This document shows, in pieces, positions 1 to 64,000 of a stretch of DNA of 64,000 nt. Position 1 is the stretch's first letter. Every line of letters begins with the position of its first letter. Below the pieces are notes generated by a model that was not told where the DNA came from, did not search any database, and worked only from the letters and a program-made list of their open reading frames with translations. This stretch comes from Salinivenus iranica (GTDB taxonomy: Bacteria; Bacteroidota; Rhodothermia; Rhodothermales; Salinibacteraceae), in contig NCRB01000001.1 in assembly GCA_002894665.1 (NCBI GenBank), forward strand, positions 1 through 64,000. The letters run 5' to 3'. Both the position numbers and the translations under genes were made by a program.

Positions 1-104
1 GCTGGGAGCGGAGCGACCGAGTGCTCTCCGGGGTGCGCTCGAAGCGACCTGCCTCAGGGATTTTGAGTTCGCTCATACCTGTAAACACAAAGTTGACGGT
101 GTAC

Positions 105-830
105 TTAGTGCTGGTGCAGGGCGGCGTGAATGTCGCGTACGGCCTGATCGATGCCGACGAGCACCGCACGGGCGATGACCGCAAATCCAATGGACACCTC
201 CTGGACGTGCGGCACGCGTTCCTGGAAGCGGGACAGATTGCGGTAGTTGAGGCCGTGGCCGGCATGTACGCGCAGTCCGGCCTCGTGGGCCGCCTGGGCG
301 CCGGTGGCCAGGCGCTCCGCTTCGGCCCGCTGGTCGGCCTCCGTCGGGGCGTCGGCGAAATCGCCCGTGTGAATCTCGATGGTGTTGGCTCCGACCGCGG
401 CGGCCGCCTCGATCTGTTCGGGCACAGGGTCCACGAACAGGCTTACCTGCTCCACGCCGGCGTCGTACAGCCGATCGATGACAGAGCGGAGGCGGTCCGC
501 ATTCGCGGTCACGTCGAGTCCCCCTTCCGTGGTAACCTCCTCGCGACGTTCCGGGACGAGGGTGGCAAGGTCGGGACTCACATCGCAACAGATCGACACT
601 ACCTCCTCTTCGGTCGACAGCTCGAAGTCGAGTTTGCCCTGAACCGTGGCCGCAAGCTGGCGCACATCCCGTTCGGTGATGTGGCGCCGGTCCTCCCGCA
701 AATGAAACACGATGCCGTCGGCCCCGGCGTGCTCGCACCGGGCCGCCGCGTGGACCGGATCGGGAAATGTCTCTTGGCGGGCGTTTCGCAGGGTCGCCAC
801 GTGGTCGACGTTGATCAGCAGATTGGTCAT
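105..830 (-). CDS. pdxJ: Pyridoxine 5'-phosphate synthase
   Basis: PdxJ condenses 1-deoxyxylulose 5-phosphate with 3-amino-2-oxopropyl phosphate to pyridoxine 5'-phosphate, in the cytoplasmic DXP-dependent vitamin B6 pathway. The 241-residue product has the family's usual length and opens with NVDHVATLRNAR (residues 7-18). It carries the HLREDRRHI substrate-binding stretch (43-51), a conserved Glu near 72 and the GHGLNY phosphate-binding loop (191-196). The frame runs open upstream, but the ATG at 830 is the first Met before the conserved core and gives the normal family length. It stands alone and diverges from the next gene across a 278-bp gap. Recognition is by family motifs and is firm. 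Confidence 0.96.
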   Translation of the reverse strand: MTNLLINVDHVATLRNARQETFPDPVHAAARCEHAGADGIVFHLREDRRHITERDVRQLAATVQGKLDFELSTEEEVVSICCDVSPDLATLVPERREEVTTEGGLDVTANADRLRSVIDRLYDAGVEQVSLFVDPVPEQIEAAAAVGANTIEIHTGDFADAPTEADQRAEAERLATGAQAAHEAGLRVHAGHGLNYRNLSRFQERVPHVQEVSIGFAVIARAVLVGIDQAVRDIHAALHQH

Positions 831-1108
831 GGAGAACAGTGGGCCCAAACACAAACGGGAAGCGAACAGGACACTCCTGCAACTCGGTGGGGGGCGGTTT
901 GTTTGTGGACGACCCTCAACATTCACGGCGTTCGGACGAACCGACACGGCGACGCCTGCGGGAGGAGGGGCCTGATTGCATTTCGACCGGGTGCCCTCTA
1001 TTTTCGGCAGTCGACGCCGCACTCTCCGGTCTCGCCGGGTACGAACAGGGCGAATGAGGAGACGGTACTTCGAACCCAATTATTGTCATCACCCACCGGA
1101 TCGATCAT

Positions 1109-1570
1109 ATGGCGACGCGTAGCGAACAGCTTCGAACGGGCGTGCAGGTCACGCTGGGCATTCTCATTGTCGGCCTGGCGTACTTCCTTTACTACTCAAT
1201 TACCGAGCCCTACGAGCAGATTGAGCGCCAACAGCAGCTCACGGAAGACACTCGGAATCGAATGTCCAACATTCGAACGGCACTGATCGACTTTGAGCGC
1301 GACAGTGGGTCGTTCCCGGATTCCCTTGATGGAATGCTTGTTCACCTCCGCAACGACTCCATTCTGGTGAATGAGCAGGACAGTGTGTTTGGGGGGGCGA
1401 TTAATCTGGATTCGCTGTTTTACTCGCCCCGAACGGGCAACCGATTCCAGTACAGCGTCAGTGACACGGGGCGCGTCGAGACCTATCTGCTGAAGGACCC
1501 CGACTCGGACGACCAAATTGGCACGCTGACGGGAGATCCCACGCAGACCAACGCGGCGAGCTGGGAGTAG
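1109..1570 (+). CDS. Membrane-anchored pseudopilin-like protein
   Basis: This 153-residue protein has a short N-terminal tail, one hydrophobic segment (about residues 12-29) and an acidic soluble domain. After the helix, ALIDFERDSGSFPDSLDGML resembles the part of GspG-type pseudopilins where a helix meets a 'YPts..GL' turn. The SPRTGNRFQYSV stretch could be the following strand. No prepilin peptidase site (G|FTLIE) is visible, so this is not a classical class III signal protein. The next gene looks like an actin-fold PilM or DUF3822 protein, and a pair acting at the inner membrane is possible. Function is inferred only from this layout. Confidence 0.7.
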   Translation: MATRSEQLRTGVQVTLGILIVGLAYFLYYSITEPYEQIERQQQLTEDTRNRMSNIRTALIDFERDSGSFPDSLDGMLVHLRNDSILVNEQDSVFGGAINLDSLFYSPRTGNRFQYSVSDTGRVETYLLKDPDSDDQIGTLTGDPTQTNAASWE

Positions 1571-1625
1571 GGCTGACGGGAGGACGTTCGATCTCGCGCG
1601 TGAGGGATGAGTCTACCTTGGGGAC

Positions 1626-2525
1626 ATGACGAGCGCTAGTGCACTCCACATTCAGGGACGTCGGCTGCGATACGTCGAGGTTGCCCGCGCCGCCGACGGT
1701 CCGTCGGTGGTCACTGTGGGACAACACGTGCTCGAGGAGGATGGGCTCCAGGGCCTTCTGGGGGGGGATGCGGAGCTGTCGCGAGAGGGGCGAGACACAT
1801 TGGAAAAGGCACAAGACGCCCTTTCGGCCGAGAAGGGGCGGGTGGTCGTGTCGCCGTCCGCGGTCTACAGCTTTTTGGTCCCCCTCCCGGCCGAGGCGCC
1901 CGGGGAGCGGCGGCAGCACGTGCTCCAGCAGACCGCCCTCGTTACGGGCACCGAAACGGTGTCTCACCTGCACGTGGAGGCCGCCGAGGTGCGCCCCGCC
2001 CCCGACCAGGAGGGACGGCCCTACGAGTGGGTGCATGTGATGGCCGTCCCGAAAGCGGCGCGCACGCAGATCGGGGCGGTCTTCGGCGGGACGGAGGACG
2101 AGTGGGACTGGATGGTGAGCTCCGAGGCGGTGGCGTACGTCCCTCGTGCCGACGCAGCGGACGCGGGGGCACCCTTTGCGCTGCTCGCTGGCGAGTACGA
2201 TACGCACACGGAATTTGCTCTCGTGCACGAGGGCGACTGGCATCACGCCCAGTACACCGAGGCGCCCCAGCACGCGGAGGACCTGGGGTACAGCGTTCGG
2301 TCGTTTCTGAACGGGGTGGGCGTATCGCCGGGCGCCGTGGGGCAGGTGGCGACGTATGGGGCGCCGATGACGCCTGCGCACCGGTCGGTCCTTGAGGCGG
2401 ACGTCGGACCGGAGGCGGCGGCCCTCGACCCCTTTGCCAGGATTGAGGACGAGCCGGCGGGGGAGGGAGAGCCGTCCGCCTTTGCCCCCTGTGTGGGCGC
2501 CGCCCTGCACGCGCTCGACGACTGA
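1626..2525 (+). CDS. Putative actin-fold (PilM/DUF3822-like) protein
   Basis: The 299-residue acidic protein has no signal peptide. Its pattern fits an ASKHA-fold protein of the PilM or DUF3822 kind: an N-terminal strand pair ending in VVVSPSAVYSFLVPLP (about 75-92), a central region, and a late segment ending FAPCVGAALHAL that resembles the last helix of PilM-type proteins. In Bacteroidetes, DUF3822 genes commonly sit just before rsmD and coaD, as here, which supports the call. Several rival reading frames overlap it, but this one carries the normal acidic composition. Membership in the exact family is inferred, not proven. Confidence 0.65.
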   Translation: MTSASALHIQGRRLRYVEVARAADGPSVVTVGQHVLEEDGLQGLLGGDAELSREGRDTLEKAQDALSAEKGRVVVSPSAVYSFLVPLPAEAPGERRQHVLQQTALVTGTETVSHLHVEAAEVRPAPDQEGRPYEWVHVMAVPKAARTQIGAVFGGTEDEWDWMVSSEAVAYVPRADAADAGAPFALLAGEYDTHTEFALVHEGDWHHAQYTEAPQHAEDLGYSVRSFLNGVGVSPGAVGQVATYGAPMTPAHRSVLEADVGPEAAALDPFARIEDEPAGEGEPSAFAPCVGAALHALDD

Positions 2526-2634
2526 CGGCGCCGCGGGCGAATCGGATCTCTTGCCCGCGGACTCCTTTCATGAAGGTGTGCATCGACGAACTGAACGGGG
2601 AATCCGCTTGGCCTCATCAATCTTGCTCTGCATT

Positions 2635-3231
2635 ATGAACATTATCGCCGGTGAATTTGGAGGGCACGGGCTGAAGTCGCCTTCGGGACACGAGACGCGT
2701 CCGTCGACCGCTCGCGTTCGGGAGTCGCTCTTTAGTCTCGTCGATGCCCGCATCTACCTCGACGGGGCGGAGGTGCTGGACCTTTTTGCCGGCACGGGCG
2801 CCCTCGGGCTGGAGGCCCTGAGCCGGGGGGCGGCGCTCGTCACCTTCGTCGAGTCGGATGGGCAGGTCCTCGAGTACGCCCGGGAAAACGCCGAAAAGCT
2901 GGGCGTTGAGGACCGGTGCATCTTCATTCAGGGAGACGCCGTCGACTTTCTGGAACAGTACAGCGGGCCCGAGCTCGACCTCATCATGGCGGACCCGCCG
3001 TACAAGCTCGACGCCCTGCGCGATCTGCCCGATCTCGCCGTTCCCCTGTTGCAGCGCGACGGCGTCTTTACGCTGGAGCACAGCTCGCACGACTGGTTCG
3101 ACGAGCACCCGCACCTCATGACCAGCCGGCCCTACGGGCGAACGATCGTGAGTCTTTTTCGCCCCCCGCTTCCACCGGCCGACGACGCGGAAGAGACGTC
3201 GTCGGAGGGGGCGGCCTCGCCGTCGCCGTAA
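2635..3231 (+). CDS. rsmD: 16S rRNA (guanine966-N2)-methyltransferase RsmD
   Basis: RsmD methylates G966 of 16S rRNA using S-adenosylmethionine. The 198-residue product shows the family start MNIIAGEFGG, then the RPSTARVRESLF helix (22-33), the SAM-binding loop DLFAGTGALGLEAL (49-62) and the catalytic ADPPY motif (119-123). The frame is open further upstream, but the ATG at 2635 gives the canonical N terminus. The last about 20 residues are an acidic, Ser/Pro-rich extension. It lies 49 bp before coaD, a common rsmD-coaD pairing in bacteria. Confidence 0.95.
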   Translation: MNIIAGEFGGHGLKSPSGHETRPSTARVRESLFSLVDARIYLDGAEVLDLFAGTGALGLEALSRGAALVTFVESDGQVLEYARENAEKLGVEDRCIFIQGDAVDFLEQYSGPELDLIMADPPYKLDALRDLPDLAVPLLQRDGVFTLEHSSHDWFDEHPHLMTSRPYGRTIVSLFRPPLPPADDAEETSSEGAASPSP

Positions 3232-3280
3232 GGCCCCGTTCGGGGGCCACGCTCCCATCGTAGAATTACTCGTCGACGCC

Positions 3281-3772
3281 ATGGATGGCTCTCTCGGGTT
3301 GTATCCCGGTACGTTCGACCCTTTCACGTACGGGCATCACGACGTCCTCAAGCGGGCGCTTCGGATCTTCGAGCATGTGGAGGTCACCGTCGGGGTGAAC
3401 GTGGAGAAAGACACGCTCTTTACGACCGAGGAGCGGACGCGTCTTATTCGCAAGTGTACGGCCGACCTGGAGGGGGTGAGCGTGGCGGTACACGAGGGGC
3501 TTATCGTGGACCGTGCCCGCAACATCGGCGCGGGGGCCCTGGTTCGCGGACTCCGGCAGGTGAGTGACTTCGACTCGGAGTTTCGGATGGCATTTGCCAA
3601 TCGCAAGCTGGCCCCGGAGCTGGAGACGGTGTTTTTCATGACCTCTGAGGAGTATGCCCTGATTAGCTCCTCCATGGTGCGGGACGCGCACCGGTGGGAT
3701 GGGGATGTATCGAAGTTCGTCCCGCCCCCGGTGGTCGAGGCGCTCCGGCGAAAAAAACAATCCACGGTATAG
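3281..3772 (+). CDS. coaD: Phosphopantetheine adenylyltransferase
   Basis: CoaD transfers AMP from ATP to 4'-phosphopantetheine, the penultimate step of coenzyme A synthesis. The 163-residue protein has the nucleotidyltransferase signature YPGTFDPFTYGHHD (8-21), the RGLRQVSDFDSEF stretch (89-101) and the ISSSMVRD motif (128-135), in place of the usual ISST.VR. Length and order match the family. It follows rsmD by 49 bp and precedes an aminotransferase on the same strand. Confidence 0.97.
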   Translation: MDGSLGLYPGTFDPFTYGHHDVLKRALRIFEHVEVTVGVNVEKDTLFTTEERTRLIRKCTADLEGVSVAVHEGLIVDRARNIGAGALVRGLRQVSDFDSEFRMAFANRKLAPELETVFFMTSEEYALISSSMVRDAHRWDGDVSKFVPPPVVEALRRKKQSTV

Positions 3773-3838
3773 AGGCGCTCGCGGGCCGGTGTCTTCCCGA
3801 CGCGCCCACATTTTGAGCTCATCCACACGGTTTCATCT

Positions 3839-5053
3839 ATGGCTTCCTCTCCCCCTTCCGTCGAATTCAATGCGCGCGTGACGTCGATGCAGCCGTCCGC
3901 CACGCTGGCGATGAAGTCGCGCGCCACGGAAATGCAACGTCAGGGACACCCCGTGGTGACCCTCAGTGCGGGCGAACCCGACTTCGATACGCCCGCGCCC
4001 ATCGCCGAGGCCGGGATGGAGGCCATTCGGAGTGGGTTCACGCACTACACCGAAAATACGGGCACGTTGGAGCTCCGAGAGGCCATTTGCGACAAGTTTG
4101 AGCGGGACAACGGGCTCTCGTACACCCCCGATCAGATCGTTTGCTCGAACGGGGCGAAGCAGTCGCTCGCCCTGGCCATTCACGCGCTCTGCGATGCGGG
4201 AGACGAGGTCCTCATTCCGGCGCCCTACTGGGTGAGCTATCCTGAGATGGCCCGGTTTGCGGGCGCGGAGCCGGTGGTGGCCCCGACAGGGGTCGAGGAG
4301 CAGTATCGGCTGACGCCCGAGGCGCTCGACGACGCCCTGACGGACGACACGCGGGCGTTCATTCTCTGCACGCCCTCGAACCCGACCGGGGCCATGTACT
4401 CGCCCGAGGAGCTGGAGGCCCTGGCCGCTGTGCTGCGGGACTACGAGGATGTGTTCGTGATCTCTGACGAGATCTACGAGCATGTGCGGTTTGATGCGGA
4501 ACACCGCGCCTTTGCCTCCATCCCCGGCATGAAGGAGCGCACCGTGACGATCAACGGGTTCTCGAAGGCCTACGCCATGACGGGCTGGCGCCTCGGGTAC
4601 CTTGCGGCGCCCGCCCCGGTGGCCGACGCAACAGCCAAAATCCAGAGCCAGTTCACCTCGGCCCCGTCGAGCATCTCCCAGAAGGCCGGCGTGGCGGCAT
4701 TGGAGATGGACCAGGAGCCGGTGGACGACATGGTGTCGGCCTTCCGTCGCCGGCGGGACGTGGTGGTCGAGCGCCTCGGGGCCATCGAGGGGGTGACCTG
4801 CCCGACGCCGGACGGGGCGTTCTACGTCTACCCGGAGGTCTCGCCCTTCTTCGGCACGGATGCCCCGGACGGGCGCACCATCGAGGATAGTGACGACCTC
4901 TGCTTCTACCTTCTTGAGGAGCATCACGTTGCCCTGGTGCCAGGGGCGGCCTTTGGCGGCCCCAACGGCGTGCGGTTGTCGTACGCCTCTTCAATGGAGG
5001 AGCTTACGACTGGACTCGACCGCATTGAGGAGGGGCTGAACGCGCTCCGATAG
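3839..5053 (+). CDS. Class I aspartate/prephenate-type aminotransferase
   Basis: This PLP enzyme of fold type I most resembles the AspC/AspB-type aspartate or glutamate-prephenate aminotransferases. The 404 residues include the SAGEPDFDTPAPI substrate-loop start (about 42-54), the CTPSNPTGA motif, the ISDEIYEH PLP-phenol Asp region, and the Schiff-base lysine K243 in NGFSKAYAMTGWR. The C-terminal arginine motif is present as GVRLSYA. Bacterial members often have mixed specificity, so the exact amino donor cannot be set from sequence. It stands 66 bp after coaD. Confidence 0.93.
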   Translation: MASSPPSVEFNARVTSMQPSATLAMKSRATEMQRQGHPVVTLSAGEPDFDTPAPIAEAGMEAIRSGFTHYTENTGTLELREAICDKFERDNGLSYTPDQIVCSNGAKQSLALAIHALCDAGDEVLIPAPYWVSYPEMARFAGAEPVVAPTGVEEQYRLTPEALDDALTDDTRAFILCTPSNPTGAMYSPEELEALAAVLRDYEDVFVISDEIYEHVRFDAEHRAFASIPGMKERTVTINGFSKAYAMTGWRLGYLAAPAPVADATAKIQSQFTSAPSSISQKAGVAALEMDQEPVDDMVSAFRRRRDVVVERLGAIEGVTCPTPDGAFYVYPEVSPFFGTDAPDGRTIEDSDDLCFYLLEEHHVALVPGAAFGGPNGVRLSYASSMEELTTGLDRIEEGLNALR

Positions 5054-5092
5054 GTTGTTTTCTATCCCGCCCGGCTGACCCTTCGCGCTTGA

Positions 5093-6352
5093 ATGTCCGC
5101 CTCCGTGGAATCGTCTTCGCCCTCCTCCCCCTCGGTGTCTAGCTCCTCGTCGGAACGCCCGCCGAAGGTCCCTCCGTCGACCCAGGAGGCAACCGATCGG
5201 CCCTGGCTGCACCTGCTGTTGTTTGTGCTGACCCTTGGCTCCACGGTGTACGCCGGGGCCCTGTGGGTGAATCGGACGCTCTACTACGAGGCGCAAGGAG
5301 ACTCCCTGTCGCTACTGTTTTTGACGGTGCCGGAGGGGTGGGTGATCGACGGGTTTCGGTACGCCATTCCCCTCCTGGGCTTCCTCACGGTTCACGAGTT
5401 TGGCCACTACTTCGCCGCCCGCCACCATCGGGTCAAGACGTCGCTTCCGTACTACATTCCGTTCCCGTTCAACGGGATCGGCAATTTTGGGGCTGTGATT
5501 AGCATCCGCGAGGCCATCCCGAGCACCCGTACGCTCTTCGACATTGGGGTGGCGGGGCCGCTGGCGGGGTTCGTGGTGGCCCTGGGCGTGTTGCTCTACG
5601 GATTCAGTACGCTCCCGCCGCCAGAGTATCTTCTGGACCTGCCGGGACACGAGATGCTTAAGGAGCATATCCGGCAGCACGGCACCTTCCCCGATTCGCC
5701 CCCCAAGCCCGCGGACGGCACGTTCGTTTTGGTTGTAGGGCAGACTCCGCTCTATTGGCTTCTGTCGCAGGGGTTTGCGAATGTGCCGCCGATGTATGAG
5801 ATGTACCACTACCCGGTCCTCTTTGCCGGGTGGCTGGGGCTCTTTTTCACGGCCCTGAACCTGCTTCCGGTGGGGCAGTTGGATGGAGGGCATGTGTTGT
5901 ACGCGCTCTTTGGGCAGACCTGGCACCGTCGGTTTGCACAGGCGTTTGTGTTTCTCCTGCTGTGGTCCGGCGGGATTGGGTTTATGGACGAGGTGCAGCC
6001 GGCGCTTGCCGACATGGGGGCCGGGTGGGGCGTGCTGAGCTGGCCGATTCTGGTGCTCCTATTCTACGCGTACCTGTACCGCCCCCTCGGGCGGCGACAC
6101 AAGCACATTGCGGCCGGGGCGGCCGGCCTGTTGCTGGGAGTCATGGGGGCCGTGGCCATTGGGCCGGCGCTCACCCAGTTCGGGTACACCGGATGGCTGG
6201 TGTGGACGCTCCTTATCATTTTTCTCATTCGGGTGGAGCACCCGCCGGTGCTGCATCGAACCCGGCTGACGCCCCTTCGTCGGGGGCTTGGCTACCTCGC
6301 GATTGTGATCTTTCTGCTCTGCTTCAGCCTCCGGCCGTTGTCGGTGCTGTAG
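5093..6352 (+). CDS. Site-2 protease family membrane metalloprotease (M50)
   Basis: A polytopic membrane protein of 419 residues with the zinc-binding HEFGH motif (101-105) in a transmembrane helix and the third ligand in LNLLPVGQLDGGH (Asp near 264). This is the S2P/SpoIVFB-like intramembrane protease signature. A charged Ser/Glu-rich cytosolic N terminus of about 40 residues precedes the first helix. Several hydrophobic helices follow the active site up to the C terminus. No PDZ domain is evident, so it differs from RseP. The substrate is unknown. It starts 39 bp after the aminotransferase. Confidence 0.92.
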   Translation: MSASVESSSPSSPSVSSSSSERPPKVPPSTQEATDRPWLHLLLFVLTLGSTVYAGALWVNRTLYYEAQGDSLSLLFLTVPEGWVIDGFRYAIPLLGFLTVHEFGHYFAARHHRVKTSLPYYIPFPFNGIGNFGAVISIREAIPSTRTLFDIGVAGPLAGFVVALGVLLYGFSTLPPPEYLLDLPGHEMLKEHIRQHGTFPDSPPKPADGTFVLVVGQTPLYWLLSQGFANVPPMYEMYHYPVLFAGWLGLFFTALNLLPVGQLDGGHVLYALFGQTWHRRFAQAFVFLLLWSGGIGFMDEVQPALADMGAGWGVLSWPILVLLFYAYLYRPLGRRHKHIAAGAAGLLLGVMGAVAIGPALTQFGYTGWLVWTLLIIFLIRVEHPPVLHRTRLTPLRRGLGYLAIVIFLLCFSLRPLSVL

Positions 6353-6385
6353 CCCGTTGCACGTCTGAATCAACCGATCGGATCG

Positions 6386-6847
6386 ATGGGCCTGCGATTG
6401 TGGAGGAGCGTACAGGTACTGGGCATGATGCTGCTCGGGGGACTCCTCCTGGGGTGCGATCAGGTGTCGGCCCCGTCCGCGACGGAGGCCCCGATGGTGG
6501 CGGACCTGGAGGTAACCCCCGACAGCGTAAAGGCGGAGGCGCTCCCGCCGGATCTCGTGACCGACTCCACGGTGCGGATGCCGCTGCGCGTCTCCGTTCA
6601 GGCCTGGGATCCGGACGGCGAGATCGAGCGCGTGTCCTTTACAGTGGAGCCGGTGGCCAATCCCCAGGGGGCGGCCTTCGGTCAGCTGCAGGCGACGGAG
6701 GAGGGACGCTACGCCCGCGAATTTGCCGTGCCGGTGCCCGCTACGCGGGACGCGGTCTACGCCCTTCGCGTCTTTGCCGTAGACTCGGATAGCTTGGCCA
6801 GCAATCAGGCCATTGGGCGGGTTCGATTCGTGCCGGCCTCGGAATAG
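6386..6847 (+). CDS. Putative lipoprotein with Ig-like domain
   Basis: The 153-residue precursor has a signal peptide ending in the lipobox LLLGC (Cys 24), so the mature protein should be lipid-anchored. The rest contains DSTVRMPLRVSVQAWDPDG and evenly spaced strands that look like one Ig-like or cadherin-like beta-sandwich, a common extracellular fold in this phylum. It is 33 bp after the protease and 43 bp before a secreted propeller-type protein, so the three are probably one transcript. No enzyme motif is visible. Confidence 0.75.
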   Translation: MGLRLWRSVQVLGMMLLGGLLLGCDQVSAPSATEAPMVADLEVTPDSVKAEALPPDLVTDSTVRMPLRVSVQAWDPDGEIERVSFTVEPVANPQGAAFGQLQATEEGRYAREFAVPVPATRDAVYALRVFAVDSDSLASNQAIGRVRFVPASE

Positions 6848-6890
6848 TGCTGCGAACTGCGATTCTTTCCGACTCGACGATTCGTTTCTC

Positions 6891-8504
6891 ATGACGCGTG
6901 TGTCGGCCGTGGCGGCCGTCCTGCTTCTTTTTGTCGTTCCTTTCTCGGCCGAGGCCCAGCGCCTGGCCCCCACCACAGGGGTGGCCAGCAATCAGGTGCA
7001 GGTGCTGGCCCCGGCGGGCGACTCGCTCTGGAGCGGGCCGCTCCTGACGCTCTATCTGGAGCCGGCGGACCGGCCCCGTCCCGCGGACAGCCTCCTCGCC
7101 GCGCAGGTCCCGGCCCTAACGGACGAGGACAACGTGGTCTTTGCCCTGGCGGCCCGCAACGAGGCGGGCCCCCGGTCGCTGGTGTGGGCGGGACTGGCCT
7201 TTAGCGCCGGGCAGAACGTGGCGGCGGGGGGCTTCCTGGTGTCGACCGACGGCGGCGAGACGTTTGACCGCCGCGCCGATCAGCTGGATGCGCCGGAGGA
7301 TACGACGGTGGCGTATGGCCCCGCCACGTTGCCCGCGACGCCGGTCGTGCAGGAGGCGAACAGTGCCCCGCAGGACCTGGCCCTGGGACGCGAGGGCGAC
7401 ACGGTGTGGGTGGCCGGCAACCAGAGTGGGCTTCGGCGCTCGGTCGATCAGGGACAAACGTGGTCGCGCGTGGTCCTGCCGCCCGACACCCTTCGGTCGA
7501 TCACCCCGGACTCCAGCTACAACTTCCGCGTCGGGCCCCCGCAGGACGAGGGCCCCGGGTGGCAAAACCACCTCGTGTTCAGCACGCTGATGGACGACAC
7601 GGGCACGCTGTGGGCCGGGACGGGCGCGGGACTCAACCGGTCGCGCCCCCAGGACGTGAGTCCGACGGGCGAGCGGGCGTGGCGGCGGTTCGAGGCGGGC
7701 CCGCAGCCCGATCGCCTCACGGGGAATACGGTGGTGGCCCTGGCCGAGCAGCCGCGCCCGGGCGGCCGCAATCCCATCTGGATGGCGAGTTGGGCGAGTG
7801 GCGGAGGGGCCGAGGGCCAGCGCTTTGGCGTCACGATGACGCCGGACGGAGGGGCCACCTTCCGGAAGGTGCTGGTCGGCGAGCGCATCTTTGACCTGGC
7901 CGCCCGCGCGGAGCGGGTCTTTGCGGTTGGCGCACAGGGCCTGTTCGTGTCGGCGGACCAGGGACAGACCTGGCGGTCGATTGAGGACTTTCCCCTGAAG
8001 AGCGACGCAAAAACGCTGCCGCCCGAGGTAGAGGCCCGGTCCGTGGCCGTGACCCCATCGGCGCTCTGGGTGGGGACGACGGAGGGCCTTCTCCGTCTCG
8101 ACCGGACCCAGGAGCAGCGGCTGCTCCCGTCGGCCGCGGACGCTCCGACGCCACGCTGGACGCTCCTCCGGGCCCAGGTGCCCGTCAACCCCAGCCCGGA
8201 GCAGACCAGCGAGCAGGTGCCAGATGTGGAGAGCTACGCCTATCCGAATCCGTTCGTCCCCAGTCGCGACCAGCTTCTGCGCATTGCCTACGAACTCGAC
8301 GCTGCGGGCCCGGTGACGGTGACGATCTACGACTTCGGGATGAACAAGGTGTGGTCGACGACCGAGACCCAGCCGGCCGGGCAGCAGGAGACGACCTGGG
8401 ACGGCACCGACGACCGGGGCCTGCGCGTGCCGACGGGCACGTACTTCTACACCGTGGAGGGGAACGAGGAGACCGTGCGGGGCAAGATTCTGCTTAGCAA
8501 TTGA
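6891..8504 (+). CDS. Secreted propeller-type protein with FlgD-Ig/Por-secretion-like C-terminal domain
   Basis: The 537-residue protein begins with a signal peptide (MTRVSAVAAVLLLF... ending near SAEAQ). The body repeats 'S.DQGQTW' and 'STDGGETF' motifs (for example VDQGQTWSRV and SADQGQTWRS), typical of BNR/YCF48-like beta-propeller blades. The last about 95 residues begin with YAYPNPFVPSRDQ and end TYFYTVEGNEETVRGKILLSN, the pattern of FlgD-Ig-like or type IX secretion C-terminal domains. The start at 6891 was chosen because it opens the signal peptide. The next gene is a PorV-like outer-membrane protein, which fits export by that route. Ligand or enzyme activity is unknown. Confidence 0.85.
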   Translation: MTRVSAVAAVLLLFVVPFSAEAQRLAPTTGVASNQVQVLAPAGDSLWSGPLLTLYLEPADRPRPADSLLAAQVPALTDEDNVVFALAARNEAGPRSLVWAGLAFSAGQNVAAGGFLVSTDGGETFDRRADQLDAPEDTTVAYGPATLPATPVVQEANSAPQDLALGREGDTVWVAGNQSGLRRSVDQGQTWSRVVLPPDTLRSITPDSSYNFRVGPPQDEGPGWQNHLVFSTLMDDTGTLWAGTGAGLNRSRPQDVSPTGERAWRRFEAGPQPDRLTGNTVVALAEQPRPGGRNPIWMASWASGGGAEGQRFGVTMTPDGGATFRKVLVGERIFDLAARAERVFAVGAQGLFVSADQGQTWRSIEDFPLKSDAKTLPPEVEARSVAVTPSALWVGTTEGLLRLDRTQEQRLLPSAADAPTPRWTLLRAQVPVNPSPEQTSEQVPDVESYAYPNPFVPSRDQLLRIAYELDAAGPVTVTIYDFGMNKVWSTTETQPAGQQETTWDGTDDRGLRVPTGTYFYTVEGNEETVRGKILLSN

Positions 8505-8524
8505 TCGGAGCCGTGACGCTTGTG

Positions 8525-9601
8525 ATGTCGACGTATCCGCACCACGTACTGACAACGGCCCTGGCGGGGCTGCGAAGCCGAGTGGGGGTCGTCTGTCTGC
8601 TCATGCTGGCCGGATGGGGCATGGGGAGCCCGTCGGTCGGCCAGGAGGTGGGCGCCGGGGCCTTTGCGCGCATGGGGTTTGATGCACGCGGCGTGTCGTT
8701 GGGCAACGCGCAGGTGGCGGACCCCTCTGCCGACGTGGCGCCGTACTACAATCCCGCCCTGCTTTCCTCGGCTTCCGGGCAGCGCGTATCCGCCTCCGCC
8801 GCGGTGCTCTCCTACGACCGCCAGTTGCAGTCGCTTGAGTTCACGACGCCCCTCGGGCCCAGCGCGGGGGCGGGCCTTAGCCTCATCCATGCGGGGGTGA
8901 CCGGCATCGACGGCCGCAACGCGGACGGCGTGCACACGGAAACGCTGTCGACCGATGAGTTTGCGCTGTCGCTTTCGTTCGGAAACGCGTTTGCGGAGTG
9001 GCTGTCGGTGGGCGCGGCCTTCACATTGTATCAGAGCGAGATCGCCCCGGACGTGGATCCGGCACGCGGGATTGGGGTCGACCTTGCCGTGGCCTCGCAG
9101 GTGACGGACCGGCTGCACCTGGCGGCGGCGGTGTCCGACCTCCTCGCGAAGTACGAGTGGAATACCGCCTCGACGGGGGGGCGGGGCACGACCGACCGAT
9201 TTCCGGTGCGCGTGCGAGTGGGGGGCAGCTACACGCTGCAGGACGGCCGCTTTCGGCTGCTGGGCGAGGTGGAGTCGCGCCTCCTGGGGCGGGATCGACG
9301 GCGGACGGATCGAGTGGTGCCGACCACGGCAGGGCCCCAGCAGCGCACCCGAACCGAGAGCGTTCTCCTGCATGGCCTGCGGGCCCGCGTGGGGGCCGAG
9401 TATCAGCCCCTCGAGGTGCTTACGCTGCGTGGAGGGGTGGACCGACTCGGCGTCGGGGGCGGCGACGGGCTGCGGCCGAGTGCCGGCTTTGGGCTTCGGC
9501 AGGAGGTGGGGACGCTGGACTTTCGGCTCAGCTATGGGGCGGCGCTGGAGCCGTACGTCCGATCCGTCATGCACTTGGGCACCCTGGAGCTTTTTCTCTG
9601 A
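8525..9601 (+). CDS. PorV/PorQ-family outer-membrane protein
   Basis: The 358-residue protein has a signal peptide and then GAGAFARMGFDARGVSLGNA and ADVAPYYNPALLSSASG, the hallmark N-terminal region of PorV/PorQ proteins (FadL-like barrels of type IX secretion). Alternating beta strands fill the remainder, ending in LEPYVRSVMHLGTLELFL. The frame is open to a TTG at 8501 that overlaps the previous stop; the ATG at 8525 starts a cleaner signal peptide and is preferred. It probably works with the secreted protein upstream. The other type IX genes are not in this window. Confidence 0.88.
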   Translation: MSTYPHHVLTTALAGLRSRVGVVCLLMLAGWGMGSPSVGQEVGAGAFARMGFDARGVSLGNAQVADPSADVAPYYNPALLSSASGQRVSASAAVLSYDRQLQSLEFTTPLGPSAGAGLSLIHAGVTGIDGRNADGVHTETLSTDEFALSLSFGNAFAEWLSVGAAFTLYQSEIAPDVDPARGIGVDLAVASQVTDRLHLAAAVSDLLAKYEWNTASTGGRGTTDRFPVRVRVGGSYTLQDGRFRLLGEVESRLLGRDRRRTDRVVPTTAGPQQRTRTESVLLHGLRARVGAEYQPLEVLTLRGGVDRLGVGGGDGLRPSAGFGLRQEVGTLDFRLSYGAALEPYVRSVMHLGTLELFL

Positions 9602-9617
9602 CCCTCCGCCGCGTTCG

Positions 9618-10403
9618 TCAGCCCAGCCCCCCGAGCGCCTGTCCGAGCGCCTCCAGCCCCCATCCCGACGCGCCCGTGCGAATGCGGAGCGCGGACCAGA
9701 AGTCGAGCAGCATCATCTGGGCGGCGTGGATGGGCACGGCAATCCAGAACGACCGGCAGCGCCACACCAGGGCGCCGAGGGCGATGCCCCCGACGATCGA
9801 GAGCAGGGCCTCGGGCCACGGCTTCGTCACGTGCAGCGCCGCGAACGGCAGCGCCTGTACGAAGATGGCGTAGAGGCCGAGCGTGGAGGCTGTCCCAAAG
9901 AGCACAAAGCCCCGCCACAGATACTCCCACCCCACCCAGTAGAAGAGAAAGAGGGCTTCGTAGAGGAGAAAAATGCCCCAGTGCTCGGCCGCTGGGCGAT
10001 GGTGGGGGTACTGCTGCTGGAACGCCGCCCCGTCGGACAGCACCCAGGTGCCCACCGCGACGAGTGGAAGGTAGAGGGCCGCGATGAGGGAGGCGAGGCG
10101 CCACTCGCCCAGCCCGAGCCCCATCTGCTTGGGGGTGTTCGAGAACAAGACGGAAAGGGCGACCGCCGGCAGCACGAACCCGAACAGGCCCTGTGTCCCG
10201 AACCACCAGCCCCAGGCGCCCAACCCTTCCCACGCGGCCGGCAGCATCCACGTGAGGTGCTCGCGAAAGAATGCGCGCCCGCCGAGCGTAAATTGTAGAA
10301 CGACCATGACGGCCGCAAACGTAAGCACGAAGGCGGTTTGCGGGTCGAGCGAGTGGAGGGCGGTGCGAAGCCGAGTCCACTCGTCGCGAAGGGGCGAGCG
10401 CAT
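9618..10403 (-). CDS. CPBP-family intramembrane metalloprotease
   Basis: A 261-residue protein with about seven hydrophobic segments. The CPBP (CAAX protease and bacteriocin processing) pattern is present: WEYLWRGF in place of the EE..xR motif, FAALHVTKPWPE with the conserved His, and HAAQMMLLDFW with the second His. Members cleave or process membrane peptides or are proposed immunity factors. In this protein the first Glu pair is only Glu-Tyr. It converges tail-to-tail with the PorV-like gene (16 bp apart). The ATG at 10403 is preferred over a TTG two codons earlier. Confidence 0.88.
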   Translation of the reverse strand: MRSPLRDEWTRLRTALHSLDPQTAFVLTFAAVMVVLQFTLGGRAFFREHLTWMLPAAWEGLGAWGWWFGTQGLFGFVLPAVALSVLFSNTPKQMGLGLGEWRLASLIAALYLPLVAVGTWVLSDGAAFQQQYPHHRPAAEHWGIFLLYEALFLFYWVGWEYLWRGFVLFGTASTLGLYAIFVQALPFAALHVTKPWPEALLSIVGGIALGALVWRCRSFWIAVPIHAAQMMLLDFWSALRIRTGASGWGLEALGQALGGLG

Positions 10404-10461
10404 GGGCAAGGGGCACTGTGGAAAGGCAGTCGACGGAGGGGGGCGTCCCCGGCTCGCGTCG

Positions 10462-13071
10462 TCAGGGCGATTCGGCTGGGGGAGAGGCAGAGGCGCCGGG
10501 CTCGGGAGACACGAAGCGGGCCAGGAATTCGTAGAGCCGGACCAGCTGGTCGCGTCGGGGGGCGGGGCCCCGGTCGGCGTACCGCGCGTATTCGACGGGA
10601 CGGTTCAGGGCGCGGAGTTGGCCGTACGCGGTGGGGGCGTCGGCGCCGGGGACCGGGGCGGACGCGGCGCCCTGCATGAGGAGGAGCGGGGTGCGGACGC
10701 GGTCCAGGTGCGAGACAGGGGCACTCTCGTGAAGCGCCGTGCGCGGGGAGAGCATTGTATCGGACGGGACGGCGACCGTGTCCGAGAGCGTCGAATCCCG
10801 GGCGAGGGCGCCGGGAGAGGGCCCGTCCCAGGGCCCGCCGCCAAACTGGTCGGGGAGCAAGGGAGCCGTGGCGCGGTGGGTCAGGAGCGAGGGCAGCGCA
10901 TAGACCCCGTCTTGTGCGACGGCGGCGCGGTACTCATCCGTGTGGGCGAGGCCCCACACCGTGAGGGACGCGCCGTACCCGTGTCCGGCCAGGGCCCGAC
11001 GGGCTCCGTCGACCCAGGACCGTGACGCTGCGGAGTCCGCGACCGCCTGCACGTCGCCAAAGGGGCCGGCGCCCCAGTCCCGATAGTTGGCGCGGCGGTA
11101 GGCTGCGCCCCGCCCTGCGGATCCCCGCGGCCACGCCTCGACGACCGCCAGGCCCTGCGCCGCGAGGTAGTGCCGCTCGAACCACGCATGGGCGGGCGTG
11201 GGGCGCGACAGGGCGGACGGGCCGCCCCGTAGAAGGACGAGGAGAGGGGCGCGCAGGGAGTCGGCAAACGGGGTGGGCTGCGTGAGGCGGCCCGGAACCG
11301 AGAGGCTGTCGTGGGACACCGTGAGGGCGGTAGACGATGCCAATCGGCGATCGTCCAGCCACGCGTTGTGGCGAGACAGGCGCTGTTCGTTGCCGAAGCT
11401 GACGGTGTTGCTATACAGCTCAGAGGGGGAGGAGGCATCCGCGGCGGCGTACACCGCGAGGGCGTCGGTCACGTCCACGGCCCGGATGCGACGCGAGGCG
11501 GCCGTCGTCCGTTCGTGGGGCACCGACCGGACCATGGTGGAGTCGAGCGCAAATGTGTCGCGGGAGGCTGAGCGATCGGTGTCAAGGGTGGGAGCGTCGG
11601 CCCGCCCGTCAGAACCCGCCGTGGTGTCGGGGGAGGCAAAGGGAGAGAAGCGATAGAGCGGGCGTCCGGTGCCGCTGGGGGCCGTTGCGTACAGGTACCA
11701 GCCATCGGGAGACCACTGGAGCGTGCGCACGTCGCGGTCAAAATCGCCCGTGATTAGCTGCGGGTCCGAGCGCCCGTCCAGCGAAAAGAGCCCAATCTCG
11801 GTCTGGGCGTAGCTGGGAGCGTCGACGGACTGGGCCCGGAAGGCGAGGGTGTTGCCGTCGCTCGTCACGCGGGGCGTCCGGAGCGTATGCCCTTCAATGG
11901 AGAGGACGCGCTGGATGCGGGGGCGGTCGAGGGCCGTCACGTACAGGTTGTGGGGTCCGGCCGAGTCGCGTTGGCCAATCGGGGCCGGGCCACTGACGAC
12001 GATCTGGTTGCCGCCGGGAAGCCACACGGCCTCGCCCATCGAGCGGTACCCCTGCGTCACAGGCTGGGGCGTCGGAGGGGACGGAGTGCCTCGGTCCGCG
12101 GCGTGCGGCACCTCCACGGCGAAGTAGTGGCGATAGGTGCGCGACGACTCATTCGGGAAGGCCTCGCCCGCGGAGACGGCGGGCGCGCCGGCGTGGGACT
12201 GGTCGAGCCAGCGTCGTCGCTGGAAGAGATCCCCGTCCGGGGTCGCCGCCGTGTCGCTTCGAATGGGAATCGTCGTTGTGTCGGGGCGGAGGCGGAGGGA
12301 TTCGAAGACCGCGCGCAGGCTATCGGACGACAGGGCGCGGAGGCTGTCGGTGGGGAGGGCGTGCAAGCTGTCGGGGCCGCGGAGGGAGCGCAGCGAGTCG
12401 CCGGGGAGCGGCCGGTCCTGCGCGTCCAGTTCGAGCGTGTCGACGGGACCGAGGGTTTGCGTGTCCCGAAGCACCAGGAGGGACCGTGTGGGCGGGGGAC
12501 GGGTGGTGTCCTGCACGCTGCGCCCCGGACGGTGGGCGGGACGGGGCCGGGCGCTCGCGCGACGGACGGCAGCCTCCGGCAGCCGGCTGGCAAACAGAAT
12601 GTGATCGCCCTGAGGGCTCCACTGCGGCTGGGTGGCGCCGTGGGGCGTGTGGGTGACCTGGTAGGGCTCTCCGCCTTCCAGCGACAACACGAAGATCTGG
12701 GGCGTGCCCTTTACGGGGCGGACAAATGCAATCCGGGCTCCGTCAGGGCCCCAGGTGGGATGGGTCGCCCCGCGGGGAGAGCGTGTGAGGAGCCGCGGGT
12801 CTCCCCGTCCGGTTAAGGGCGCGACGTGCAGCTGCGTACGCGTCGCCGCCCCGTCGGGGGCCGAGCGGCGGACGGTGTAGGCGGCCCGGCGGCCGGTCGG
12901 GGAAATCGTGACCTCGTGGATGGTGCGGACCTTGAACAGGTCGCTGGCCTGGAGGGACGAGGGGGCGTCCGAGGGGCTCTGCTGAGCCGTGGCTGGAAGG
13001 GCCCCGAAGAGGAGCAGCGCCACTGCGAGCAGAAGCTCCCGAGACGAAATGGACGGAATACACGAGGCCAT
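10462..13071 (-). CDS. S9 (prolyl oligopeptidase/DPP IV)-like exported protein lacking the catalytic triad
   Basis: The 869-residue precursor has a signal peptide (cleavage near ATAQQ). WD40/PD40-type propeller blades follow, with repeated 'W.PDG..I.F' motifs such as PTWGPDGARIAFV and PQWSPQGDHILF. The C-terminal 250 residues align with the S9 alpha/beta-hydrolase domain, but all three catalytic positions are changed. The nucleophile elbow reads GHGYGAS (Gly 698 for Ser), the Asp site reads QGAAS (Ser 804), and the His site reads DRGPAP (Pro 836). A Ser/Asp/Leu-rich insert with repeated DSLR motifs lies in the propeller. It is more likely a binding or scaffold protein than a peptidase. The ATG at 13071 opens the signal peptide. 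Confidence 0.9.
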   Translation of the reverse strand: MASCIPSISSRELLLAVALLLFGALPATAQQSPSDAPSSLQASDLFKVRTIHEVTISPTGRRAAYTVRRSAPDGAATRTQLHVAPLTGRGDPRLLTRSPRGATHPTWGPDGARIAFVRPVKGTPQIFVLSLEGGEPYQVTHTPHGATQPQWSPQGDHILFASRLPEAAVRRASARPRPAHRPGRSVQDTTRPPPTRSLLVLRDTQTLGPVDTLELDAQDRPLPGDSLRSLRGPDSLHALPTDSLRALSSDSLRAVFESLRLRPDTTTIPIRSDTAATPDGDLFQRRRWLDQSHAGAPAVSAGEAFPNESSRTYRHYFAVEVPHAADRGTPSPPTPQPVTQGYRSMGEAVWLPGGNQIVVSGPAPIGQRDSAGPHNLYVTALDRPRIQRVLSIEGHTLRTPRVTSDGNTLAFRAQSVDAPSYAQTEIGLFSLDGRSDPQLITGDFDRDVRTLQWSPDGWYLYATAPSGTGRPLYRFSPFASPDTTAGSDGRADAPTLDTDRSASRDTFALDSTMVRSVPHERTTAASRRIRAVDVTDALAVYAAADASSPSELYSNTVSFGNEQRLSRHNAWLDDRRLASSTALTVSHDSLSVPGRLTQPTPFADSLRAPLLVLLRGGPSALSRPTPAHAWFERHYLAAQGLAVVEAWPRGSAGRGAAYRRANYRDWGAGPFGDVQAVADSAASRSWVDGARRALAGHGYGASLTVWGLAHTDEYRAAVAQDGVYALPSLLTHRATAPLLPDQFGGGPWDGPSPGALARDSTLSDTVAVPSDTMLSPRTALHESAPVSHLDRVRTPLLLMQGAASAPVPGADAPTAYGQLRALNRPVEYARYADRGPAPRRDQLVRLYEFLARFVSPEPGASASPPAESP

Positions 13072-13090
13072 GGGGCGGAGGAGGTTGCGG

Positions 13091-13813
13091 TTAAGGCACG
13101 AGGGTGATGCCGGCGTGGAAGAGGTGCGAGTCCATCCCGGGGTTGACCTCTCCACGGAAGCCGTTGGACAGGTGATGGTATCGGTACCCCACCGACAGGA
13201 TGGTTTGCGTCGTGAGGCTGATTTGCAGTCCGGCCCCGGCGTCCACCATGAAATTGATTCGTTCGCCCCGCCCGTCGGGCAGGGCGCGATGGAAGAACAG
13301 CGCCCCGGTGCTGCCGGCGATGTACGGCTCGACGGGCGCATCGAGCCGGTAGTTGAGCCGAAGGCCGATGGGCGCGATCCCGACCCCGTAGGTTGTAATC
13401 CCGTCCGTAAAGACGGTGCGGTCACTCAGCGAGGTCTGCGGCACAGTGCCCCCCGGAATGGAGACGGCCACCACGGGCAGGAGGTCGATCAGGTAGGTGT
13501 ACGTCAGCCCACCGGTGCGTTCGCTGCCGGGGCTGGGGGCCAGGCGGCGGTGGTACCGAAGGCCCAGCATGCCGATGGAGCTCCGGGGAATTTTTCCGAT
13601 GAGCCGCCCGTTGAGGGCCGTGCCCCCAATCCACAGGCTGATTCGATTCCAGGAGGACGGGAGGCGGGACGGAGAAGTCGACGCCGTCTGAAGGGAGTCA
13701 CCCGTCGCGTAGGCCTTGGGCGACGGGTCTTCGGGGTGGGCCGCACCCGGCTGGGCGGCCAGGAGCCCAAGGCCGCCCACGAGCAACAGAATGATGAAGA
13801 GTCGAACCGTCAT
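13091..13813 (-). CDS. Outer-membrane beta-barrel protein
   Basis: The 240-residue protein has an N-terminal signal peptide (LFIILLLVGGLGLLAAQPGAA). After a short linker, alternating amphipathic strands follow, such as LGLRYHRRLAPS, RLNYRLDAPVEPYIAG and MDSHLFHAGITLVP. This is the layout of small OmpA/OmpX-type or opacity-type barrels of 8-10 strands. No ligand is evident. It ends 20 bp before the S9-like gene on the same strand, and the two could share a transcript. The ATG at 13813 is chosen as the signal-peptide start. Confidence 0.82.
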   Translation of the reverse strand: MTVRLFIILLLVGGLGLLAAQPGAAHPEDPSPKAYATGDSLQTASTSPSRLPSSWNRISLWIGGTALNGRLIGKIPRSSIGMLGLRYHRRLAPSPGSERTGGLTYTYLIDLLPVVAVSIPGGTVPQTSLSDRTVFTDGITTYGVGIAPIGLRLNYRLDAPVEPYIAGSTGALFFHRALPDGRGERINFMVDAGAGLQISLTTQTILSVGYRYHHLSNGFRGEVNPGMDSHLFHAGITLVP

Positions 13814-14014
13814 GCTGCACGTGCGACGACGTCTCAAGACAATCGGGGAACGCAGGATGGGCGGGCGCATCCCAAGCCCATCCAGGTAGAGGCAAAGGAC
13901 GGACAAGTTCGTCGGGTCTTTAGATCCTCCTCGGCCCTTGGGCGTGACACGAATGCAGGGGGGCGGACAAAGCACTCGGGTCGGTCACCGCTTTTCTCAG
14001 GTACATACGCCCAC

Positions 14015-14788
14015 ATGAATCTGCATTACAAGAAATACGGGGCGGACGGTCCTCCCTTGCTCGTTCTTCACGGGCTTCTCGGGTCGCGCGGAAACTGGCA
14101 CACGCTGTGCCGCACGACGTTTCGAGACGTGGCCACCACGTACGCGATCGACCAGCGAAACCACGGGCGTTCCCCGCACACCGATCGGATCGACTATCCG
14201 ACCATGGCGGCCGACGTGCGGTCGTTCCTGTCCCGGCACGACCTGGGGGCCGCCGCCCTTCTCGGGCACTCGATGGGGGGAAAGACGGCGATGCAGGCCG
14301 CGCTCAGCTACCCGGAGCGCGTCGACCGGCTGGTTGTGGTCGACATGGCGCCGCGGGCCTACTCGCCCACCCATCAGGATCTGCTGAAGGCCCTCGCCCG
14401 AATCGACCCGACGGCGTACGACGACCGCGACGCCATTGACGAGGCGCTGGCCGACGACGTGCCGTCGTGGCCCATCCGGCAGTTCCTCCTCAAAAACCTT
14501 TACTACGACGGCGACCAGTATTCCTGGCAGATGAACCTGGAGGCCATCCGGGCGCACTACGACGACCTCCTCGCCCCCGTCGCGGCGGACGGCCGGACGT
14601 ACGACGGCCCGGCCCTGTTCGTCCGCGGCGGAGCGTCGGGCTACGTGGCCGACGCGGACCGGGACAAGATTCGGGCCCTCTTTCCCCAGGCCCGGATCGA
14701 AACCATCGAGGGGGCGGGGCACTGGGTGCACGCCGACGCGCCCGACGCGCTGGCGGACCTGGTGACCGGCTTTCTGGCCTCCGATTGA
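14015..14788 (+). CDS. Alpha/beta-hydrolase, YbfF-like esterase
   Basis: The 257-residue cytoplasmic hydrolase has the oxyanion motif LVLHGLLGSRGNW (16-28), a nucleophile elbow GHSMGG with Ser 86, and the DQRNHGRSPH motif. The late ALFVRGGASGYV and GAGHWVHADAPDAL segments carry the catalytic acid region and His. This layout matches YbfF-type acyl esterases. The true substrate is unknown. It is divergent from the outer-membrane barrel gene across a 201-bp spacer that should hold both promoters. Confidence 0.9.
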   Translation: MNLHYKKYGADGPPLLVLHGLLGSRGNWHTLCRTTFRDVATTYAIDQRNHGRSPHTDRIDYPTMAADVRSFLSRHDLGAAALLGHSMGGKTAMQAALSYPERVDRLVVVDMAPRAYSPTHQDLLKALARIDPTAYDDRDAIDEALADDVPSWPIRQFLLKNLYYDGDQYSWQMNLEAIRAHYDDLLAPVAADGRTYDGPALFVRGGASGYVADADRDKIRALFPQARIETIEGAGHWVHADAPDALADLVTGFLASD

Positions 14789-14834
14789 CGCGGCGGGGCG
14801 GCTCGTACTCTCTTTCAAACAGACGCTGTGTGCT

Positions 14835-15647
14835 ATGGACTTTGGACTGACGGATCGAGTGGCTTTCGTTGCGGGGGCCAGCAAGGGGCTGGGCCGGGCC
14901 GCCGCGCGGGAGCTGGCCCAGGAAGGGGCGAAGGTGGCCCTCTGCTCGCGGGATCGGGAGCGCATCACGGCCGCTGCTCGCAGCCTGTCCGACGAGGACA
15001 ACATCACGGAGGATCAGGTGCTGCCCCTCGTCTGCGACGTGACCGACGAGGCCGCCGTCGACGCGGCGATCGAAGAGACGGTCGACACGTTCGGGGCGCT
15101 CCACGTGCTCGTCACGAATGCGGGCGGGCCCCCGTCGGGCCGGGCCACCGACGTCTCGCGAGACGAGTATCGAGAGGCCCTGGAGCTCAACCTCATGAGC
15201 ACCGTGACGCTGTGCGACGCCGCCCTGCCGCACCTGCGCACCGCGGCGGCGACGGACGACCACGCCCGCATCATCATGACGACGAGCGTGTCGGCCAAGC
15301 AGCCCATTCCGTCGCTCGCCCTTTCCAACACGGCGCGCGCCGGGGTGCAGGGGTACGCCAAAAGCCTGGCCGCGGACGTGGGCGCGAGCGGCATTACCGT
15401 CAACACCGTCCTCCCTGGGTACACCCGCACCGATCGGCTGGAGGATCTGGCCGATGAGATTCAGGAGCGAACGGGGCAGTCGCGGGACGAGATTGAATCG
15501 GACTGGGCCGATCAGAACGCCCTCCCCCGCATCGGCGAGCCGGAAGAGTTTGCCGCCGCGGTGGCGTTTTTGGCGAGTGCGCGGGCCGGGTACGTGACGG
15601 GCACTGCATTTCCGGTGGACGGGGGACGAGGCAAGCACCTGCTGTAG
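14835..15647 (+). CDS. Short-chain dehydrogenase/reductase (FabG-like, atypical active site)
   Basis: A Rossmann-fold SDR of 270 residues with the cofactor loop GASKGLGRA (14-22), the NAG motif at 95-97 and the ITVNTVLPGYTRTD segment. In classical SDRs the active-site pair is YxxxK. Here the matching position reads SNTAR (164-168), so Tyr is Ser and Lys is Arg, while the preceding catalytic Ser (TTSVS) is kept. A known FabG-like branch shows the same substitution, so it may be family-normal. It starts 46 bp after the esterase. Calling it fabG itself would be unsafe. Confidence 0.88.
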   Translation: MDFGLTDRVAFVAGASKGLGRAAARELAQEGAKVALCSRDRERITAAARSLSDEDNITEDQVLPLVCDVTDEAAVDAAIEETVDTFGALHVLVTNAGGPPSGRATDVSRDEYREALELNLMSTVTLCDAALPHLRTAAATDDHARIIMTTSVSAKQPIPSLALSNTARAGVQGYAKSLAADVGASGITVNTVLPGYTRTDRLEDLADEIQERTGQSRDEIESDWADQNALPRIGEPEEFAAAVAFLASARAGYVTGTAFPVDGGRGKHLL

Positions 15648-15661
15648 CGGCCACGCCCGGT

Positions 15662-16660
15662 TCACGCCTCCAGAAAGGAGTCGAGTGCCTCGAGGCACGG
15701 GGCGGGCGCCTCCCAGTGCGGCATCAGGCCGCCCGGCAGCAGAGTGTGCCGGAGAGGATCCAGGTCGCGGGTGAGGAGGTCGGGCAGCAAGTCGAACTGC
15801 TGAACCGTGGGGCCTGGGCGCTTGGGGAGCAGGAGGAGGGTGGGGCGGTACAGCCGGGCGTACACGTCGCGCGCTACGTCGTCGAGAAACAGGGAGCCGT
15901 CGACGAACCGGCGCGGCGCCCGGTGCGCGCCCCGGGCCTGCGCGGTGGTGTGGGCGTAGTCGATCAGGTCCTGGGGGACGGCGTTCGCGTCCAAAAACAC
16001 CTGGCGTTCGTAGTAGTCCCGGAGCGAGGCGCGGCGCGTCAGCCGATAGAACAGCAGCTCGAAGGCGCCCGTGTGACCCGCCAGGGACAGGCCCAGCCGC
16101 CCCAGCGCCGAGGGGCCCCGGCTGCTCGAGAAGCCGGTTGGGGACAGTAGGGCCAGGCGGCGGACGTGCGGGGCGGCCTGGAGGCCCGCGTGCGCCGCGT
16201 ACTCAGCCCCGAGCGACAGGCCCACGAGGTCGGCGGGGCCGTCCACGACCTCGGTGAGCACCTGGAACAGCTGGTGCCGGTACACCGCAGGACGATACGA
16301 GGCTGCAGTGCGGTCCGACCGGCCAAACCCGAGCCAGTCGATCGCGTAGAGCGGCCGGTCCGTCGTCTCGGCGAGGTGCTCGGCAATCGGCTTCATTTCG
16401 TAGCTTGAGGCGACCGCGTTGAAGCTGTGCAGAAGCACCACGGGGACGCCCCGTCCGGGCCGCTCGTAGTAGTGAATCGCGCCCCACGGGCTTTCGAGAA
16501 TGCCGGTGGACCACGCCAACGCCGGCGGAAGGGACAGTGGGGCGGGACGGCCCTGGCGCAGCCGCCACCGGAGGGCGGACAGGCCCGCGTAGGCGCCGCC
16601 CAGCAGGACCCCGCTTCCGAGGGCGAGGCGGGACCACGAGGGGGAGGAGGACGAAGACAT
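15662..16660 (-). CDS. Alpha/beta-hydrolase, membrane-associated N terminus
   Basis: The 332-residue protein starts with a Ser-rich tail and a hydrophobic segment (about 11-30), so it is probably anchored to the membrane. The hydrolase core has VVLLHSFNAVASSY (74-87), the IDWLGFGRSD stretch, and the nucleophile elbow GLSLG (Ser 149). The C-terminal GGLMPHWEAPAPCLEALDSFL carries the His. This suits an esterase or haloalkane-dehalogenase-like family, with no clear substrate. It converges with the SDR gene (14 bp apart). Confidence 0.87.
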   Translation of the reverse strand: MSSSSSPSWSRLALGSGVLLGGAYAGLSALRWRLRQGRPAPLSLPPALAWSTGILESPWGAIHYYERPGRGVPVVLLHSFNAVASSYEMKPIAEHLAETTDRPLYAIDWLGFGRSDRTAASYRPAVYRHQLFQVLTEVVDGPADLVGLSLGAEYAAHAGLQAAPHVRRLALLSPTGFSSSRGPSALGRLGLSLAGHTGAFELLFYRLTRRASLRDYYERQVFLDANAVPQDLIDYAHTTAQARGAHRAPRRFVDGSLFLDDVARDVYARLYRPTLLLLPKRPGPTVQQFDLLPDLLTRDLDPLRHTLLPGGLMPHWEAPAPCLEALDSFLEA

Positions 16661-16786
16661 AGCCGCGTCGAAAATCGGGGACGTAGACAGGAGGGTGTCT
16701 ACGCCTCATCCCGCCCGCCGTTCACACGCCGCGCGTCGGAACCCGTCTGCATCGGACGAGTGCAGCAGGCTCGCAGGATGCCCCAC

Positions 16787-16860
16787 GCCCCTGTAGTTCA
16801 ACCCGGACAGAACGGTGGCCTCCTAAGCCGCAAATCCTGGTTCGAGTCCAGGCAGGGGTG
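16787..16860 (+). tRNA. tRNA-Arg (anticodon CCU)
   Basis: A full cloverleaf can be drawn. The acceptor GCCCCTG (16787-16793) pairs with CAGGGGT (16853-16859), including one G-U pair. A D-arm GTTC/GAAC follows. The anticodon stem GTGGC/GCCGC encloses loop CTCCTAA with anticodon CCT. The variable loop is AAAT and the T-arm is CCTGG-TTCGAGT-CCAGG. G at 16860 is the discriminator. The CCA end is not encoded. It reads AGG codons. Confidence 0.95.
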
Positions 16861-16903
16861 CAGTTTGCGGGAGTCCATCCAGGATCGGATGTGCCTCGTC
16901 TCC

Positions 16904-17461
16904 TCACCGCCGGGACAGCTTCGCGTCGAGCCACTCCACAAGGGCACTGTCCGCGTCGTTTTCCTGGAGGTCGAGCAGCGTGCGATGAAGGGCGTACTCG
17001 AGCACGAGGGAGGAAGAGACCGCGGAGGTATACCGGGTGCTCACGACGGTGGCGGCCTGCTCCAGGTGTCGCTTGAGGTCGGCCCGGATGGCTCCGGCCG
17101 AGACGGGCTGGAGGGCCGGACTCGGGGTGGGAAGCTGCTCCGTGTCGCCGAGGCTGAGGTGGAGCTTTTGGGAGAGAGACGAGGCAGAGGGGGCGGCCGG
17201 CCGGGACGCCGTGGCACCCGGTGCGGACGACGCGGAGGGATCGGATGGGTCTGGGGCGCCCTCCATTTCCGAGGCCGACGAGGGCGAGGGCTCGGATGAT
17301 CCGTTGGAGGGAGCGGCCGGCGGCCCGGCCGGGGAGGCGGCGTCCTCTTCTGGAGAAGCCGATGGGTCCGCGTTGTAAAACGCCTCCCGATCGACGGACT
17401 GCATCCAGCTCGGAATCTCCGAATCAGACTTCGGTGGGGCGGTTGTGCACGTCTCAGACAT
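16904..17461 (-). CDS. Low-complexity partner protein encoded after parA
   Basis: The 185-residue acidic protein has a short N-terminal segment (SEIPSWMQSVDREAFYNAD), a long Ala/Ser/Pro/Glu-rich middle (about 33-100) that looks disordered, and a helical C-terminal third (GAIRADLKRHLEQAATVVST... to the end). It follows parA by 24 bp and is surely co-transcribed. ParA-type ATPases usually work with a partner that stimulates ATP hydrolysis, and this is the obvious candidate. It is not a recognisable ParB: no HTH or CTPase motif is seen. The architecture recalls McdB-type partners, but that is only an analogy. Confidence 0.78.
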   Translation of the reverse strand: MSETCTTAPPKSDSEIPSWMQSVDREAFYNADPSASPEEDAASPAGPPAAPSNGSSEPSPSSASEMEGAPDPSDPSASSAPGATASRPAAPSASSLSQKLHLSLGDTEQLPTPSPALQPVSAGAIRADLKRHLEQAATVVSTRYTSAVSSSLVLEYALHRTLLDLQENDADSALVEWLDAKLSRR

Positions 17462-17485
17462 AGCGGCAGGGGGGACGATGGAACG

Positions 17486-18319
17486 TTACGCAGCGGTTGC
17501 GATCTGGGCCCGCTCCGTCACCTCCTCGGCCAGGCTCCGGTAGAAGTCGGCCGCGTCGGTGTCGTACTCCATGATGTTTTTCCCATGGGTCGCAGCCTCG
17601 TTGATTTTGGAGCGCCAGCGGATAAAGGTGTCGAAGAGAATGTCGTCGTACACCTCCTGGAACTTGTCCTTCATGTTGGCCACCATGCCGGAGCGCAGGT
17701 CCAAGTTGTTCGGCAGCAGGCCCAGGATGCGGAGGCCGTCGTTGTGGACCTGCCGGATCTGCTTGATGGTCTTCTGGAGCTGGCTCACGCCGCGCATGCT
17801 GAACCGGTCGGCGTGGATCGGGACGATAATGCCGTCGGACCCGGCCAGCGCCGTGGCGATGCTGCGTCCGAGCGAGGGCGGACAGTCGACCAGGCAATAG
17901 TCGTAGTTTTTGGACGAGACGGAGTTGGTGGATACCTGCGCGGTGCGGAGCTCCTGCACACGATGGCGAAACTGCTGCGGAAAGACGGCGCTCCGGCCCA
18001 CCACGGAGTCGAAGCTGGCAGCGGCCATGCGCCGATCCGACGGGACGAAATCGACACCGACGGCGTCGGAGGTGCGGACGATGTGGGCGAGCGAAAAGGC
18101 GTCGGCGTCCTCCCCGTCGAGCGTGGCGAGGGCGTCGAAGATGGTATCGTCTTCGTCGGTCGCCTCCCGGCCCAGGAGCCAGTCGGTCGCGTTCATCTGC
18201 GGGTCGTAGTCGATCACGATGGGTTCGTGCCCCTGCTCTTTCAATGCAGCGGCGAGGTTGACGGTCGTCACGGTTTTCCCGACCCCACCCTTTTGGTTGA
18301 TAACGGAAATCGTGTACAT
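17486..18319 (-). CDS. parA: ParA-family ATPase
   Basis: A 277-residue deviant-Walker ATPase: KGGVGKT with signature lysine (10-16), DYDPQ (37-41) and the Walker B-like LVDCPPSLG. Such proteins position DNA or large protein complexes through ATP-dependent dimers on the nucleoid. The length suits a chromosomal or orphan ParA without an N-terminal HTH. The MYTISVINQKGGVGKT start at 18319 is unambiguous, although the frame is open upstream. The next gene encodes its likely partner. There is no ParB or parS evidence nearby, so cargo is unknown. Confidence 0.9.
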   Translation of the reverse strand: MYTISVINQKGGVGKTVTTVNLAAALKEQGHEPIVIDYDPQMNATDWLLGREATDEDDTIFDALATLDGEDADAFSLAHIVRTSDAVGVDFVPSDRRMAAASFDSVVGRSAVFPQQFRHRVQELRTAQVSTNSVSSKNYDYCLVDCPPSLGRSIATALAGSDGIIVPIHADRFSMRGVSQLQKTIKQIRQVHNDGLRILGLLPNNLDLRSGMVANMKDKFQEVYDDILFDTFIRWRSKINEAATHGKNIMEYDTDAADFYRSLAEEVTERAQIATAA

Positions 18320-18740
18320 CGGGCAAGAGGGGTGCGATGCGTGGGATGTTGACGCGAAGAGGTCTCGCAGTGGGACATGTGGGGCGCAAAGGATGTGCCG
18401 GAGAGACCTGGGGCGTGTCTCGCGTACCGGAGGGCGACGGGCGAGGAGGAGAGGGACGGGGGCCGGGCGCGGCGCCCGGGGCCTCGGCGGATCGCTTCGG
18501 GGGAAGGGCCGAGGGGGAGGCGAAAAATGGGTGCTTTTTTCCATTCAGTCCGTGTGCATTCGTACAGTTTCGATGCCCGCCCGTCGGGAGGCGCGGCCCT
18601 GCGAGGGGCGTCCGCGGGGGGCGGAGGAAAACTGCGAGCAAATTGCGCGTTGGACCCCTCCCGACCTCCGTTGGAAATGGGACGGAAAGGCGGAACGAGA
18701 CGCACAATCGGTCGCGTGTCGCTCAAAAACACCGAACCCC
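18320..18740. other. Intergenic region between divergent parA and folK
   Basis: This 421-bp stretch lies between two divergent genes and should hold both promoters. It is G+C-rich and shows a strong GC hairpin (CCGGGC at 18463-18468 with GCCCGG at 18474-18479) and an A/T arm pair, GAAAAA...TTTTTC, around 18520-18540. No convincing coding frame or known RNA family was seen. Confidence 0.5.
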
Positions 18741-19292
18741 ATGACCCCCGCATATTTGGCACTGGGCTCGAATCAGGGGGCGCGGGAAGAGCACCTCCAG
18801 GGCGGGGTCGACGCGCTGCATGCGGTGGACGGCGTGCGAGTGACGGCAGTGTCGCCGGTGTACGAGACGGAAGCGCACACGGTGCGACCCGAGGAAACAC
18901 AGCCTGCGTTTCTGAACGCCGTTGCGGCGGTGAAGACGACCCGATCCCCGGAGGCCTTGCTTCGAGCCGCCCAGGCGGTCGAGCGGGGAGAGGGACGAAC
19001 GCGATCCGGCGAGCGACGATGGGCGCCCCGCCCGCTTGATGTGGACCTGTTGGCAGTGGGGGACGAAGAACGCGCCACCCCCACCCTCACGCTTCCGCAT
19101 CCCCGCCTGGCCCAGCGCCGGTTTGTGCTCCGTCCCTGGGCTGACCTCGCCCCGAACTTCAAGGTGCCCCCGCCGTTCGACCGCCCGGTGTCCGCGCTGC
19201 TCGCGGCCTGCTCCGACGCCGCCGCCCTCACCCCGGCCCCCGTGGCCCTGACCGTGCCGTCCCGGCCCGGCGCCGCCTCCGATGGTCGCTGA
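18741..19292 (+). CDS. folK: 2-amino-4-hydroxy-6-hydroxymethyldihydropteridine pyrophosphokinase
   Basis: FolK transfers pyrophosphate from ATP to the pterin in folate synthesis. The 183 residues show LALGSNQGARE (5-15), the SPVYETEA loop and the R...RWAPRPLDVDLLAV active-site stretch, followed by PHPRLAQRRFVLRPWADLAP. The C-terminal about 25 residues are Ala/Pro-rich and not conserved. The ATG at 18741 gives the canonical start. It is followed within 35 bp by a deoxynucleoside kinase gene, a frequent pairing in Bacteroidetes relatives. Confidence 0.95.
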   Translation: MTPAYLALGSNQGAREEHLQGGVDALHAVDGVRVTAVSPVYETEAHTVRPEETQPAFLNAVAAVKTTRSPEALLRAAQAVERGEGRTRSGERRWAPRPLDVDLLAVGDEERATPTLTLPHPRLAQRRFVLRPWADLAPNFKVPPPFDRPVSALLAACSDAAALTPAPVALTVPSRPGAASDGR

Positions 19293-19327
19293 TTTCGCCC
19301 CCGGTTGTTTCGTCCCCGCCTGCCCTC

Positions 19328-19999
19328 ATGTCGCCTGCGTCCGATCCGTCGACCCCGCCCGAGAGCCTCAACTACCTCGCCATTGAAGGGGCCATTGGGG
19401 CGGGGACGACCACCCTGGCCCGGCTGTTGTCCGACCACTGGGCGTCCGGCCTGGTGCTGGAAGAGTTCGAGGAAAACCCGTTCCTGGAGCGCTTCTACGA
19501 CGACCAGGACCGGTGGGCCTTCCAGACCCAGCTCGCGTTTCTGGCGAGCCGCTTCCGGCAGCAAAAGGCGCTGTCCGAGCGGGACCTGTTTCAGAACCTG
19601 ACGGTCAGCGATTACGTCTTCGACAAGGATCGCATCTTTGCTCGGCAGACGCTCGCGGGGGACGAGCTGCAGCTCTACGAGTCGCTGTTTCGACTCATGG
19701 AGCCAACCGTGCCGACCCCCGATCTGGTCGTCTACCTGCGCTCCTCGCCCGATCGGTTGATGGAAAACATCGCGAAGCGGGATCGGCCGTACGAGCGCGA
19801 CATGGACCCGGACTACATCGCCCGGCTCCACGCTGCCTACAACCAGTATTTCCGGCAGTACGACCGCACCCCCCTGCTCGTGGTGAACGCCGCGGAGATG
19901 GATTTTGTGGAACGCCCGGAAGACTTCCAGGCGCTCGCCCGTCACATTGCCGCGCCCCGCCCCGACGGGACCCGACACGTTCAACACCCTGCTTCATAA
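19328..19999 (+). CDS. Deoxynucleoside kinase (dGK/dAK family)
   Basis: A cytoplasmic salvage kinase that phosphorylates deoxynucleosides with ATP. The 223-residue protein has the P-loop EGAIGAGTTTLARLL (about 19-33), the acidic EEFEENPFLERFYDD substrate segment and the DYVFDKDRIFA motif in place of the usual DRS. The lid-like AKRDRPYERDMDPDY region follows. Substrate choice (dG, dA or both) cannot be fixed from sequence. It sits between folK and a small membrane protein on the same strand. Confidence 0.93.
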   Translation: MSPASDPSTPPESLNYLAIEGAIGAGTTTLARLLSDHWASGLVLEEFEENPFLERFYDDQDRWAFQTQLAFLASRFRQQKALSERDLFQNLTVSDYVFDKDRIFARQTLAGDELQLYESLFRLMEPTVPTPDLVVYLRSSPDRLMENIAKRDRPYERDMDPDYIARLHAAYNQYFRQYDRTPLLVVNAAEMDFVERPEDFQALARHIAAPRPDGTRHVQHPAS

Positions 20000-20037
20000 C
20001 AGAGCTCGTGCGTCCGCAGCCCGCCGACGTTGGTTTC

Positions 20038-20298
20038 ATGGAGTACCTCCTCATTGCCGTCCTTCTGTACTTCATCGTCCAGGTGACCGGGAATCTCGTC
20101 CATCTCCTACGAGGAGGAGGGGCGGAGGCCGCGGGCGAGACGGAGGCCACGGGGGAGGCGTCGACACAGGGGCCTTCGCCCCGAGGGAACGAGTGGGCCG
20201 GGCCGTCGCCGCGGGCCCAGGCCTCGGACCGGGCGGCCGACCCCCGATTTTGGGGCGACGACATCGAAGAGGCGACGTGGCACGACCTCGATCGCTGA
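20038..20298 (+). CDS. Small single-pass membrane protein (DUF4834-like)
   Basis: The 86-residue product has one N-terminal hydrophobic helix (MEYLLIAVLLYFIVQVTGNLV) followed by a charged, Gly/Ala/Glu-rich tail ending in FWGDDIEEATWHDLDR. Bacteroidetes DUF4834 proteins share this plan, and the location downstream of a folK-kinase pair would suit. The conserved-looking acidic end supports a real gene. The ATG at 20038 opens the helix, whereas the longer upstream frame overlaps the kinase gene and is not believed. Function unknown. Confidence 0.72.
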   Translation: MEYLLIAVLLYFIVQVTGNLVHLLRGGGAEAAGETEATGEASTQGPSPRGNEWAGPSPRAQASDRAADPRFWGDDIEEATWHDLDR

Positions 20299-20346
20299 CG
20301 GGGCCGTCGCCGGGCGACCGCGCCTATGGCCCCCCGGCATTGCCTG

Positions 20347-21018
20347 TCAGTGGCCGAACGTGAACGTGAGGGTGGTGCGGCTGGCCACGGGCCGCCCGTC
20401 GTGCCGGGCCGGGCGGAACAGGGAGCGCCGGGCGGCGCTCAGGGCGGCGGCCTCCAACCCGTGGCCGAGCTGCCCGACGGCCCGGACCTGGCCGTCCTCG
20501 GTTACCCGCCAACGGTCTACGATCGTGGCGTTCTGCACGCGCCCCTCCGCCGTAACGGCCACCTCCACGCGAACCCGGGCCCGAATGCCGTCGTCGCGGG
20601 CGGAGGCGGGGTAGCGCGGTTGTACGTTTCGGAGCAGGCGAGCGCCCGTGTCGAGGGAGCGAGTGGCACGAGGGGGCGTGTCGGCCCCGTCCCGTTTGGT
20701 CGGGTCGTCGGCGGGCATCTCTACCTGCAGGGGCGCGTCCTCGAAGGTGGCGTCGTACTCGACCACCTCGTCGTTGGGGACCACGATGGGCGGGCGCGGG
20801 GCGGGCGGCGGCGGAGATTGCTCCTGGGGCTGCCGAGTCGGCTGAATCTCCGTGATTTGGATGCGATCGGGGGACCGGGGGCCGAACGGGCGATCCGACG
20901 AGGCCGACGAGGTCGGCCAGCCGTGCACGAGCAGCAAGAGTCCCCCGAGCACGCCCGCCAAGGCAGCCAAGAAGCGCTGCCGGTAGCGGGCATCCGAATG
21001 GGCGGGGAACGAGGACAT
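20347..21018 (-). CDS. TonB-like energy-transducer protein
   Basis: The 223-residue protein has a short cytoplasmic N terminus, one membrane helix (about 18-34), a Pro/Gln-rich periplasmic linker (QPQEQSPPPPAPRPPIVVPND) and a TonB C-terminal domain. That domain contains the signature VQPRYPASARDDGIRARVRVEVAVTAEGRVQ and ends LEAAALSAARRSLFRPARHDGRPV. It would couple the inner-membrane proton force to outer-membrane receptors. No ExbB or ExbD gene is in the window. The start at 21018 is chosen as the first Met of a normal TonB N terminus. It diverges from carA. Confidence 0.93.
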   Translation of the reverse strand: MSSFPAHSDARYRQRFLAALAGVLGGLLLLVHGWPTSSASSDRPFGPRSPDRIQITEIQPTRQPQEQSPPPPAPRPPIVVPNDEVVEYDATFEDAPLQVEMPADDPTKRDGADTPPRATRSLDTGARLLRNVQPRYPASARDDGIRARVRVEVAVTAEGRVQNATIVDRWRVTEDGQVRAVGQLGHGLEAAALSAARRSLFRPARHDGRPVASRTTLTFTFGH

Positions 21019-21084
21019 GCGCAGCGAACGAGCCCGTGAATCTACGATCGATCTCCCGGAAGACCCGAGTCCTCCGACGAGATG

Positions 21085-21115
21085 TTGAAACCCCGTCACG
21101 CCTTATACATTTTTG
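21085..21115 (+). promoter_or_regulatory. Possible carA promoter
   Basis: A TTG at 21085-21087 is followed 18 bp later by TACATTTTTG (21106-21115), close to the Bacteroidetes -33/-7 pattern TTG...TAnnTTTG. It lies between the tonB-like start and the carA leader hairpins and points toward carA. Motif match only. Confidence 0.35.
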
Positions 21116-21194
21116 CCAAGTGGAATTTCCACATAATCCCACGGAGGCACCGGCCCACAGTGCCCCTTCCTACCCCCGTTCCCACACCGCCGCA

Positions 21195-21228
21195 ACCAGA
21201 CCCCGAAGAATTGAGTCTTCGGGCTGGT
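21195..21228 (+). promoter_or_regulatory. carA leader hairpin 1
   Basis: A strong stem-loop: CCCGAAGA (21202-21209) pairs with TCTTCGGG (21216-21223) around loop ATTGAG. An outer ACCAG (21195-21199) pairs with CTGGT (21224-21228), separated by a two-base bulge. It lies directly before the terminator of the same leader and may be the ligand-sensing or pausing element. Confidence 0.6.
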
Positions 21229-21240
21229 CGCCGTTATTCG

Positions 21241-21273
21241 CCTTCCTCCCCGCTCCGGGAGGAAGGTTTTTTT
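21241..21273 (+). terminator. Intrinsic terminator in the carA leader (attenuator candidate)
   Basis: A perfect 10-bp stem CCTTCCTCCC (21241-21250)/GGGAGGAAGG (21257-21266) with loop CGCTCC is followed by seven T. It ends 43 bp before the carA ATG and there is no gene upstream on this strand to terminate. Upstream, CCTTCCTACCC (21165-21175) could pair with the same 3' arm, with one bulged A, forming an antiterminator. Together they suggest transcription attenuation of carA. Confidence 0.85.
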
Positions 21274-21316
21274 GTGTGACCCCCTCGTGCCTACGAATCC
21301 TGGACCGCTCCCCGCC

Positions 21317-22477
21317 ATGTCCCCCCCGACCGCCGCTTCCGACGCCGCTCCCGCCACGCTCGCCCTGTCCGACGGCACCGTCGTGACCGGGACCGCCATC
21401 GGCCATCGTGGCCTCACGGGCGGCGAGCTCTGCTTCAACACGAGCATGACGGGCTATCAGGAAATCATGACCGACCCGTCGTACGTCGGCCAACTCATGA
21501 TGATGACCCAGCCGCACATCGGCAACTACGGCGCGACGGACGAGGACATGGAGGCCGACACCCCGATGGTGGCCGGCTTCATCGTGCGCGACTTCACGCG
21601 GCGGCCCTCCAACCCGCAGGCCGACGAGACGCTCGACACGTTCATGAAGCGCCACGAGCTGGTCGGCATCGCGGGGGTTGATACGCGAGCGTTGGTGCGC
21701 CACATCCGGAGCGAGGGCGTCATGAACGCCGTGATTTCTTCCACCGAGCAGGATTCCGAGACCCTCGTCCAGAAGGCGCGCGACTGGCCCAGCATGGCGG
21801 GGCGCGAGCTGGCCTCGAAGGTGTCGCCCGATGCCGCCTACACGTACTGCGAGGGCGACGGCCCGCGCATCGCCGTCTACGACTTTGGCGTCAAGCAAAA
21901 CATCCTCCGCTCCTTCTGTGCCCGCGGCTGCACGGTGCAGGTGGTGCCCGGCGACACGCCCCTCGACGACGTGCAGGCGTGGGATCCGGACGGGCTCTTT
22001 TTCTCAAACGGGCCGGGCGACCCCCGCGCCATGCCCGACGCCATTGCCCGCGTCGGACGGGCCCTGAAGACGGGTCGACCGGCGTTTGGGATCTGCCTGG
22101 GCCACCAGCTGATGTCGCTCGCGCAGGGCTTCGAGGTCTACAAGATGTTCGTGGGGCACCGCGGAGCCAACCACCCCGTGAAGAATCTCGACACGGGACG
22201 CGTGGAGGTGACGACGCAGAACCACGGCTTTGCGGTCGATGCGGAGTCGATCGACCCCGACGCCGCCCGCGTGACGCACGTGAACCTGAACGACGACACG
22301 ATCGAGGGACTCGAATTCAAGACGTTCGCCGGGCTGTCGCTGCAGTACCACCCGGAGGCCTCGCCCGGCCCGCACGACAGCCACTACCACTTCGACCGCT
22401 TCCTGGAGATGGTCGCGGAGGAGCGCGATGTCACGATTCCGGAAGCGGCCGCCGACCCCGCCACGGTGACGGCGTGA
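21317..22477 (+). CDS. carA: Carbamoyl-phosphate synthase small (glutaminase) subunit
   Basis: CarA hydrolyses glutamine and feeds ammonia to CarB for carbamoyl phosphate, the first step of pyrimidine and arginine synthesis. The 386 residues include the N-terminal CarA domain (FNTSMTGYQEIMTDPSY) and the class I amidotransferase domain, with nucleophile Cys 260 in FGICLGHQLM and the YHPEASPGPHD His/Glu region. The ATG at 21317 is preferred to a TTG at 21272 that would lie in the terminator T-run. Translation follows an attenuator-like leader. carB follows after a 195-bp repeat-filled spacer. Confidence 0.97.
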   Translation: MSPPTAASDAAPATLALSDGTVVTGTAIGHRGLTGGELCFNTSMTGYQEIMTDPSYVGQLMMMTQPHIGNYGATDEDMEADTPMVAGFIVRDFTRRPSNPQADETLDTFMKRHELVGIAGVDTRALVRHIRSEGVMNAVISSTEQDSETLVQKARDWPSMAGRELASKVSPDAAYTYCEGDGPRIAVYDFGVKQNILRSFCARGCTVQVVPGDTPLDDVQAWDPDGLFFSNGPGDPRAMPDAIARVGRALKTGRPAFGICLGHQLMSLAQGFEVYKMFVGHRGANHPVKNLDTGRVEVTTQNHGFAVDAESIDPDAARVTHVNLNDDTIEGLEFKTFAGLSLQYHPEASPGPHDSHYHFDRFLEMVAEERDVTIPEAAADPATVTA

Positions 22478-22672
22478 GTCGAAAGTCAGAAGATTGGGAG
22501 GTTGGAGGTGAGAAGGTTGAAAGTGGGAAGGTTGAAGATGGAAATCAGAAGATTGAACCGCGGTGCGGGGGCCTTTGACTTTCTGCACCAACGGCGACCG
22601 CTGCGACGAACACGGTGACGCAATACGAAATACGCAATACGAAATACGCAATACGGAATACGCAATACCCAG
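22478..22672 (+). repeat. Repeat-filled carA-carB spacer
   Basis: The first part (about 22479-22560) is a purine-rich, low-complexity tract with two copies of TCAGAAGATTG (22486-22496, 22545-22555) and several GAAGGTTGA variants. The last part is a tandem array: unit caatacgaaatacg at 22621-22634, 22635-22648 and 22649-22662 (one mismatch in the third), then partial caatac (22663-22668). The array ends 4 bp before the carB ATG, so no normal Shine-Dalgarno is visible. Confidence 0.85.
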
Positions 22673-25501
22673 ATGCCCAAGCGCACCGACATTGAGACGA
22701 TCCTCCTCATCGGGTCCGGTCCCATCGTGATCGGGCAGGCCTGCGAGTTTGACTACAGCGGCAGCCAGTCCGCCCGCGCCCTCATGGACGAAGGCTACCG
22801 GGTGGTGTTGGTCAACTCGAACCCGGCCACGATCATGACCGACCCCCTGATGGCCGATAAGGTGTACCTGCGCGAGCTGACGCCCTCGTCGATTGCGCAG
22901 ATTGCGCGGAAGGAGCAGCCCGACGCCGTGCTCCCCACGATGGGCGGGCAGACGGGCCTCAACGTGGCGCAGGACCTGAAGGAGAGCGGCTTCTGGGCGG
23001 AGGAAGGCATCGAGGTGATCGGGGTCGACATCGACACGGTGCAGATCACGGAGGACCGGCAGCAGTTTCGGGACCTCATGGACGAGATCGGCCTCGACCA
23101 GTCCCGGAGCCGGACGGCCAAGAGCCTTCTCGAAGCGAAGGAAATCACGCAGGACCTCGGCGGCCTGCCGGTCGTGATTCGCCCCTCCTACACGCTGGGC
23201 GGGGCGGGGGGCGGCATCGTGTGGAGCGCCGACCGGTTCGAGGAAATGGTGACGCGCGGCCTGGAGCTCTCGCCCGCCCACCAGGTATTGATCGACGAGT
23301 GCCTCTTTGGGTGGAAGGAGTACGAGCTGGAGCTGCTGCGCGACCCGAACGACAACGTCATCATCGTGGCCTCCATCGAGAACGTGACGCCGATGGGGGT
23401 GCACACCGGCGACTCGGTGACCGTGGCCCCGCAGCAGACGCTGACCGACAAGCAATTCCAGAAGATGCGGGACGCAGCCATCCTGGCCATGAACTCGATC
23501 GGCACCTTCGCGGGGGGGTGCAACATCCAGTTCGCCTACGAGCCGGGCACCGACCGCATGATTGTGATTGAGATCAACCCGCGGGTGAGCCGCTCCTCGG
23601 CCCTGGCCTCCAAGGCCACCGGCTACCCGATCGCCAAGGTGGCGTCCAAGCTGGCCATCGGCTACACGCTCGACGAGCTCCCGAACGAAATCACCGGCGA
23701 CACGAGCGCCTGCTTCGAGCCGTCGCTCGACTACGTGGTCACCAAGATCCCCCGCTTCAACTTCGACAAGTTCGAGGGCGTGGACGAGGAGCTGACCACG
23801 CAAATGAAGGCCGTCGGCGAGGTGATGTCGATCGGCCGCACGTTCAACGAGAGTCTGCAGAAGGCGTGGCAGAGCCTGGAGATCGGCTACGCGGGCCTCG
23901 GCGCCGATCGCCCGGACGCCGACCGCGAGACCGTCCGCGAACGGTTGAAAAAGCCGTACTGGGACAACCTGCTGCACGTCCGCCACGCGTTCCGCTACGG
24001 GGCCAGCGTGGAGGAGGTGCACGACGTGACGCAGATCGACCCCTGGTTCCTCCACCAGATCCAGGCCCTCGTGGAGAGGGAAGAGGACATCAGGGAGACC
24101 CCGCTCCGCGAGATGGACGACCGCTTCCTCTGGGAGGCGAAGCGCGCGGGCTTTTCCGACGAGCAGATCGCCTACCTCGTCCCCGACGACGCGGAGGACC
24201 GCGAGGTGCGCGCCCACCGAAAAGACCGCGACATTACGCCGACCTACCAGGTGGTCGACACGTGCGCGGGCGAGTTTCCCGCCGAGACGCCCTACTACTA
24301 CTCCAGCTACGAGACGGTCAACGAGAGCGCGGTGACCGACCGTGAGAAGGTCCTCATCCTTGGCTCCGGCCCCAACCGCATCGGACAGGGGATCGAGTTC
24401 GACTACTCGTGCGTCCACGGCGTGAAGGCCGCGCAGGAGGTGGGCTACGAGGCGCTCATGCTCAACTGCAACCCCGAGACGGTGTCCACCGACTTCGACG
24501 TGGCGGACAAGCTCTACTTCGAGCCGGTCTTCTGGGAGCGGGTGCAGGACGTAATCGACCTGGAACAGCCGGAGGGCGTCATCCTGCAGCTTGGGGGACA
24601 GACGGCGATTAAGCTTGGGGAGCGGTTCGAGGCGGACGGCGTCCACATCTTCGGCACCTCCTACTCGAAGATGGACCTGGTGGAGGACCGCGGGAAGTTC
24701 ACCGACATCCTGAAGCGGCTGGAGATTCCGTCCCCGCCCTACGGCGTGGCGCACTCGGTGGAGGAGGCCGTGGCCACGTCCGACGACCTCGGCTACCCGA
24801 CGCTCATCCGGCCGAGCTACGTGCTGGGGGGGGAGGGGATGCGCATTGCGATTAACCGCGACGAGGTGGCGGAGTACGTCGAGAACATCCTGTCGATCTA
24901 CCCCGAGAACGAGATTCTGCTCGACCGCTTCCTGGAGGACGCGATTGAGATCGACGTGGACGCGGTGTGCGACGGGGAGGAGGTGTGGATCACCGGCATT
25001 ATGCAGCACATCGAGCCGGCGGGCGTGCACTCCGGCGACTCGACGGCCGTCCTGCCGCCGTTCAGCCTGTCGGAGGACATCCAGGAGACGATTCGGCAGT
25101 ACACGCGCGACCTGGCGTTCGAGCTGGGCGTGACGGGCCTGCTGAACGTGCAGATGATCGTGAAGGACGACGTGGTGTACGTCATCGAGGCCAACCCGCG
25201 CGCCTCGCGCACCGTGCCATTTGTCGCCAAGGCCTCGGGCATTCCCATCCCGGCCATCGCCACGAAGGTGATGCTGGGCGAAAAGCTAGCGACTTTCCGC
25301 GAGCGGGGCGACCTGGAGTCCGACCTGACGGGCTACGCCATCAAGGAGCCGGTCTTCTCGTGGGACAAATTCCCCGAAGTGCCGAAGGAGCTGGGCCCGG
25401 AGATGAAGTCGACCGGCGAGTCCATCGCGTTTGTGGACTCCCTCTCGGACGAGCACTTCGAGCAGCCGTATGAAATGAAAGACCTGTACCTGTCGCGGTA
25501 G
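22673..25501 (+). CDS. carB: Carbamoyl-phosphate synthase large subunit, without the C-terminal MGS allosteric domain
   Basis: CarB makes carbamoyl phosphate from bicarbonate, ammonia and two ATP. The 942-residue protein has two homologous ATP-grasp halves, each with a signature start (LLIGSGPIVIGQACEFDYSG at about residue 10 and LGSGPNRIGQGIEFDYS in the second half). A central oligomerization segment separates them. The enzyme usually has about 1070 residues, and this one stops after GPEMKSTGESIAFVDSL of the second half, so the MGS-like domain that binds UMP or ornithine is absent. I recall similar short CarB in other Bacteroidetes, which points to a lineage trait and not to damage. Feedback by UMP at this site would be lost. 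Confidence 0.96.
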   Translation: MPKRTDIETILLIGSGPIVIGQACEFDYSGSQSARALMDEGYRVVLVNSNPATIMTDPLMADKVYLRELTPSSIAQIARKEQPDAVLPTMGGQTGLNVAQDLKESGFWAEEGIEVIGVDIDTVQITEDRQQFRDLMDEIGLDQSRSRTAKSLLEAKEITQDLGGLPVVIRPSYTLGGAGGGIVWSADRFEEMVTRGLELSPAHQVLIDECLFGWKEYELELLRDPNDNVIIVASIENVTPMGVHTGDSVTVAPQQTLTDKQFQKMRDAAILAMNSIGTFAGGCNIQFAYEPGTDRMIVIEINPRVSRSSALASKATGYPIAKVASKLAIGYTLDELPNEITGDTSACFEPSLDYVVTKIPRFNFDKFEGVDEELTTQMKAVGEVMSIGRTFNESLQKAWQSLEIGYAGLGADRPDADRETVRERLKKPYWDNLLHVRHAFRYGASVEEVHDVTQIDPWFLHQIQALVEREEDIRETPLREMDDRFLWEAKRAGFSDEQIAYLVPDDAEDREVRAHRKDRDITPTYQVVDTCAGEFPAETPYYYSSYETVNESAVTDREKVLILGSGPNRIGQGIEFDYSCVHGVKAAQEVGYEALMLNCNPETVSTDFDVADKLYFEPVFWERVQDVIDLEQPEGVILQLGGQTAIKLGERFEADGVHIFGTSYSKMDLVEDRGKFTDILKRLEIPSPPYGVAHSVEEAVATSDDLGYPTLIRPSYVLGGEGMRIAINRDEVAEYVENILSIYPENEILLDRFLEDAIEIDVDAVCDGEEVWITGIMQHIEPAGVHSGDSTAVLPPFSLSEDIQETIRQYTRDLAFELGVTGLLNVQMIVKDDVVYVIEANPRASRTVPFVAKASGIPIPAIATKVMLGEKLATFRERGDLESDLTGYAIKEPVFSWDKFPEVPKELGPEMKSTGESIAFVDSLSDEHFEQPYEMKDLYLSR

Positions 25502-25576
25502 CGGGGTTACCCGTACATCGGCAGAGCGGGTCTCCGTGTGGTTCCCGTTCGGCATTCACGGAGCGACGTGGAGTAA

Positions 25577-25603
25577 ATGAAAGACTTGCACCTTTCGCAG
25601 TAG
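25577..25603 (+). repeat. Degenerate copy of the carB 3' end
   Basis: This 27-bp stretch repeats the last nine codons of carB (25475-25501) with four mismatches by eye. It would encode MKDLHLSQ-stop against MKDLYLSR-stop at the real end. It sits 75 bp after the carB stop and has no upstream frame, so it looks like a duplication or recombination remnant. Confidence 0.75.
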
Positions 25604-25654
25604 TCAGCACAGAGGGAGTTCTGATGAGAAGGCACTCGTGTTCTTGCCCGGTCT

Positions 25655-28600
25655 CTACTGGGTAGAGGACTGCACGCCTGCAGACGACAGCTCGTCGGAG
25701 TCCATAATCGTGAGGAGTGCGACGGTGGCCAGGGGGGCAATGAGCGTCGCCGCCAGCAGGCCGCCCACGACCGTCACGGCCATGCCGACCCAAAACTCCC
25801 CCTCCAGCGGGAAGACGAGGAGGGGCAGCATCGCCACGCAGGTCGAGAGCGTTGTCGTCCACATGGGGCGCAGGCGCTCGCGCAGGGCGAGGCGGGTGAG
25901 CACGTCGGCGGTTCCGTGCGGGCGGCGGGCGCGAAGGCGCCGGAAGCGGTCAACCAGCAGGATTGAATCGTTGGCTGCCAGTCCCACCAAAAGAACGGCC
26001 CCGATGAACGCGCCCTCGGCAAACGCCAGGTCGCCCGCCAGGAGGAAGGCCGCGGCCATGCCCACGAGCGCCGTGGGCACGCTCAGAAGCACCACCCCCG
26101 GCAGGCGCCACGACTCGAACACCGCCGCCGTGGCGAGGAAGACCAGCACAATGGTGCCCAGGATCACCCAGCCGAACGCACGCTCGGTCTCTTCGGTGAA
26201 AAATGTACGTTGCTCGCGTTCGAGGCGGTAGCCGGGCGGGGTTGAGAATGACGCTAGGGCCTTGTCCAAAAACTCATTCCCCATGCGATGAGGGCCGCGG
26301 TAGTCGACCTCGATGTAGCGCTTGTACTGCTGGTTTTCGCGGACGATGCGGCTGGGCACCGTCTCGACGTCGTACGTGGCGGTGCTCTTGAGCTTGACCT
26401 GGGTACTGCCGACCAGGACGAGCGGGCGGTCGGTGAGCGTCTCGGCGTCGAGCTGCGACGCGCCGTCCACCACGACGCGGACGGGCAGCTGCGGGGCGCC
26501 CTCGAGGTCGGCCCAGAGGGCGGGGCGGCGCGTGGTGAGCACGGGGCGAAGCCGCGCGGCCAGGCGCTGGGGCGTGACGCCGCTGCGGGCCTGCGCGTCG
26601 GGGCCGAGGCGGAAGCGCAGGACCTCGCGCGGCTGCCGGAAGCCGTACTGTCCGGCGTCGGTGTTCACGGTGGCCACGCGGCGGCTCGCGTCCTTCAGGG
26701 TGCGGGCAAAGCGTTCGGTGAGGGCCGCGAGGTCCTCGTAGTTGGGTCCGTAGGCGACGACGGTAAAGCCCGAAATGTTGGTGCCGCTTCGGCTAAAATA
26801 CCCCTGGGGCAGCAGGCCGCTCACGCTCACGTCGATGCCGGCCAGGAGGACGGCCTCCTGGATGAGTTGCTCGCGGAGCAGGTACGGCTCCGCTGTGTCC
26901 AGGGCCGGCTCGCGGAAGAGGACGCGGAGCGAGGCGCTGCGCTCCCGAACGCGCGCGACGGTCCGGCGCACGGATTCGGAGGCCAGGGCGGTCTGTTCGA
27001 AGCGGCGGAGCAGCGAGTCGGCCCGCCCGATGGGGTTGCCGGGGGGAAAGCCGAGGCGGACGGAGACCGCCGGGTCGGCCTCGTAGTCCCATTGCTCGCC
27101 GAAGGGGGTTTGCTGGACGAAGGGCCGCACGACGCCGCCGAGCGCCGGGTTGATCCATTCACGAGATTCCTGCACAATGTCGCTTCCCACCGTCTGGTTG
27201 TAGAGGCCCGCGAGCCGTTGGACCGCCTCCGGCTGGGCGGGATCGTCCGCGACGTCGAGCGTCGAGGGCAGGGCCCACAGGGGCACGCCGACGAGGAGGA
27301 CGAGGGCGAGGAGGGTGGTTTTGGGTGCCCACGTGCCCAGTCGGTACGGCAGCTGGATGGCCCGTCGCACCCCCCGCGGCAGTCGGTGCCCGCCGCCGGA
27401 GGCGGGCAGCCACCGCCCGAGCACGGGCACCAGCACGACGGCGCTTGCCAGGGAGGCCGCCAGCGTGAGCGCCGTGAGCACGCCGAAGGGAAGGAAGAGG
27501 GCGCGCAGCTCACCGCTCAGATAGACCAGGGGCAGCATCACGGCGATGGTCGTGACGGTGCCCCCCACGAGGGGCAAGGCCACGCTCCGGACGGCTGCGT
27601 CGGCGGTGTCGGCAAGCGGGACGCCGGGGGATTGCTCACGCCGGAGGACGAGCTGTTCGGTCACAATCACGCTGTTGTCTACCAGCAGCCCGAACACGAG
27701 CACGAGCCCGGCGAGCGTGACGAGGTTGAGCGTGAGGCCGAGCGGCTCCATGAGGGCGAGGGCCCCGGCCAGGGCCACCGCCACGCTGAACAGTACCACC
27801 CCCACGGCCCGCACGCTTCGCAGCATGAGCAGCATCACGAGAACCACGAGGAGCAGCCCGATGCCCCCCTGCCAGCGCAGCTCGCCGAGCTGACCGCGCA
27901 CGTCCTCGCTCTTGTCGGTCGCCACCTCCAGGCGCGTCTCCGCCGGGAGCTCTTCTTCGAGGGTTTCCATCCGACTGCGCACTCGCTCGGCGACCTCAAT
28001 CATGTGACTGCCGGGCGCGCGGTCGAGCGTGAGGGTGACGACGGGATTCCCGTCGATGCGCGTGATGGAGCGGCGAGGCGCGGACGTCTGTTCGATTGTG
28101 GCCACGGTCTCCAGCCGCACCGGTGGGCCCTCGCGGCCCGGTGCACTCACGATGAGGTCGCGCAGGGCGCTCGTTCGGTCCGACGCGGGGGTAAGGAGGA
28201 GTGGTGCCCGCCCCTTGCCCCGCAGGCGGCCGTAGACCGCGTTGGTCGTGGCCTCGCGGAGGGCCTGCCGGGCGGCCGATGCCTCGATGTTCTGCGTGGC
28301 CAGCCGGTCGGGGTCGAGCGTGACGAGCAGTTCGCGGGTGGTGCCACCCCGCACCCGCACGTCGGCCACGCCGGGGAGGCTGCCGAGGCGGGCCGACACG
28401 CGGTCGTCCGCCAGGCGCCGCAGCGCCGCCGGTTCCTGGGGACCCACCAGTTGCAGCGTCATGAAGCCCTGTTCGTCCCGGAGGGCCTCGGGGACCCGCT
28501 TCGTGAGGCGTGGGGAGACGCGGTCCGGCAGCGACTCCTCCACGAGCCGCAGCCGCTCGCTCACGCGGGCCGTGTAGAGGCCGAGGTCGGTGTCCTCCAC

Positions 28601-28894
28601 GACCTGTGCGGTAATCGTGGCCTGTCCCTCCTCCGAGACGCTCTCGATGCCCGCCGTGCCCTCCACCTCCTGCACCGCCCGTTCGAGGGGCGCCGTCACG
28701 TAGCGCTCCACCGAGCGGGGCGAACTGCCGGACCAGGTCGCCGTGATTCGCACCTCCGGCAGCTCCACCGTTGGGGCCCACTCCAGCGGCACCTGCGTGG
28801 CCATCCAGCCCCCGCCGAGCAGCAGGGCTACCGCCCACGCCAGGACGGGCACGGGCCGCTCGATCCAGCGCTGAAGCCAACTCGTTTGAGACAT
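25655..28894 (-). CDS. RND-family efflux permease (second of the pair)
   Basis: A 1079-residue RND transporter with the duplicated plan: one N-terminal helix, a large periplasmic domain, six helices, and the same again. The TM4 motif reads FGLLVDNSVIV, keeping the first of the usual two proton-relay Asp residues. TM10-11 reads VGLAANDSILLVDRFR. It would export substrates by proton antiport with an adaptor and an outer-membrane channel. It is the distal permease of a minus-strand set whose adaptor gene starts at 40658. Two different permeases together recall MdtBC-type heteromers. Substrate unknown. Confidence 0.93.
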   Translation of the reverse strand: MSQTSWLQRWIERPVPVLAWAVALLLGGGWMATQVPLEWAPTVELPEVRITATWSGSSPRSVERYVTAPLERAVQEVEGTAGIESVSEEGQATITAQVVEDTDLGLYTARVSERLRLVEESLPDRVSPRLTKRVPEALRDEQGFMTLQLVGPQEPAALRRLADDRVSARLGSLPGVADVRVRGGTTRELLVTLDPDRLATQNIEASAARQALREATTNAVYGRLRGKGRAPLLLTPASDRTSALRDLIVSAPGREGPPVRLETVATIEQTSAPRRSITRIDGNPVVTLTLDRAPGSHMIEVAERVRSRMETLEEELPAETRLEVATDKSEDVRGQLGELRWQGGIGLLLVVLVMLLMLRSVRAVGVVLFSVAVALAGALALMEPLGLTLNLVTLAGLVLVFGLLVDNSVIVTEQLVLRREQSPGVPLADTADAAVRSVALPLVGGTVTTIAVMLPLVYLSGELRALFLPFGVLTALTLAASLASAVVLVPVLGRWLPASGGGHRLPRGVRRAIQLPYRLGTWAPKTTLLALVLLVGVPLWALPSTLDVADDPAQPEAVQRLAGLYNQTVGSDIVQESREWINPALGGVVRPFVQQTPFGEQWDYEADPAVSVRLGFPPGNPIGRADSLLRRFEQTALASESVRRTVARVRERSASLRVLFREPALDTAEPYLLREQLIQEAVLLAGIDVSVSGLLPQGYFSRSGTNISGFTVVAYGPNYEDLAALTERFARTLKDASRRVATVNTDAGQYGFRQPREVLRFRLGPDAQARSGVTPQRLAARLRPVLTTRRPALWADLEGAPQLPVRVVVDGASQLDAETLTDRPLVLVGSTQVKLKSTATYDVETVPSRIVRENQQYKRYIEVDYRGPHRMGNEFLDKALASFSTPPGYRLEREQRTFFTEETERAFGWVILGTIVLVFLATAAVFESWRLPGVVLLSVPTALVGMAAAFLLAGDLAFAEGAFIGAVLLVGLAANDSILLVDRFRRLRARRPHGTADVLTRLALRERLRPMWTTTLSTCVAMLPLLVFPLEGEFWVGMAVTVVGGLLAATLIAPLATVALLTIMDSDELSSAGVQSSTQ

Positions 28895-29007
28895 GTCTCG
28901 CGTCGGTCAGACGGAGGGTCATAGCATGCAGGCATCGGGTCCTGCGTCAGGGACCGTGCCCTATTCCCCTCCTGACGGGCCCTGTTTCCTTTTTTACGCC
29001 TCCCGCA

Positions 29008-30144
29008 TCACGAATCAATTTGGTATCGAACGACCGCCGGCGCGCCTGCCTCCGTGGTCGTCGTGCCGTACACGTGCCTATTTTGAATGACCTCCAGATC
29101 CATCTCGGCGTCCAGCCGGACCTCGTGAATGGTCTTCTGGTCCGGAGAGAGGACCCACCAGGATGTCGTCTCAGCGTCGGGCCCCTCCGGCGGCCGCCGC
29201 ACCCAGAGGCGGCCGGTGTCGGCCACAACGAGGTCCGTGAAGGCCGGCTTCGCGTCGGGAAAGTTCGAGACCAGCGGGCTTCGGATTGCGGAGGGAATGT
29301 CCGCCAGGGCGGAGTCGCGCTCGGCTTCGGTGATTGGAACTGGATCCGCCGGGATGTGCGCAATGGTCTCCGTCGTCCCGTCGAGCGATGTGGCTCGAAT
29401 CCGGAGGCTGTCGTTGATGCCGTGGTAGAGGCGGCCGTCGGGCCCGGGCGTTACCCGCGTCACACGTCCGAAGGGAAGATAGGCAATGGCGGCCCCCTCG
29501 TCACCAAACGAAGTCGCGACCTTTCGTCGTTGCACACGCACGAGGGGATCGTCCGACACGCTCGTGCCCTCCAGGGCGTGCCAGGTGTTGGGCGTGGGGC
29601 GGTAGAGGCCTTCCTTGCGAGTGTATCCTGGAGTGAACTCCCCCACAAAACGATCGCCCAGTACTCGGATGCCCGACAGGTGGCCGATGTCGCTGGTGAT
29701 GACCACCGACCGGGCCAGTTCGGCGGCCGGAGGGGGCGAGAACACGACAAGCCGGTTCAACTGGTTGTCAAACACATACACCGAATCCCCCCGGGCAACG
29801 TCGACAATCGTAGGGTCCTGAAACTCGCCCGGCCCCTGCCCCTGTCGCCCGAGGGTGTCGAGGAGGGAGCCGTCCGAGCGGAGCACCTTGAGGTTGTTGG
29901 CCTCCCGGTCGACCACAACGATGTGCCCGTCGGTCGTTACGTCGAAGTCCTGAACCGAGCCGAGGAAGTAGGTGTCCGTCTCGCTCACCTGAAGCTCTTG
30001 GGTCAGCGTGAGCCCGTCGTCCTGCAGCGTCCAGTCGCCGAGCTGTGGGGGACCCTCGGTGTCCGATCCTCCGCAGCCGGCCAGGAGAACGGATATTCCG
30101 ATGATCCAGAAGAGGAGACGAGGGATCGTTGAACGGTCAGTCAT
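29008..30144 (-). CDS. Six-bladed propeller lipoprotein A
   Basis: A 378-residue lipoprotein: signal peptide and lipobox LLAGC (Cys 24). Blade-like repeats follow (DFDVTTDGHIVVVDREANNLKVL...), including the family motif GQGPGEFQDP. The GPGE motif is typical of the 6-bladed beta-propeller lipoproteins of Bacteroidetes (BF3164-type). It is most like the next gene upstream (30166-31305): both contain DREANNLKVLR.DGSLLDTLG and both end in GAPAVVRY plus a short tail. The pair probably arose by duplication, with an offset near 1173 bp. Function of the family is not established. Confidence 0.85.
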   Translation of the reverse strand: MTDRSTIPRLLFWIIGISVLLAGCGGSDTEGPPQLGDWTLQDDGLTLTQELQVSETDTYFLGSVQDFDVTTDGHIVVVDREANNLKVLRSDGSLLDTLGRQGQGPGEFQDPTIVDVARGDSVYVFDNQLNRLVVFSPPPAAELARSVVITSDIGHLSGIRVLGDRFVGEFTPGYTRKEGLYRPTPNTWHALEGTSVSDDPLVRVQRRKVATSFGDEGAAIAYLPFGRVTRVTPGPDGRLYHGINDSLRIRATSLDGTTETIAHIPADPVPITEAERDSALADIPSAIRSPLVSNFPDAKPAFTDLVVADTGRLWVRRPPEGPDAETTSWWVLSPDQKTIHEVRLDAEMDLEVIQNRHVYGTTTTEAGAPAVVRYQIDS

Positions 30145-30165
30145 TACTCTGCGGTGTGCTATTCG

Positions 30166-31305
30166 CTACGCTTCTTTATCTGTGCGAACGCGGTACCGCA
30201 CCACGGCCGGCGCGCCCACGTCCGTAGTCGTCGTGCCGTAGGCTTGGCCGTCCTGTACGACCTCCAGGTCGACCTCTCGGGGCAGTTGCGTCTCCCGGAT
30301 GGTCTGCTCCTCCAGGTTCAAAATCCACCACGGCGCCATTTCTGCATCGGGGCTCTTCGTTGGTCGTTTTACCCAAAGCCGCCCACCGTCGGCGACGACC
30401 AAGTCCGAGAATGCGGGCTTCGTGTCCGGCAGGCCCGAGGCGACCACGGAGCGCATCTCGTCGCCCACGTCTCGTAACGCGGAGTCGCGAGCGGCCTCGA
30501 TCAACGGCACGGGGTCGGTCGGAATCGAGGCCGCGGTCGTGGATGGCTCGTCGCTCGAACGAGCTCGCACGGTGAGGCTGTCGGTCCACCCATGGTACAG
30601 GACATCGCCGGAACCGAGGGCTGTGAGCGTGCGACGGGCGAAGGGCACGGTCCGAAGCCGGAAGCCGCCGTTCTGTGCAGTGACCGCTGTTTTTAGCCCT
30701 GGCCTCTGGAGCAAGGTGTCCCGTGGTGTCCCGGCATCACTGACTCGTCGCCACATTCGGGGCGACCGTCGCGAGACTCCCTCTTCGGGGGCCGACGCAG
30801 GCTGAGCGAATTCGACGATGAATCCCTTGTCGAGCGTCCACGCCTGAACGGCGAAGCCGTCCGCGCGGGGAAACGTCACCGTCCGGGCCACCTCGGAGGA
30901 AGGGAGTGGGGGCCATACGGTCAGCCGCGACCGCCGAACGTCGTAGGCGAACACGGAGTCGCCGCGGGCGACCTGAATGCCCGCCAGCTGCTCAAACTCC
31001 CCCGGCCCTTCGCCGGGCCCGCCGAGCGTGTCGAGGAGGGAGCCGTCCGGGCGGAGCACCTTGAGATTGTTGGCCTCCCGGTCGGCCACGACGATGTGTT
31101 CCTCGCTCGTGATGTCGAGATCGCTCACGGAGCCGAAGTAAAAGTCCTCCGTTTCGCTCACGCGCAAGGTTTCGGTGAGCGTGAGGGGATCCGCCGTTAG
31201 GGTCCAGTCCCCGAGGTCGGGACGGTCAGTCTCTCCGCCACAACCAGCAGTGAGAAGGAGGATCCACATCCCCGAGAGGAGGAAGAAAGAACGAGCGCGG
31301 GTCAT
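30166..31305 (-). CDS. Six-bladed propeller lipoprotein B
   Basis: A 379-residue paralogue of lipoprotein A. The lipobox is LTAGC (Cys 22). The motif line is DREANNLKVLRPDGSLLDTLGGPGEGPGEF, followed by repeated strand pairs and a shared C-terminal VYGTTTT-type segment (here QAYGTTTTDVGAPAVVRY). It ends 21 bp before lipoprotein A and starts 27 bp after the RND permease stop, so the three are one transcript. No catalytic residues are visible. The ATG at 31305 opens the signal peptide. Confidence 0.85.
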   Translation of the reverse strand: MTRARSFFLLSGMWILLLTAGCGGETDRPDLGDWTLTADPLTLTETLRVSETEDFYFGSVSDLDITSEEHIVVADREANNLKVLRPDGSLLDTLGGPGEGPGEFEQLAGIQVARGDSVFAYDVRRSRLTVWPPLPSSEVARTVTFPRADGFAVQAWTLDKGFIVEFAQPASAPEEGVSRRSPRMWRRVSDAGTPRDTLLQRPGLKTAVTAQNGGFRLRTVPFARRTLTALGSGDVLYHGWTDSLTVRARSSDEPSTTAASIPTDPVPLIEAARDSALRDVGDEMRSVVASGLPDTKPAFSDLVVADGGRLWVKRPTKSPDAEMAPWWILNLEEQTIRETQLPREVDLEVVQDGQAYGTTTTDVGAPAVVRYRVRTDKEA

Positions 31306-31332
31306 GGGATCAGGGAGGAAATACGAGAAATG

Positions 31333-34300
31333 TCAGTCTGCTTGTGCCACGGCCTGGTACAGCACCGGCACCACGAGAAGTGTGAGCACCGTCGCGCTCA
31401 GGAGGCCGCCCACAATGGCGATGGCGAGCGGTGCGCGGATCTCGGCGCCGGCCCCCAGCCCCAGCGCCAGAGGCAGCAGGCCCAGGACCGTCGTGATCGT
31501 CGTCATCAGGATGGGCCGGAAGCGCGCCCGTCCGCCCGCCACGATGGCCTCCCGCAGGGCCATGCCCCGCTCCCGGCGCTGGTTGATAAAGTCGACCTTG
31601 ATGATGGCGTCGTTCACGACGATCCCGACCAGCACCACGCACCCGGTGAGGCTCATCAGGTTCACGGTCTGCCCGGTCAGCCACAGCACCAGGGCCACGC
31701 CCGCGGCCGCCAGCGGCACGGCCGCCAGAATGACGAACGGCTGGCGCAGCCGCTCGAACTGGGCCGTGAGGATGAGGTAGACCAGCAGCAGGCTCAGGAG
31801 CAGGCTCCAGCCCACGGCCCGCAAGCTCTCCCGAAAGGCGCGGTTCGCGCCGCCCACCTCGCCCCGAACGCCGGTCGGGAGGGTGGTAGCGAGGGTGGAT
31901 TGTACGGCGCCCACTGCCTCAGACAGGCCGCGGGTCTCCGTCACGTCGGCCACGAGGCGCACCACCGGCGCCTGTTCGGATCGCAAGAGCGCCGCCGGGA
32001 GGGCGGTGCGCTCGGCCGTCACAAAGCGACGCAGGGGCAGGCGCCCGTTCGGGGTGTCGATGTCGCGGCGCAGGAGCGCGTCGATGGAGCCCACGTCGCG
32101 GCTGTGCACCACGATGGGCACCTCTTCGTTGACCTGACGCAGCTGAGTGGCCGTGCGGCCCCGGGCGGCGGCCTCCAGGGCGCGGCCCACGGCCTCGGGC
32201 GTCACGCCGTAGCGCGCCATCGTCTGCCGCTGAAGGTGGAGGTGGTAGGCCGGCACCTCGGCGGCCTCGGCGCGCCGAACCCCGGAGAGCTCGGGCCGGG
32301 CCCGGAGGCGCTGCAGGAGGGTGTCGACCACGCCTCGCGTCTGCCGTCGCTCCTCGGCCCGCAGGTCGATCAGGAGGTCGTTCTCGGCGGGCGAGAGCAG
32401 GGCGCCCAGGCGCGTCTGGGCGGGGCGAGTTTCCACGTTGACGTCGGGCGGAAACGACGCCTGCTGGAGGTGGCGGGCGGCGGTCGGGGCACGCACGCTG
32501 TCGGGCAACATCAGCGTGAGGTCCGCCTCGTACGGCGGGCGCGGGTCCAGTTCCAGCCGGGCCGTACTTCGCTCCCCGAGGTCGGCCAGGACGTGCGTGG
32601 CTTTCACCGTACGGCGGGCCCGCTGCGCCACAGTTGCCGCCCGTTGCTCGACGATGGGAAGGTCGGTGCCGGGGGCCATCGTGAGGTGGGCCTCCACCCG
32701 GCCCTGATCGGCGGCGGGCACCACTTCGCGCGGCAGCGACCATCCGATCCAGCCGGCCCCCACGAGCACGACGAGCGCCCCGGCCAGCACGCGTCCCGGG
32801 TGGTCCAGGCTCCAGTCCAGCGCCCGCTCGTAGGCGGAGAGCAACCGTGGCAGGCGAGACGCCTCCGGCTCGTCGCCGGAGGCAGGTCCCTCGTCGGTGC
32901 GCACGAGGAGGGGCACCACGGTGAGGGCGACCAGGAGGGAGGCCAGGAGCGACGCCACGACCGCCAGTGACTGGTCGCGGAAGAGGCGCCCGGCCAGCCC
33001 CTCCACGAACGTGATGGGGAGAAAGACGGAGATGGTGGTGAGCGTGCTGGCGGCGATGGCCCCGGCCACCTCCTCGGCCCCCTGCCGCGCCGCTGCGACG
33101 GGCCCGAGCCCCTCCTCGCGCAGCCGCGCCACGTTTTCGACGACGATGATGGCGTTGTCGACCAGCAGCCCCACGCCCAGGGCCAGGCCGCTGAGCGCGA
33201 TCATGTTGAACGTGACGCCCAGTAGCTCGAACCCGATGAGCGTGAGGGCAATGGAGAGGGGCACGGCCACCGCCACGGCCAGGAGGGGACGCAGGCGGCG
33301 AAGGAAGGCAAAGAGGACGACGATGGCGAGGAGACCGCCCAGGAGCACGGCCTGCACGACCCCGCCGATGGCCTGCTCGATGAAGACGCTCTCGTCAACC
33401 ACCACGTCGAGTTGCACGCCCGTTAGTTCTTCCTCCAGGGGCCCAAGGGCTTCTCGCACCTCCGCGGCTGCCCGCACCGTGTTGGCGTCGGGCCGGCGCT
33501 CCACGAGCAGGAGGAGGGCTTCCCGCCCGTCGTAGCGGACGAGCCCGCGGCGCTCGGCCACGCCCATCTTGGTGGTGGCCACGTCCGAAAGGCGGACGGG
33601 CTGCCCTTCCTCTCGGGCGAGGACAGTTTCGGCCACGTCGTCCGCGCTCCGAAACTCCCCGCTCACCTCCACGGCGTATCGGAAGGGACCCCGCCGGATC
33701 GTGCCGCCGGGCAGCGACACGTTTGCGCGGTCGAGGGCCTGCTCCACGTCGTCCAGGCCCAGCCCGAGCGCGGCGAGGCGGTCCTCGTCGACCTGCACGG
33801 TGACCTCGCGCTGGTACCCGCCGGTCACGCGAACGCGGGCCACGTCGCGGAGCTGTTCGAGGCGACGGCCCACGACCTCGCGCCCCACCTCCCGGAGGCG
33901 CGTCAGGTCCTGGGGCGGCTCCTCTTGGGCGGCAACCGGGCGGGCCGAGGCCGTGTCGCCTCGCGCCCCGCGCAACGCCAGCATCAGGATGGGACGATCA
34001 CTCGGGTCGACCCGCAGCACGACGGGCTGCTCCGCGGCTTCGGGCAGGCGGTCGCCGAGGCGGTTGATCTGCTCGCGCACGTTCAGCAGCGCCCGGTCCA
34101 AATCCGTATTCCAGCCGAAGCGCAGCTCCACGAGGCTCCCGCCCAGCTGACTTCGGGCCGTCACGCGCTCCAGGCCCTCCGTGCCGGCCACCACCTCCTC
34201 GACCGGCTCCGTCACCGTCTGCTCCACCCGCTCGGGGGGCACGTCGGGGTAGGCCGTCCACACCGTCAGGGCGGGGTAGCCCAGGTCGGGCAGCAGGGCC

Positions 34301-34404
34301 ACCGGCAGGCGGACGTACGACACCCCGGCCAGCACAACCAGCAGGGCGGTGACCGCCCCGACGGCCACCGGGCGACGGAAGCACAGGCGGACGAGGGCGC
34401 GCAT
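31333..34404 (-). CDS. RND-family efflux permease (first of the pair)
   Basis: A 1023-residue RND transporter with the standard two-fold plan. TM4 reads GVGLLVDNAIIVVENVA with one relay Asp and Asn beside it. TM10-11 reads GIVVNDAIIKVDFINQRRERG. The N terminus MRALVRLCFRRPVAVG and the periplasmic PALTVWTAYPDVPPERVEQTV are typical. Its adaptor is probably the gene at 39462-40658, now separated by 5 kb of lipoprotein genes, and the second permease is at 25655-28894. A TACGTTTG box upstream may give it its own promoter. Confidence 0.94.
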   Translation of the reverse strand: MRALVRLCFRRPVAVGAVTALLVVLAGVSYVRLPVALLPDLGYPALTVWTAYPDVPPERVEQTVTEPVEEVVAGTEGLERVTARSQLGGSLVELRFGWNTDLDRALLNVREQINRLGDRLPEAAEQPVVLRVDPSDRPILMLALRGARGDTASARPVAAQEEPPQDLTRLREVGREVVGRRLEQLRDVARVRVTGGYQREVTVQVDEDRLAALGLGLDDVEQALDRANVSLPGGTIRRGPFRYAVEVSGEFRSADDVAETVLAREEGQPVRLSDVATTKMGVAERRGLVRYDGREALLLLVERRPDANTVRAAAEVREALGPLEEELTGVQLDVVVDESVFIEQAIGGVVQAVLLGGLLAIVVLFAFLRRLRPLLAVAVAVPLSIALTLIGFELLGVTFNMIALSGLALGVGLLVDNAIIVVENVARLREEGLGPVAAARQGAEEVAGAIAASTLTTISVFLPITFVEGLAGRLFRDQSLAVVASLLASLLVALTVVPLLVRTDEGPASGDEPEASRLPRLLSAYERALDWSLDHPGRVLAGALVVLVGAGWIGWSLPREVVPAADQGRVEAHLTMAPGTDLPIVEQRAATVAQRARRTVKATHVLADLGERSTARLELDPRPPYEADLTLMLPDSVRAPTAARHLQQASFPPDVNVETRPAQTRLGALLSPAENDLLIDLRAEERRQTRGVVDTLLQRLRARPELSGVRRAEAAEVPAYHLHLQRQTMARYGVTPEAVGRALEAAARGRTATQLRQVNEEVPIVVHSRDVGSIDALLRRDIDTPNGRLPLRRFVTAERTALPAALLRSEQAPVVRLVADVTETRGLSEAVGAVQSTLATTLPTGVRGEVGGANRAFRESLRAVGWSLLLSLLLVYLILTAQFERLRQPFVILAAVPLAAAGVALVLWLTGQTVNLMSLTGCVVLVGIVVNDAIIKVDFINQRRERGMALREAIVAGGRARFRPILMTTITTVLGLLPLALGLGAGAEIRAPLAIAIVGGLLSATVLTLLVVPVLYQAVAQAD

Positions 34405-34447
34405 CGGAGAATAGGCACACGAAGAACGACTTGGAAACCGAAAACCA

Positions 34448-34455
34448 CAAACGTA
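34448..34455 (-). promoter_or_regulatory. TAnnTTTG -7 box before the RND permease
   Basis: On the minus strand this reads TACGTTTG, a full match to the Bacteroidetes -7 consensus TAnnTTTG. It lies 43-51 nt upstream of the permease ATG at 34404. No clear TTG at -33 is seen, so this is tentative. Confidence 0.35.
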
Positions 34456-34540
34456 CGGGGCTTATAAATCGTTCACTTCACGTTCATAGGGAGAGGCCAC
34501 AGCCAGTCGATCTCGTGGAGGACGTGTGCCTGATGGGAGG

Positions 34541-35365
34541 CTATGAGAGCCTGTCTTCGATGCGTGGAGGCCAGACAATTCCGAGAACACTGCCGACGAG
34601 ATTCTTCTCCGGCACGAGTCCCCAGTGGCGACTGTCTCGGCTCATGTCAGGATTGTCTCCGAGGACGAAATAGTAATCCTGCTCCACGACATAGTATTTC
34701 TGCCGTCGTCCGTCAACTCGAAGGCCGCTTTCGGGAAACGAAACCTGATGTCCGTCGCGTCGGATGATTCGCCGTAGCTGATCCCGCGAGACTGGGCCCC
34801 GCCGAAGCGTATCCCCTTTGCGTGGCACAATCCATTCTTTTTCCTACCTCCGCTCAGAAACAGAATACCTGCGGGACGAGACTGAGTTGCCGTTCCCTCT
34901 TTGCACCCGCAGGACACTGTCGTCGACGCGCACCGTGTCTCCAGGGCGGGCCACGCACCGCTTTGCGTAGGTGGTTGCCCGGGCTGGATGGGAACCACGT
35001 GCGAGTTCCTGCGGCGAAAGGAAGGCGACGATAGCGCCTCGTTCGACGTCCGACCATCCATCGGCGGACATTGAGGGGAATGGGAATGAGCTGAGTGGAA
35101 AGGTGGCCGGCGTTCGAAGCCGGTACGAGGATCGGCTGATCAGTACGTACTCGCCGGGATCCAGCGTTGGGGACATCGAGACCGACGAGATTCGGCTTAC
35201 CGATACAACTGTGGACTTCACAATCCAGGCAGCCAGGCACGCGACAGCGAGCCAGCCGATCAAGCGAACTGATATCCGAGTCGCTGATTCTTTCTCCATC
35301 CCAGAACCGGGCTTCTGCTGCGTCCAGGTCGTCTTCTCCTTGTCGCTCAGAGGTCCCCGAATCAC
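34541..35365 (-). pseudogene. lepB: Signal peptidase I interrupted by an in-frame TAG
   Basis: Two open segments in the same frame make one signal peptidase I. The first (35365-34844, 173 codons) has a membrane helix (about 36-55), the catalytic Ser 63 in SVSMSPTL and the general-base Lys 135 in YAKRCVARPGD. A single TAG (34844-34846) then stops it. The next codons, read through, give EKEWIVPRKGDTL and box E in GDNPDMSRDSRHWG. All family elements are therefore intact around one nonsense codon. The GTG start at 35365 overlaps the previous stop (GTGA); an ATG at 35299 is an alternative. Without readthrough the product lacks box E and is likely dead. The family cleaves signal peptides at the membrane surface. 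Confidence 0.87.
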
Positions 35366-36486
35366 TGCTCAGAGGGGCGCAGTCGATACGCAAATACCAC
35401 ACGCTTCTCGTCGTCATAGACGTATAAACTGCTATCGGCAGTAGCGACCTTGTGGATCTTGAGTCCAAGATCGTGCTCTGCGACGATTGACCCGGTTTGC
35501 ACGTCGATCTCGTAGAGTGCCGATGGGTCGAAAGAATGTTGGTCGTTGCCCCCCTCTGCATTAATGAGCACGCGACTGGGACGCCCGGGGACCGCCACCA
35601 CCTCGTAAGCAAAGAACTCTACTTCTTGAGGGGGGCGGTAGACCGTGACACCGCGGTCGGTCTTCTCTGGCTCCGGACTCTCGATTTCTACGTGCCCGTA
35701 CACGACTTTTTTAACAAACCGGTTGCGTTCAAGGTTGAAAACATAAATCCATGGTCGGTACCGCGTCAAGAAAAATGCACGCTGTTGCGCCACATCCAAA
35801 CGCCCCGCTTGAAAAAACAGACTGCCGAGCTCCTTCTTCAAGTTGAGCCCGTCTGCCGCTCGAAAGACTCGGTCCGAGCCGATTACGCCCACCAATTCAG
35901 TACCCGAAAGGCCACTAGAAGCTCTCTTGGCGAAGAGTTGGGTCCCCCACGCATCCACTCGCTCGGGGCGAAATCCCGACTCGTAAAACGTAAGGTCTTC
36001 CAGCGGCCCCTTCGTGACGTCGAAGCGGAGGAACTTGGCCTGGTTAGGTTCGGCGAGATACACGACATCGTCGTTCGTGATCGCAGCCCCGCTTAGAGTT
36101 TCGAATTCTCCAGGCCCCTCGCCTCGGGGAACCCGCATTTTGCTGGCCAATTCGCCTGCGCGTAGATCGTAGACGCAGAGCGTGTCCGTGTAGGTCTTCT
36201 TCCAGACGAGATACCGACCGTTGGTCGTGAACAGAGAGTGGCCGGCTTTCTGAGGAAATCGTGCACCACTGAGCACTCCCCGGGAAGTGAGGCTGACCTG
36301 CGAATCAGCAGCCCCCTCTTCGGCCATCGGCCGGACCTCGACAGATAGCGATTCAGCAGAGGCGGTCTTCTCCACTGCTCGGTTTGCAACAGATGAATCG
36401 CTCTCCTCCCGCCCGCAGCCGGTGACCACGACCAAGCAGATCACCACAAGAAACCTGGTGGTTCGAGCACTCATCAGCTCACCCAT
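35362..36486 (-). CDS. Six-bladed propeller lipoprotein C
   Basis: A 374-residue lipoprotein with lipobox VVTGC (Cys 24), Ser/Glu-rich just after it, then propeller-type repeats. The family motif appears as RGEGPGEFETL. It is a more divergent paralogue than A, B, D and E: the middle contains RYRPWIYVFNLERNRFVKK and late DPSALYEIDVQTGSIVAEHDLG blades. Its DNA is visibly richer in A+T than the flanks. It overlaps the start of the signal peptidase gene by 4 nt. The ATG at 36486 is used, with 36474 also possible. Confidence 0.82.
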   Translation of the reverse strand: MGELMSARTTRFLVVICLVVVTGCGREESDSSVANRAVEKTASAESLSVEVRPMAEEGAADSQVSLTSRGVLSGARFPQKAGHSLFTTNGRYLVWKKTYTDTLCVYDLRAGELASKMRVPRGEGPGEFETLSGAAITNDDVVYLAEPNQAKFLRFDVTKGPLEDLTFYESGFRPERVDAWGTQLFAKRASSGLSGTELVGVIGSDRVFRAADGLNLKKELGSLFFQAGRLDVAQQRAFFLTRYRPWIYVFNLERNRFVKKVVYGHVEIESPEPEKTDRGVTVYRPPQEVEFFAYEVVAVPGRPSRVLINAEGGNDQHSFDPSALYEIDVQTGSIVAEHDLGLKIHKVATADSSLYVYDDEKRVVFAYRLRPSEQ

Positions 36487-36629
36487 TCGTCCGTTATAAC
36501 TTACTCCTTCGTGGGACTCGATCCTCCATCCACAGTATGGCGGGATGGCAGCCCGAGTCCCCAGTAGAAGAGGGCTCGTGCTCACGAGTACCACCGAGCG
36601 AGAGACGGTTTACAGTCCCTGACACCAGA

Positions 36630-36878
36630 TTACTCTTCTGGCGTGATGACGACCCCTGTTTCATCGTAAGACTTTTTGATGGTACCATTTGGAAATTTGT
36701 AGACCGCACACAACACACTGTTCTCGTCACACAACTCCCACTCCGCTTCTGCAATCGAAGCTACAGCCTGTGCTCCCTGTGCTCCCCGCGGACCTACTAC
36801 ATCTACGTTGAACACCATAAGCGCTAGAAACGTCGCGATTCCGAAGGCCCAAATTACGTACCGTGCATATTCAATCAT
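36630..36878 (-). CDS. Small NVEAL-like membrane peptide
   Basis: An 82-residue protein: a hydrophobic segment (7-23), then FNVDVVGPRGAQGAQAVASIAEAEWEL, then a Cys pair (Cys 50 and Cys 57) and a polar tail. NVEAL-type exported peptides of Bacteroidetes have an N-terminal helix, an N-V/I-E-A-L-like segment and later Cys residues, and are often encoded by propeller lipoproteins. Here ASIAEAEWE is the nearest match, so the assignment is tentative. An AGGGGA-like sequence precedes the ATG at 36878. It sits between lipoprotein C and the D/E pair in the A+T-richer part of the cluster. Confidence 0.62.
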   Translation of the reverse strand: MIEYARYVIWAFGIATFLALMVFNVDVVGPRGAQGAQAVASIAEAEWELCDENSVLCAVYKFPNGTIKKSYDETGVVITPEE

Positions 36879-36962
36879 TGGTCTTCCCCTGTTGGAGAGA
36901 GAAAACGATACATTCAACTGTACGCTCTCGCACGTGGATTCAAGAGAGTAGCGACAGTTTGA

Positions 36963-37070
36963 CTACATGGTACCAGTTGGGGGAGGGGCATCATCAAGTG
37001 AATTTGATTGTTCTTTGTAATGTACATTGCTGGTAAGCAATTCACGTGTCCGCCAGTCCATCGGGAGCAT
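36963..37070 (-). pseudogene. Remnant 5' end of a propeller lipoprotein gene
   Basis: This 35-codon frame starts MLPMDWR, the same seven residues as lipoprotein D (start 38214), and the DNA around it matches the D start at an offset of exactly 1144 bp. After codon 7 the sequence diverges and soon stops. It is best read as the left-over start of a third tandem copy. It may or may not be translated. Confidence 0.65.
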
Positions 37071-37180
37071 GGCATAGATTGGCTCTGAGAAGCGATTATG
37101 GCCAGTTGATCTCATAGATGCCGATCGTCCGTTCGTCGGGCGTTGCGTTGAGTTCTACGTACAGCCGATCCTTCTCGTCG
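37053..37180. repeat. Direct repeat copy 1 (partner at 38197-38324)
   Basis: A 128-bp block repeated at 38197-38324 with an offset of 1144 and about 12 mismatches by eye. It spans the start of one gene copy, the 25-bp intergenic gap and the last about 85 bp of the neighbouring gene. The last 52 bp (37129-37180) are identical. It marks a tandem duplication unit. Confidence 0.85.
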
Positions 37181-38214
37181 TGGGAAAGAATCCGTCCCGG
37201 CAGTTTGAAGTGCAAGCGCTTGTCCGTGCCTATTTTTCCGAGGATGGCGTAGTGGGTCTGTTCTTCCTCGTCGAATTTGCGTTCGTAGAATGCTTTCGTC
37301 TGGTTCGCAAAAGCCTGAACGAAAACGCCTTCGGCGAACAGCGCGGTATATTCGACCCCAGAGACCCTCGCCAGCCGTTCGTACAGCTTATCGTCTTCTG
37401 TGGCGATCTCCATAGGGATTTCCTCTGTCGGCCGGCGGAAGTTGGGATGCGACAGGGAGATGGTTTTTTTCTTCGATGCCTCTGCCGAATCTACGTCATA
37501 CAATTGAAGGTCGGGAACCAGTCGATAGCCTACGGCCAACAGAGAGTCACCTTCAAAATCCGCCGTGCGTTGGCGAGCAACGTACTTTCCGTTCTGGTAC
37601 AGGGGCGGGAACGTCCCGAATGATTCTATAATCTGTAATTCTCGATCCACTGCAGCAAAGCTCGGTTCCTCTGTCGTGGCTTGCAGACCATGTTTGCGGG
37701 GATCAACGCTGGTGACGGGCAGAAGATATCCGTTCTCAATCGCATGCATTGAAGAGTACATTCCGTCCGACCAGTGACCAGAGGGAAGGCGGTAAGTTTC
37801 CTCATATATTCCGGATCGATTAAACATCTCGAACCCAGCCCTCCGTCCCTGGTGCACAATAATGCGCTCCTCATCCACGAAAACGTCCGATGGGCTTTGC
37901 AACTCACCGGGACCTTTTCCGGGACGGCCAATAAATTTCTTTATCTTTCCCTCCTTTGTAATTACAGCCACTCGATCCATCTTCCGGTCAGCGACATAGA
38001 GACGGAACGGGGTTCGCTCGACGTCGACCCCCGCAACCTGTCCGATAAACCGCTCGTCGGTCTCCTGAATCTCGATGGTGCCGACCTGTTCGAGGGCCGT
38101 CGTCTCGTGTAGAGGTACGACCTCGGGCGTGGAAGCCCCCGGCGTATCACAGCCAGTGGCCAAGACTAATCCCACGACCAAAAGGACACACGACCTCCAG
38201 TCCATCGGAAGCAT
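37096..38214 (-). CDS. Six-bladed propeller lipoprotein D
   Basis: A 372-residue lipoprotein: MLPMDWRSCVLLVVGLVLATGC, with the lipidated Cys at 22. The motif GKGPGELQSP and repeats such as LYVADRKMDRVAVI mark a 6-bladed propeller. It is clearly the sister of lipoprotein E: both have TTALEQV.T..IQETD.RFIG early on and the C-terminal stretch DEKDRLYVELNATPDER followed by IGIYE.NWP. Codon choice and base composition are more A+T than typical for the window. Neighbours are the remnant copy (37070) and gene E 25 bp upstream. Confidence 0.86.
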   Translation of the reverse strand: MLPMDWRSCVLLVVGLVLATGCDTPGASTPEVVPLHETTALEQVGTIEIQETDERFIGQVAGVDVERTPFRLYVADRKMDRVAVITKEGKIKKFIGRPGKGPGELQSPSDVFVDEERIIVHQGRRAGFEMFNRSGIYEETYRLPSGHWSDGMYSSMHAIENGYLLPVTSVDPRKHGLQATTEEPSFAAVDRELQIIESFGTFPPLYQNGKYVARQRTADFEGDSLLAVGYRLVPDLQLYDVDSAEASKKKTISLSHPNFRRPTEEIPMEIATEDDKLYERLARVSGVEYTALFAEGVFVQAFANQTKAFYERKFDEEEQTHYAILGKIGTDKRLHFKLPGRILSHDEKDRLYVELNATPDERTIGIYEINWP

Positions 38215-38324
38215 GTCACAGATTGGATCTGAGGGGCGATTATGGCCAATTTACCTCGTAGATGCCGATTTTCCGTTCGTCGGGCGTTGCGTTGAGTTCT
38301 ACGTACAGCCGATCCTTCTCGTCG
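38197..38324. repeat. Direct repeat copy 2 (partner at 37053-37180)
   Basis: Second copy of the 128-bp block, covering the start of lipoprotein D, the 25-bp gap and the 3' end of lipoprotein E. See the partner copy for details. Confidence 0.85.
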
Positions 38325-39352
38325 CGGGCGAGGACGCGGCCGGGGAGGGAAAGGTGAAGCCGCTCGTCGGAATTGACCGTCCCCAGGGTTGCGAAGTATT
38401 CCTGCTCGGACGGTTCAAACTCGGTCTGCTTATAGTACCCTTCGGTGTGATTGGCAAAGACCTGCATCACGACCCCCTCTCGAAGCAACATCGTTTCCTT
38501 CACGATGACGTAATTGGACAGCCGCTCGTACAGTTGATCGTCCATCGCGATGTCCAATGGCGTTTCCTCCTCGGGAGGCCGAAAGTCGGGGTGATCAAAC
38601 GACAGCGTTTGCAGATGCGGATTGCCCGGTGTGGTCAGATCGTACAGCCGTACTTCCGGCACGAGCTGATATCCCACCGCCGCAAGTGAGTCGCCCCGGA
38701 AGTCCATCGTTCGTCTTCTTAAGACATGCTCTTCCTCCTGATACAAAGAGGGGAACGTACCGAAAGTCTCGGTGACCTCAAACTCTGAATTGAGCTCTGC
38801 GATCGTCGGCTCGTCGGCCGTGGTTTTTAAGGTTCCTCTTTTTCGGGGATTTGAGTTCGTAACAGGAAATAGGTAGCCATCTTCGGTAATAAAAAGGTCG
38901 CCGCCTCCTGCCCAGGAGCCCTCGGACAGACGGTAATTCTCGATGTACGTGCCGGAGGTGTCGAACACCGAAAACCCTCGCCAGCGCTGCTGAGCAACGA
39001 CAACGTTGCCATCATGGACCGTCAGGTGATTGGGCGTCCCCAACTCTCCTGGACCTTTCCCGGGCTTTCCAATAAACCGCTCGATTGATCCGTCAGGTTT
39101 GACTACGGCAACGCGCTGCATTTTTGGGTCGGCGACGTACAGGCGGAGGGGATCCAGGCGGACGCCGGCGTCCGTCAGCGTCCCGATGAACCGATCGTCG
39201 GTCTCCTGAATTTTGAGGGTGTCGACCTGTTCGAGGGCCGTCGTTTCCTCAAGGGGCACGGAGTCCGGGGCGGAATCGGTGCACGCGACGAACACGCCGC
39301 AGAGCAGAAGTGCAATCCCGAGTCGGATTTGCGTAGGAATAGCAGAAGACAT
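38240..39352 (-). CDS. Six-bladed propeller lipoprotein E
   Basis: A 370-residue sister of lipoprotein D. The lipobox is FVAC (Cys 24), weaker than in the others because Phe stands at -3. Family motif GKGPGELGTP; repeats include LYVADPKMQRVAVVKPDGSI. The start at 39352 opens the signal peptide, although the frame is open further upstream. It follows the RND adaptor gene by 109 bp on the same strand, so it may be expressed with it. Function unknown. Confidence 0.86.
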   Translation of the reverse strand: MSSAIPTQIRLGIALLLCGVFVACTDSAPDSVPLEETTALEQVDTLKIQETDDRFIGTLTDAGVRLDPLRLYVADPKMQRVAVVKPDGSIERFIGKPGKGPGELGTPNHLTVHDGNVVVAQQRWRGFSVFDTSGTYIENYRLSEGSWAGGGDLFITEDGYLFPVTNSNPRKRGTLKTTADEPTIAELNSEFEVTETFGTFPSLYQEEEHVLRRRTMDFRGDSLAAVGYQLVPEVRLYDLTTPGNPHLQTLSFDHPDFRPPEEETPLDIAMDDQLYERLSNYVIVKETMLLREGVVMQVFANHTEGYYKQTEFEPSEQEYFATLGTVNSDERLHLSLPGRVLARDEKDRLYVELNATPDERKIGIYEVNWP

Positions 39353-39461
39353 GGCAGCGAGCAGGGGGAGTTGAGGAAGAAGTACCGAAAGGGGGTCCGA
39401 ACGCACAGTTGGAGCGGAGGGATACGTCGTTGGGAAGGACGTGTGGAAATGGGTCGCCACA

Positions 39462-40658
39462 TTATTCAATATCGAGTTCCTGAACCGCTTCTACCTCCAC
39501 CGGCGCGTCGTGGGCGAGAGCAAAGTGGCCGTCCACGGCAATCGTGTCGCCGGGGGCCACGCCGTCGGTGATCTCCACGTAGTCGCCCGAGCGGGCCCCC
39601 ACGTCGACGTACGTCCACTGCGCGCGACCCTCCTCGACGACGAACACGAGGTCGCGGCCCTGTCGCACCAGCACCGCCTCGTCGGGCACTACGAGGCGGT
39701 CGGGCAGGCGCCGTGTTTCGATGCGCGCCTCGGCGTAGAGGCCCGACACGAGGCGGCCGTCCGGGTTGGGAATGGAAAGGGTGACGCGGCCGGTGCCGGA
39801 CGCGTTGTCGACTTGCGGGTTGACGGCCCACACGGTGCCGTTTACCCAGGCGGCGGAGTCGGCTTCGGGGCCGAGGGCTGGCACGTGCACGCGGGCCGTG
39901 GCGCCTTCGTCGACGTGCACCACGTCGCTCTCCAGCACGTCGACCGCCACCTTCAGGCGGTCGTCGCGCAGGAGGGTGGCGATCTCTGCTCCGGCGCTCA
40001 CGTACTGTCCTTCCTCGACGGCAAGGTTGGCCACCCGCCCGGCAAACGGCGCCGTGACCCGCGTGCGCTCCAGGTTGAGCTCGGCCCGCTCGACGGCCTG
40101 CCGGGCGGCGGTGAGGCCGCTCACGGCGGCCTGGGTGGCCCGCCGGTCGGAGGCGGCGCCGTCCAGCGAGTCCCGAACGGCCCGCACGGCGTCGTCGCCT
40201 TCGTACTTGGCCTGGAACTCGGCCTGTGCTTCCAGTAGATCGGCCCGCGCCTCCTTCAGGGCAATGCGTTCCTCTTCGTTGCGGACCCGGGCGAGCAGCT
40301 CGCCTGCGTCCACGCGGTCGCCTTCCTCAACGGCCCGTTTCACAACGGGCCCGCCAGCCTCCACATGGAGGCGGGCCTCCTGCCAGGGGCGGAGGTGTCC
40401 GTTGGCGCGCGTCCGCAACGGAAAGTCGACCCGCTCGGCCGTCAGGACATCGATGGTCGCCGTGGAGGAAGGGGCCTCTACGTCGTCGCGGGCGGCGTCG
40501 TCCTGCGCCTGGCCGGTAAGCGTGGGCCACAGCCCGTACAGGGCCAGCCCCACGACGGCGACGGCGAGGAGACCACCGGCGACTTGCCACGCGTGAAGGG
40601 AGTGGGACGAACGCGCGTCGGACGCGGCAGGCGTTGATGCGCCGGAGGGAGAGGACAT
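39462..40658 (-). CDS. RND efflux periplasmic adaptor (membrane fusion protein)
   Basis: The 398-residue adaptor is anchored by one helix (about 25-44). It has a barrel-sandwich half (DFPLRTRANGHLRPWQEARL...), a helical hairpin (about 120-175) and the closing half with LERTRVTAPFAGRVANLAVEEGQYV. The C-terminal beta-barrel and proximal domains follow (RLVVPDEAVLVRQGRDLVFVVEEG). It would link RND permeases to an outer-membrane channel, which is not encoded in this window. It should be the first gene of the minus-strand set whose permeases begin at 34404 and 28894. Confidence 0.93.
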   Translation of the reverse strand: MSSPSGASTPAASDARSSHSLHAWQVAGGLLAVAVVGLALYGLWPTLTGQAQDDAARDDVEAPSSTATIDVLTAERVDFPLRTRANGHLRPWQEARLHVEAGGPVVKRAVEEGDRVDAGELLARVRNEEERIALKEARADLLEAQAEFQAKYEGDDAVRAVRDSLDGAASDRRATQAAVSGLTAARQAVERAELNLERTRVTAPFAGRVANLAVEEGQYVSAGAEIATLLRDDRLKVAVDVLESDVVHVDEGATARVHVPALGPEADSAAWVNGTVWAVNPQVDNASGTGRVTLSIPNPDGRLVSGLYAEARIETRRLPDRLVVPDEAVLVRQGRDLVFVVEEGRAQWTYVDVGARSGDYVEITDGVAPGDTIAVDGHFALAHDAPVEVEAVQELDIE

Positions 40659-40873
40659 GGAGCCAACACACGAGAGGGAAAGATCGAGAGGATATGAGCT
40701 CGGGAAAGTCTACCCCGCATGGTTCTTTAAATCTACACATGCTTTGTTCCGCCGAATCAGCTGTGGGCTGCTCACCGCAGCGGCGGGTCCTCTGAGCCGA
40801 GTACGTGTTACTGCACGGCAAACGGACGCGGCAAACCTATCCCGTTTGTTGGTTCACTTCTTTATTGGGTCCG

Positions 40874-41680
40874 ATGTCTCATCTCATTCTACATCTCAGA
40901 ACGGCGACCAGAATTTCTCTCGTTGGTCTCTTGTTCGGTCTGCTCCCGTCGATCGCACAGTCGCAGTCTCTCACCTCCTCGTCGTTTGTCGCCGTGCCCT
41001 CCGCTCAGGAACTGGCGGACCGCGCAGTGTCGGAGGCGCCGAACGGTTCCCAGTGGCCCGTGTCAACGCAGAGGGAAAAGGACCGTCTGCCGGTGCGGCT
41101 TGCGCCTCTTTCCTCGGCTCCGGGGGCGGACGAAGACGAGTCCCCCAACCGGTTCCGGGGCGCCCTCGTGGGCAGCACGTTTGGGGTGGGGCTGAGCGCC
41201 GGAATGGTCCTAATCGCATCCGAGACCGACTGGGATCGATACGACAGCAACCGCTATGACGACCAGGAGCAGCTGGGGGCCACGGGACTTGCCCTCCTGG
41301 TTGTTCTTGGAAGCGCGCCGGTAGGGGCCGCCATTGGCTCGGGCCTGGCCGACGAAGGTCTTTTGGGCGAGGCGGTCCTGACAGGGGTTCTCGGCGAGTT
41401 TGTGGTCGGCGGAACGACGGCCCTCGTCGGAGCGCGAATTGCGTCGTGGGCCGGGGGCAGCAACCGGGAGCAGAATGGTGCGGCCGCGGTGGGACTGTCG
41501 GTAGGGGCGGCTGTCGGAGCGGCGCTGGGGGCTACGCTGGTGGGACGACAGCACGAGGAGGCCCTTTCGTACCGCGACGGGGCGTGGGAGATCGGTCTGC
41601 CGTTCCCGTCCGTCCGGCCCGTGCTGCACGACCGGGCGTCGGTGGGCGTGCACGTGCCGCTCGTCCGGGCCCACTTCTGA
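40874..41680 (+). CDS. Exported Gly-rich protein of unknown function
   Basis: The 268-residue protein has a signal peptide (SLVGLLFGLLPSIAQSQ). It has several Gly/Ala-rich hydrophobic stretches (LVGSTFGVGLSAGMVLIAS, LLVVLGSAPVGAAIGSGLA, AAAVGLSVGAAVGAALGATLVG) that resemble glycine-zipper helices of pore-like or membrane-inserting proteins. The C terminus ends in LPFPSVRPVLHDRASVGVHVPLVRAHF. I do not recognise a family. It starts divergently from the adaptor gene. A GTG at 40805 would extend it, but the ATG at 40874 opens the signal peptide. Confidence 0.72.
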   Translation: MSHLILHLRTATRISLVGLLFGLLPSIAQSQSLTSSSFVAVPSAQELADRAVSEAPNGSQWPVSTQREKDRLPVRLAPLSSAPGADEDESPNRFRGALVGSTFGVGLSAGMVLIASETDWDRYDSNRYDDQEQLGATGLALLVVLGSAPVGAAIGSGLADEGLLGEAVLTGVLGEFVVGGTTALVGARIASWAGGSNREQNGAAAVGLSVGAAVGAALGATLVGRQHEEALSYRDGAWEIGLPFPSVRPVLHDRASVGVHVPLVRAHF

Positions 41681-41802
41681 GGGGGCGGTCTGTCGACACG
41701 ATTCACGGCGAGGGCCGAACTTCTGCATCGTGTGAAGGTACAGCCTGCGGGTTCCGAGGCCGGACCCCGTCTCGCTCCCTTTCCGACAAGTGCCTTTCCC
41801 GC

Positions 41803-42435
41803 ATGAACCGTCCTACCGTCGACGCCCCGCCTGAGAAGATTGCGGACGCTGCCCACGAGATCGACGATGTCTTTCGCACGCGCTGGAGCCCCCGGGCCTT
41901 TGCCGACAAACCCGTCGAGCCCCAAAAAATCCGGCGTATGCTGGAGGCGGCGCGCTGGACGATGTCGTCCTACAACGAGCAGCCCTGGCGCTACGTCATC
42001 GCGACGAAGGACGACCCCGAGGCCTACGACGCGCTCCTCAACTGCCTGATCGACGGAAACCAGGAGTGGGCCCGGCTGGCCCCCGTGCTCATGATGTCGT
42101 TCGTCAAAACGACCTTCGATCGCAACGACGAGGACAACCGCTGTGCCGAGCACGACGTGGGGGCCGCGTCCGCGGCCCTTACCTTCCAGGCCACGTCGAT
42201 GGGGCTCTACGTGCACCAGATGGCGGGCATTCGTCCGGAGGTGGCCCGTGAGACCTACGACGTGCCGGAGGACGTGGAGCCGATGGCGGGCCTGGCAGTC
42301 GGGTATCTCGGCGACCCGGACCGACTACCGGAGGGGCGACGGGCCGCCGAGCGACGCCCCCGATCGCGAGAGCCGCTTTCAGCATTCGTTTTCGGAGACA
42401 AATGGGGCGACACCGCCGAGCTTTTGACCGCGTAA
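41803..42435 (+). CDS. Nitroreductase-family flavoprotein
   Basis: The 210-residue protein has the FMN-binding RWSPRAFADKPV segment near residue 27 and the SSYNEQPWRYVIA loop (about 55-67). It also has the AASAALTFQATSMGLYVHQMAG helix and the AVGYLG late motif, as in the nitroreductase/NfsB fold. It should use FMN and NAD(P)H. The natural substrate is not clear. The ATG at 41803 gives a normal N terminus for the family. Confidence 0.92.
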   Translation: MNRPTVDAPPEKIADAAHEIDDVFRTRWSPRAFADKPVEPQKIRRMLEAARWTMSSYNEQPWRYVIATKDDPEAYDALLNCLIDGNQEWARLAPVLMMSFVKTTFDRNDEDNRCAEHDVGAASAALTFQATSMGLYVHQMAGIRPEVARETYDVPEDVEPMAGLAVGYLGDPDRLPEGRRAAERRPRSREPLSAFVFGDKWGDTAELLTA

Positions 42436-42484
42436 GCGAGTTTGTCCATCGTTCGCGGGGCGTTTCACCATCCGGTCCCAGGTT

Positions 42485-43186
42485 GTGATTGCACGCGAAG
42501 GATACACCATCATTGCCGTCGTGGTGCTCGCGGCCCTGGTCCTGGGCGCGGTGGGGGCCTGGACGGACGCGTGGTGGGCGAAGGGGCCGTTGTGGCTGGT
42601 GGCACTGGGAAGTGTCGCGTTCACGCTCTATTTCTTCCGCGACCCGGAGCGGACCCCGCCCGCGGACGCACGGGAGGATGGCCTGCTGGCCCCGGCCGAT
42701 GGGCGCGTCGTGGAGGTGGTCGAGGAGCCTGAGCCGTTGTACCTGGACGGCCCGGCCCAGCGCGTGTCGATCTTTCTGTCCCCGCTCGACGTGCACGTCA
42801 ACCGCGTGCCGGCGCGTGGCGTGATCGAATATGTCCAGTACCGCCCGGGCGATTACCTGGTGGCCTGGCACCCCAAGGCGAGCGAGAAAAACGAACGGTC
42901 GGAACTGGGCCTCCGGCATCCGAGTGGCACAAAAGTACTGTTTAAGCAGATCGCGGGCGCCGTGGCCCGACGCATCGAATATCACCTGGCCGAGGGCGAC
43001 ACCGTCGCGGCCGGCGACCGGTTTGGCATTGTGAAGTTCGGCTCCCGAATGGACGTGCTTGTGCCGCCGCAGGGGTCGTTGACGGTAGAGGAGGGACAGA
43101 GGGTGCGGGCCGGCGAAACTGTGATTGGGTGGCTCCCGCCCGGTCCGTCCTCGCACGAGGACCCCGAGCCCTCGGACCCGCAATAG
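42485..43186 (+). CDS. psd: Phosphatidylserine decarboxylase (PSD-A type)
   Basis: Psd makes phosphatidylethanolamine from phosphatidylserine at the inner membrane. The 233-residue proenzyme has two N-terminal helices (TIIAVVVLAALVLGAVGAW, PLWLVALGSVAFTLYFF), then RDPERTPP, and the self-cleaving site in VKFGSRMDV. The pyruvoyl group should form on the Ser of FGSR. Start is GTG at 42485. The next gene is the phosphatidylserine synthase that supplies its substrate, 27 bp on. Confidence 0.95.
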   Translation: MIAREGYTIIAVVVLAALVLGAVGAWTDAWWAKGPLWLVALGSVAFTLYFFRDPERTPPADAREDGLLAPADGRVVEVVEEPEPLYLDGPAQRVSIFLSPLDVHVNRVPARGVIEYVQYRPGDYLVAWHPKASEKNERSELGLRHPSGTKVLFKQIAGAVARRIEYHLAEGDTVAAGDRFGIVKFGSRMDVLVPPQGSLTVEEGQRVRAGETVIGWLPPGPSSHEDPEPSDPQ

Positions 43187-43213
43187 GAGCCTGGTGCCTG
43201 CGTTTGCTCGCCC

Positions 43214-44110
43214 ATGTTTTTTCCACACCGCTCGCCCGTCATGAATACGCCGTTCTCGGGGATACGGGCCGGTACCCCCTCGCCGCCGGACGAGTCCTCG
43301 CGGTCGGGACGGATCCGGCGCCGACTGAGCGCCTACCGCGCCGCCCGCCGGGAGAAGCGGAGCCAGCGCCCCCCGCCCCAGGTGGCCGTGCCGTCCTTCT
43401 TTACGCTCCTCAACCTGTTCTGCGGCTTTTTGTCGATCACCCAGGTGCTGGAGGGGGCCTTCGTGATGGCCTGCTGGCTAATTGTGGCGGCCGGGTTTTT
43501 TGACCTGCTGGATGGGTTGACCGCGCGCCTGACCAACGCCGAGGGGCCGTTCGGTGTGCAACTCGACTCCCTCAGCGACATCGTCTCGTTTGGCGTGGCC
43601 CCGTCGGTACTCGTCTACGCCTACGTGCTGGGGGGGTACGAGCCGCTGGGCATGATCGTCGCGGCCCTGCCGGCCCTGTGCGGCAGCGTCCGCCTGGCCC
43701 GCTACAACATGAATGCCGAAACCAACGATATGGAGGGCTTCGAGGGGCTCCCCATTCCCGGACAGGCGATTGCCATCGTGGCCCTCATCCTTGCCGGCGA
43801 GACGTCGACCTGGGGCGCCTATTTTGCGCTCGATACCCTCCAGGTCATGATGCCCGTCGTGGTGGTGCTGTCGGTGCTCATGGTGTCGAGCATCCGGTTC
43901 GACGCAATCCCCGCCCCAACCATTCAACATATGCGCGCCCACCCGAAGAAAATGGCCGCGTACGTGCTGGCTGGCCTCGTGATTGTGGCCGGGCAGGCCC
44001 TTGGGCTCGTCCTCGTACTCGCGGTGTACCTCAGCGCCGGGGTGGGGCAGGCGGCGTACCGTCTCGTGGAGGCCCTCGCCACGCCAGCGCCCGACGAATA
44101 CGTAGACTGA
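43214..44110 (+). CDS. pssA: CDP-diacylglycerol-serine O-phosphatidyltransferase
   Basis: PssA makes phosphatidylserine from CDP-diacylglycerol and serine. The 298-residue protein has about seven helices after a basic N-terminal tail rich in Arg. The full CDP-alcohol signature is readable as DLLDGLTARLTNAEGPFGVQ followed by LDSLSD, with all conserved Asp, Gly and Arg residues. The order psd-pssA is a common lipid operon. An ATG at 43241 is an alternative start. Confidence 0.95.
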   Translation: MFFPHRSPVMNTPFSGIRAGTPSPPDESSRSGRIRRRLSAYRAARREKRSQRPPPQVAVPSFFTLLNLFCGFLSITQVLEGAFVMACWLIVAAGFFDLLDGLTARLTNAEGPFGVQLDSLSDIVSFGVAPSVLVYAYVLGGYEPLGMIVAALPALCGSVRLARYNMNAETNDMEGFEGLPIPGQAIAIVALILAGETSTWGAYFALDTLQVMMPVVVVLSVLMVSSIRFDAIPAPTIQHMRAHPKKMAAYVLAGLVIVAGQALGLVLVLAVYLSAGVGQAAYRLVEALATPAPDEYVD

Positions 44111-44154
44111 ACCGATGTCTTTGCTCGTATACTGGTCGCATCCTGCATACTCCA

Positions 44155-44427
44155 ATGTACAAAGCCACCATCGCCATCACCCTTCGCCCCTCAATTCTCG
44201 ATCCGGAGGGAAAGACCGTGCACAATGCCCTCACCAACCTGGGGTACGAGTCTGTGGAGCAGGTGCGCATGGGCACGCGCGCCGAGCTCTGGATTGAGGC
44301 CGACACCGAGGAGCGCGCCCGTGAGATTGCCACGGATGCCTGCGAGGAGCTCCTGGCCAATCCCGTGACGGAGAATTTCGAGATTACGATTGAGGAGGGC
44401 CGCCCCGATGCGGCCCCCGCCGCCTGA
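44155..44427 (+). CDS. purS: Phosphoribosylformylglycinamidine synthase subunit PurS
   Basis: PurS is the small, dimeric subunit of the PurLSQ complex of purine synthesis. The 90-residue protein matches the fold MYKATIAITLRPSILDPEGKTV, then NALTNLGYESVEQVRMG and the ELLANPVTENFEI end. A longer upstream frame overlaps pssA and is not believed. PurQ and PurL are not in the window, so purS stands apart from its partners here. It precedes clpS. Confidence 0.94.
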   Translation: MYKATIAITLRPSILDPEGKTVHNALTNLGYESVEQVRMGTRAELWIEADTEERAREIATDACEELLANPVTENFEITIEEGRPDAAPAA

Positions 44428-44497
44428 GAGGAACGGTGCGCCCACCCTTTCATTCGGATATGCCTTGCAGTCGACGGACAGTTCAGCTCAACGCATC

Positions 44498-44830
44498 ATG
44501 ATGCCTACAAACACGGTCGTTTGTGCAGCCGCGGAACCAGAGGTAGAACCGGCGCCGCCGGAGGTCGAAGAGGTCGAGGAAGAGGACGAAAGCTCGGGCA
44601 CCGACGAGCCCTGGACCGTTATTCTCTTCAACGACGAGGTCCATACCTTTGAGGAGGTCATCGGCCAGATCATGAAGGCGACCGGCTGCGCACGAGGGAA
44701 GGCCGAGGACCTGACGTGGACGGTGCACAACGAGGGGAAAGCAACCGTCTACGAGGGATCCTTCGAAGAGTGCTTCGAGGTGCAGAGCGTCCTGAAAGAG
44801 ATTCAACTCGTCACGGAGATCCGGGGGTAG
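44498..44830 (+). CDS. clpS: ATP-dependent Clp protease adaptor ClpS
   Basis: ClpS delivers N-degron proteins to ClpAP. The 110-residue protein has a Glu-rich N-terminal extension, then WTVILFNDEVHTFEEVIGQIM (N-end recognition region) and a late VYEGSFEECFEVQSVLKEIQL. The length and order match ClpS, and the NDEVHTFEE part corresponds to the usual NDD.TP...V. Two adjacent ATG codons (44498 and 44501) are possible starts. An upstream in-frame stretch overlaps purS and is not believed. Confidence 0.93.
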   Translation: MMPTNTVVCAAAEPEVEPAPPEVEEVEEEDESSGTDEPWTVILFNDEVHTFEEVIGQIMKATGCARGKAEDLTWTVHNEGKATVYEGSFEECFEVQSVLKEIQLVTEIRG

Positions 44831-45006
44831 AGGGGCGTCGTGGGCGCGGCGACCCGCAACTGTTCGGCTTTTCCCTACAGCCGGGTGCGCCAGTTCGCGT
44901 GGGGGCGGAGGCGTTGCCATCGTATCTTTTTCTAGGGCCGGTTTGGCGAACGAGCATGGACGCCGATCGGCCCACCCGGCCGTTCTACTCCCATCTACGA
45001 TCCGTC

Positions 45007-45219
45007 ATGAACTCGTCTCGCCCTCCCTTCATCGAACTGGCAGAGATGTACCTGAATCTCGACCAGGTCGCATTCATCCGAAAAGAGGAGCATGCCCACC
45101 TCGGGTCCGTGGTGGCAATTCACTTCGCAGCGCCCGCACAGGAGCCCCTTTACATCGGGGCCCACCACGCGGAGGAGCTTCCGGCCGTGCTTGGGACACG
45201 GTCGGCGGCGACGACGTGA
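45007..45219 (+). CDS. Small conserved-looking protein of unknown function
   Basis: This 70-residue protein (from ATG 45007) reads MNSSRPPFIELAEMYLNLDQVAFIRKEE and then HLGSVVAIHFAAPAQEPLYIGAHHAEELPAVL. The alternating pattern suggests a short beta-rich domain. A longer version could start at ATG 44956. No known motif is visible. It lies between clpS and a tiny membrane protein. Confidence 0.6.
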   Translation: MNSSRPPFIELAEMYLNLDQVAFIRKEEHAHLGSVVAIHFAAPAQEPLYIGAHHAEELPAVLGTRSAATT

Positions 45220-45317
45220 CCGGCGGGCCGCCTGGGGCGGCGTCGCTGGGGTGGGGCATCGGTCTCAGCCGCCGCGCCACGTCCGTTTCATGTTCCTCTC
45301 TCCGTCCACCCGAAGCC

Positions 45318-45449
45318 ATGAGTCGCCGAAAAGAACAGCGAGGCAAAAAGGACCTGCGCCGGAACGGCCCGACCGCCCGCACGGCGCTGGGGTTTGCGAT
45401 CGTGGTCCTGGCCCTCGCGTTTGTTGTGATCCTCTTTCTGCTGACGTAG
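45318..45449 (+). CDS. Tiny single-pass membrane protein
   Basis: A 43-residue frame: a basic N terminus (MSRRKEQRGKKDLRRNGPTA) and one hydrophobic C-terminal helix (LGFAIVVLALAFVVILFLLT). The basic-then-hydrophobic plan fits a small inner-membrane protein. Too short for a family call. The ATG at 45318 is preceded by no clear ribosome site. Confidence 0.5.
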   Translation: MSRRKEQRGKKDLRRNGPTARTALGFAIVVLALAFVVILFLLT

Positions 45450-45479
45450 ACCGAGGGCCCGTCCCGCAACACAAAAACG

Positions 45480-45508
45480 GGCCGCTCCCGGCATGCGGAA
45501 GCGGCCCC
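45480..45508 (-). terminator. Hairpin terminator after hsp20
   Basis: GGGCCGCT (45480-45487) pairs with AGCGGCCC (45501-45508). On the minus strand the stem is followed by GTTTTTG, giving a T-run 52 bp beyond the hsp20 stop. On the plus strand only CTTTC follows, so it serves the minus strand better, but may act both ways. Confidence 0.6.
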
Positions 45509-45559
45509 TTTCGACCCTACAGCGTGTGAGGAGGCAGGTGCTCGCCCCCGAGTGCGCGA

Positions 45560-46012
45560 TTACGAAATCGCGATCTGCTTCGGCTTGCTGATCTCGGCTT
45601 TCGGGACGTTGATTTCGAGCACGCCATTTTTGAACGAGGCTTTGATGCCTTCGTCGTGGATGGATTTGGGAAGCCGCACGGTGCGGTAGAACGAGCCGAA
45701 CCGTCGCTCCATGTGGAGCATGTTGTCCGACTCCTGTCGCGTCTTCTCCTGGCGCTCGCCTCGAACCATGAGGCGATTGTCTTCGACACGAATGGTGACG
45801 TTCTCTTTCTTCAGGCCTGGCAGGTCCATCTGCAGGTGGTACGCGTCGTCGGATTCGGTGAGGTCCATGCGCGGCGTCCACATCGACGTCTGAGCGTCGC
45901 TGGTGTCGTTGTCCCAACCTGTGGGGAAGAGGCCCTCAAAGACGCGGTTGACTTCGTCCTGGAGAGAGCGAAGAGAGCGGGAGGGACGGCGGGTGAGTGT
46001 GTTCATGGGCAT
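45560..46012 (-). CDS. hsp20: Hsp20-family small heat-shock protein
   Basis: A 150-residue small heat-shock protein (alpha-crystallin domain). After SLRSLQDEVNRVFEGLFP the domain begins near RMDLTESDDAYHLQMDLPGLKKENVTIRVED, and the FKNGVLEINVPKAEISKPKQIAIS end carries the GVL motif and C-terminal I.I-type tail. It holds unfolding proteins without ATP. It lies downstream of the baeRF-like gene on the same strand (154 bp gap), so the two may respond together. A second ATG at 46006 is also possible. Confidence 0.94.
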   Translation of the reverse strand: MPMNTLTRRPSRSLRSLQDEVNRVFEGLFPTGWDNDTSDAQTSMWTPRMDLTESDDAYHLQMDLPGLKKENVTIRVEDNRLMVRGERQEKTRQESDNMLHMERRFGSFYRTVRLPKSIHDEGIKASFKNGVLEINVPKAEISKPKQIAIS

Positions 46013-46166
46013 CGGAGTATAGGTCGGTGAATGGAGTCGAATATGGGAGACCGGGGACGATGTCCCGGGGGCCCAGTGTACACCGTTCGGGGACGAAGAG
46101 GGCGGAAGAATTGGTGCAGAGCGGGGTCAGTCATTCGACAAAAGCCATGTCCGCCGGACGCGTCGG

Positions 46167-47381
46167 CTAATAGCGGAGGAGGGCCGCGATGGGCGCCCCT
46201 TCGGGCAGGGCCTCCGGCCCGTCGACGTAGACCGTGCCGCCGGTCTGCAGGGTGTGGGTGACGGCGGCGTTCAGGAGCTCCGTGTCGCCGGGTTCGCGGT
46301 GCGGGTGGACCTCTACGGTGTACCGGTCGGGGGCGTACTGGCCCCAGGCCGCGGTCGTGTTGGGGGCAAAGAGGGTGTCTACGCGGCCGTCGAGGGCGGC
46401 CAGGAGCACAGAGCCCACGTTGGCGGCGGACCGGTCGGGGGCGGTGCGGAAGCGGTCGAGCGCCTGGCGGTAGGGGGCTCGCGCCTGGGGGGCGACGAGG
46501 GCCCACCCGCGCTCGTGGAGGGCGGTCGTGTCCCAGTCGCGGTCGGCTCCGTGGTGCAGGGCGGCGTCGATGTCGTCGTTCTGCAGGTCGTTGTACTGGT
46601 TCACCTTTCGGTAGAGACCGCGCAGCGATTCGGCCCCGGCCAGTACGAGCGGGGACGGCGTGGCGTCCTCGGACAGCACGTCGCGCACGCCGTTGTCGAG
46701 GGTGCGGAAGAAGCGGAGGAGGCCCTCCTTGACGTAGGCCCGATCGCCGGCGTCCTCGTGGCCGTAGTAGATGGCGGCCCGGCGGGACGGATCGCCGCCG
46801 GCCCCGGGGGACGTTTTGGTGTGGTACCGGACCGACCGGATGGGGGCATCGTACTGGAGGGCCTCTTCGAGCGAGGTGGGCACGTCGGGGAGCGGGACCG
46901 ACTCCATCGTGTACCGGGAGGCCCGGTACAACTGCACGCCCCCGGCCGACAGGGCGAGCACGTAGAAGCGAAGGTCGGGCTCCAGGTAGGACCAGATCGG
47001 GCGCACGTGGTAGCGGGTGTCCACGGCCACAAAGGAGGGCGGCGAGAAGGGCAAGCGCTGCACGACGCTGGCTTCGGGACCTTCCGGGGCCAGCAGGAAG
47101 AGCACGCCCTCCGCGGGGGACGCCCAAAAGTCGGTTTCTTCCAGCAGGGCCGTGGCCGGGGCAAACAGGGCGGCGGGGTCGTCGGGGGAGAGACCGTATC
47201 GGTCCATCGTGTCTTTGGCCTCGTCCACCAGTGTCCGCAGCTGGAGCGTGGCGTGACGGGTGCGTTCCCAGGTGGCCTTGACGGGAAGGCCAATGGTGAC
47301 CCGCGGACACGAGGTCGTGTCCAGTGTGCGAAGGAGGGTGTGGCGAAGCTGGTCGGACGCCAGAGAGGGCTCGTGGAGCAT
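46167..47381 (-). CDS. baeRF-like protein (bacterial eRF1-related family)
   Basis: A 404-residue protein that resembles the bacterial archaeo-eukaryotic release factor relatives (baeRF families). Supportive features are the N-terminal VTIGLPVKATWERTRHATL segment, the central strand-rich domain (FVAVDTRYHVRPIWSYLEPDLRFYVLALSAGGVQLYRA) and the typical AAIYYGHEDAGDRAYVKEGLLRFFRTLD stretch. The late GWALVAPQARAPYRQALDRF and HTLQTGGTVYVDGPEAL end as in these proteins. No GGQ peptide-release motif is seen, so peptide release is unlikely; ribosome binding or hibernation is an inference from the family. The start at 47381 is the first Met of the conserved region. Confidence 0.82.
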   Translation of the reverse strand: MLHEPSLASDQLRHTLLRTLDTTSCPRVTIGLPVKATWERTRHATLQLRTLVDEAKDTMDRYGLSPDDPAALFAPATALLEETDFWASPAEGVLFLLAPEGPEASVVQRLPFSPPSFVAVDTRYHVRPIWSYLEPDLRFYVLALSAGGVQLYRASRYTMESVPLPDVPTSLEEALQYDAPIRSVRYHTKTSPGAGGDPSRRAAIYYGHEDAGDRAYVKEGLLRFFRTLDNGVRDVLSEDATPSPLVLAGAESLRGLYRKVNQYNDLQNDDIDAALHHGADRDWDTTALHERGWALVAPQARAPYRQALDRFRTAPDRSAANVGSVLLAALDGRVDTLFAPNTTAAWGQYAPDRYTVEVHPHREPGDTELLNAAVTHTLQTGGTVYVDGPEALPEGAPIAALLRY

Positions 47382-47738
47382 GGGACGCGAGACGGGAGGA
47401 GAGAGAAGGGAGGCGGATCCCACAGAATACCACAAAGGGGCCGCCTCAAGGGGCGTTCTGGGCGCGTCTGGGCGTCGGGGTTTGTATCACGAGCAGGGGC
47501 ACTTTCGACCCATCGTAGGATCCTTTCTGCGGGCTGGAGCCAAGTGCCTCGACGGTCGGTGCTGGGCTGTGCGCGAGAGGGTAGGGCTCGCCCCAGAGGG
47601 AGGTCGGGGGCAGAAAAGACCGACCGGGCACACGTCTCACCTTGCCCCCGACTGCTCCAGAAGTGAAGGCGATTGCACCGCCGCGTGCCGATCGTACGAA
47701 GGCCCTTCTGTTCTCCATAAGACGCCATTCAACGACCC
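47382..47738. other. Intergenic region with long stem-loop
   Basis: This 357-bp region separates the baeRF-like gene from a small plus-strand gene. It contains GTCGGGGGCA (47603-47612) perfectly paired with TGCCCCCGAC (47643-47652), enclosing AGAC/GTCT (47617-47620, 47634-47637). A GAGGCGG/CCGCCTC arm pair lies near 47410-47450. It may be a structured leader or operator region. No coding frame is convincing. Confidence 0.5.
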
Positions 47739-48065
47739 ATGTCCCACCCCGATGTACAGGACGCTTCCGCCACCGCCCGGCCAGGGTCCCTCGACGACGG
47801 GCCGGGGGACGACGGTTGGCGACGCGCGCAGCGGCACTACGATCGTGCCATACGGGCCTTCCAGACGGGGGGGTACGAGGGACTCCCATCCCAGCACCGG
47901 CGGGCCGTACTGGAGCGGCTTCGGACGGAGCGGGCCCGGCTTCTCTCGTCGGCAGAAGGGGACGCGCCTACGCCTGACGGGGACGAAGGCCCGCCTCCGG
48001 ATCCGGCAGCCACGACCAGTCCGGCAGCTTCTCGCGGAGGGAGCGTGCCGTCAGTTCGAGACTGA
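47739..48065 (+). CDS. Small hypothetical protein overlapping the RND gene
   Basis: A 108-residue frame, MSHPDVQDASATARPGSLDD..., with a central helical part (WRRAQRHYDRAIRAFQTGGYEGLPSQHRRAVLERLRTERARLL) that looks protein-like and acidic/Pro-rich ends. Its last 98 bp overlap the 3' end of the minus-strand RND gene. The tail may therefore be accidental, and the real stop is fixed only by the frame. Function unknown. Confidence 0.45.
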   Translation: MSHPDVQDASATARPGSLDDGPGDDGWRRAQRHYDRAIRAFQTGGYEGLPSQHRRAVLERLRTERARLLSSAEGDAPTPDGDEGPPPDPAATTSPAASRGGSVPSVRD

Positions 48066-51000
48066 CGTACGCGGTAGGAATGAGCACCAGCGTCACGAGC
48101 GTGGAGGCGATGAGCCCCCCGATGACCACGCGGGCCAGGGCGGCCTGAATCTCGGCGCCGGCCCCGAGGCCCAGGGCCAGAGGAACGAGGCCCAGCACGG
48201 TGGTCAGTGTCGTCATCAGAATGGGGCGCAGGCGCAGGCGTCCGGCTTCGGCCACGGCCGGGAGCAGGTCCATTCCGTGCTCGCGGCGCATGAGGTTGAT
48301 GTAGTCGACGAGCACGATGGCATTGTTCACCACGATCCCGATCAGCATCACAAAGCCCATCACGCTCTGGATGTTGACGGTGGTGTTGGTGAGCACGAGT
48401 GTGGGGAGGACCCCAATGAGCACCAGGGGCACGCTAAACATGACGACGAACGGGTCCAGGAAACGCTCAAACTGCCCGGCCATCACCATATAGATGAGTA
48501 CGAGCGCCATGATGATGGCGATCAGGAAGTCGGTTTGCGCCTTTTGCTGCTCGCGGTACTCGCCACCGAAGGTGATGGAAAAGCCCTCGGGGAGGGTCAG
48601 GTCCGCCAGGTTGGTCCGGGCGCGTTGCACCACCTCGCCCAGCACCGCGTCGCTGTTGAGGGTGGCCGAGATGTAGGTGACCCGCTGTCCGTTGATGCGC
48701 TGGATTTCGGTCGGGCCGCGGCCGCGCTGGGTTTCGACCAGGGTGGAGAGCGGGACCGATTCGCCGGACGGGGTTCGGATGGAAACGTTGTCCAGGTCCT
48801 TCACGGACAGCCGGTCTTCGGGACGCAGGCGGACGGTAATGGGGAATTGTTCGCCGCCCGATCGGTAGGAGGCAGCCCGGCTGCCGCCCACGTTCGTCTG
48901 CACAGCCGCGGCAACCTCCTGCGTGTTGAGGCCGAGCGACGAAATCTTGTCGCGGAGGAAGCGAATGTTCTGCTCGGGGCGCCCTTCGCGCCGGCCCGTG
49001 CGAGCGGAGGCGACGCCCTCAACGTTTTCGAGGCGGGACTGGATGCGCTCCGAAAGGGAACGGGCCTTCTCCAAATCGTACCCCCGAAGCTCCACCTGCA
49101 GGGCCTGGTTTCCGCCGCCCGAGCTAAAGACGCGCCGCAGAATCCACAGGCCCGACTGAGCATTCACCCGCACGTCGGCACCCGGAACAGACCCCAGCAC
49201 CTCCGAGCGGATTTCATCCGCCAGTTCAAAGGTATTGGCGGACCGCTCGCCGGCGGATTTGAGGCGAATCTCGACTTCCGCCCCCCACGGCTGCACCTGC
49301 TTGGCAAAGTTTTCCATGTCCTCCTCGGGCAGGAGCGGCTTTACGTTCCGCTCCAGCTCGTCGAGGTACTCCATCACCACGGCGATGTTGGTGCCCTGGG
49401 CCATCTCCAGGTCGATATCGATCTGGTTGGCGTCGGTCTGCGGTGCAAGTTCGATCGAAAGGAACGGCCAGAGGGCCAGGGACCCGACGAGCAGGACGAC
49501 GGTGGCCCCGAATACGAGCCAGCGGCGAGGCAGAATTTGCTTGATCAGGTTGGAGTATCGGTCCTCCAGGCGGGCAAATGCGCGCTGGAACCACGACTTT
49601 GAGTCGTCCTGGTCGATGGTTTTCTCCCCGGCGTCGAGGGTGAGAAAGCGGCTCGCCATCATTGGGACGAGGGTGAGGGCCACCAGAAGCGAGCAGACCA
49701 GGGCGAAGACCACCACCAGCGCCAGCGATTGGAACAGGGCGGCGGTGGTCGTGCGGGCGAAGACGAGGGGGAGGAAGATGACCGAGGTCGTAAGCGTGGA
49801 GGCCACGATGGCGCCGGCGACTTCTCGGGTGCCAACCGAGGCGGCCTCCTTGAGCGATCGCCCATTCTCCTCCCGTTGTCGGATAATGTTCTCTAAGACC
49901 ACGATCGCATTGTCGACGATTAGGCCCACCCCCAGGGCCAGCCCGCCAAATGTCATCTGGTTCAGCGTCAGGTCGTTAAAGAAGAGGAGGGCAAACGTCG
50001 CAATGATCGAGATCGGGATCGACAACGCAATAATGAACGTCGTCGACCCGTTGCGCAGGAAGAGATACAACACCAGAATGGCCAGGAGGGACCCCCAAAT
50101 CGCCGAGTTCTGGACGTTGTTGATCGACTTGCGAATGAAGTCGCTCTGGTCGCTTACGACCGTGAGATGGACATCCGACCGCGTTTCATTGAGGCGGTCG
50201 ACCTCCTGCCGGATGTTGTCGGCGACCGTCACGGTATTGGCCCCGCTCTGCTTCTGAATTTCGAGCCGGAGCACGGGAACGCCGTTCAGCTCCGCGATGC
50301 GGTTCAGGTCTTCGTATCCGTCTACCACCTCGGCCACGTCCTCCACCCGTATGGGCGTCTGGTCGATTCGGGTGACCACGGTGGTGCGGATCTCGTCCAG
50401 CGACTCGTACTCCCCCTGCGTGCGTACGTAAAGGTCGCTAAGCCCCTCCTTCACGTTTCCCCCCGGCAGGGCCACATTCGACTGGCCGATGGCCTGCTGC
50501 ACCTGGGCGGCGGACAGGTCGTACGACTTCAGCCGGTCCCGGTCAATGTTGACGCGGATCTGTCGGTAGATGCCTCCCTGGATGTTGAGGGTGCCGACGC
50601 CGGGAATCTGCTCGAACTGCTTGCCCAGGTTGCGCTCCAGCAGCCGCGTGAGCGACTCCATGTCGCGACTCGATTCCACCGCGATGGAGACAATTTCCTG
50701 GCTGTTGGGGTCGAATTTCCAGATGCCCGGCGCTTCGGCCTCCACGGGCAAGTCGTCGCGAATGCGGTCGAGGGCCGCGCGCACGTCGTTGGCGGCCGCG
50801 TTGAGGTCGGTGCCCTGCGAGAACTCCAGGTTCACGCGGCTGGCGCCTTCCTCCGAGCTGGACGTCATCCGCTCCACGTTGGGGACGCTGGAGACGGCGT
50901 TCGACACCGGGTCGGTGATGATGCTCTCGACCTCCTCCGGCCCCACGTTCGGGTAGTTGGTGTACACCGTGACGCGCGGATATTCGATTTCCGGCAGAAG

Positions 51001-51105
51001 GTCCACCGGCAGGTAGTAGAAGCTCACGCTGCCGACCACGATGATGGCGAGGAACATCATCGCCGTCGCGACGGGCCGTCGAATGGAGAGGTCGGAGAGC
51101 GACAT
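47968..51105 (-). CDS. RND-family efflux permease (AcrB/MdtB type)
   Basis: A 1045-residue RND transporter. Start [21 protein letters not shown]4 [16 protein letters not shown], and TM10-11 [22 protein letters not shown] are all canonical. The two periplasmic halves and twelve helices are complete. It follows its adaptor gene by 46 bp on the minus strand and belongs to a separate pump from the 25655-40658 set. Substrate unknown. Confidence 0.94.
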
Positions 51106-51151
51106 GGGCGTAGGCAGTCAGAGGCAGTAAAGACGGGGCGAGCAGTGGGCG

Positions 51152-52561
51152 CTACGGCTGCGTGGCGGCCATGGAGGGCGCGCTGCTGTCGGGCGACGGG
51201 GGGCGACGGGCCGAGGAGGTGGTGTCCCCGGGACCGGCGTCGGCCCCGAAGCGCTCGTCGGCGAGGCGCTGCTGGCGCTTCATCACGCGGTTCAGGAGGT
51301 CGGTGTCCTGGAGTCGCTGAAGCGCAAGGAGACGGGACCAGGGCAGGGGGCGGACGCGCGCATCGACTCGCTCGCCCGTGTCGTTGTCGAGCAAGTTTTG
51401 GCCGACCGTAATTACCCAGTCGCCGGGCTCGACGCCCCGGATGCCGGCGGTCTGCTCGCCTTCGGCCAGAATTTCGACTTCGCGGAAGGTGGTGGGCGTT
51501 GGGGGCGTGAGGGGCGGCGGGTCGTCCTCGTCGAAGGAGTCGGGTGTCTCGACCGGAATTTCGGTGCCGAGGGTGGGCGCCACGAACACGCCGCGGGTGT
51601 TGGAGGTGGGGTCTTCGTACAGGGCGCTGAGGGGCACGATGGTGGCACGCTCGCTTTCTCCGTACGCCACGTCGACCTCTACGAACATTCCGGGGCTGAG
51701 CACGCCGCCTTCGTTGGGCACCTCAATCTCGGCCTCCGCGCTGTACGATTCGTCGTTCAGGAAGGGCGAGATGCGGGTGACCGAGGCGGTGAGCACGGTG
51801 TCTCGCTGCGGCACGTTGATCCGGGCCGTTTGTCCCTGCTCAATGCGGCCGAACATGCGGTCCGTGACCTGGACAATCACCTTCACGACGTCGAGGTCGC
51901 CCATGGTGTAGATGCGAGTGTCCGGGCCCACGCGCTGCCCCACCTCCACGTTGCGCTGCCCGACGTACCCGCTAATTGGGGCCCGCACGACCGTTCGGTC
52001 GAGCATGGTTTGCTGCTCGTCAAGGGTCGCCTCGGCCTGTTCGACCTGCGCCTGCGCCTGCTCGTAGGCCGCCTCGGCCTGTTCGACCTGGGCTCGGAGC
52101 GACTCGAGCTGCTGCTGACTCTCAAAGTCCTGGTCGGCCAGTCGCTGGGTGCGTTTGAGCTGCGACTGGAGCTCATTCAGGTTGGCCTTCGCGCTCTGGG
52201 CCTCGGCCCGGGCGGTCCGCACCGACGCCTTCGCCTGCCGCACCTGTTGCTCGTAGGTCACCCGCCGGAGCCGCACGAGCGGCTCGCCCGCCTCCACGTA
52301 ATTGCCCGTCTGCGCTTCGACCGACACCACGGGCTCGCTCAGCTCCGGATAGATGGCAATCTGATTTCGGGCCTGGACCGTGCCGCTCATGCGCTCCTGC
52401 AGGGGTAGGGTGCCGTCGCGTGCCTGCACGGCCTCGACCGAGGGAGTCGAATTCTCCGACTCGGCGTTGCGGCCGGAGGGACCGCCCTGATCGCTCGAGG
52501 ACGAGCCGCAGCCGGCAAGCAGGAGGGCAGCACCAATGAAGAGAGGAAGGAGCCGAGACAT
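51152..52561 (-). CDS. RND efflux adaptor lipoprotein
   Basis: A 469-residue adaptor anchored as a lipoprotein: MSRLLPLFIGAALLLAGC (Cys 18). It has a Gln/Ala/Glu-rich coiled-coil hairpin (about 105-195, with many AQAQVEQAEA repeats), then the RAPISGYVGQRNVEVGQRV half and barrel domains. A Ser/Pro/Asp-rich tail ends the protein. It should link the permease at 47968 to an outer-membrane channel. The ATG at 52561 is the natural signal-peptide start. Confidence 0.93.
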   Translation of the reverse strand: MSRLLPLFIGAALLLAGCGSSSSDQGGPSGRNAESENSTPSVEAVQARDGTLPLQERMSGTVQARNQIAIYPELSEPVVSVEAQTGNYVEAGEPLVRLRRVTYEQQVRQAKASVRTARAEAQSAKANLNELQSQLKRTQRLADQDFESQQQLESLRAQVEQAEAAYEQAQAQVEQAEATLDEQQTMLDRTVVRAPISGYVGQRNVEVGQRVGPDTRIYTMGDLDVVKVIVQVTDRMFGRIEQGQTARINVPQRDTVLTASVTRISPFLNDESYSAEAEIEVPNEGGVLSPGMFVEVDVAYGESERATIVPLSALYEDPTSNTRGVFVAPTLGTEIPVETPDSFDEDDPPPLTPPTPTTFREVEILAEGEQTAGIRGVEPGDWVITVGQNLLDNDTGERVDARVRPLPWSRLLALQRLQDTDLLNRVMKRQQRLADERFGADAGPGDTTSSARRPPSPDSSAPSMAATQP

Positions 52562-52874
52562 TAGGACGTCGGGCACAAGTTGAGGAATTGAATGATACGG
52601 TACGACCGGCCCCGAGCAGTGTGTCTGCCGATCGCAGGCATGACGACATTGTTGCGGTCGGAGATACAGAGGCGACTGAATCAGTCGAGTCAGGCACCAG
52701 TCATACACATGCATCGACAGGGGTTTCTGCCCCGGAGATCAATGGCATCCGCAGGGAAACGGGATACACCTCGACGCCGTGAGGGCGCTGTTGTGTGCGC
52801 CCGGGGTCTCACGGGCCTGGCCGTTGATGCTCCCCGGACTGCTGACGTCACTCCCTCCCACGATCCGCCCCCGC
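52562..52874. promoter_or_regulatory. Divergent promoter region with palindrome
   Basis: The 313-bp gap between the RND adaptor and the YigZ-like gene should hold both promoters. A 15-bp palindrome CGACTGAATCAGTCG (52673-52687) stands near its middle and is a plausible operator. Further AGTC half-sites follow. No regulator gene is adjacent, and no coding frame is convincing. Confidence 0.45.
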
Positions 52875-53501
52875 ATGTCTGACTCGTACCGCACCCTTCG
52901 GGAATCGGCCATCGCCGAACACACGGTGGAGGGCTCCCGCTTTCTGGCCGAGGCCGTCCGGGTCACGACCCGCGACGCAGCGGAGGAGCACGTGGCGGCG
53001 GTGCGGCAGCGCGAGCACAAGGCCACGCACCACTGCTCGGCCGTTCGGGTGGGGCCCGCGGGGCAGACGTTTCACTACGACGACGATGGGGAGCCCAGCG
53101 GCACCGCCGGGGCGCCCCTCCTGCGCCAGATCGACGCGCGAGACCTCACCAACACCCTCGTGGTGGTCACGCGCTATTTTGGGGGGACGGAGCTGGGGAC
53201 CGGCGGGCTCGCCCGCGCCTACGGCACGGCGGCGGCCCGGGCCCTCGACGCGGCGCCCGTTGAGGAGCGGGTTGTACGCGTGCCGGTGCGGATCGAGTAC
53301 GCCTACGACGACACGACGCCGGCCGAACAGGTGCTTCGCCAGTTCGACACGACCGAGATCGACAGCCGCTACACCGAGGTGACGAGGCGAACGGTGGGCG
53401 TGCCCCGCTCGGAGGTGGACGCGTTCGTGGACGCCTTCACCAATGCGCTGGGCGGGCGGGGAACGGTGCTGCGGCGGGGCGCCGAAGAAGGGGAGGAATA
53501 G
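52875..53501 (+). CDS. YigZ/IMPACT-family protein
   Basis: A 208-residue protein of the YigZ/IMPACT family. The signature HKATHHCSAVRVGPAGQTFHYDDDGEPSGTAG and VTRYFGGTELGTGGLARAYG are complete. A C-terminal domain (VPVRIEYAYDDTTPAEQVLRQF...) follows. In other organisms the family affects translation or stress response, but its biochemical role is uncertain. The frame is open upstream; the ATG at 52875 gives the normal start. Confidence 0.92.
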   Translation: MSDSYRTLRESAIAEHTVEGSRFLAEAVRVTTRDAAEEHVAAVRQREHKATHHCSAVRVGPAGQTFHYDDDGEPSGTAGAPLLRQIDARDLTNTLVVVTRYFGGTELGTGGLARAYGTAAARALDAAPVEERVVRVPVRIEYAYDDTTPAEQVLRQFDTTEIDSRYTEVTRRTVGVPRSEVDAFVDAFTNALGGRGTVLRRGAEEGEE

Positions 53502-53544
53502 AAGGGGGCGGACGGGCGCGCCCCCTCCTCGGCCCCGTGCCTGG

Positions 53545-53982
53545 CTATTTGTACTGCTCCATGGCGGCCACGGCCAGTTCGTCGGCCATGTTGTTGAGCT
53601 CGTTGTCGGCGTGCCCCTTCACCCACACCCAGTCGATCTTGTGTCGCTCGGCCTGCTTGAGCAGCGCCTTCCAGAGCCCCTTGTTCTTCACGTCGTCGTT
53701 GGAGGCCGTCTGCCAGTCGTTCTCCAGCCAACTGTCGAGCCACCCCTGATTGAAGGCATTCGAGAGGTAGGCGCTGTCGGTGTGGAGCGTGACCTGGGCC
53801 GGGGCGTCGAGGGCGCGCAGGGCCTCCAGGGCGGCGGTGAGCTCCATGCGGTTGTTTGTGGTGTAGGGCTCGCCGCCCGTGAGGCGCTTGGCATCCTCGC
53901 CCATAATGAGAATGGCGGCCCAGCCGCCGGGGCCGGGGTTTCCGCTGCAGGCACCGTCGGTGTAGATGGTCACGTCCGTCAT
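53545..53982 (-). CDS. rnhA: Ribonuclease HI
   Basis: RNase HI cuts RNA in RNA-DNA hybrids. The 145 residues show all four acidic catalytic positions: TDGACSGNPGPGGW (first Asp), NNRMELTAALEAL (Glu), TDSAYLSNA (second Asp) and VKGHADNELNNMADELA (third). The length is typical. The start at 53982 is the family's, although the frame is open upstream. It converges with the YigZ-like gene. Confidence 0.96.
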   Translation of the reverse strand: MTDVTIYTDGACSGNPGPGGWAAILIMGEDAKRLTGGEPYTTNNRMELTAALEALRALDAPAQVTLHTDSAYLSNAFNQGWLDSWLENDWQTASNDDVKNKGLWKALLKQAERHKIDWVWVKGHADNELNNMADELAVAAMEQYK

Positions 53983-53984
53983 AG

Positions 53985-55190
<1,206 letters not shown>

Positions 55191-55217
55191 GTTTCTGCGA
55201 TCCCCGCTTCGTGTAGC

Positions 55218-56381
55218 ATGAGGCTCCCGCTGGACGACCAGAACGACTCCTCGTCCCTTGACCCCGACCGGGAGCGGCGCGCCCTCGTTGGCTTGTCGCT
55301 CGTATCGGGGATCGGGGGGCAGCGCCTTCGGAGCCTGCTGGCCCATTTCGACGTCCCGAGCGCGGTCTTCCGGGCCTCGCGCTCCGCCCTCACCACCATC
55401 GACGGCATTGGGCCCCAGACGGCCGAGTCCATTCTTACCTTCGACGACCGGGCGGCGGTGGAGGCGGAGCTGCGACGGGCCGACGAGCTGAACGCCGAAC
55501 TCATCTCGCCCTGGGACGACCGGTTCCCGAACCGGCTGCAGGAAATCTACGACCCGCCCGCCTTCCTCTGGATGCGCGGCACCCTCCCGGAGCACGAGCA
55601 GCCCCTGGTGACGGTCGTGGGGACGCGCCGCTGCACCGACTACGGCCGGGCGCAGGCCCACCACCTGGCCGGCGAGCTGGTGCGCCGCGGCTTCACAGTG
55701 GTGAGCGGACTCGCGTACGGGATCGACGCGGCGGCCCACAAGGGGGCCCTCGACGCGGGCGGGCGGACGATCGCGGTGCTGGGCTCGGGCCTCGGGCGCA
55801 TCTATCCACAGAAGCACACGGGCCTGGCCGAACGCATTGCCGGCAGCGGCGCGGTGCTGTCTGAATACTGCCTCGACACCGAACCCGACGCGCCCAACTT
55901 TCCCGAGCGCAACCGCATCCTGAGCGGCCTCGCCCTGGGCACGCTGGTCGTGGAAAGCTACGCGGAGGGGGGCTCGCTCATTACGGCCCGCCTCGCCCTG
56001 GAGCAAAACCGGGAAGTCTTTGCGGTGCCGGGGCCCGTGACCAAGGACACCAGCAACGGCACGAATCGACTCGTTCAGCGCGGGCACGCCAAGCTGGTGA
56101 TGGGGGTGGAGGATGTGCTGGAGGAGCTGCCGGAGGTGACCGTCGAGGACCCGGAGACCGTCGACGCCGACACGGTCCGAGGCACGGCCCCGGACCCGAC
56201 CGACGACCTCTCGGAGACGGAGCAGGTGCTGTACGAAGCCCTCTCCGACACGCCCATCCACATCGACGCGCTCTGTGAGAACACCGGGCTCTCGCCCGCC
56301 GTCGCGCAGGCGACGCTCCTTGAGCTCGAGATGAACGGTCTCGTGCGTCAGCTGGCCGGGAAGCAGTTTCGACGTGCCTGA
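55218..56381 (+). CDS. dprA: DNA-processing protein DprA
   Basis: DprA protects incoming single-stranded DNA and loads RecA in natural transformation. The 387-residue protein has an N-terminal HhH-like part, the Rossmann-fold core with VGTRRCTDYGRAQAHHLA, GFTVVSGLAYGIDAAAHKGAL and VLGSGLGRIYP, and a C-terminal winged-helix part (LSETEQVLYEALSDTPIHIDALCENTG). All parts are complete. It stands between obgE and an aminotransferase, so competence function is not supported by neighbours. Confidence 0.95.
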   Translation: MRLPLDDQNDSSSLDPDRERRALVGLSLVSGIGGQRLRSLLAHFDVPSAVFRASRSALTTIDGIGPQTAESILTFDDRAAVEAELRRADELNAELISPWDDRFPNRLQEIYDPPAFLWMRGTLPEHEQPLVTVVGTRRCTDYGRAQAHHLAGELVRRGFTVVSGLAYGIDAAAHKGALDAGGRTIAVLGSGLGRIYPQKHTGLAERIAGSGAVLSEYCLDTEPDAPNFPERNRILSGLALGTLVVESYAEGGSLITARLALEQNREVFAVPGPVTKDTSNGTNRLVQRGHAKLVMGVEDVLEELPEVTVEDPETVDADTVRGTAPDPTDDLSETEQVLYEALSDTPIHIDALCENTGLSPAVAQATLLELEMNGLVRQLAGKQFRRA

Positions 56382-56474
56382 GGGACCGGGGGAATGGCCC
56401 CGAGCGGCCGCGTTCGAGGCCCCATCCCTCGCCGGTGTCGTCCACAGGCTTCTTTTGCAAACAATCGACGCCCC

Positions 56475-57614
56475 ATGCGTGCCGACGCCCTCCGTGCCCA
56501 TTTTCCACACGTCGAGCATCAGACCTACGTGAACCACGCGGCGGTAAGCCCGGTGAGCCGCCCGGTGCGCGAGGCGGTCGATGCCTACCTGGCCGACCGC
56601 CACGGCGCCGCGCCGGACGCGCCCATCGAAAACTTCGACGCGGTGCTGCCGATGATGGAGGAGGCGAAGGCGCGGGCCGCAACGGTGCTGGGGGCCACGC
56701 CGGCGCAGGTCGAGTTCGTCCCCAATACCTCCACGGCGCTGAATGTGCTGGCGCAGGGGCTCGATTGGGCCGAGGGGGATCGCATCGCCGTGCCGGACGG
56801 GGCTTTTCCGACGAACGTGTATCCCTTCCTCAACCTGGAGCGCAAGGGGGCGACGGTCGACTTCATCCCGACCGACGAGGGCGCCTACTCACTCGACGAC
56901 ATCGAGCGCACCCTTCGGCCCGAGACGCGGCTCCTCTCGGTCTCGTGGGTCCACTTCCTGTCGGGCTTTCGGGTCGACCTGGAGGCGGTCGGCGAGCTGT
57001 GCAGGGCCCACGACGTGATCTTCTGTGTCGACGCCATCCAGGGCCTCGGCGCGCTGACGCTCGATGTGGAGGCGGCCGGGATTGACTTTCTGGCGGCGGG
57101 CGGACACAAATGGCTCATGGGCCTGCAGGGCGCCGGGCTCCTGTACTGCGACGAGGCCCTGCAGGAGCGGATTCATCCGCCCACCGGCTGGCTCCACGGG
57201 CCCGTCGACTGGGAGCACCTGGACCGGTACGACCTTACGTTCCACGACGATGCCCGACGGTTCCGCACCGGCACCCTGAACACTGCCGGCGTCGTTGCGC
57301 TGCACGCGGCCCTCGGGCTGTACCTCGACCTCGGGCCCGAGGAGTGTGCGCAGCGGGTGCTCGACCTTTCGGGGACGCTGGCCGACGAGCTGGCGGCCCG
57401 CGGCCTGACGCGCTACGGCACCGACGACCCGGCCCACGCCAGCGGCATCGTCACTGTGGCGCCCGACGAGCCGGAGGCGCTGTACGAACACCTGAAGACG
57501 CACGACATCACCGCCGCCCTCCGGAACCGGAAGGTTCGCTTCGCTCCGACGTACTACAACAACGACGCGGACCTTCGCGCCGTTCTCGACGCCGTCGACG
57601 AATTTTCCAGCTGA
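56475..57614 (+). CDS. Class V aminotransferase (cysteine desulfurase-like fold)
   Basis: A fold type I PLP enzyme of 379 residues. The motifs YVNHAAVSPVSRPVREAV, FVPNTSTALNVLA, the CVDAIQGLGAL Asp region and the Schiff-base Lys in AGGHKWLMG are typical for class V. Cysteine desulfurases have a Cys on a flexible loop, and none is obvious here, so an isopenicillin N epimerase-like or other aminotransferase branch is more likely. It ends 3 bp before rluD. Confidence 0.88.
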   Translation: MRADALRAHFPHVEHQTYVNHAAVSPVSRPVREAVDAYLADRHGAAPDAPIENFDAVLPMMEEAKARAATVLGATPAQVEFVPNTSTALNVLAQGLDWAEGDRIAVPDGAFPTNVYPFLNLERKGATVDFIPTDEGAYSLDDIERTLRPETRLLSVSWVHFLSGFRVDLEAVGELCRAHDVIFCVDAIQGLGALTLDVEAAGIDFLAAGGHKWLMGLQGAGLLYCDEALQERIHPPTGWLHGPVDWEHLDRYDLTFHDDARRFRTGTLNTAGVVALHAALGLYLDLGPEECAQRVLDLSGTLADELAARGLTRYGTDDPAHASGIVTVAPDEPEALYEHLKTHDITAALRNRKVRFAPTYYNNDADLRAVLDAVDEFSS

Positions 57615-57617
57615 TCC

Positions 57618-58727
57618 ATGCCCGACGCCCCGGACACATTCGATGCGTCCACCTACGACGCGGACGTGACGCGTGACGAAAACGTGGTCGAGGTGACGGT
57701 GCCGGAGACGGTGGCGGCGGGCCGGCGGCTCGACAAGTACCTCACGCGCTTCTATCCCGAGGCCTCGCGCACCAAAATTCAGCGCTCCATTAAGAAGGGG
57801 CACGTGAAGGTGAACGGGGCGGACGCGAAGAAATCGCGCACGGTGGAGCCGGGGGACGAGATTGTGTTTCGGCTCGTGCGCAAGCCGCCGATGCAGGTGG
57901 CGCCGGAGCCCATTCCGCTCGACGTCGTGTACGAGGACGACGTCCTGCTGGTGGTGAACAAGCCCGCCGGCATGGTGGTGCACCCGGCGCCGGGGCACCG
58001 CAGCGGCACGCTCGTCCACGCCCTGCTGCACCACGTGGACGGGGGCGAGGTGGCCGCGGATGATGAGCGGGACGACGTGTCGGAAGAGGACGTCGGCCTT
58101 TCAATGGTGAACGCCCTCCCGGAGGCCCCAAACCATCCGGTGGTGCGGCCCGGCATCGTGCATCGGCTGGACAAAGGCACCTCGGGCCTGCTGGTGGTGG
58201 CCAAGCGCGACCGCGCCCACCAGCCGCTCGCCGAGCAGTTCAAGGCCCACACCGTGGATCGACGCTACCGCGCTCTCGTGTGGGGGCACCTCGATCCGCC
58301 GGCCGGCCGCATCGAAGGTGCCATTGGGCGGGATCCGAATCGGCGGCAGCGCATGGCGGTGGTGCCCGAGGAGCAGGGCAAGTGGGCCGTTACGCACTAT
58401 GAGACGAACGAGCACTTTGCCCACACGTCCGTCGTGGAGTTCCGACTGGAGACCGGCCGGACCCACCAGATTCGGGTGCACACCAGCCACCGGCACCATC
58501 CGATTCTCGGGGATCCGAAGTATGGGGGAGACACCATTCGCTACGGCCCGCAGGACGGGGCGCGCCGCGCCCATTTTGATCGGTTGTTCGACCTGCTCCC
58601 GCACCCGGCCCTGCACGCGTATCGCCTGGGCTTTACGCATCCGACCACGGGTGAGACGCTCCACTTCGAGGCCGAGCCCCCGGCCGACTGGCAGCAGGCC
58701 CGGCAGCGCCTTGCGGAGGACGGATGA
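57618..58727 (+). CDS. rluD: RluD-family rRNA pseudouridine synthase
   Basis: RluD-type enzymes make pseudouridines in 23S rRNA. The 369-residue protein has an N-terminal S4 domain (GRRLDKYLTRFYPEASRTKIQRSIKKGHVKVN) and a catalytic domain with the signature HRLDKGTSGLLVVAK (Asp in RLD), then the late ETGRTHQIRVHTSHRHHPILGDPKYGG. A Glu/Asp-rich insert near 135-160 is longer than usual. It follows the class V aminotransferase by 3 bp and may be cotranslated. Confidence 0.95.
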   Translation: MPDAPDTFDASTYDADVTRDENVVEVTVPETVAAGRRLDKYLTRFYPEASRTKIQRSIKKGHVKVNGADAKKSRTVEPGDEIVFRLVRKPPMQVAPEPIPLDVVYEDDVLLVVNKPAGMVVHPAPGHRSGTLVHALLHHVDGGEVAADDERDDVSEEDVGLSMVNALPEAPNHPVVRPGIVHRLDKGTSGLLVVAKRDRAHQPLAEQFKAHTVDRRYRALVWGHLDPPAGRIEGAIGRDPNRRQRMAVVPEEQGKWAVTHYETNEHFAHTSVVEFRLETGRTHQIRVHTSHRHHPILGDPKYGGDTIRYGPQDGARRAHFDRLFDLLPHPALHAYRLGFTHPTTGETLHFEAEPPADWQQARQRLAEDG

Positions 58728-58858
58728 GGGGCGGTCCGAGAAGAAATGCCCGGGATATGCGCCGGAAGAGGAGGGAGGCGGCGAGCAACGACTGAGCAGA
58801 ACGGGGAGTCCCCCGCGTTTCTTGCGGGTCCCTTCTCGATTCTCCCCTTCCGGTTTCC

Positions 58859-60067
58859 ATGCTGGTCTCCCTCATCGTTCCGACCTACAACCGAGCGGCC
58901 CTGCTCGACGAAACACTGGCAAGCGTTGTTGCCCAGACGTATCCCCACTGGGAGTGTATCGTCGTCGATGACGGGTCGACCGATGAGACCGCGTCCGTTG
59001 CCGCCCGGTACGCGCCCCGCGTTCGGTACCTCCGACAGGCGAACGCCGGCCCGGCCGCCGCCCGCAACCACGGCGTGTCGGAAGCACAGGGGGGCGCCCT
59101 CATGTTTCTGGATAGCGACGATCTCCTTCTGCCCGACGCCCTCGACCATCTTGTGGGCGCCCTGCAACGACGGCCCGAGGCCGGCATCGCGTACGGCGGA
59201 TTTTATGTCATGCACGGCGACGGGCGGCCCGGTCATCTGCCCGGGGCCCCCCTGCTTCCGCCTTCTCAAGGCCCCTCCGAGACGGCCGATCGCGGGGAGG
59301 CATACGGGCTGGCGGTAGACGAGGATCTGCTGCCCGATCTGCTACAGCACGACGTGCTGGTCATGGGCGCGACGCTCCTCCGACGCCCGGTCCTCGAGGC
59401 CCTCGGGACGTTCGACACCTCGCTCGACTACATGGAGCACTGGGAGTTTTTTCTGCGGGCGGCCCGGCAGGGCGTCCCGTTTGCCGCGACCCGCGTTCCG
59501 GTCCTGCGCATCCGCATGCACAATGGGAACCTGAGCCGAGACTTCGAGGGAATGCTACGGGCTCGTCTTGCGCTCATCGATCAGTACCTCCCCGACAATC
59601 ACCCCAGGGCCGCCGCCCTTCGGGTGGCCGCCCGGAGCAACGCCCAGGCGGTACTCGGTGTGTGTCTGTGTGCGATTGGGGCTGTGGAGCAGGGGCTGCG
59701 CCACCTGCGTCACGCGCTGATCTATCAACCGATTGCGACGACGGCCTACGACACCATTACGGAAAAAACCTGCCAGGCGGCCCTCGGCGCTTCGCTCCCC
59801 GAGCGTCGGCTCGATGCGTTATTGGCCCAGGTCGGAAACGGTCCCCACGCCCGCTCACTGAAGCACATCGTCTGGAGCCGATTCTATCGCATCCGGGCGC
59901 GGGGGGGCGAACCGGCGACTCCATCGGGGCTTGGGGCCGGCGCATTGTGGGTCCGATCGGCCTGGCATCTCCTCTGTGCGGTGGCCCTGCGCCCCGCCCT
60001 CGGACGCCGATACGTCGACCGCGTCCGTGATCGTCTGCGGCACTCCCTTTCCCCAGCGCACGTATGA
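58859..60067 (+). CDS. Glycosyltransferase family 2
   Basis: A 402-residue GT-A glycosyltransferase. The start reads SLIVPTYNRAALLDETLASVVAQTYPHWE, followed by VVDDGSTDETA and the acceptor/metal motif FLDSDDLLLPDAL. The remainder is a variable region of helices and ends in a basic C terminus. It likely adds a sugar to a cell-surface glycan. The stop overlaps the next gene's ATG by 4 nt, so the two are coupled. Donor and acceptor are unknown. Confidence 0.9.
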   Translation: MLVSLIVPTYNRAALLDETLASVVAQTYPHWECIVVDDGSTDETASVAARYAPRVRYLRQANAGPAAARNHGVSEAQGGALMFLDSDDLLLPDALDHLVGALQRRPEAGIAYGGFYVMHGDGRPGHLPGAPLLPPSQGPSETADRGEAYGLAVDEDLLPDLLQHDVLVMGATLLRRPVLEALGTFDTSLDYMEHWEFFLRAARQGVPFAATRVPVLRIRMHNGNLSRDFEGMLRARLALIDQYLPDNHPRAAALRVAARSNAQAVLGVCLCAIGAVEQGLRHLRHALIYQPIATTAYDTITEKTCQAALGASLPERRLDALLAQVGNGPHARSLKHIVWSRFYRIRARGGEPATPSGLGAGALWVRSAWHLLCAVALRPALGRRYVDRVRDRLRHSLSPAHV

Positions 60068-61008
60068 TCCGCTCTCTTCTCCGCACCACGGGGCGTCGCC
60101 TGCTGGGTCCGAGTGTGTTCGACTCGCTCGTTCAGTTCCGGCGACGTCCTGTTCGGGGCCCCCTCGGGGCGTCAGACGAACGGGCCCGGTGGGTGTTTGT
60201 CGAGCCACACTACGACGATGTTGCCTTTTCGTGTGGTGGGATGCTGGCGGCGGTGGTGCGGCGCGGGATGCCGGCGGAGGTCCTCACCGTCTTTACGGCA
60301 GACCCGGCCCCGACTGCCCCCCTGTCGCCCCTCGCCGAAGCAGTGCACGCCGAGTGGGGAGCGGGCGAACGCCCGTACGAGCAGCGCCGACGGGAGGCGG
60401 GCCACATGGGCACTCTCCTGTCCCTTGAACAAACTACGCTCGATCTGCCCGAGGCCTTGTACCGCATGCCCCATCTGACCTCGATCGACGAGGTCATGCG
60501 GCCGCAGCACGCGCCGGGGGAGGACCCGTCGTTTGCCGTCGTACGCGAGGCGCTGGAAGAGGCCCTCGGCCACGACGAGGCACTCACCGTCGTCGTCCCG
60601 CTGGGAGTAGGCGGGCACCTCGATCATCTCCTCGTCCACGCCGCCATTCGCGCCCTGGCGGCCGATCGTCCGATGTGGAGGGTGTGGTACTACGAGGACT
60701 TCCCGTACGCGCTCGACATCCCTGCGCTGAAGGAGCGGGTGCAGGCCCTTGGGGCGGCGTTCCGCCCGGCCACAGTCGACATTGCCGACACCCTCGACGC
60801 CCGCGTCCGCTTGTCGGCGGTGTATACCTCCCAGGTGCGTGCCATTTTCGGAACGCCCGACCAGCTCCGATCGGCGATCAGCGGGTATGCCGGGCGTGTG
60901 GGCACCCCCAGGCACCCGCGGGAGCGGGTCTGGACGGTGCAGGGACGAGGGGAGAACGGGAGGCACCAGGGTGATCCAGAGGCGACGAGTCGAGACACCA
61001 AACGCTGA
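60064..61008 (+). CDS. PIG-L-family N-deacetylase
   Basis: A 314-residue LmbE/PIG-L type deacetylase. The metal site reads VEPHYDDVAFSCGG (46-59, for the usual PHPDDE), and the second His motif is GGHLDHLLVHA. Family members remove N-acetyl groups from amino sugars, glycans or related molecules. Here Asp-Val replaces Asp-Glu, a variation found in some members. It lies between two glycosyltransferases, which suggests action on a glycan intermediate. Confidence 0.9.
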   Translation: MIRSLLRTTGRRLLGPSVFDSLVQFRRRPVRGPLGASDERARWVFVEPHYDDVAFSCGGMLAAVVRRGMPAEVLTVFTADPAPTAPLSPLAEAVHAEWGAGERPYEQRRREAGHMGTLLSLEQTTLDLPEALYRMPHLTSIDEVMRPQHAPGEDPSFAVVREALEEALGHDEALTVVVPLGVGGHLDHLLVHAAIRALAADRPMWRVWYYEDFPYALDIPALKERVQALGAAFRPATVDIADTLDARVRLSAVYTSQVRAIFGTPDQLRSAISGYAGRVGTPRHPRERVWTVQGRGENGRHQGDPEATSRDTKR

Positions 61009-61072
61009 CACGGCCGAGCGCTCCGCCGGTTACCTTTTATTTGACACGCACATCTTTCCAGCCCCAGTTCCC

Positions 61073-62053
61073 ATGGCGTATTTCCCTTCTGCTGCTTCCC
61101 CCCGAGTGAGTGTCGGGATGCCCGTCTACAACGGGGCGGACTACCTGGAAGAAGCGCTCGATTCGATCCAGGCCCAGACGTTTCCGGACTTCGAGTTGAT
61201 CATCTGCGACAATGGGTCCACCGACGCGACAGAAGCGATCTGTCGCCGGTACGCCGCGCAAGACGACCGCATCCGCTACGTCCGCAACGAACGCAATCTC
61301 GGGGCCGCCAAAAACTACAACCGGACGCTCGAGCTGGCGCGTGCGCCGTACTTCCGATGGGCCTGCCACGACGACCGACTGGCGCCGCGGGCCCTGGCGG
61401 CCTGTGTCGACGTCCTCGATACACACCCCCGCGTGGTGCTCGCCTATCCCCTCACGCAAATGATTGACGAGGAGGGGCGCGAGATTGAGAATCCTGGCTG
61501 GATCCGGCACCTACACCTCGTCGATCAGTCGGCGTCCGATCGATTTGCCCGCTACCTCCAGGCGTACCTCTGGGGTGGAGACGGCGGTCAACTCTTCGGG
61601 CTGATGCGCACCGACATGCTCCGCGCCACGATGCAGCACGGCGACTTCCCTTCTGCCGACCTCATCCTGATCGGGGAGTTCACCCTGTGGGGGGACATCT
61701 ACGAGGTGCAAGAGCCTCTCTTTATTCGCCGCCTCCACGAGAAAAACTCCATCTATGGAAACGACCAGGAGATCGACAAGATCTGGGAGTGGTTCGACCC
61801 GGATCAGAAAGACCGGGTGCAGTGGCTGGAGTGGCGCTGGCTCAAAGAGCTGGTTCAGGGCATCCGACGGGCCCCTCTTTCCGGCGGCGAGCAGCGGCGC
61901 TGCCTCCAGGCCCTCGTCCGCATTTACCTCCGTGCGCACGGACGGAAGTGCGTGAAGGAGGCTCTCTACGTAGCAAGCGCCCGCCTGGGCGTGAACAGCA
62001 AAAATCAAAAACAGAAAGTCGTGGGCCTCAACACAATGTACAAGATCGTCTAA
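61073..62053 (+). CDS. Glycosyltransferase family 2 (second)
   Basis: A 326-residue GT2 enzyme: VSVGMPVYNGADYLEEALDSIQAQTFPDFE, then IICDNGSTDAT and RWACHDDRLAPRALAA, where HDD takes the place of the usual metal DxD-like motif. The start at 61073 gives the normal N terminus, although the frame is open upstream. It is distinct from the first GT in sequence. The 314 bp after it are A+T-rich. Confidence 0.9.
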   Translation: MAYFPSAASPRVSVGMPVYNGADYLEEALDSIQAQTFPDFELIICDNGSTDATEAICRRYAAQDDRIRYVRNERNLGAAKNYNRTLELARAPYFRWACHDDRLAPRALAACVDVLDTHPRVVLAYPLTQMIDEEGREIENPGWIRHLHLVDQSASDRFARYLQAYLWGGDGGQLFGLMRTDMLRATMQHGDFPSADLILIGEFTLWGDIYEVQEPLFIRRLHEKNSIYGNDQEIDKIWEWFDPDQKDRVQWLEWRWLKELVQGIRRAPLSGGEQRRCLQALVRIYLRAHGRKCVKEALYVASARLGVNSKNQKQKVVGLNTMYKIV

Positions 62054-62367
62054 GAACGCGTTGTGCTATATGTCGAAAGTATGTGTGCCTCTCTCTAAAC
62101 GCTAGAAAGGAGCTATGTTGTCGTCCCAAACTTGATTTATTGCATCAGTCGCTTCGCTCGTGTGGGACCCATCCGACGGGACGGGGAAGCTTCGACCATC
62201 GTCAGGTAGGCTCCAAATCAAGTTTGGAGCGACGGGTGTGATGTTTTTTTCCGGAGGAAGCAGTCTTCCGGTGCCGCGCACATGTCTTACACCATAGCAC
62301 AGGCGTTCTAAGAAAGTGATTAAATAAACGATCTCCACATCTCATTTCTCTGTATCCCCCCGTCGCT
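62054..62367. other. A+T-rich intergenic region with inverted repeats
   Basis: In this 314-bp gap, GCTCCAAA (62210-62217) pairs with TTTGGAGC (62223-62230) around loop TCAAG. The sequence CCAAACTTGATT (62126-62137) is the exact reverse complement of AATCAAGTTTGG (62216-62227). Composition is lower in G+C than the flanking genes. It may hold the rfbF promoter or a remnant of an inserted element. No convincing gene. Confidence 0.55.
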
Positions 62368-63186
62368 ATGAAAGCGGTCATCTTTGCCGGAGGCTTCGGC
62401 ACCCGTCTCTCCGAAGAAACGGCCATTCGGCCGAAGCCCATGGTGGACATCGGCAACCATCCGATCCTGTGGCACATCCTGAAGATCTACTCCGCCCACG
62501 GCATCAATGACTTCGTCGTGTGCTGTGGATACAAGGGCGAGGTCATCAAGGAGTACTTTGCCGGCTACCGCCACCAGCGGTCGACCGTGACCTTCGACTT
62601 CGTGAACAATCGTGAGACGGTGCACGACAGCCGCTGTGAGCCGTGGCGTGTGACCCTGGTCGACACGGGGCTGAACACGATGACGGGCGGCCGCCTCAAG
62701 CGGGTCCAGGAGTTCGTGGGGAACGACACCTTCTGCCTCACCTACGGCGACGGCGTGAGCAACGTCGACATAACGGGGTTGGTCGACTTTCACCGGCGCC
62801 AGGGCAGGCACGCCACCCTCACCGCCATCCAGCCGCCGGGACGCTTCGGCGTCTTTAACCTCGGGGACGGCGACACCCGCATCGACGCGTTCCGAGAGAA
62901 GCCGCAGGGCGACGGGGCGTGGATCAACGGCGGGTTCTTTGTCTGCGAGCCCGACGTCTTCGATTACCTTGAAAATGATCAGACCGTCTGGGAGCAAGAA
63001 CCGCTTATGGGACTCGCCCGCGACGGTCAACTCTCGGCCTTCCGCCACACGGGGTTCTGGCAGCCCATGGACACGCTCCGCGACAAGAACTACCTGGAGA
63101 AGCTGTGGACAGAAGAGCATCCCCCGTGGAAGGTATGGGACGAGATGCCCCTCCGCCCCTCCCCGGTCACGACCAACGGGCAGTAG
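62368..63186 (+). CDS. rfbF: Glucose-1-phosphate cytidylyltransferase
   Basis: RfbF makes CDP-glucose, the start of CDP-3,6-dideoxyhexose and related sugar routes. The 272-residue protein has the nucleotidyltransferase start [29 protein letters not shown], the [14 protein letters not shown] metal site and [10 protein letters not shown]; the last motifs and length fit RfbF and not RmlA. The usual next gene, rfbG (CDP-glucose 4,6-dehydratase), is not found before the window edge. Confidence 0.95.
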
Positions 63187-63218
63187 CCCGGCCGCCCTCT
63201 CCCCAATCTCCTTTCTCC

Positions 63219-64000
63219 ATGTACCAAGCGGACGTAGCCATTATTGGCGGTGGCATCATAGGGCTCGCCACGGCCGATCACCTGACCCGGTGCGCCCCCG
63301 GCCTGCGCGTCGTGGTCCTCGAAAAAGAGAAGGCGGTGGCGAAACACCAGACGGGTCGCAACTCCGGCGTCATTCACTCCGGCATCTACTACACGCCCGG
63401 CTCGCTCAAGGCCCGCACCTGTCGTGAGGGGAAGGCGGCCCTCGAGGCGTTCTGTGAGGCAGAGGACATCCCCTTCGACCGCTGCGGAAAAGTCATCGTG
63501 GCCACGGACGACGGCGAGCTGCCGGCGCTGGAGCGCATCTACCAGAACGGCCAGGCCAATGGCGTCGAGTGTGAACTCATCGGACCGGAGCGCCTGCGTG
63601 AGATCGAACCGCACGCCCGCGGCGTCCGCGCCATCCACGTTCCGGAAACCGGCATCGTCGACTACACGGCCGTGAGCCAGCGTCTCGCCGATCGGATGCA
63701 GGCGCGGGGCGGCCAGCTCTGGCTGAGCGCCGCCGTTCTTGGCCTGCAGCCCCGAGCGGACCGCGTGATCGTCCAGTCGGCTGCTGGGGAGGTGGAGGCG
63801 CGGCACGTCATTAACTGCGCCGGCCTCTACTCCGACCGCATCGCCGAGCTGAGCGGCACCGACCCCGGCGTGCAGATTGTGCCGTTCCGCGGTGAATACT
63901 ACGAGCTGACCCCCGAGGCCCGGCACCTGTGCCGCGGGCTCATCTACCCGGTGCCTAACCCGAATTTCCCCTTCCTCGGCGTCCACTTCACCCGCAGGGT
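63219..64000 (+). CDS. lhgO: L-2-hydroxyglutarate oxidase (partial at the window edge)
   Basis: The first 260 residues of an FAD-dependent oxidase of the LhgO family, cut by the right edge without a stop. The Rossmann GGGIIGLATADHL start, the KEKAVAKHQTGRNSGVIHSG substrate/FAD loop and the YYTPGSLKARTC stretch match LhgO. The PHARGVRAIHVPETGIVDYTA and NCAGLYSDRIAELSG segments also agree. It oxidises L-2-hydroxyglutarate to 2-oxoglutarate. Its place after rfbF is not an obvious pathway link; a different sugar-acid oxidase is possible. Confidence 0.9.
   Translation, partial: MYQADVAIIGGGIIGLATADHLTRCAPGLRVVVLEKEKAVAKHQTGRNSGVIHSGIYYTPGSLKARTCREGKAALEAFCEAEDIPFDRCGKVIVATDDGELPALERIYQNGQANGVECELIGPERLREIEPHARGVRAIHVPETGIVDYTAVSQRLADRMQARGGQLWLSAAVLGLQPRADRVIVQSAAGEVEARHVINCAGLYSDRIAELSGTDPGVQIVPFRGEYYELTPEARHLCRGLIYPVPNPNFPFLGVHFTRR

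Follow-up and report, generated by a model that had tools for sequence, protein, structure and literature searches.

The carAB operon of Salinivenus iranica is preceded by an intrinsic terminator whose position is conserved across its order, and we predict, with slightly better than even confidence, that this leader is a translation-coupled transcription attenuator of the pyrBI type. A conserved order of promoter, leader, terminator and carA is well supported by sequence comparison among relatives; the signal and the switching we infer from this layout. The features of the locus in the window (the whole 64,000-nucleotide stretch analysed, from contig NCRB01000001.1) are as follows.

21085 to 21113, plus strand: predicted promoter of the Bacteroidota type, with TTG (21085-21087), an 18-nt spacer and TACATTTT (21106-21113); score 8/9
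21143 to 21147, plus strand: GGAGG, possible Shine-Dalgarno sequence (by sequence only), 12 nt upstream of the GTG start (21160), a long spacing
21160 to 21279, plus strand: candidate leader peptide ORF, GTG start, 39 codons, translated as VPLPTPVPTPPQPDPEELSLRAGRRYSPSSPLREEGFFV and a stop
21165 to 21175, plus strand: upstream arm CCTTCCTACCC, present in the sequence and proposed earlier as a competing arm
21195 to 21228, plus strand: stable hairpin (by folding) between a C-rich tract and the terminator, a possible pause hairpin
21241 to 21273, plus strand: predicted intrinsic terminator (attenuator), with a 10-bp stem, 6-nt loop and seven T
21317 to 22477, plus strand: carA, carbamoyl-phosphate synthetase small subunit, the putatively regulated gene; an ORF with relatives 60-93% identical across the class
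22673 to 25501, plus strand: carB, large subunit; an ORF placed in the same operon as carA by position

A conserved terminator upstream of carA

The terminator consists of a 5' arm CCTTCCTCCC (21241-21250), a loop (21251-21256), a 3' arm GGGAGGAAGG (21257-21266) and seven T (21267-21273), and the T-run lies 43 nt before the carA ATG (21317), with the coordinates that the preliminary description of this DNA had given correctly. Transcription is predicted to start at about 21120, and the leader before the terminator end is about 150 nt long. The adjoining upstream gene is on the minus strand and thus, as had also been pointed out, the terminator ends no gene. Our promoter and terminator scan recovered this terminator, but 1.1 terminators are expected by chance in the scanned stretch, so that the statistic from a single genome is weak. 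The nearest named relative, S. lutea (CarA 93% identical), is identical to the window from 21155 to 21279, including the ORF at 21160-21279, while the flanks diverge. As a separate observation, in three relatives (G040, G063 and G064) the CarA open frame exceeds 1300 residues with one internal TGA, which suggests that carA and carB are adjacent and in one frame.

The stronger evidence is comparative, from carA upstream regions of 105 genomes of the window's order, the Rhodothermales. A strong hairpin followed by a T-run is found before carA in 89 of the 105 genomes and in 14 of 15 families; because it occurs in the same place in so many genomes, it is not a local chance occurrence. Promoter sites like that of the window lie upstream of the carA terminator in 35% of genera, compared to 3% in shuffles, and an intrinsic terminator between the promoter and the first gene, one mark of a pyrBI-type attenuator, is present. 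Thus, the earlier suggestion of a switchable leader is well supported as to its parts by order-wide conservation, and the switching is what these parts would imply. The terminator is absent from one family (f14; G039, G049, G058 and G111-G113), in which a promoter-like site is found close to carA. This family is a natural deletion of the carA attenuator that can be used for comparison.

The sequence of the stem is conserved as well as its position. The stem is nearly always CCTTCCC/GGGAAGG, and in 60 whole genomes this pattern matched the carA terminator in 23 and had one match elsewhere, while a reversed control pattern also had one match; the motif thus appears almost exclusive to carA. The sequence is kept beyond what pairing demands. 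The 5' arm contains six or more consecutive pyrimidines in 39 of 40 genera, but this is so in only 1 of 21 background stems, which are other terminators from about 460 kb of the same genomes.

In the Balneolales, another order of the same class (order names are our reading from named relatives), the carA leader has its own conserved terminator, ATCCGAC...GTCGGAT followed by T8, of unrelated sequence (L341-L360, Balneolales and relatives). Since an unrelated conserved stem occupies the same site, position is kept and sequence is lineage-specific. The pyrimidine run is absent from the Balneolales stem.

Leader reading frames and a proposed mechanism

If the leader is coupled to translation, a short reading frame would be expected to reach the terminator. 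The preliminary description had overlooked such a frame: in the candidate ORF at 21160-21279 the terminator lies inside the frame, the T-run is read as FF (Phe-Phe) and the stop follows directly. Because this order is GC-rich, chance often leaves a frame open across the terminator, so the ORF in the window is only a candidate and could be a chance occurrence. Indeed, run-through ORFs within the Rhodothermales are not in excess (43% compared to 52% expected).

Instead, short frames of 12-20 codons in Rhodothermales clades tend to stop at the base of the stem, as in MSPDIPPEPGPCSLAPTPLD, VIGSGPGQLHLRRFRGG, VLYSSSAFGKTNF and VPDVFLVLPDPDWSRSAP, each followed by a stop codon. In 36% of genera, an ATG or GTG opens a frame of at least about 11 codons that ends at the stem base, compared to 17% (sd 4%) in shuffles in which the last 14 nt, the stem-base sequence, were held fixed; none of 400 shuffles reached 36%, although the genomes are related and no shuffle figure is thus a true probability. 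The frequency of stop codons at the base of the stem had looked like strong independent support, but we set it aside, since column composition explains most of it (0.41 observed, 0.37 expected). Of 18 Balneolales genomes, 16 have an ORF that begins with ATG and continues across the terminator, compared to a null of 27% (sd 10%); more than one frame is used, and the frame varies between species.

The leader peptides vary from clade to clade, and no particular codon or peptide appears to be needed. A codon-position test for coding was weak (P 0.09), a result that fits a peptide whose sequence is free but leaves room for chance. Translation of the leader frame is a candidate feature, supported by the ORF statistics.

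In the mechanism that we propose, RNA polymerase would start near 21120 and a ribosome would begin the short leader ORF. When pyrimidine nucleotides are plentiful, we infer that the polymerase would be ahead, the hairpin at 21241-21266 would fold and transcription would stop in the T-run. When UTP and CTP are low, the polymerase would presumably lose speed along the C/U-rich leader and stem and the ribosome would catch up; at the stem base or inside the stem, it would cover the 5' arm and allow readthrough into carA and carB. The T content of carA leaders is only slightly raised, and they have no clear U-rich pause region. One could place the sensor inside the terminator itself, with the CCUUCCC 5' arm slowing the polymerase at low CTP/UTP and a ribosome at the stem base masking this arm ahead of synthesis of the purine arm. 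We regard this refinement as doubtful; the Balneolales stem, which lacks the pyrimidine run, counts against it.

Pyrimidine or arginine as the signal

The product of carAB feeds both pyrimidine and arginine synthesis. An attenuator at this operon might thus respond to arginine: scarce charged tRNA-Arg would stall the ribosome at leader Arg codons beside or within the stem and block the terminator. Such control has a clear precedent in the same genomes, as in most relatives argG (loci L254-L280, for example L268) is preceded by a separate conserved terminator and by a leader peptide frame that is rich in Arg, with CGA/CGT runs; by its sequence this leader clearly appears to be, throughout the order, an arginine attenuator of the textbook type. 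Moreover, Arg codons end the carA frame in some clades (RRFRGG and a stop in Rhodothermus, RPRRR and a stop in family f13, IRRGIRSRIFF in part of the Balneolaceae), and the ORF in the window contains RAGRRY.

If carA were an arginine attenuator, we expected an Arg-rich leader peptide conserved across the clade, as at argG. The 29 carA leader peptides that we compared do not show this: the mean Arg content is 9.5%, compared to 21% for argG, and 6 of the 29 have no Arg at all. This agrees with the earlier statement that the leader encodes no peptide rich in one amino acid. It also counts against arginine that the run-through frame of the Balneolales differs between species. The two leaders are alike in having an ORF and then a terminator, but differ in layout. 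The argG peptides terminate about 25-75 nt upstream of the stem, while carA frames stop at the terminator or within it. In amino-acid attenuators, the terminator is >20 bp from the leader gene, as at argG, while the pyrBI terminator is inside its 135-bp leader gene (PMC4824070), as at carA.

Four relatives (G005, G014, G015 and G021) for which we found neither argG nor argF also retain the carA attenuator; one of these assemblies is in three contigs. The low Arg content, the pyrBI layout and the persistence of the attenuator without detectable argG or argF favour a pyrimidine signal, so that pyrimidine nucleotides are probably what the carA leader responds to, and we consider arginine as the main signal unlikely. 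Clades with terminal Arg codons may have added arginine control.

Terminators before pyrB, pyrE and pyrC were sought and none was convincing, which counts against the pyrBI-type reading. Separately, neither Salinivenus draft (L363 and L364; G000 C128 and G001 C49) yielded a pyrB or argF gene. We rejected a loss of pyrB from the window's genome, as the contigs of both drafts end just after pyrR, likely at an assembly break.

Other readings and known systems

A second alternative, to which we give the same low probability as to arginine, is that a trans-acting RNA-binding protein, PyrR or another, reads the conserved stem and sets termination. The stem is specific to carA and conserved beyond pairing, as such a protein might require, and a pyrR gene is present in the window's genome. 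PyrR-controlled pyr attenuators, which are described by the Rfam PyrR element, likewise have a terminator in the leader of a pyrimidine operon. However, an Rfam search of the leader found no riboswitch or PyrR family match, either at the gathering threshold or at E up to 1, which extends the earlier remark that the PyrR-binding consensus is not matched here. The carA leaders also lack a conserved anti-antiterminator fold or any other conserved second structure for exchange, and an RNA-binding protein would have to contend with the unrelated stem of the sister order.

It is less probable that the terminator is constitutive and partial, serving, without any sensing, to fix the level of expression or to release a small RNA from the leader. 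The sensor at carA is itself only a putative one, and an sRNA, P32, made from the carA 5' UTR in Pseudomonas syringae is thought to be an attenuation product (PMC4997734). Long conservation before a biosynthetic operon that has leader ORFs, and the use of two unrelated stems at the same position, argue against a role without sensing.

The least probable alternative, by a little, is the mutually exclusive antiterminator put forward in the preliminary description, in which CCTTCCTACCC pairs with the terminator 3' arm and governs folding: the arm is present in the window, where the duplex has ten pairs and a single bulge (z -2.4), but upstream pairing with the terminator arms is no better than chance over 40 genera (mean z -0.06 for the 3' arm and 0.4 for the 5' arm), and the sister species S. 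lutea, being identical here, is uninformative on covariation. Similarly, the strong hairpin described between the arms is a stable fold in the window (-22.9 kcal/mol, z -3.05 in a fold of 21160-21240; the entire leader has z -4.1), but its mean z is 0.02 over the 40 genera, and it is restricted to the window and the sister species and, weakly, some family members. Neither the Rfam search nor the pairing tests over 40 genera found a conserved antiterminator or aptamer in carA leaders.

We return to the pyrBI-type attenuator. In E. coli pyrBI, with its pyrL leader peptide, as at carA here, a terminator lies between the promoter and a pyrimidine-pathway operon, a short ORF extends into the terminator or past it, the peptide sequence is apparently free and no antiterminator is found. 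The carA case differs in that the gene is carA rather than pyrB, a clear U-rich pause is missing, many of the peptides stop at the base of the stem, and leader translation and the UTP response are predicted ones. The same operon is involved in Pseudomonas, a member of a distant phylum that we liken by description and not by leader sequence; PMC4997734 cites work that describes pyrimidine attenuation of carAB and, in P. aeruginosa, a leader peptide. The carA motif SRC-12-1 of Polynucleobacter (Betaproteobacteria) is likewise an RNA element upstream of carA, but its extended hairpin beside the RBS (PMC8632094) is absent here. We found no report of a carA attenuator in this lineage in the open literature, and neither Salinibacter nor any carA gene is mentioned in the main text of a survey of premature terminators (PMC2965389). 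With moderate confidence, we therefore regard the predicted carA attenuator as one of a known kind, that of pyrBI, which is apparently unreported in this lineage.

If this reading is correct, nucleotide-sensing, ribosome-coupled attenuation would act at the first step of pyrimidine synthesis and would be a conserved feature of a class of Bacteroidota-related bacteria. Transcription would then be closely coupled to translation at the carA leader, and the locus would be a natural reporter of this coupling. Moreover, the carA and argG attenuators in one genome would separate the two users of carbamoyl phosphate.
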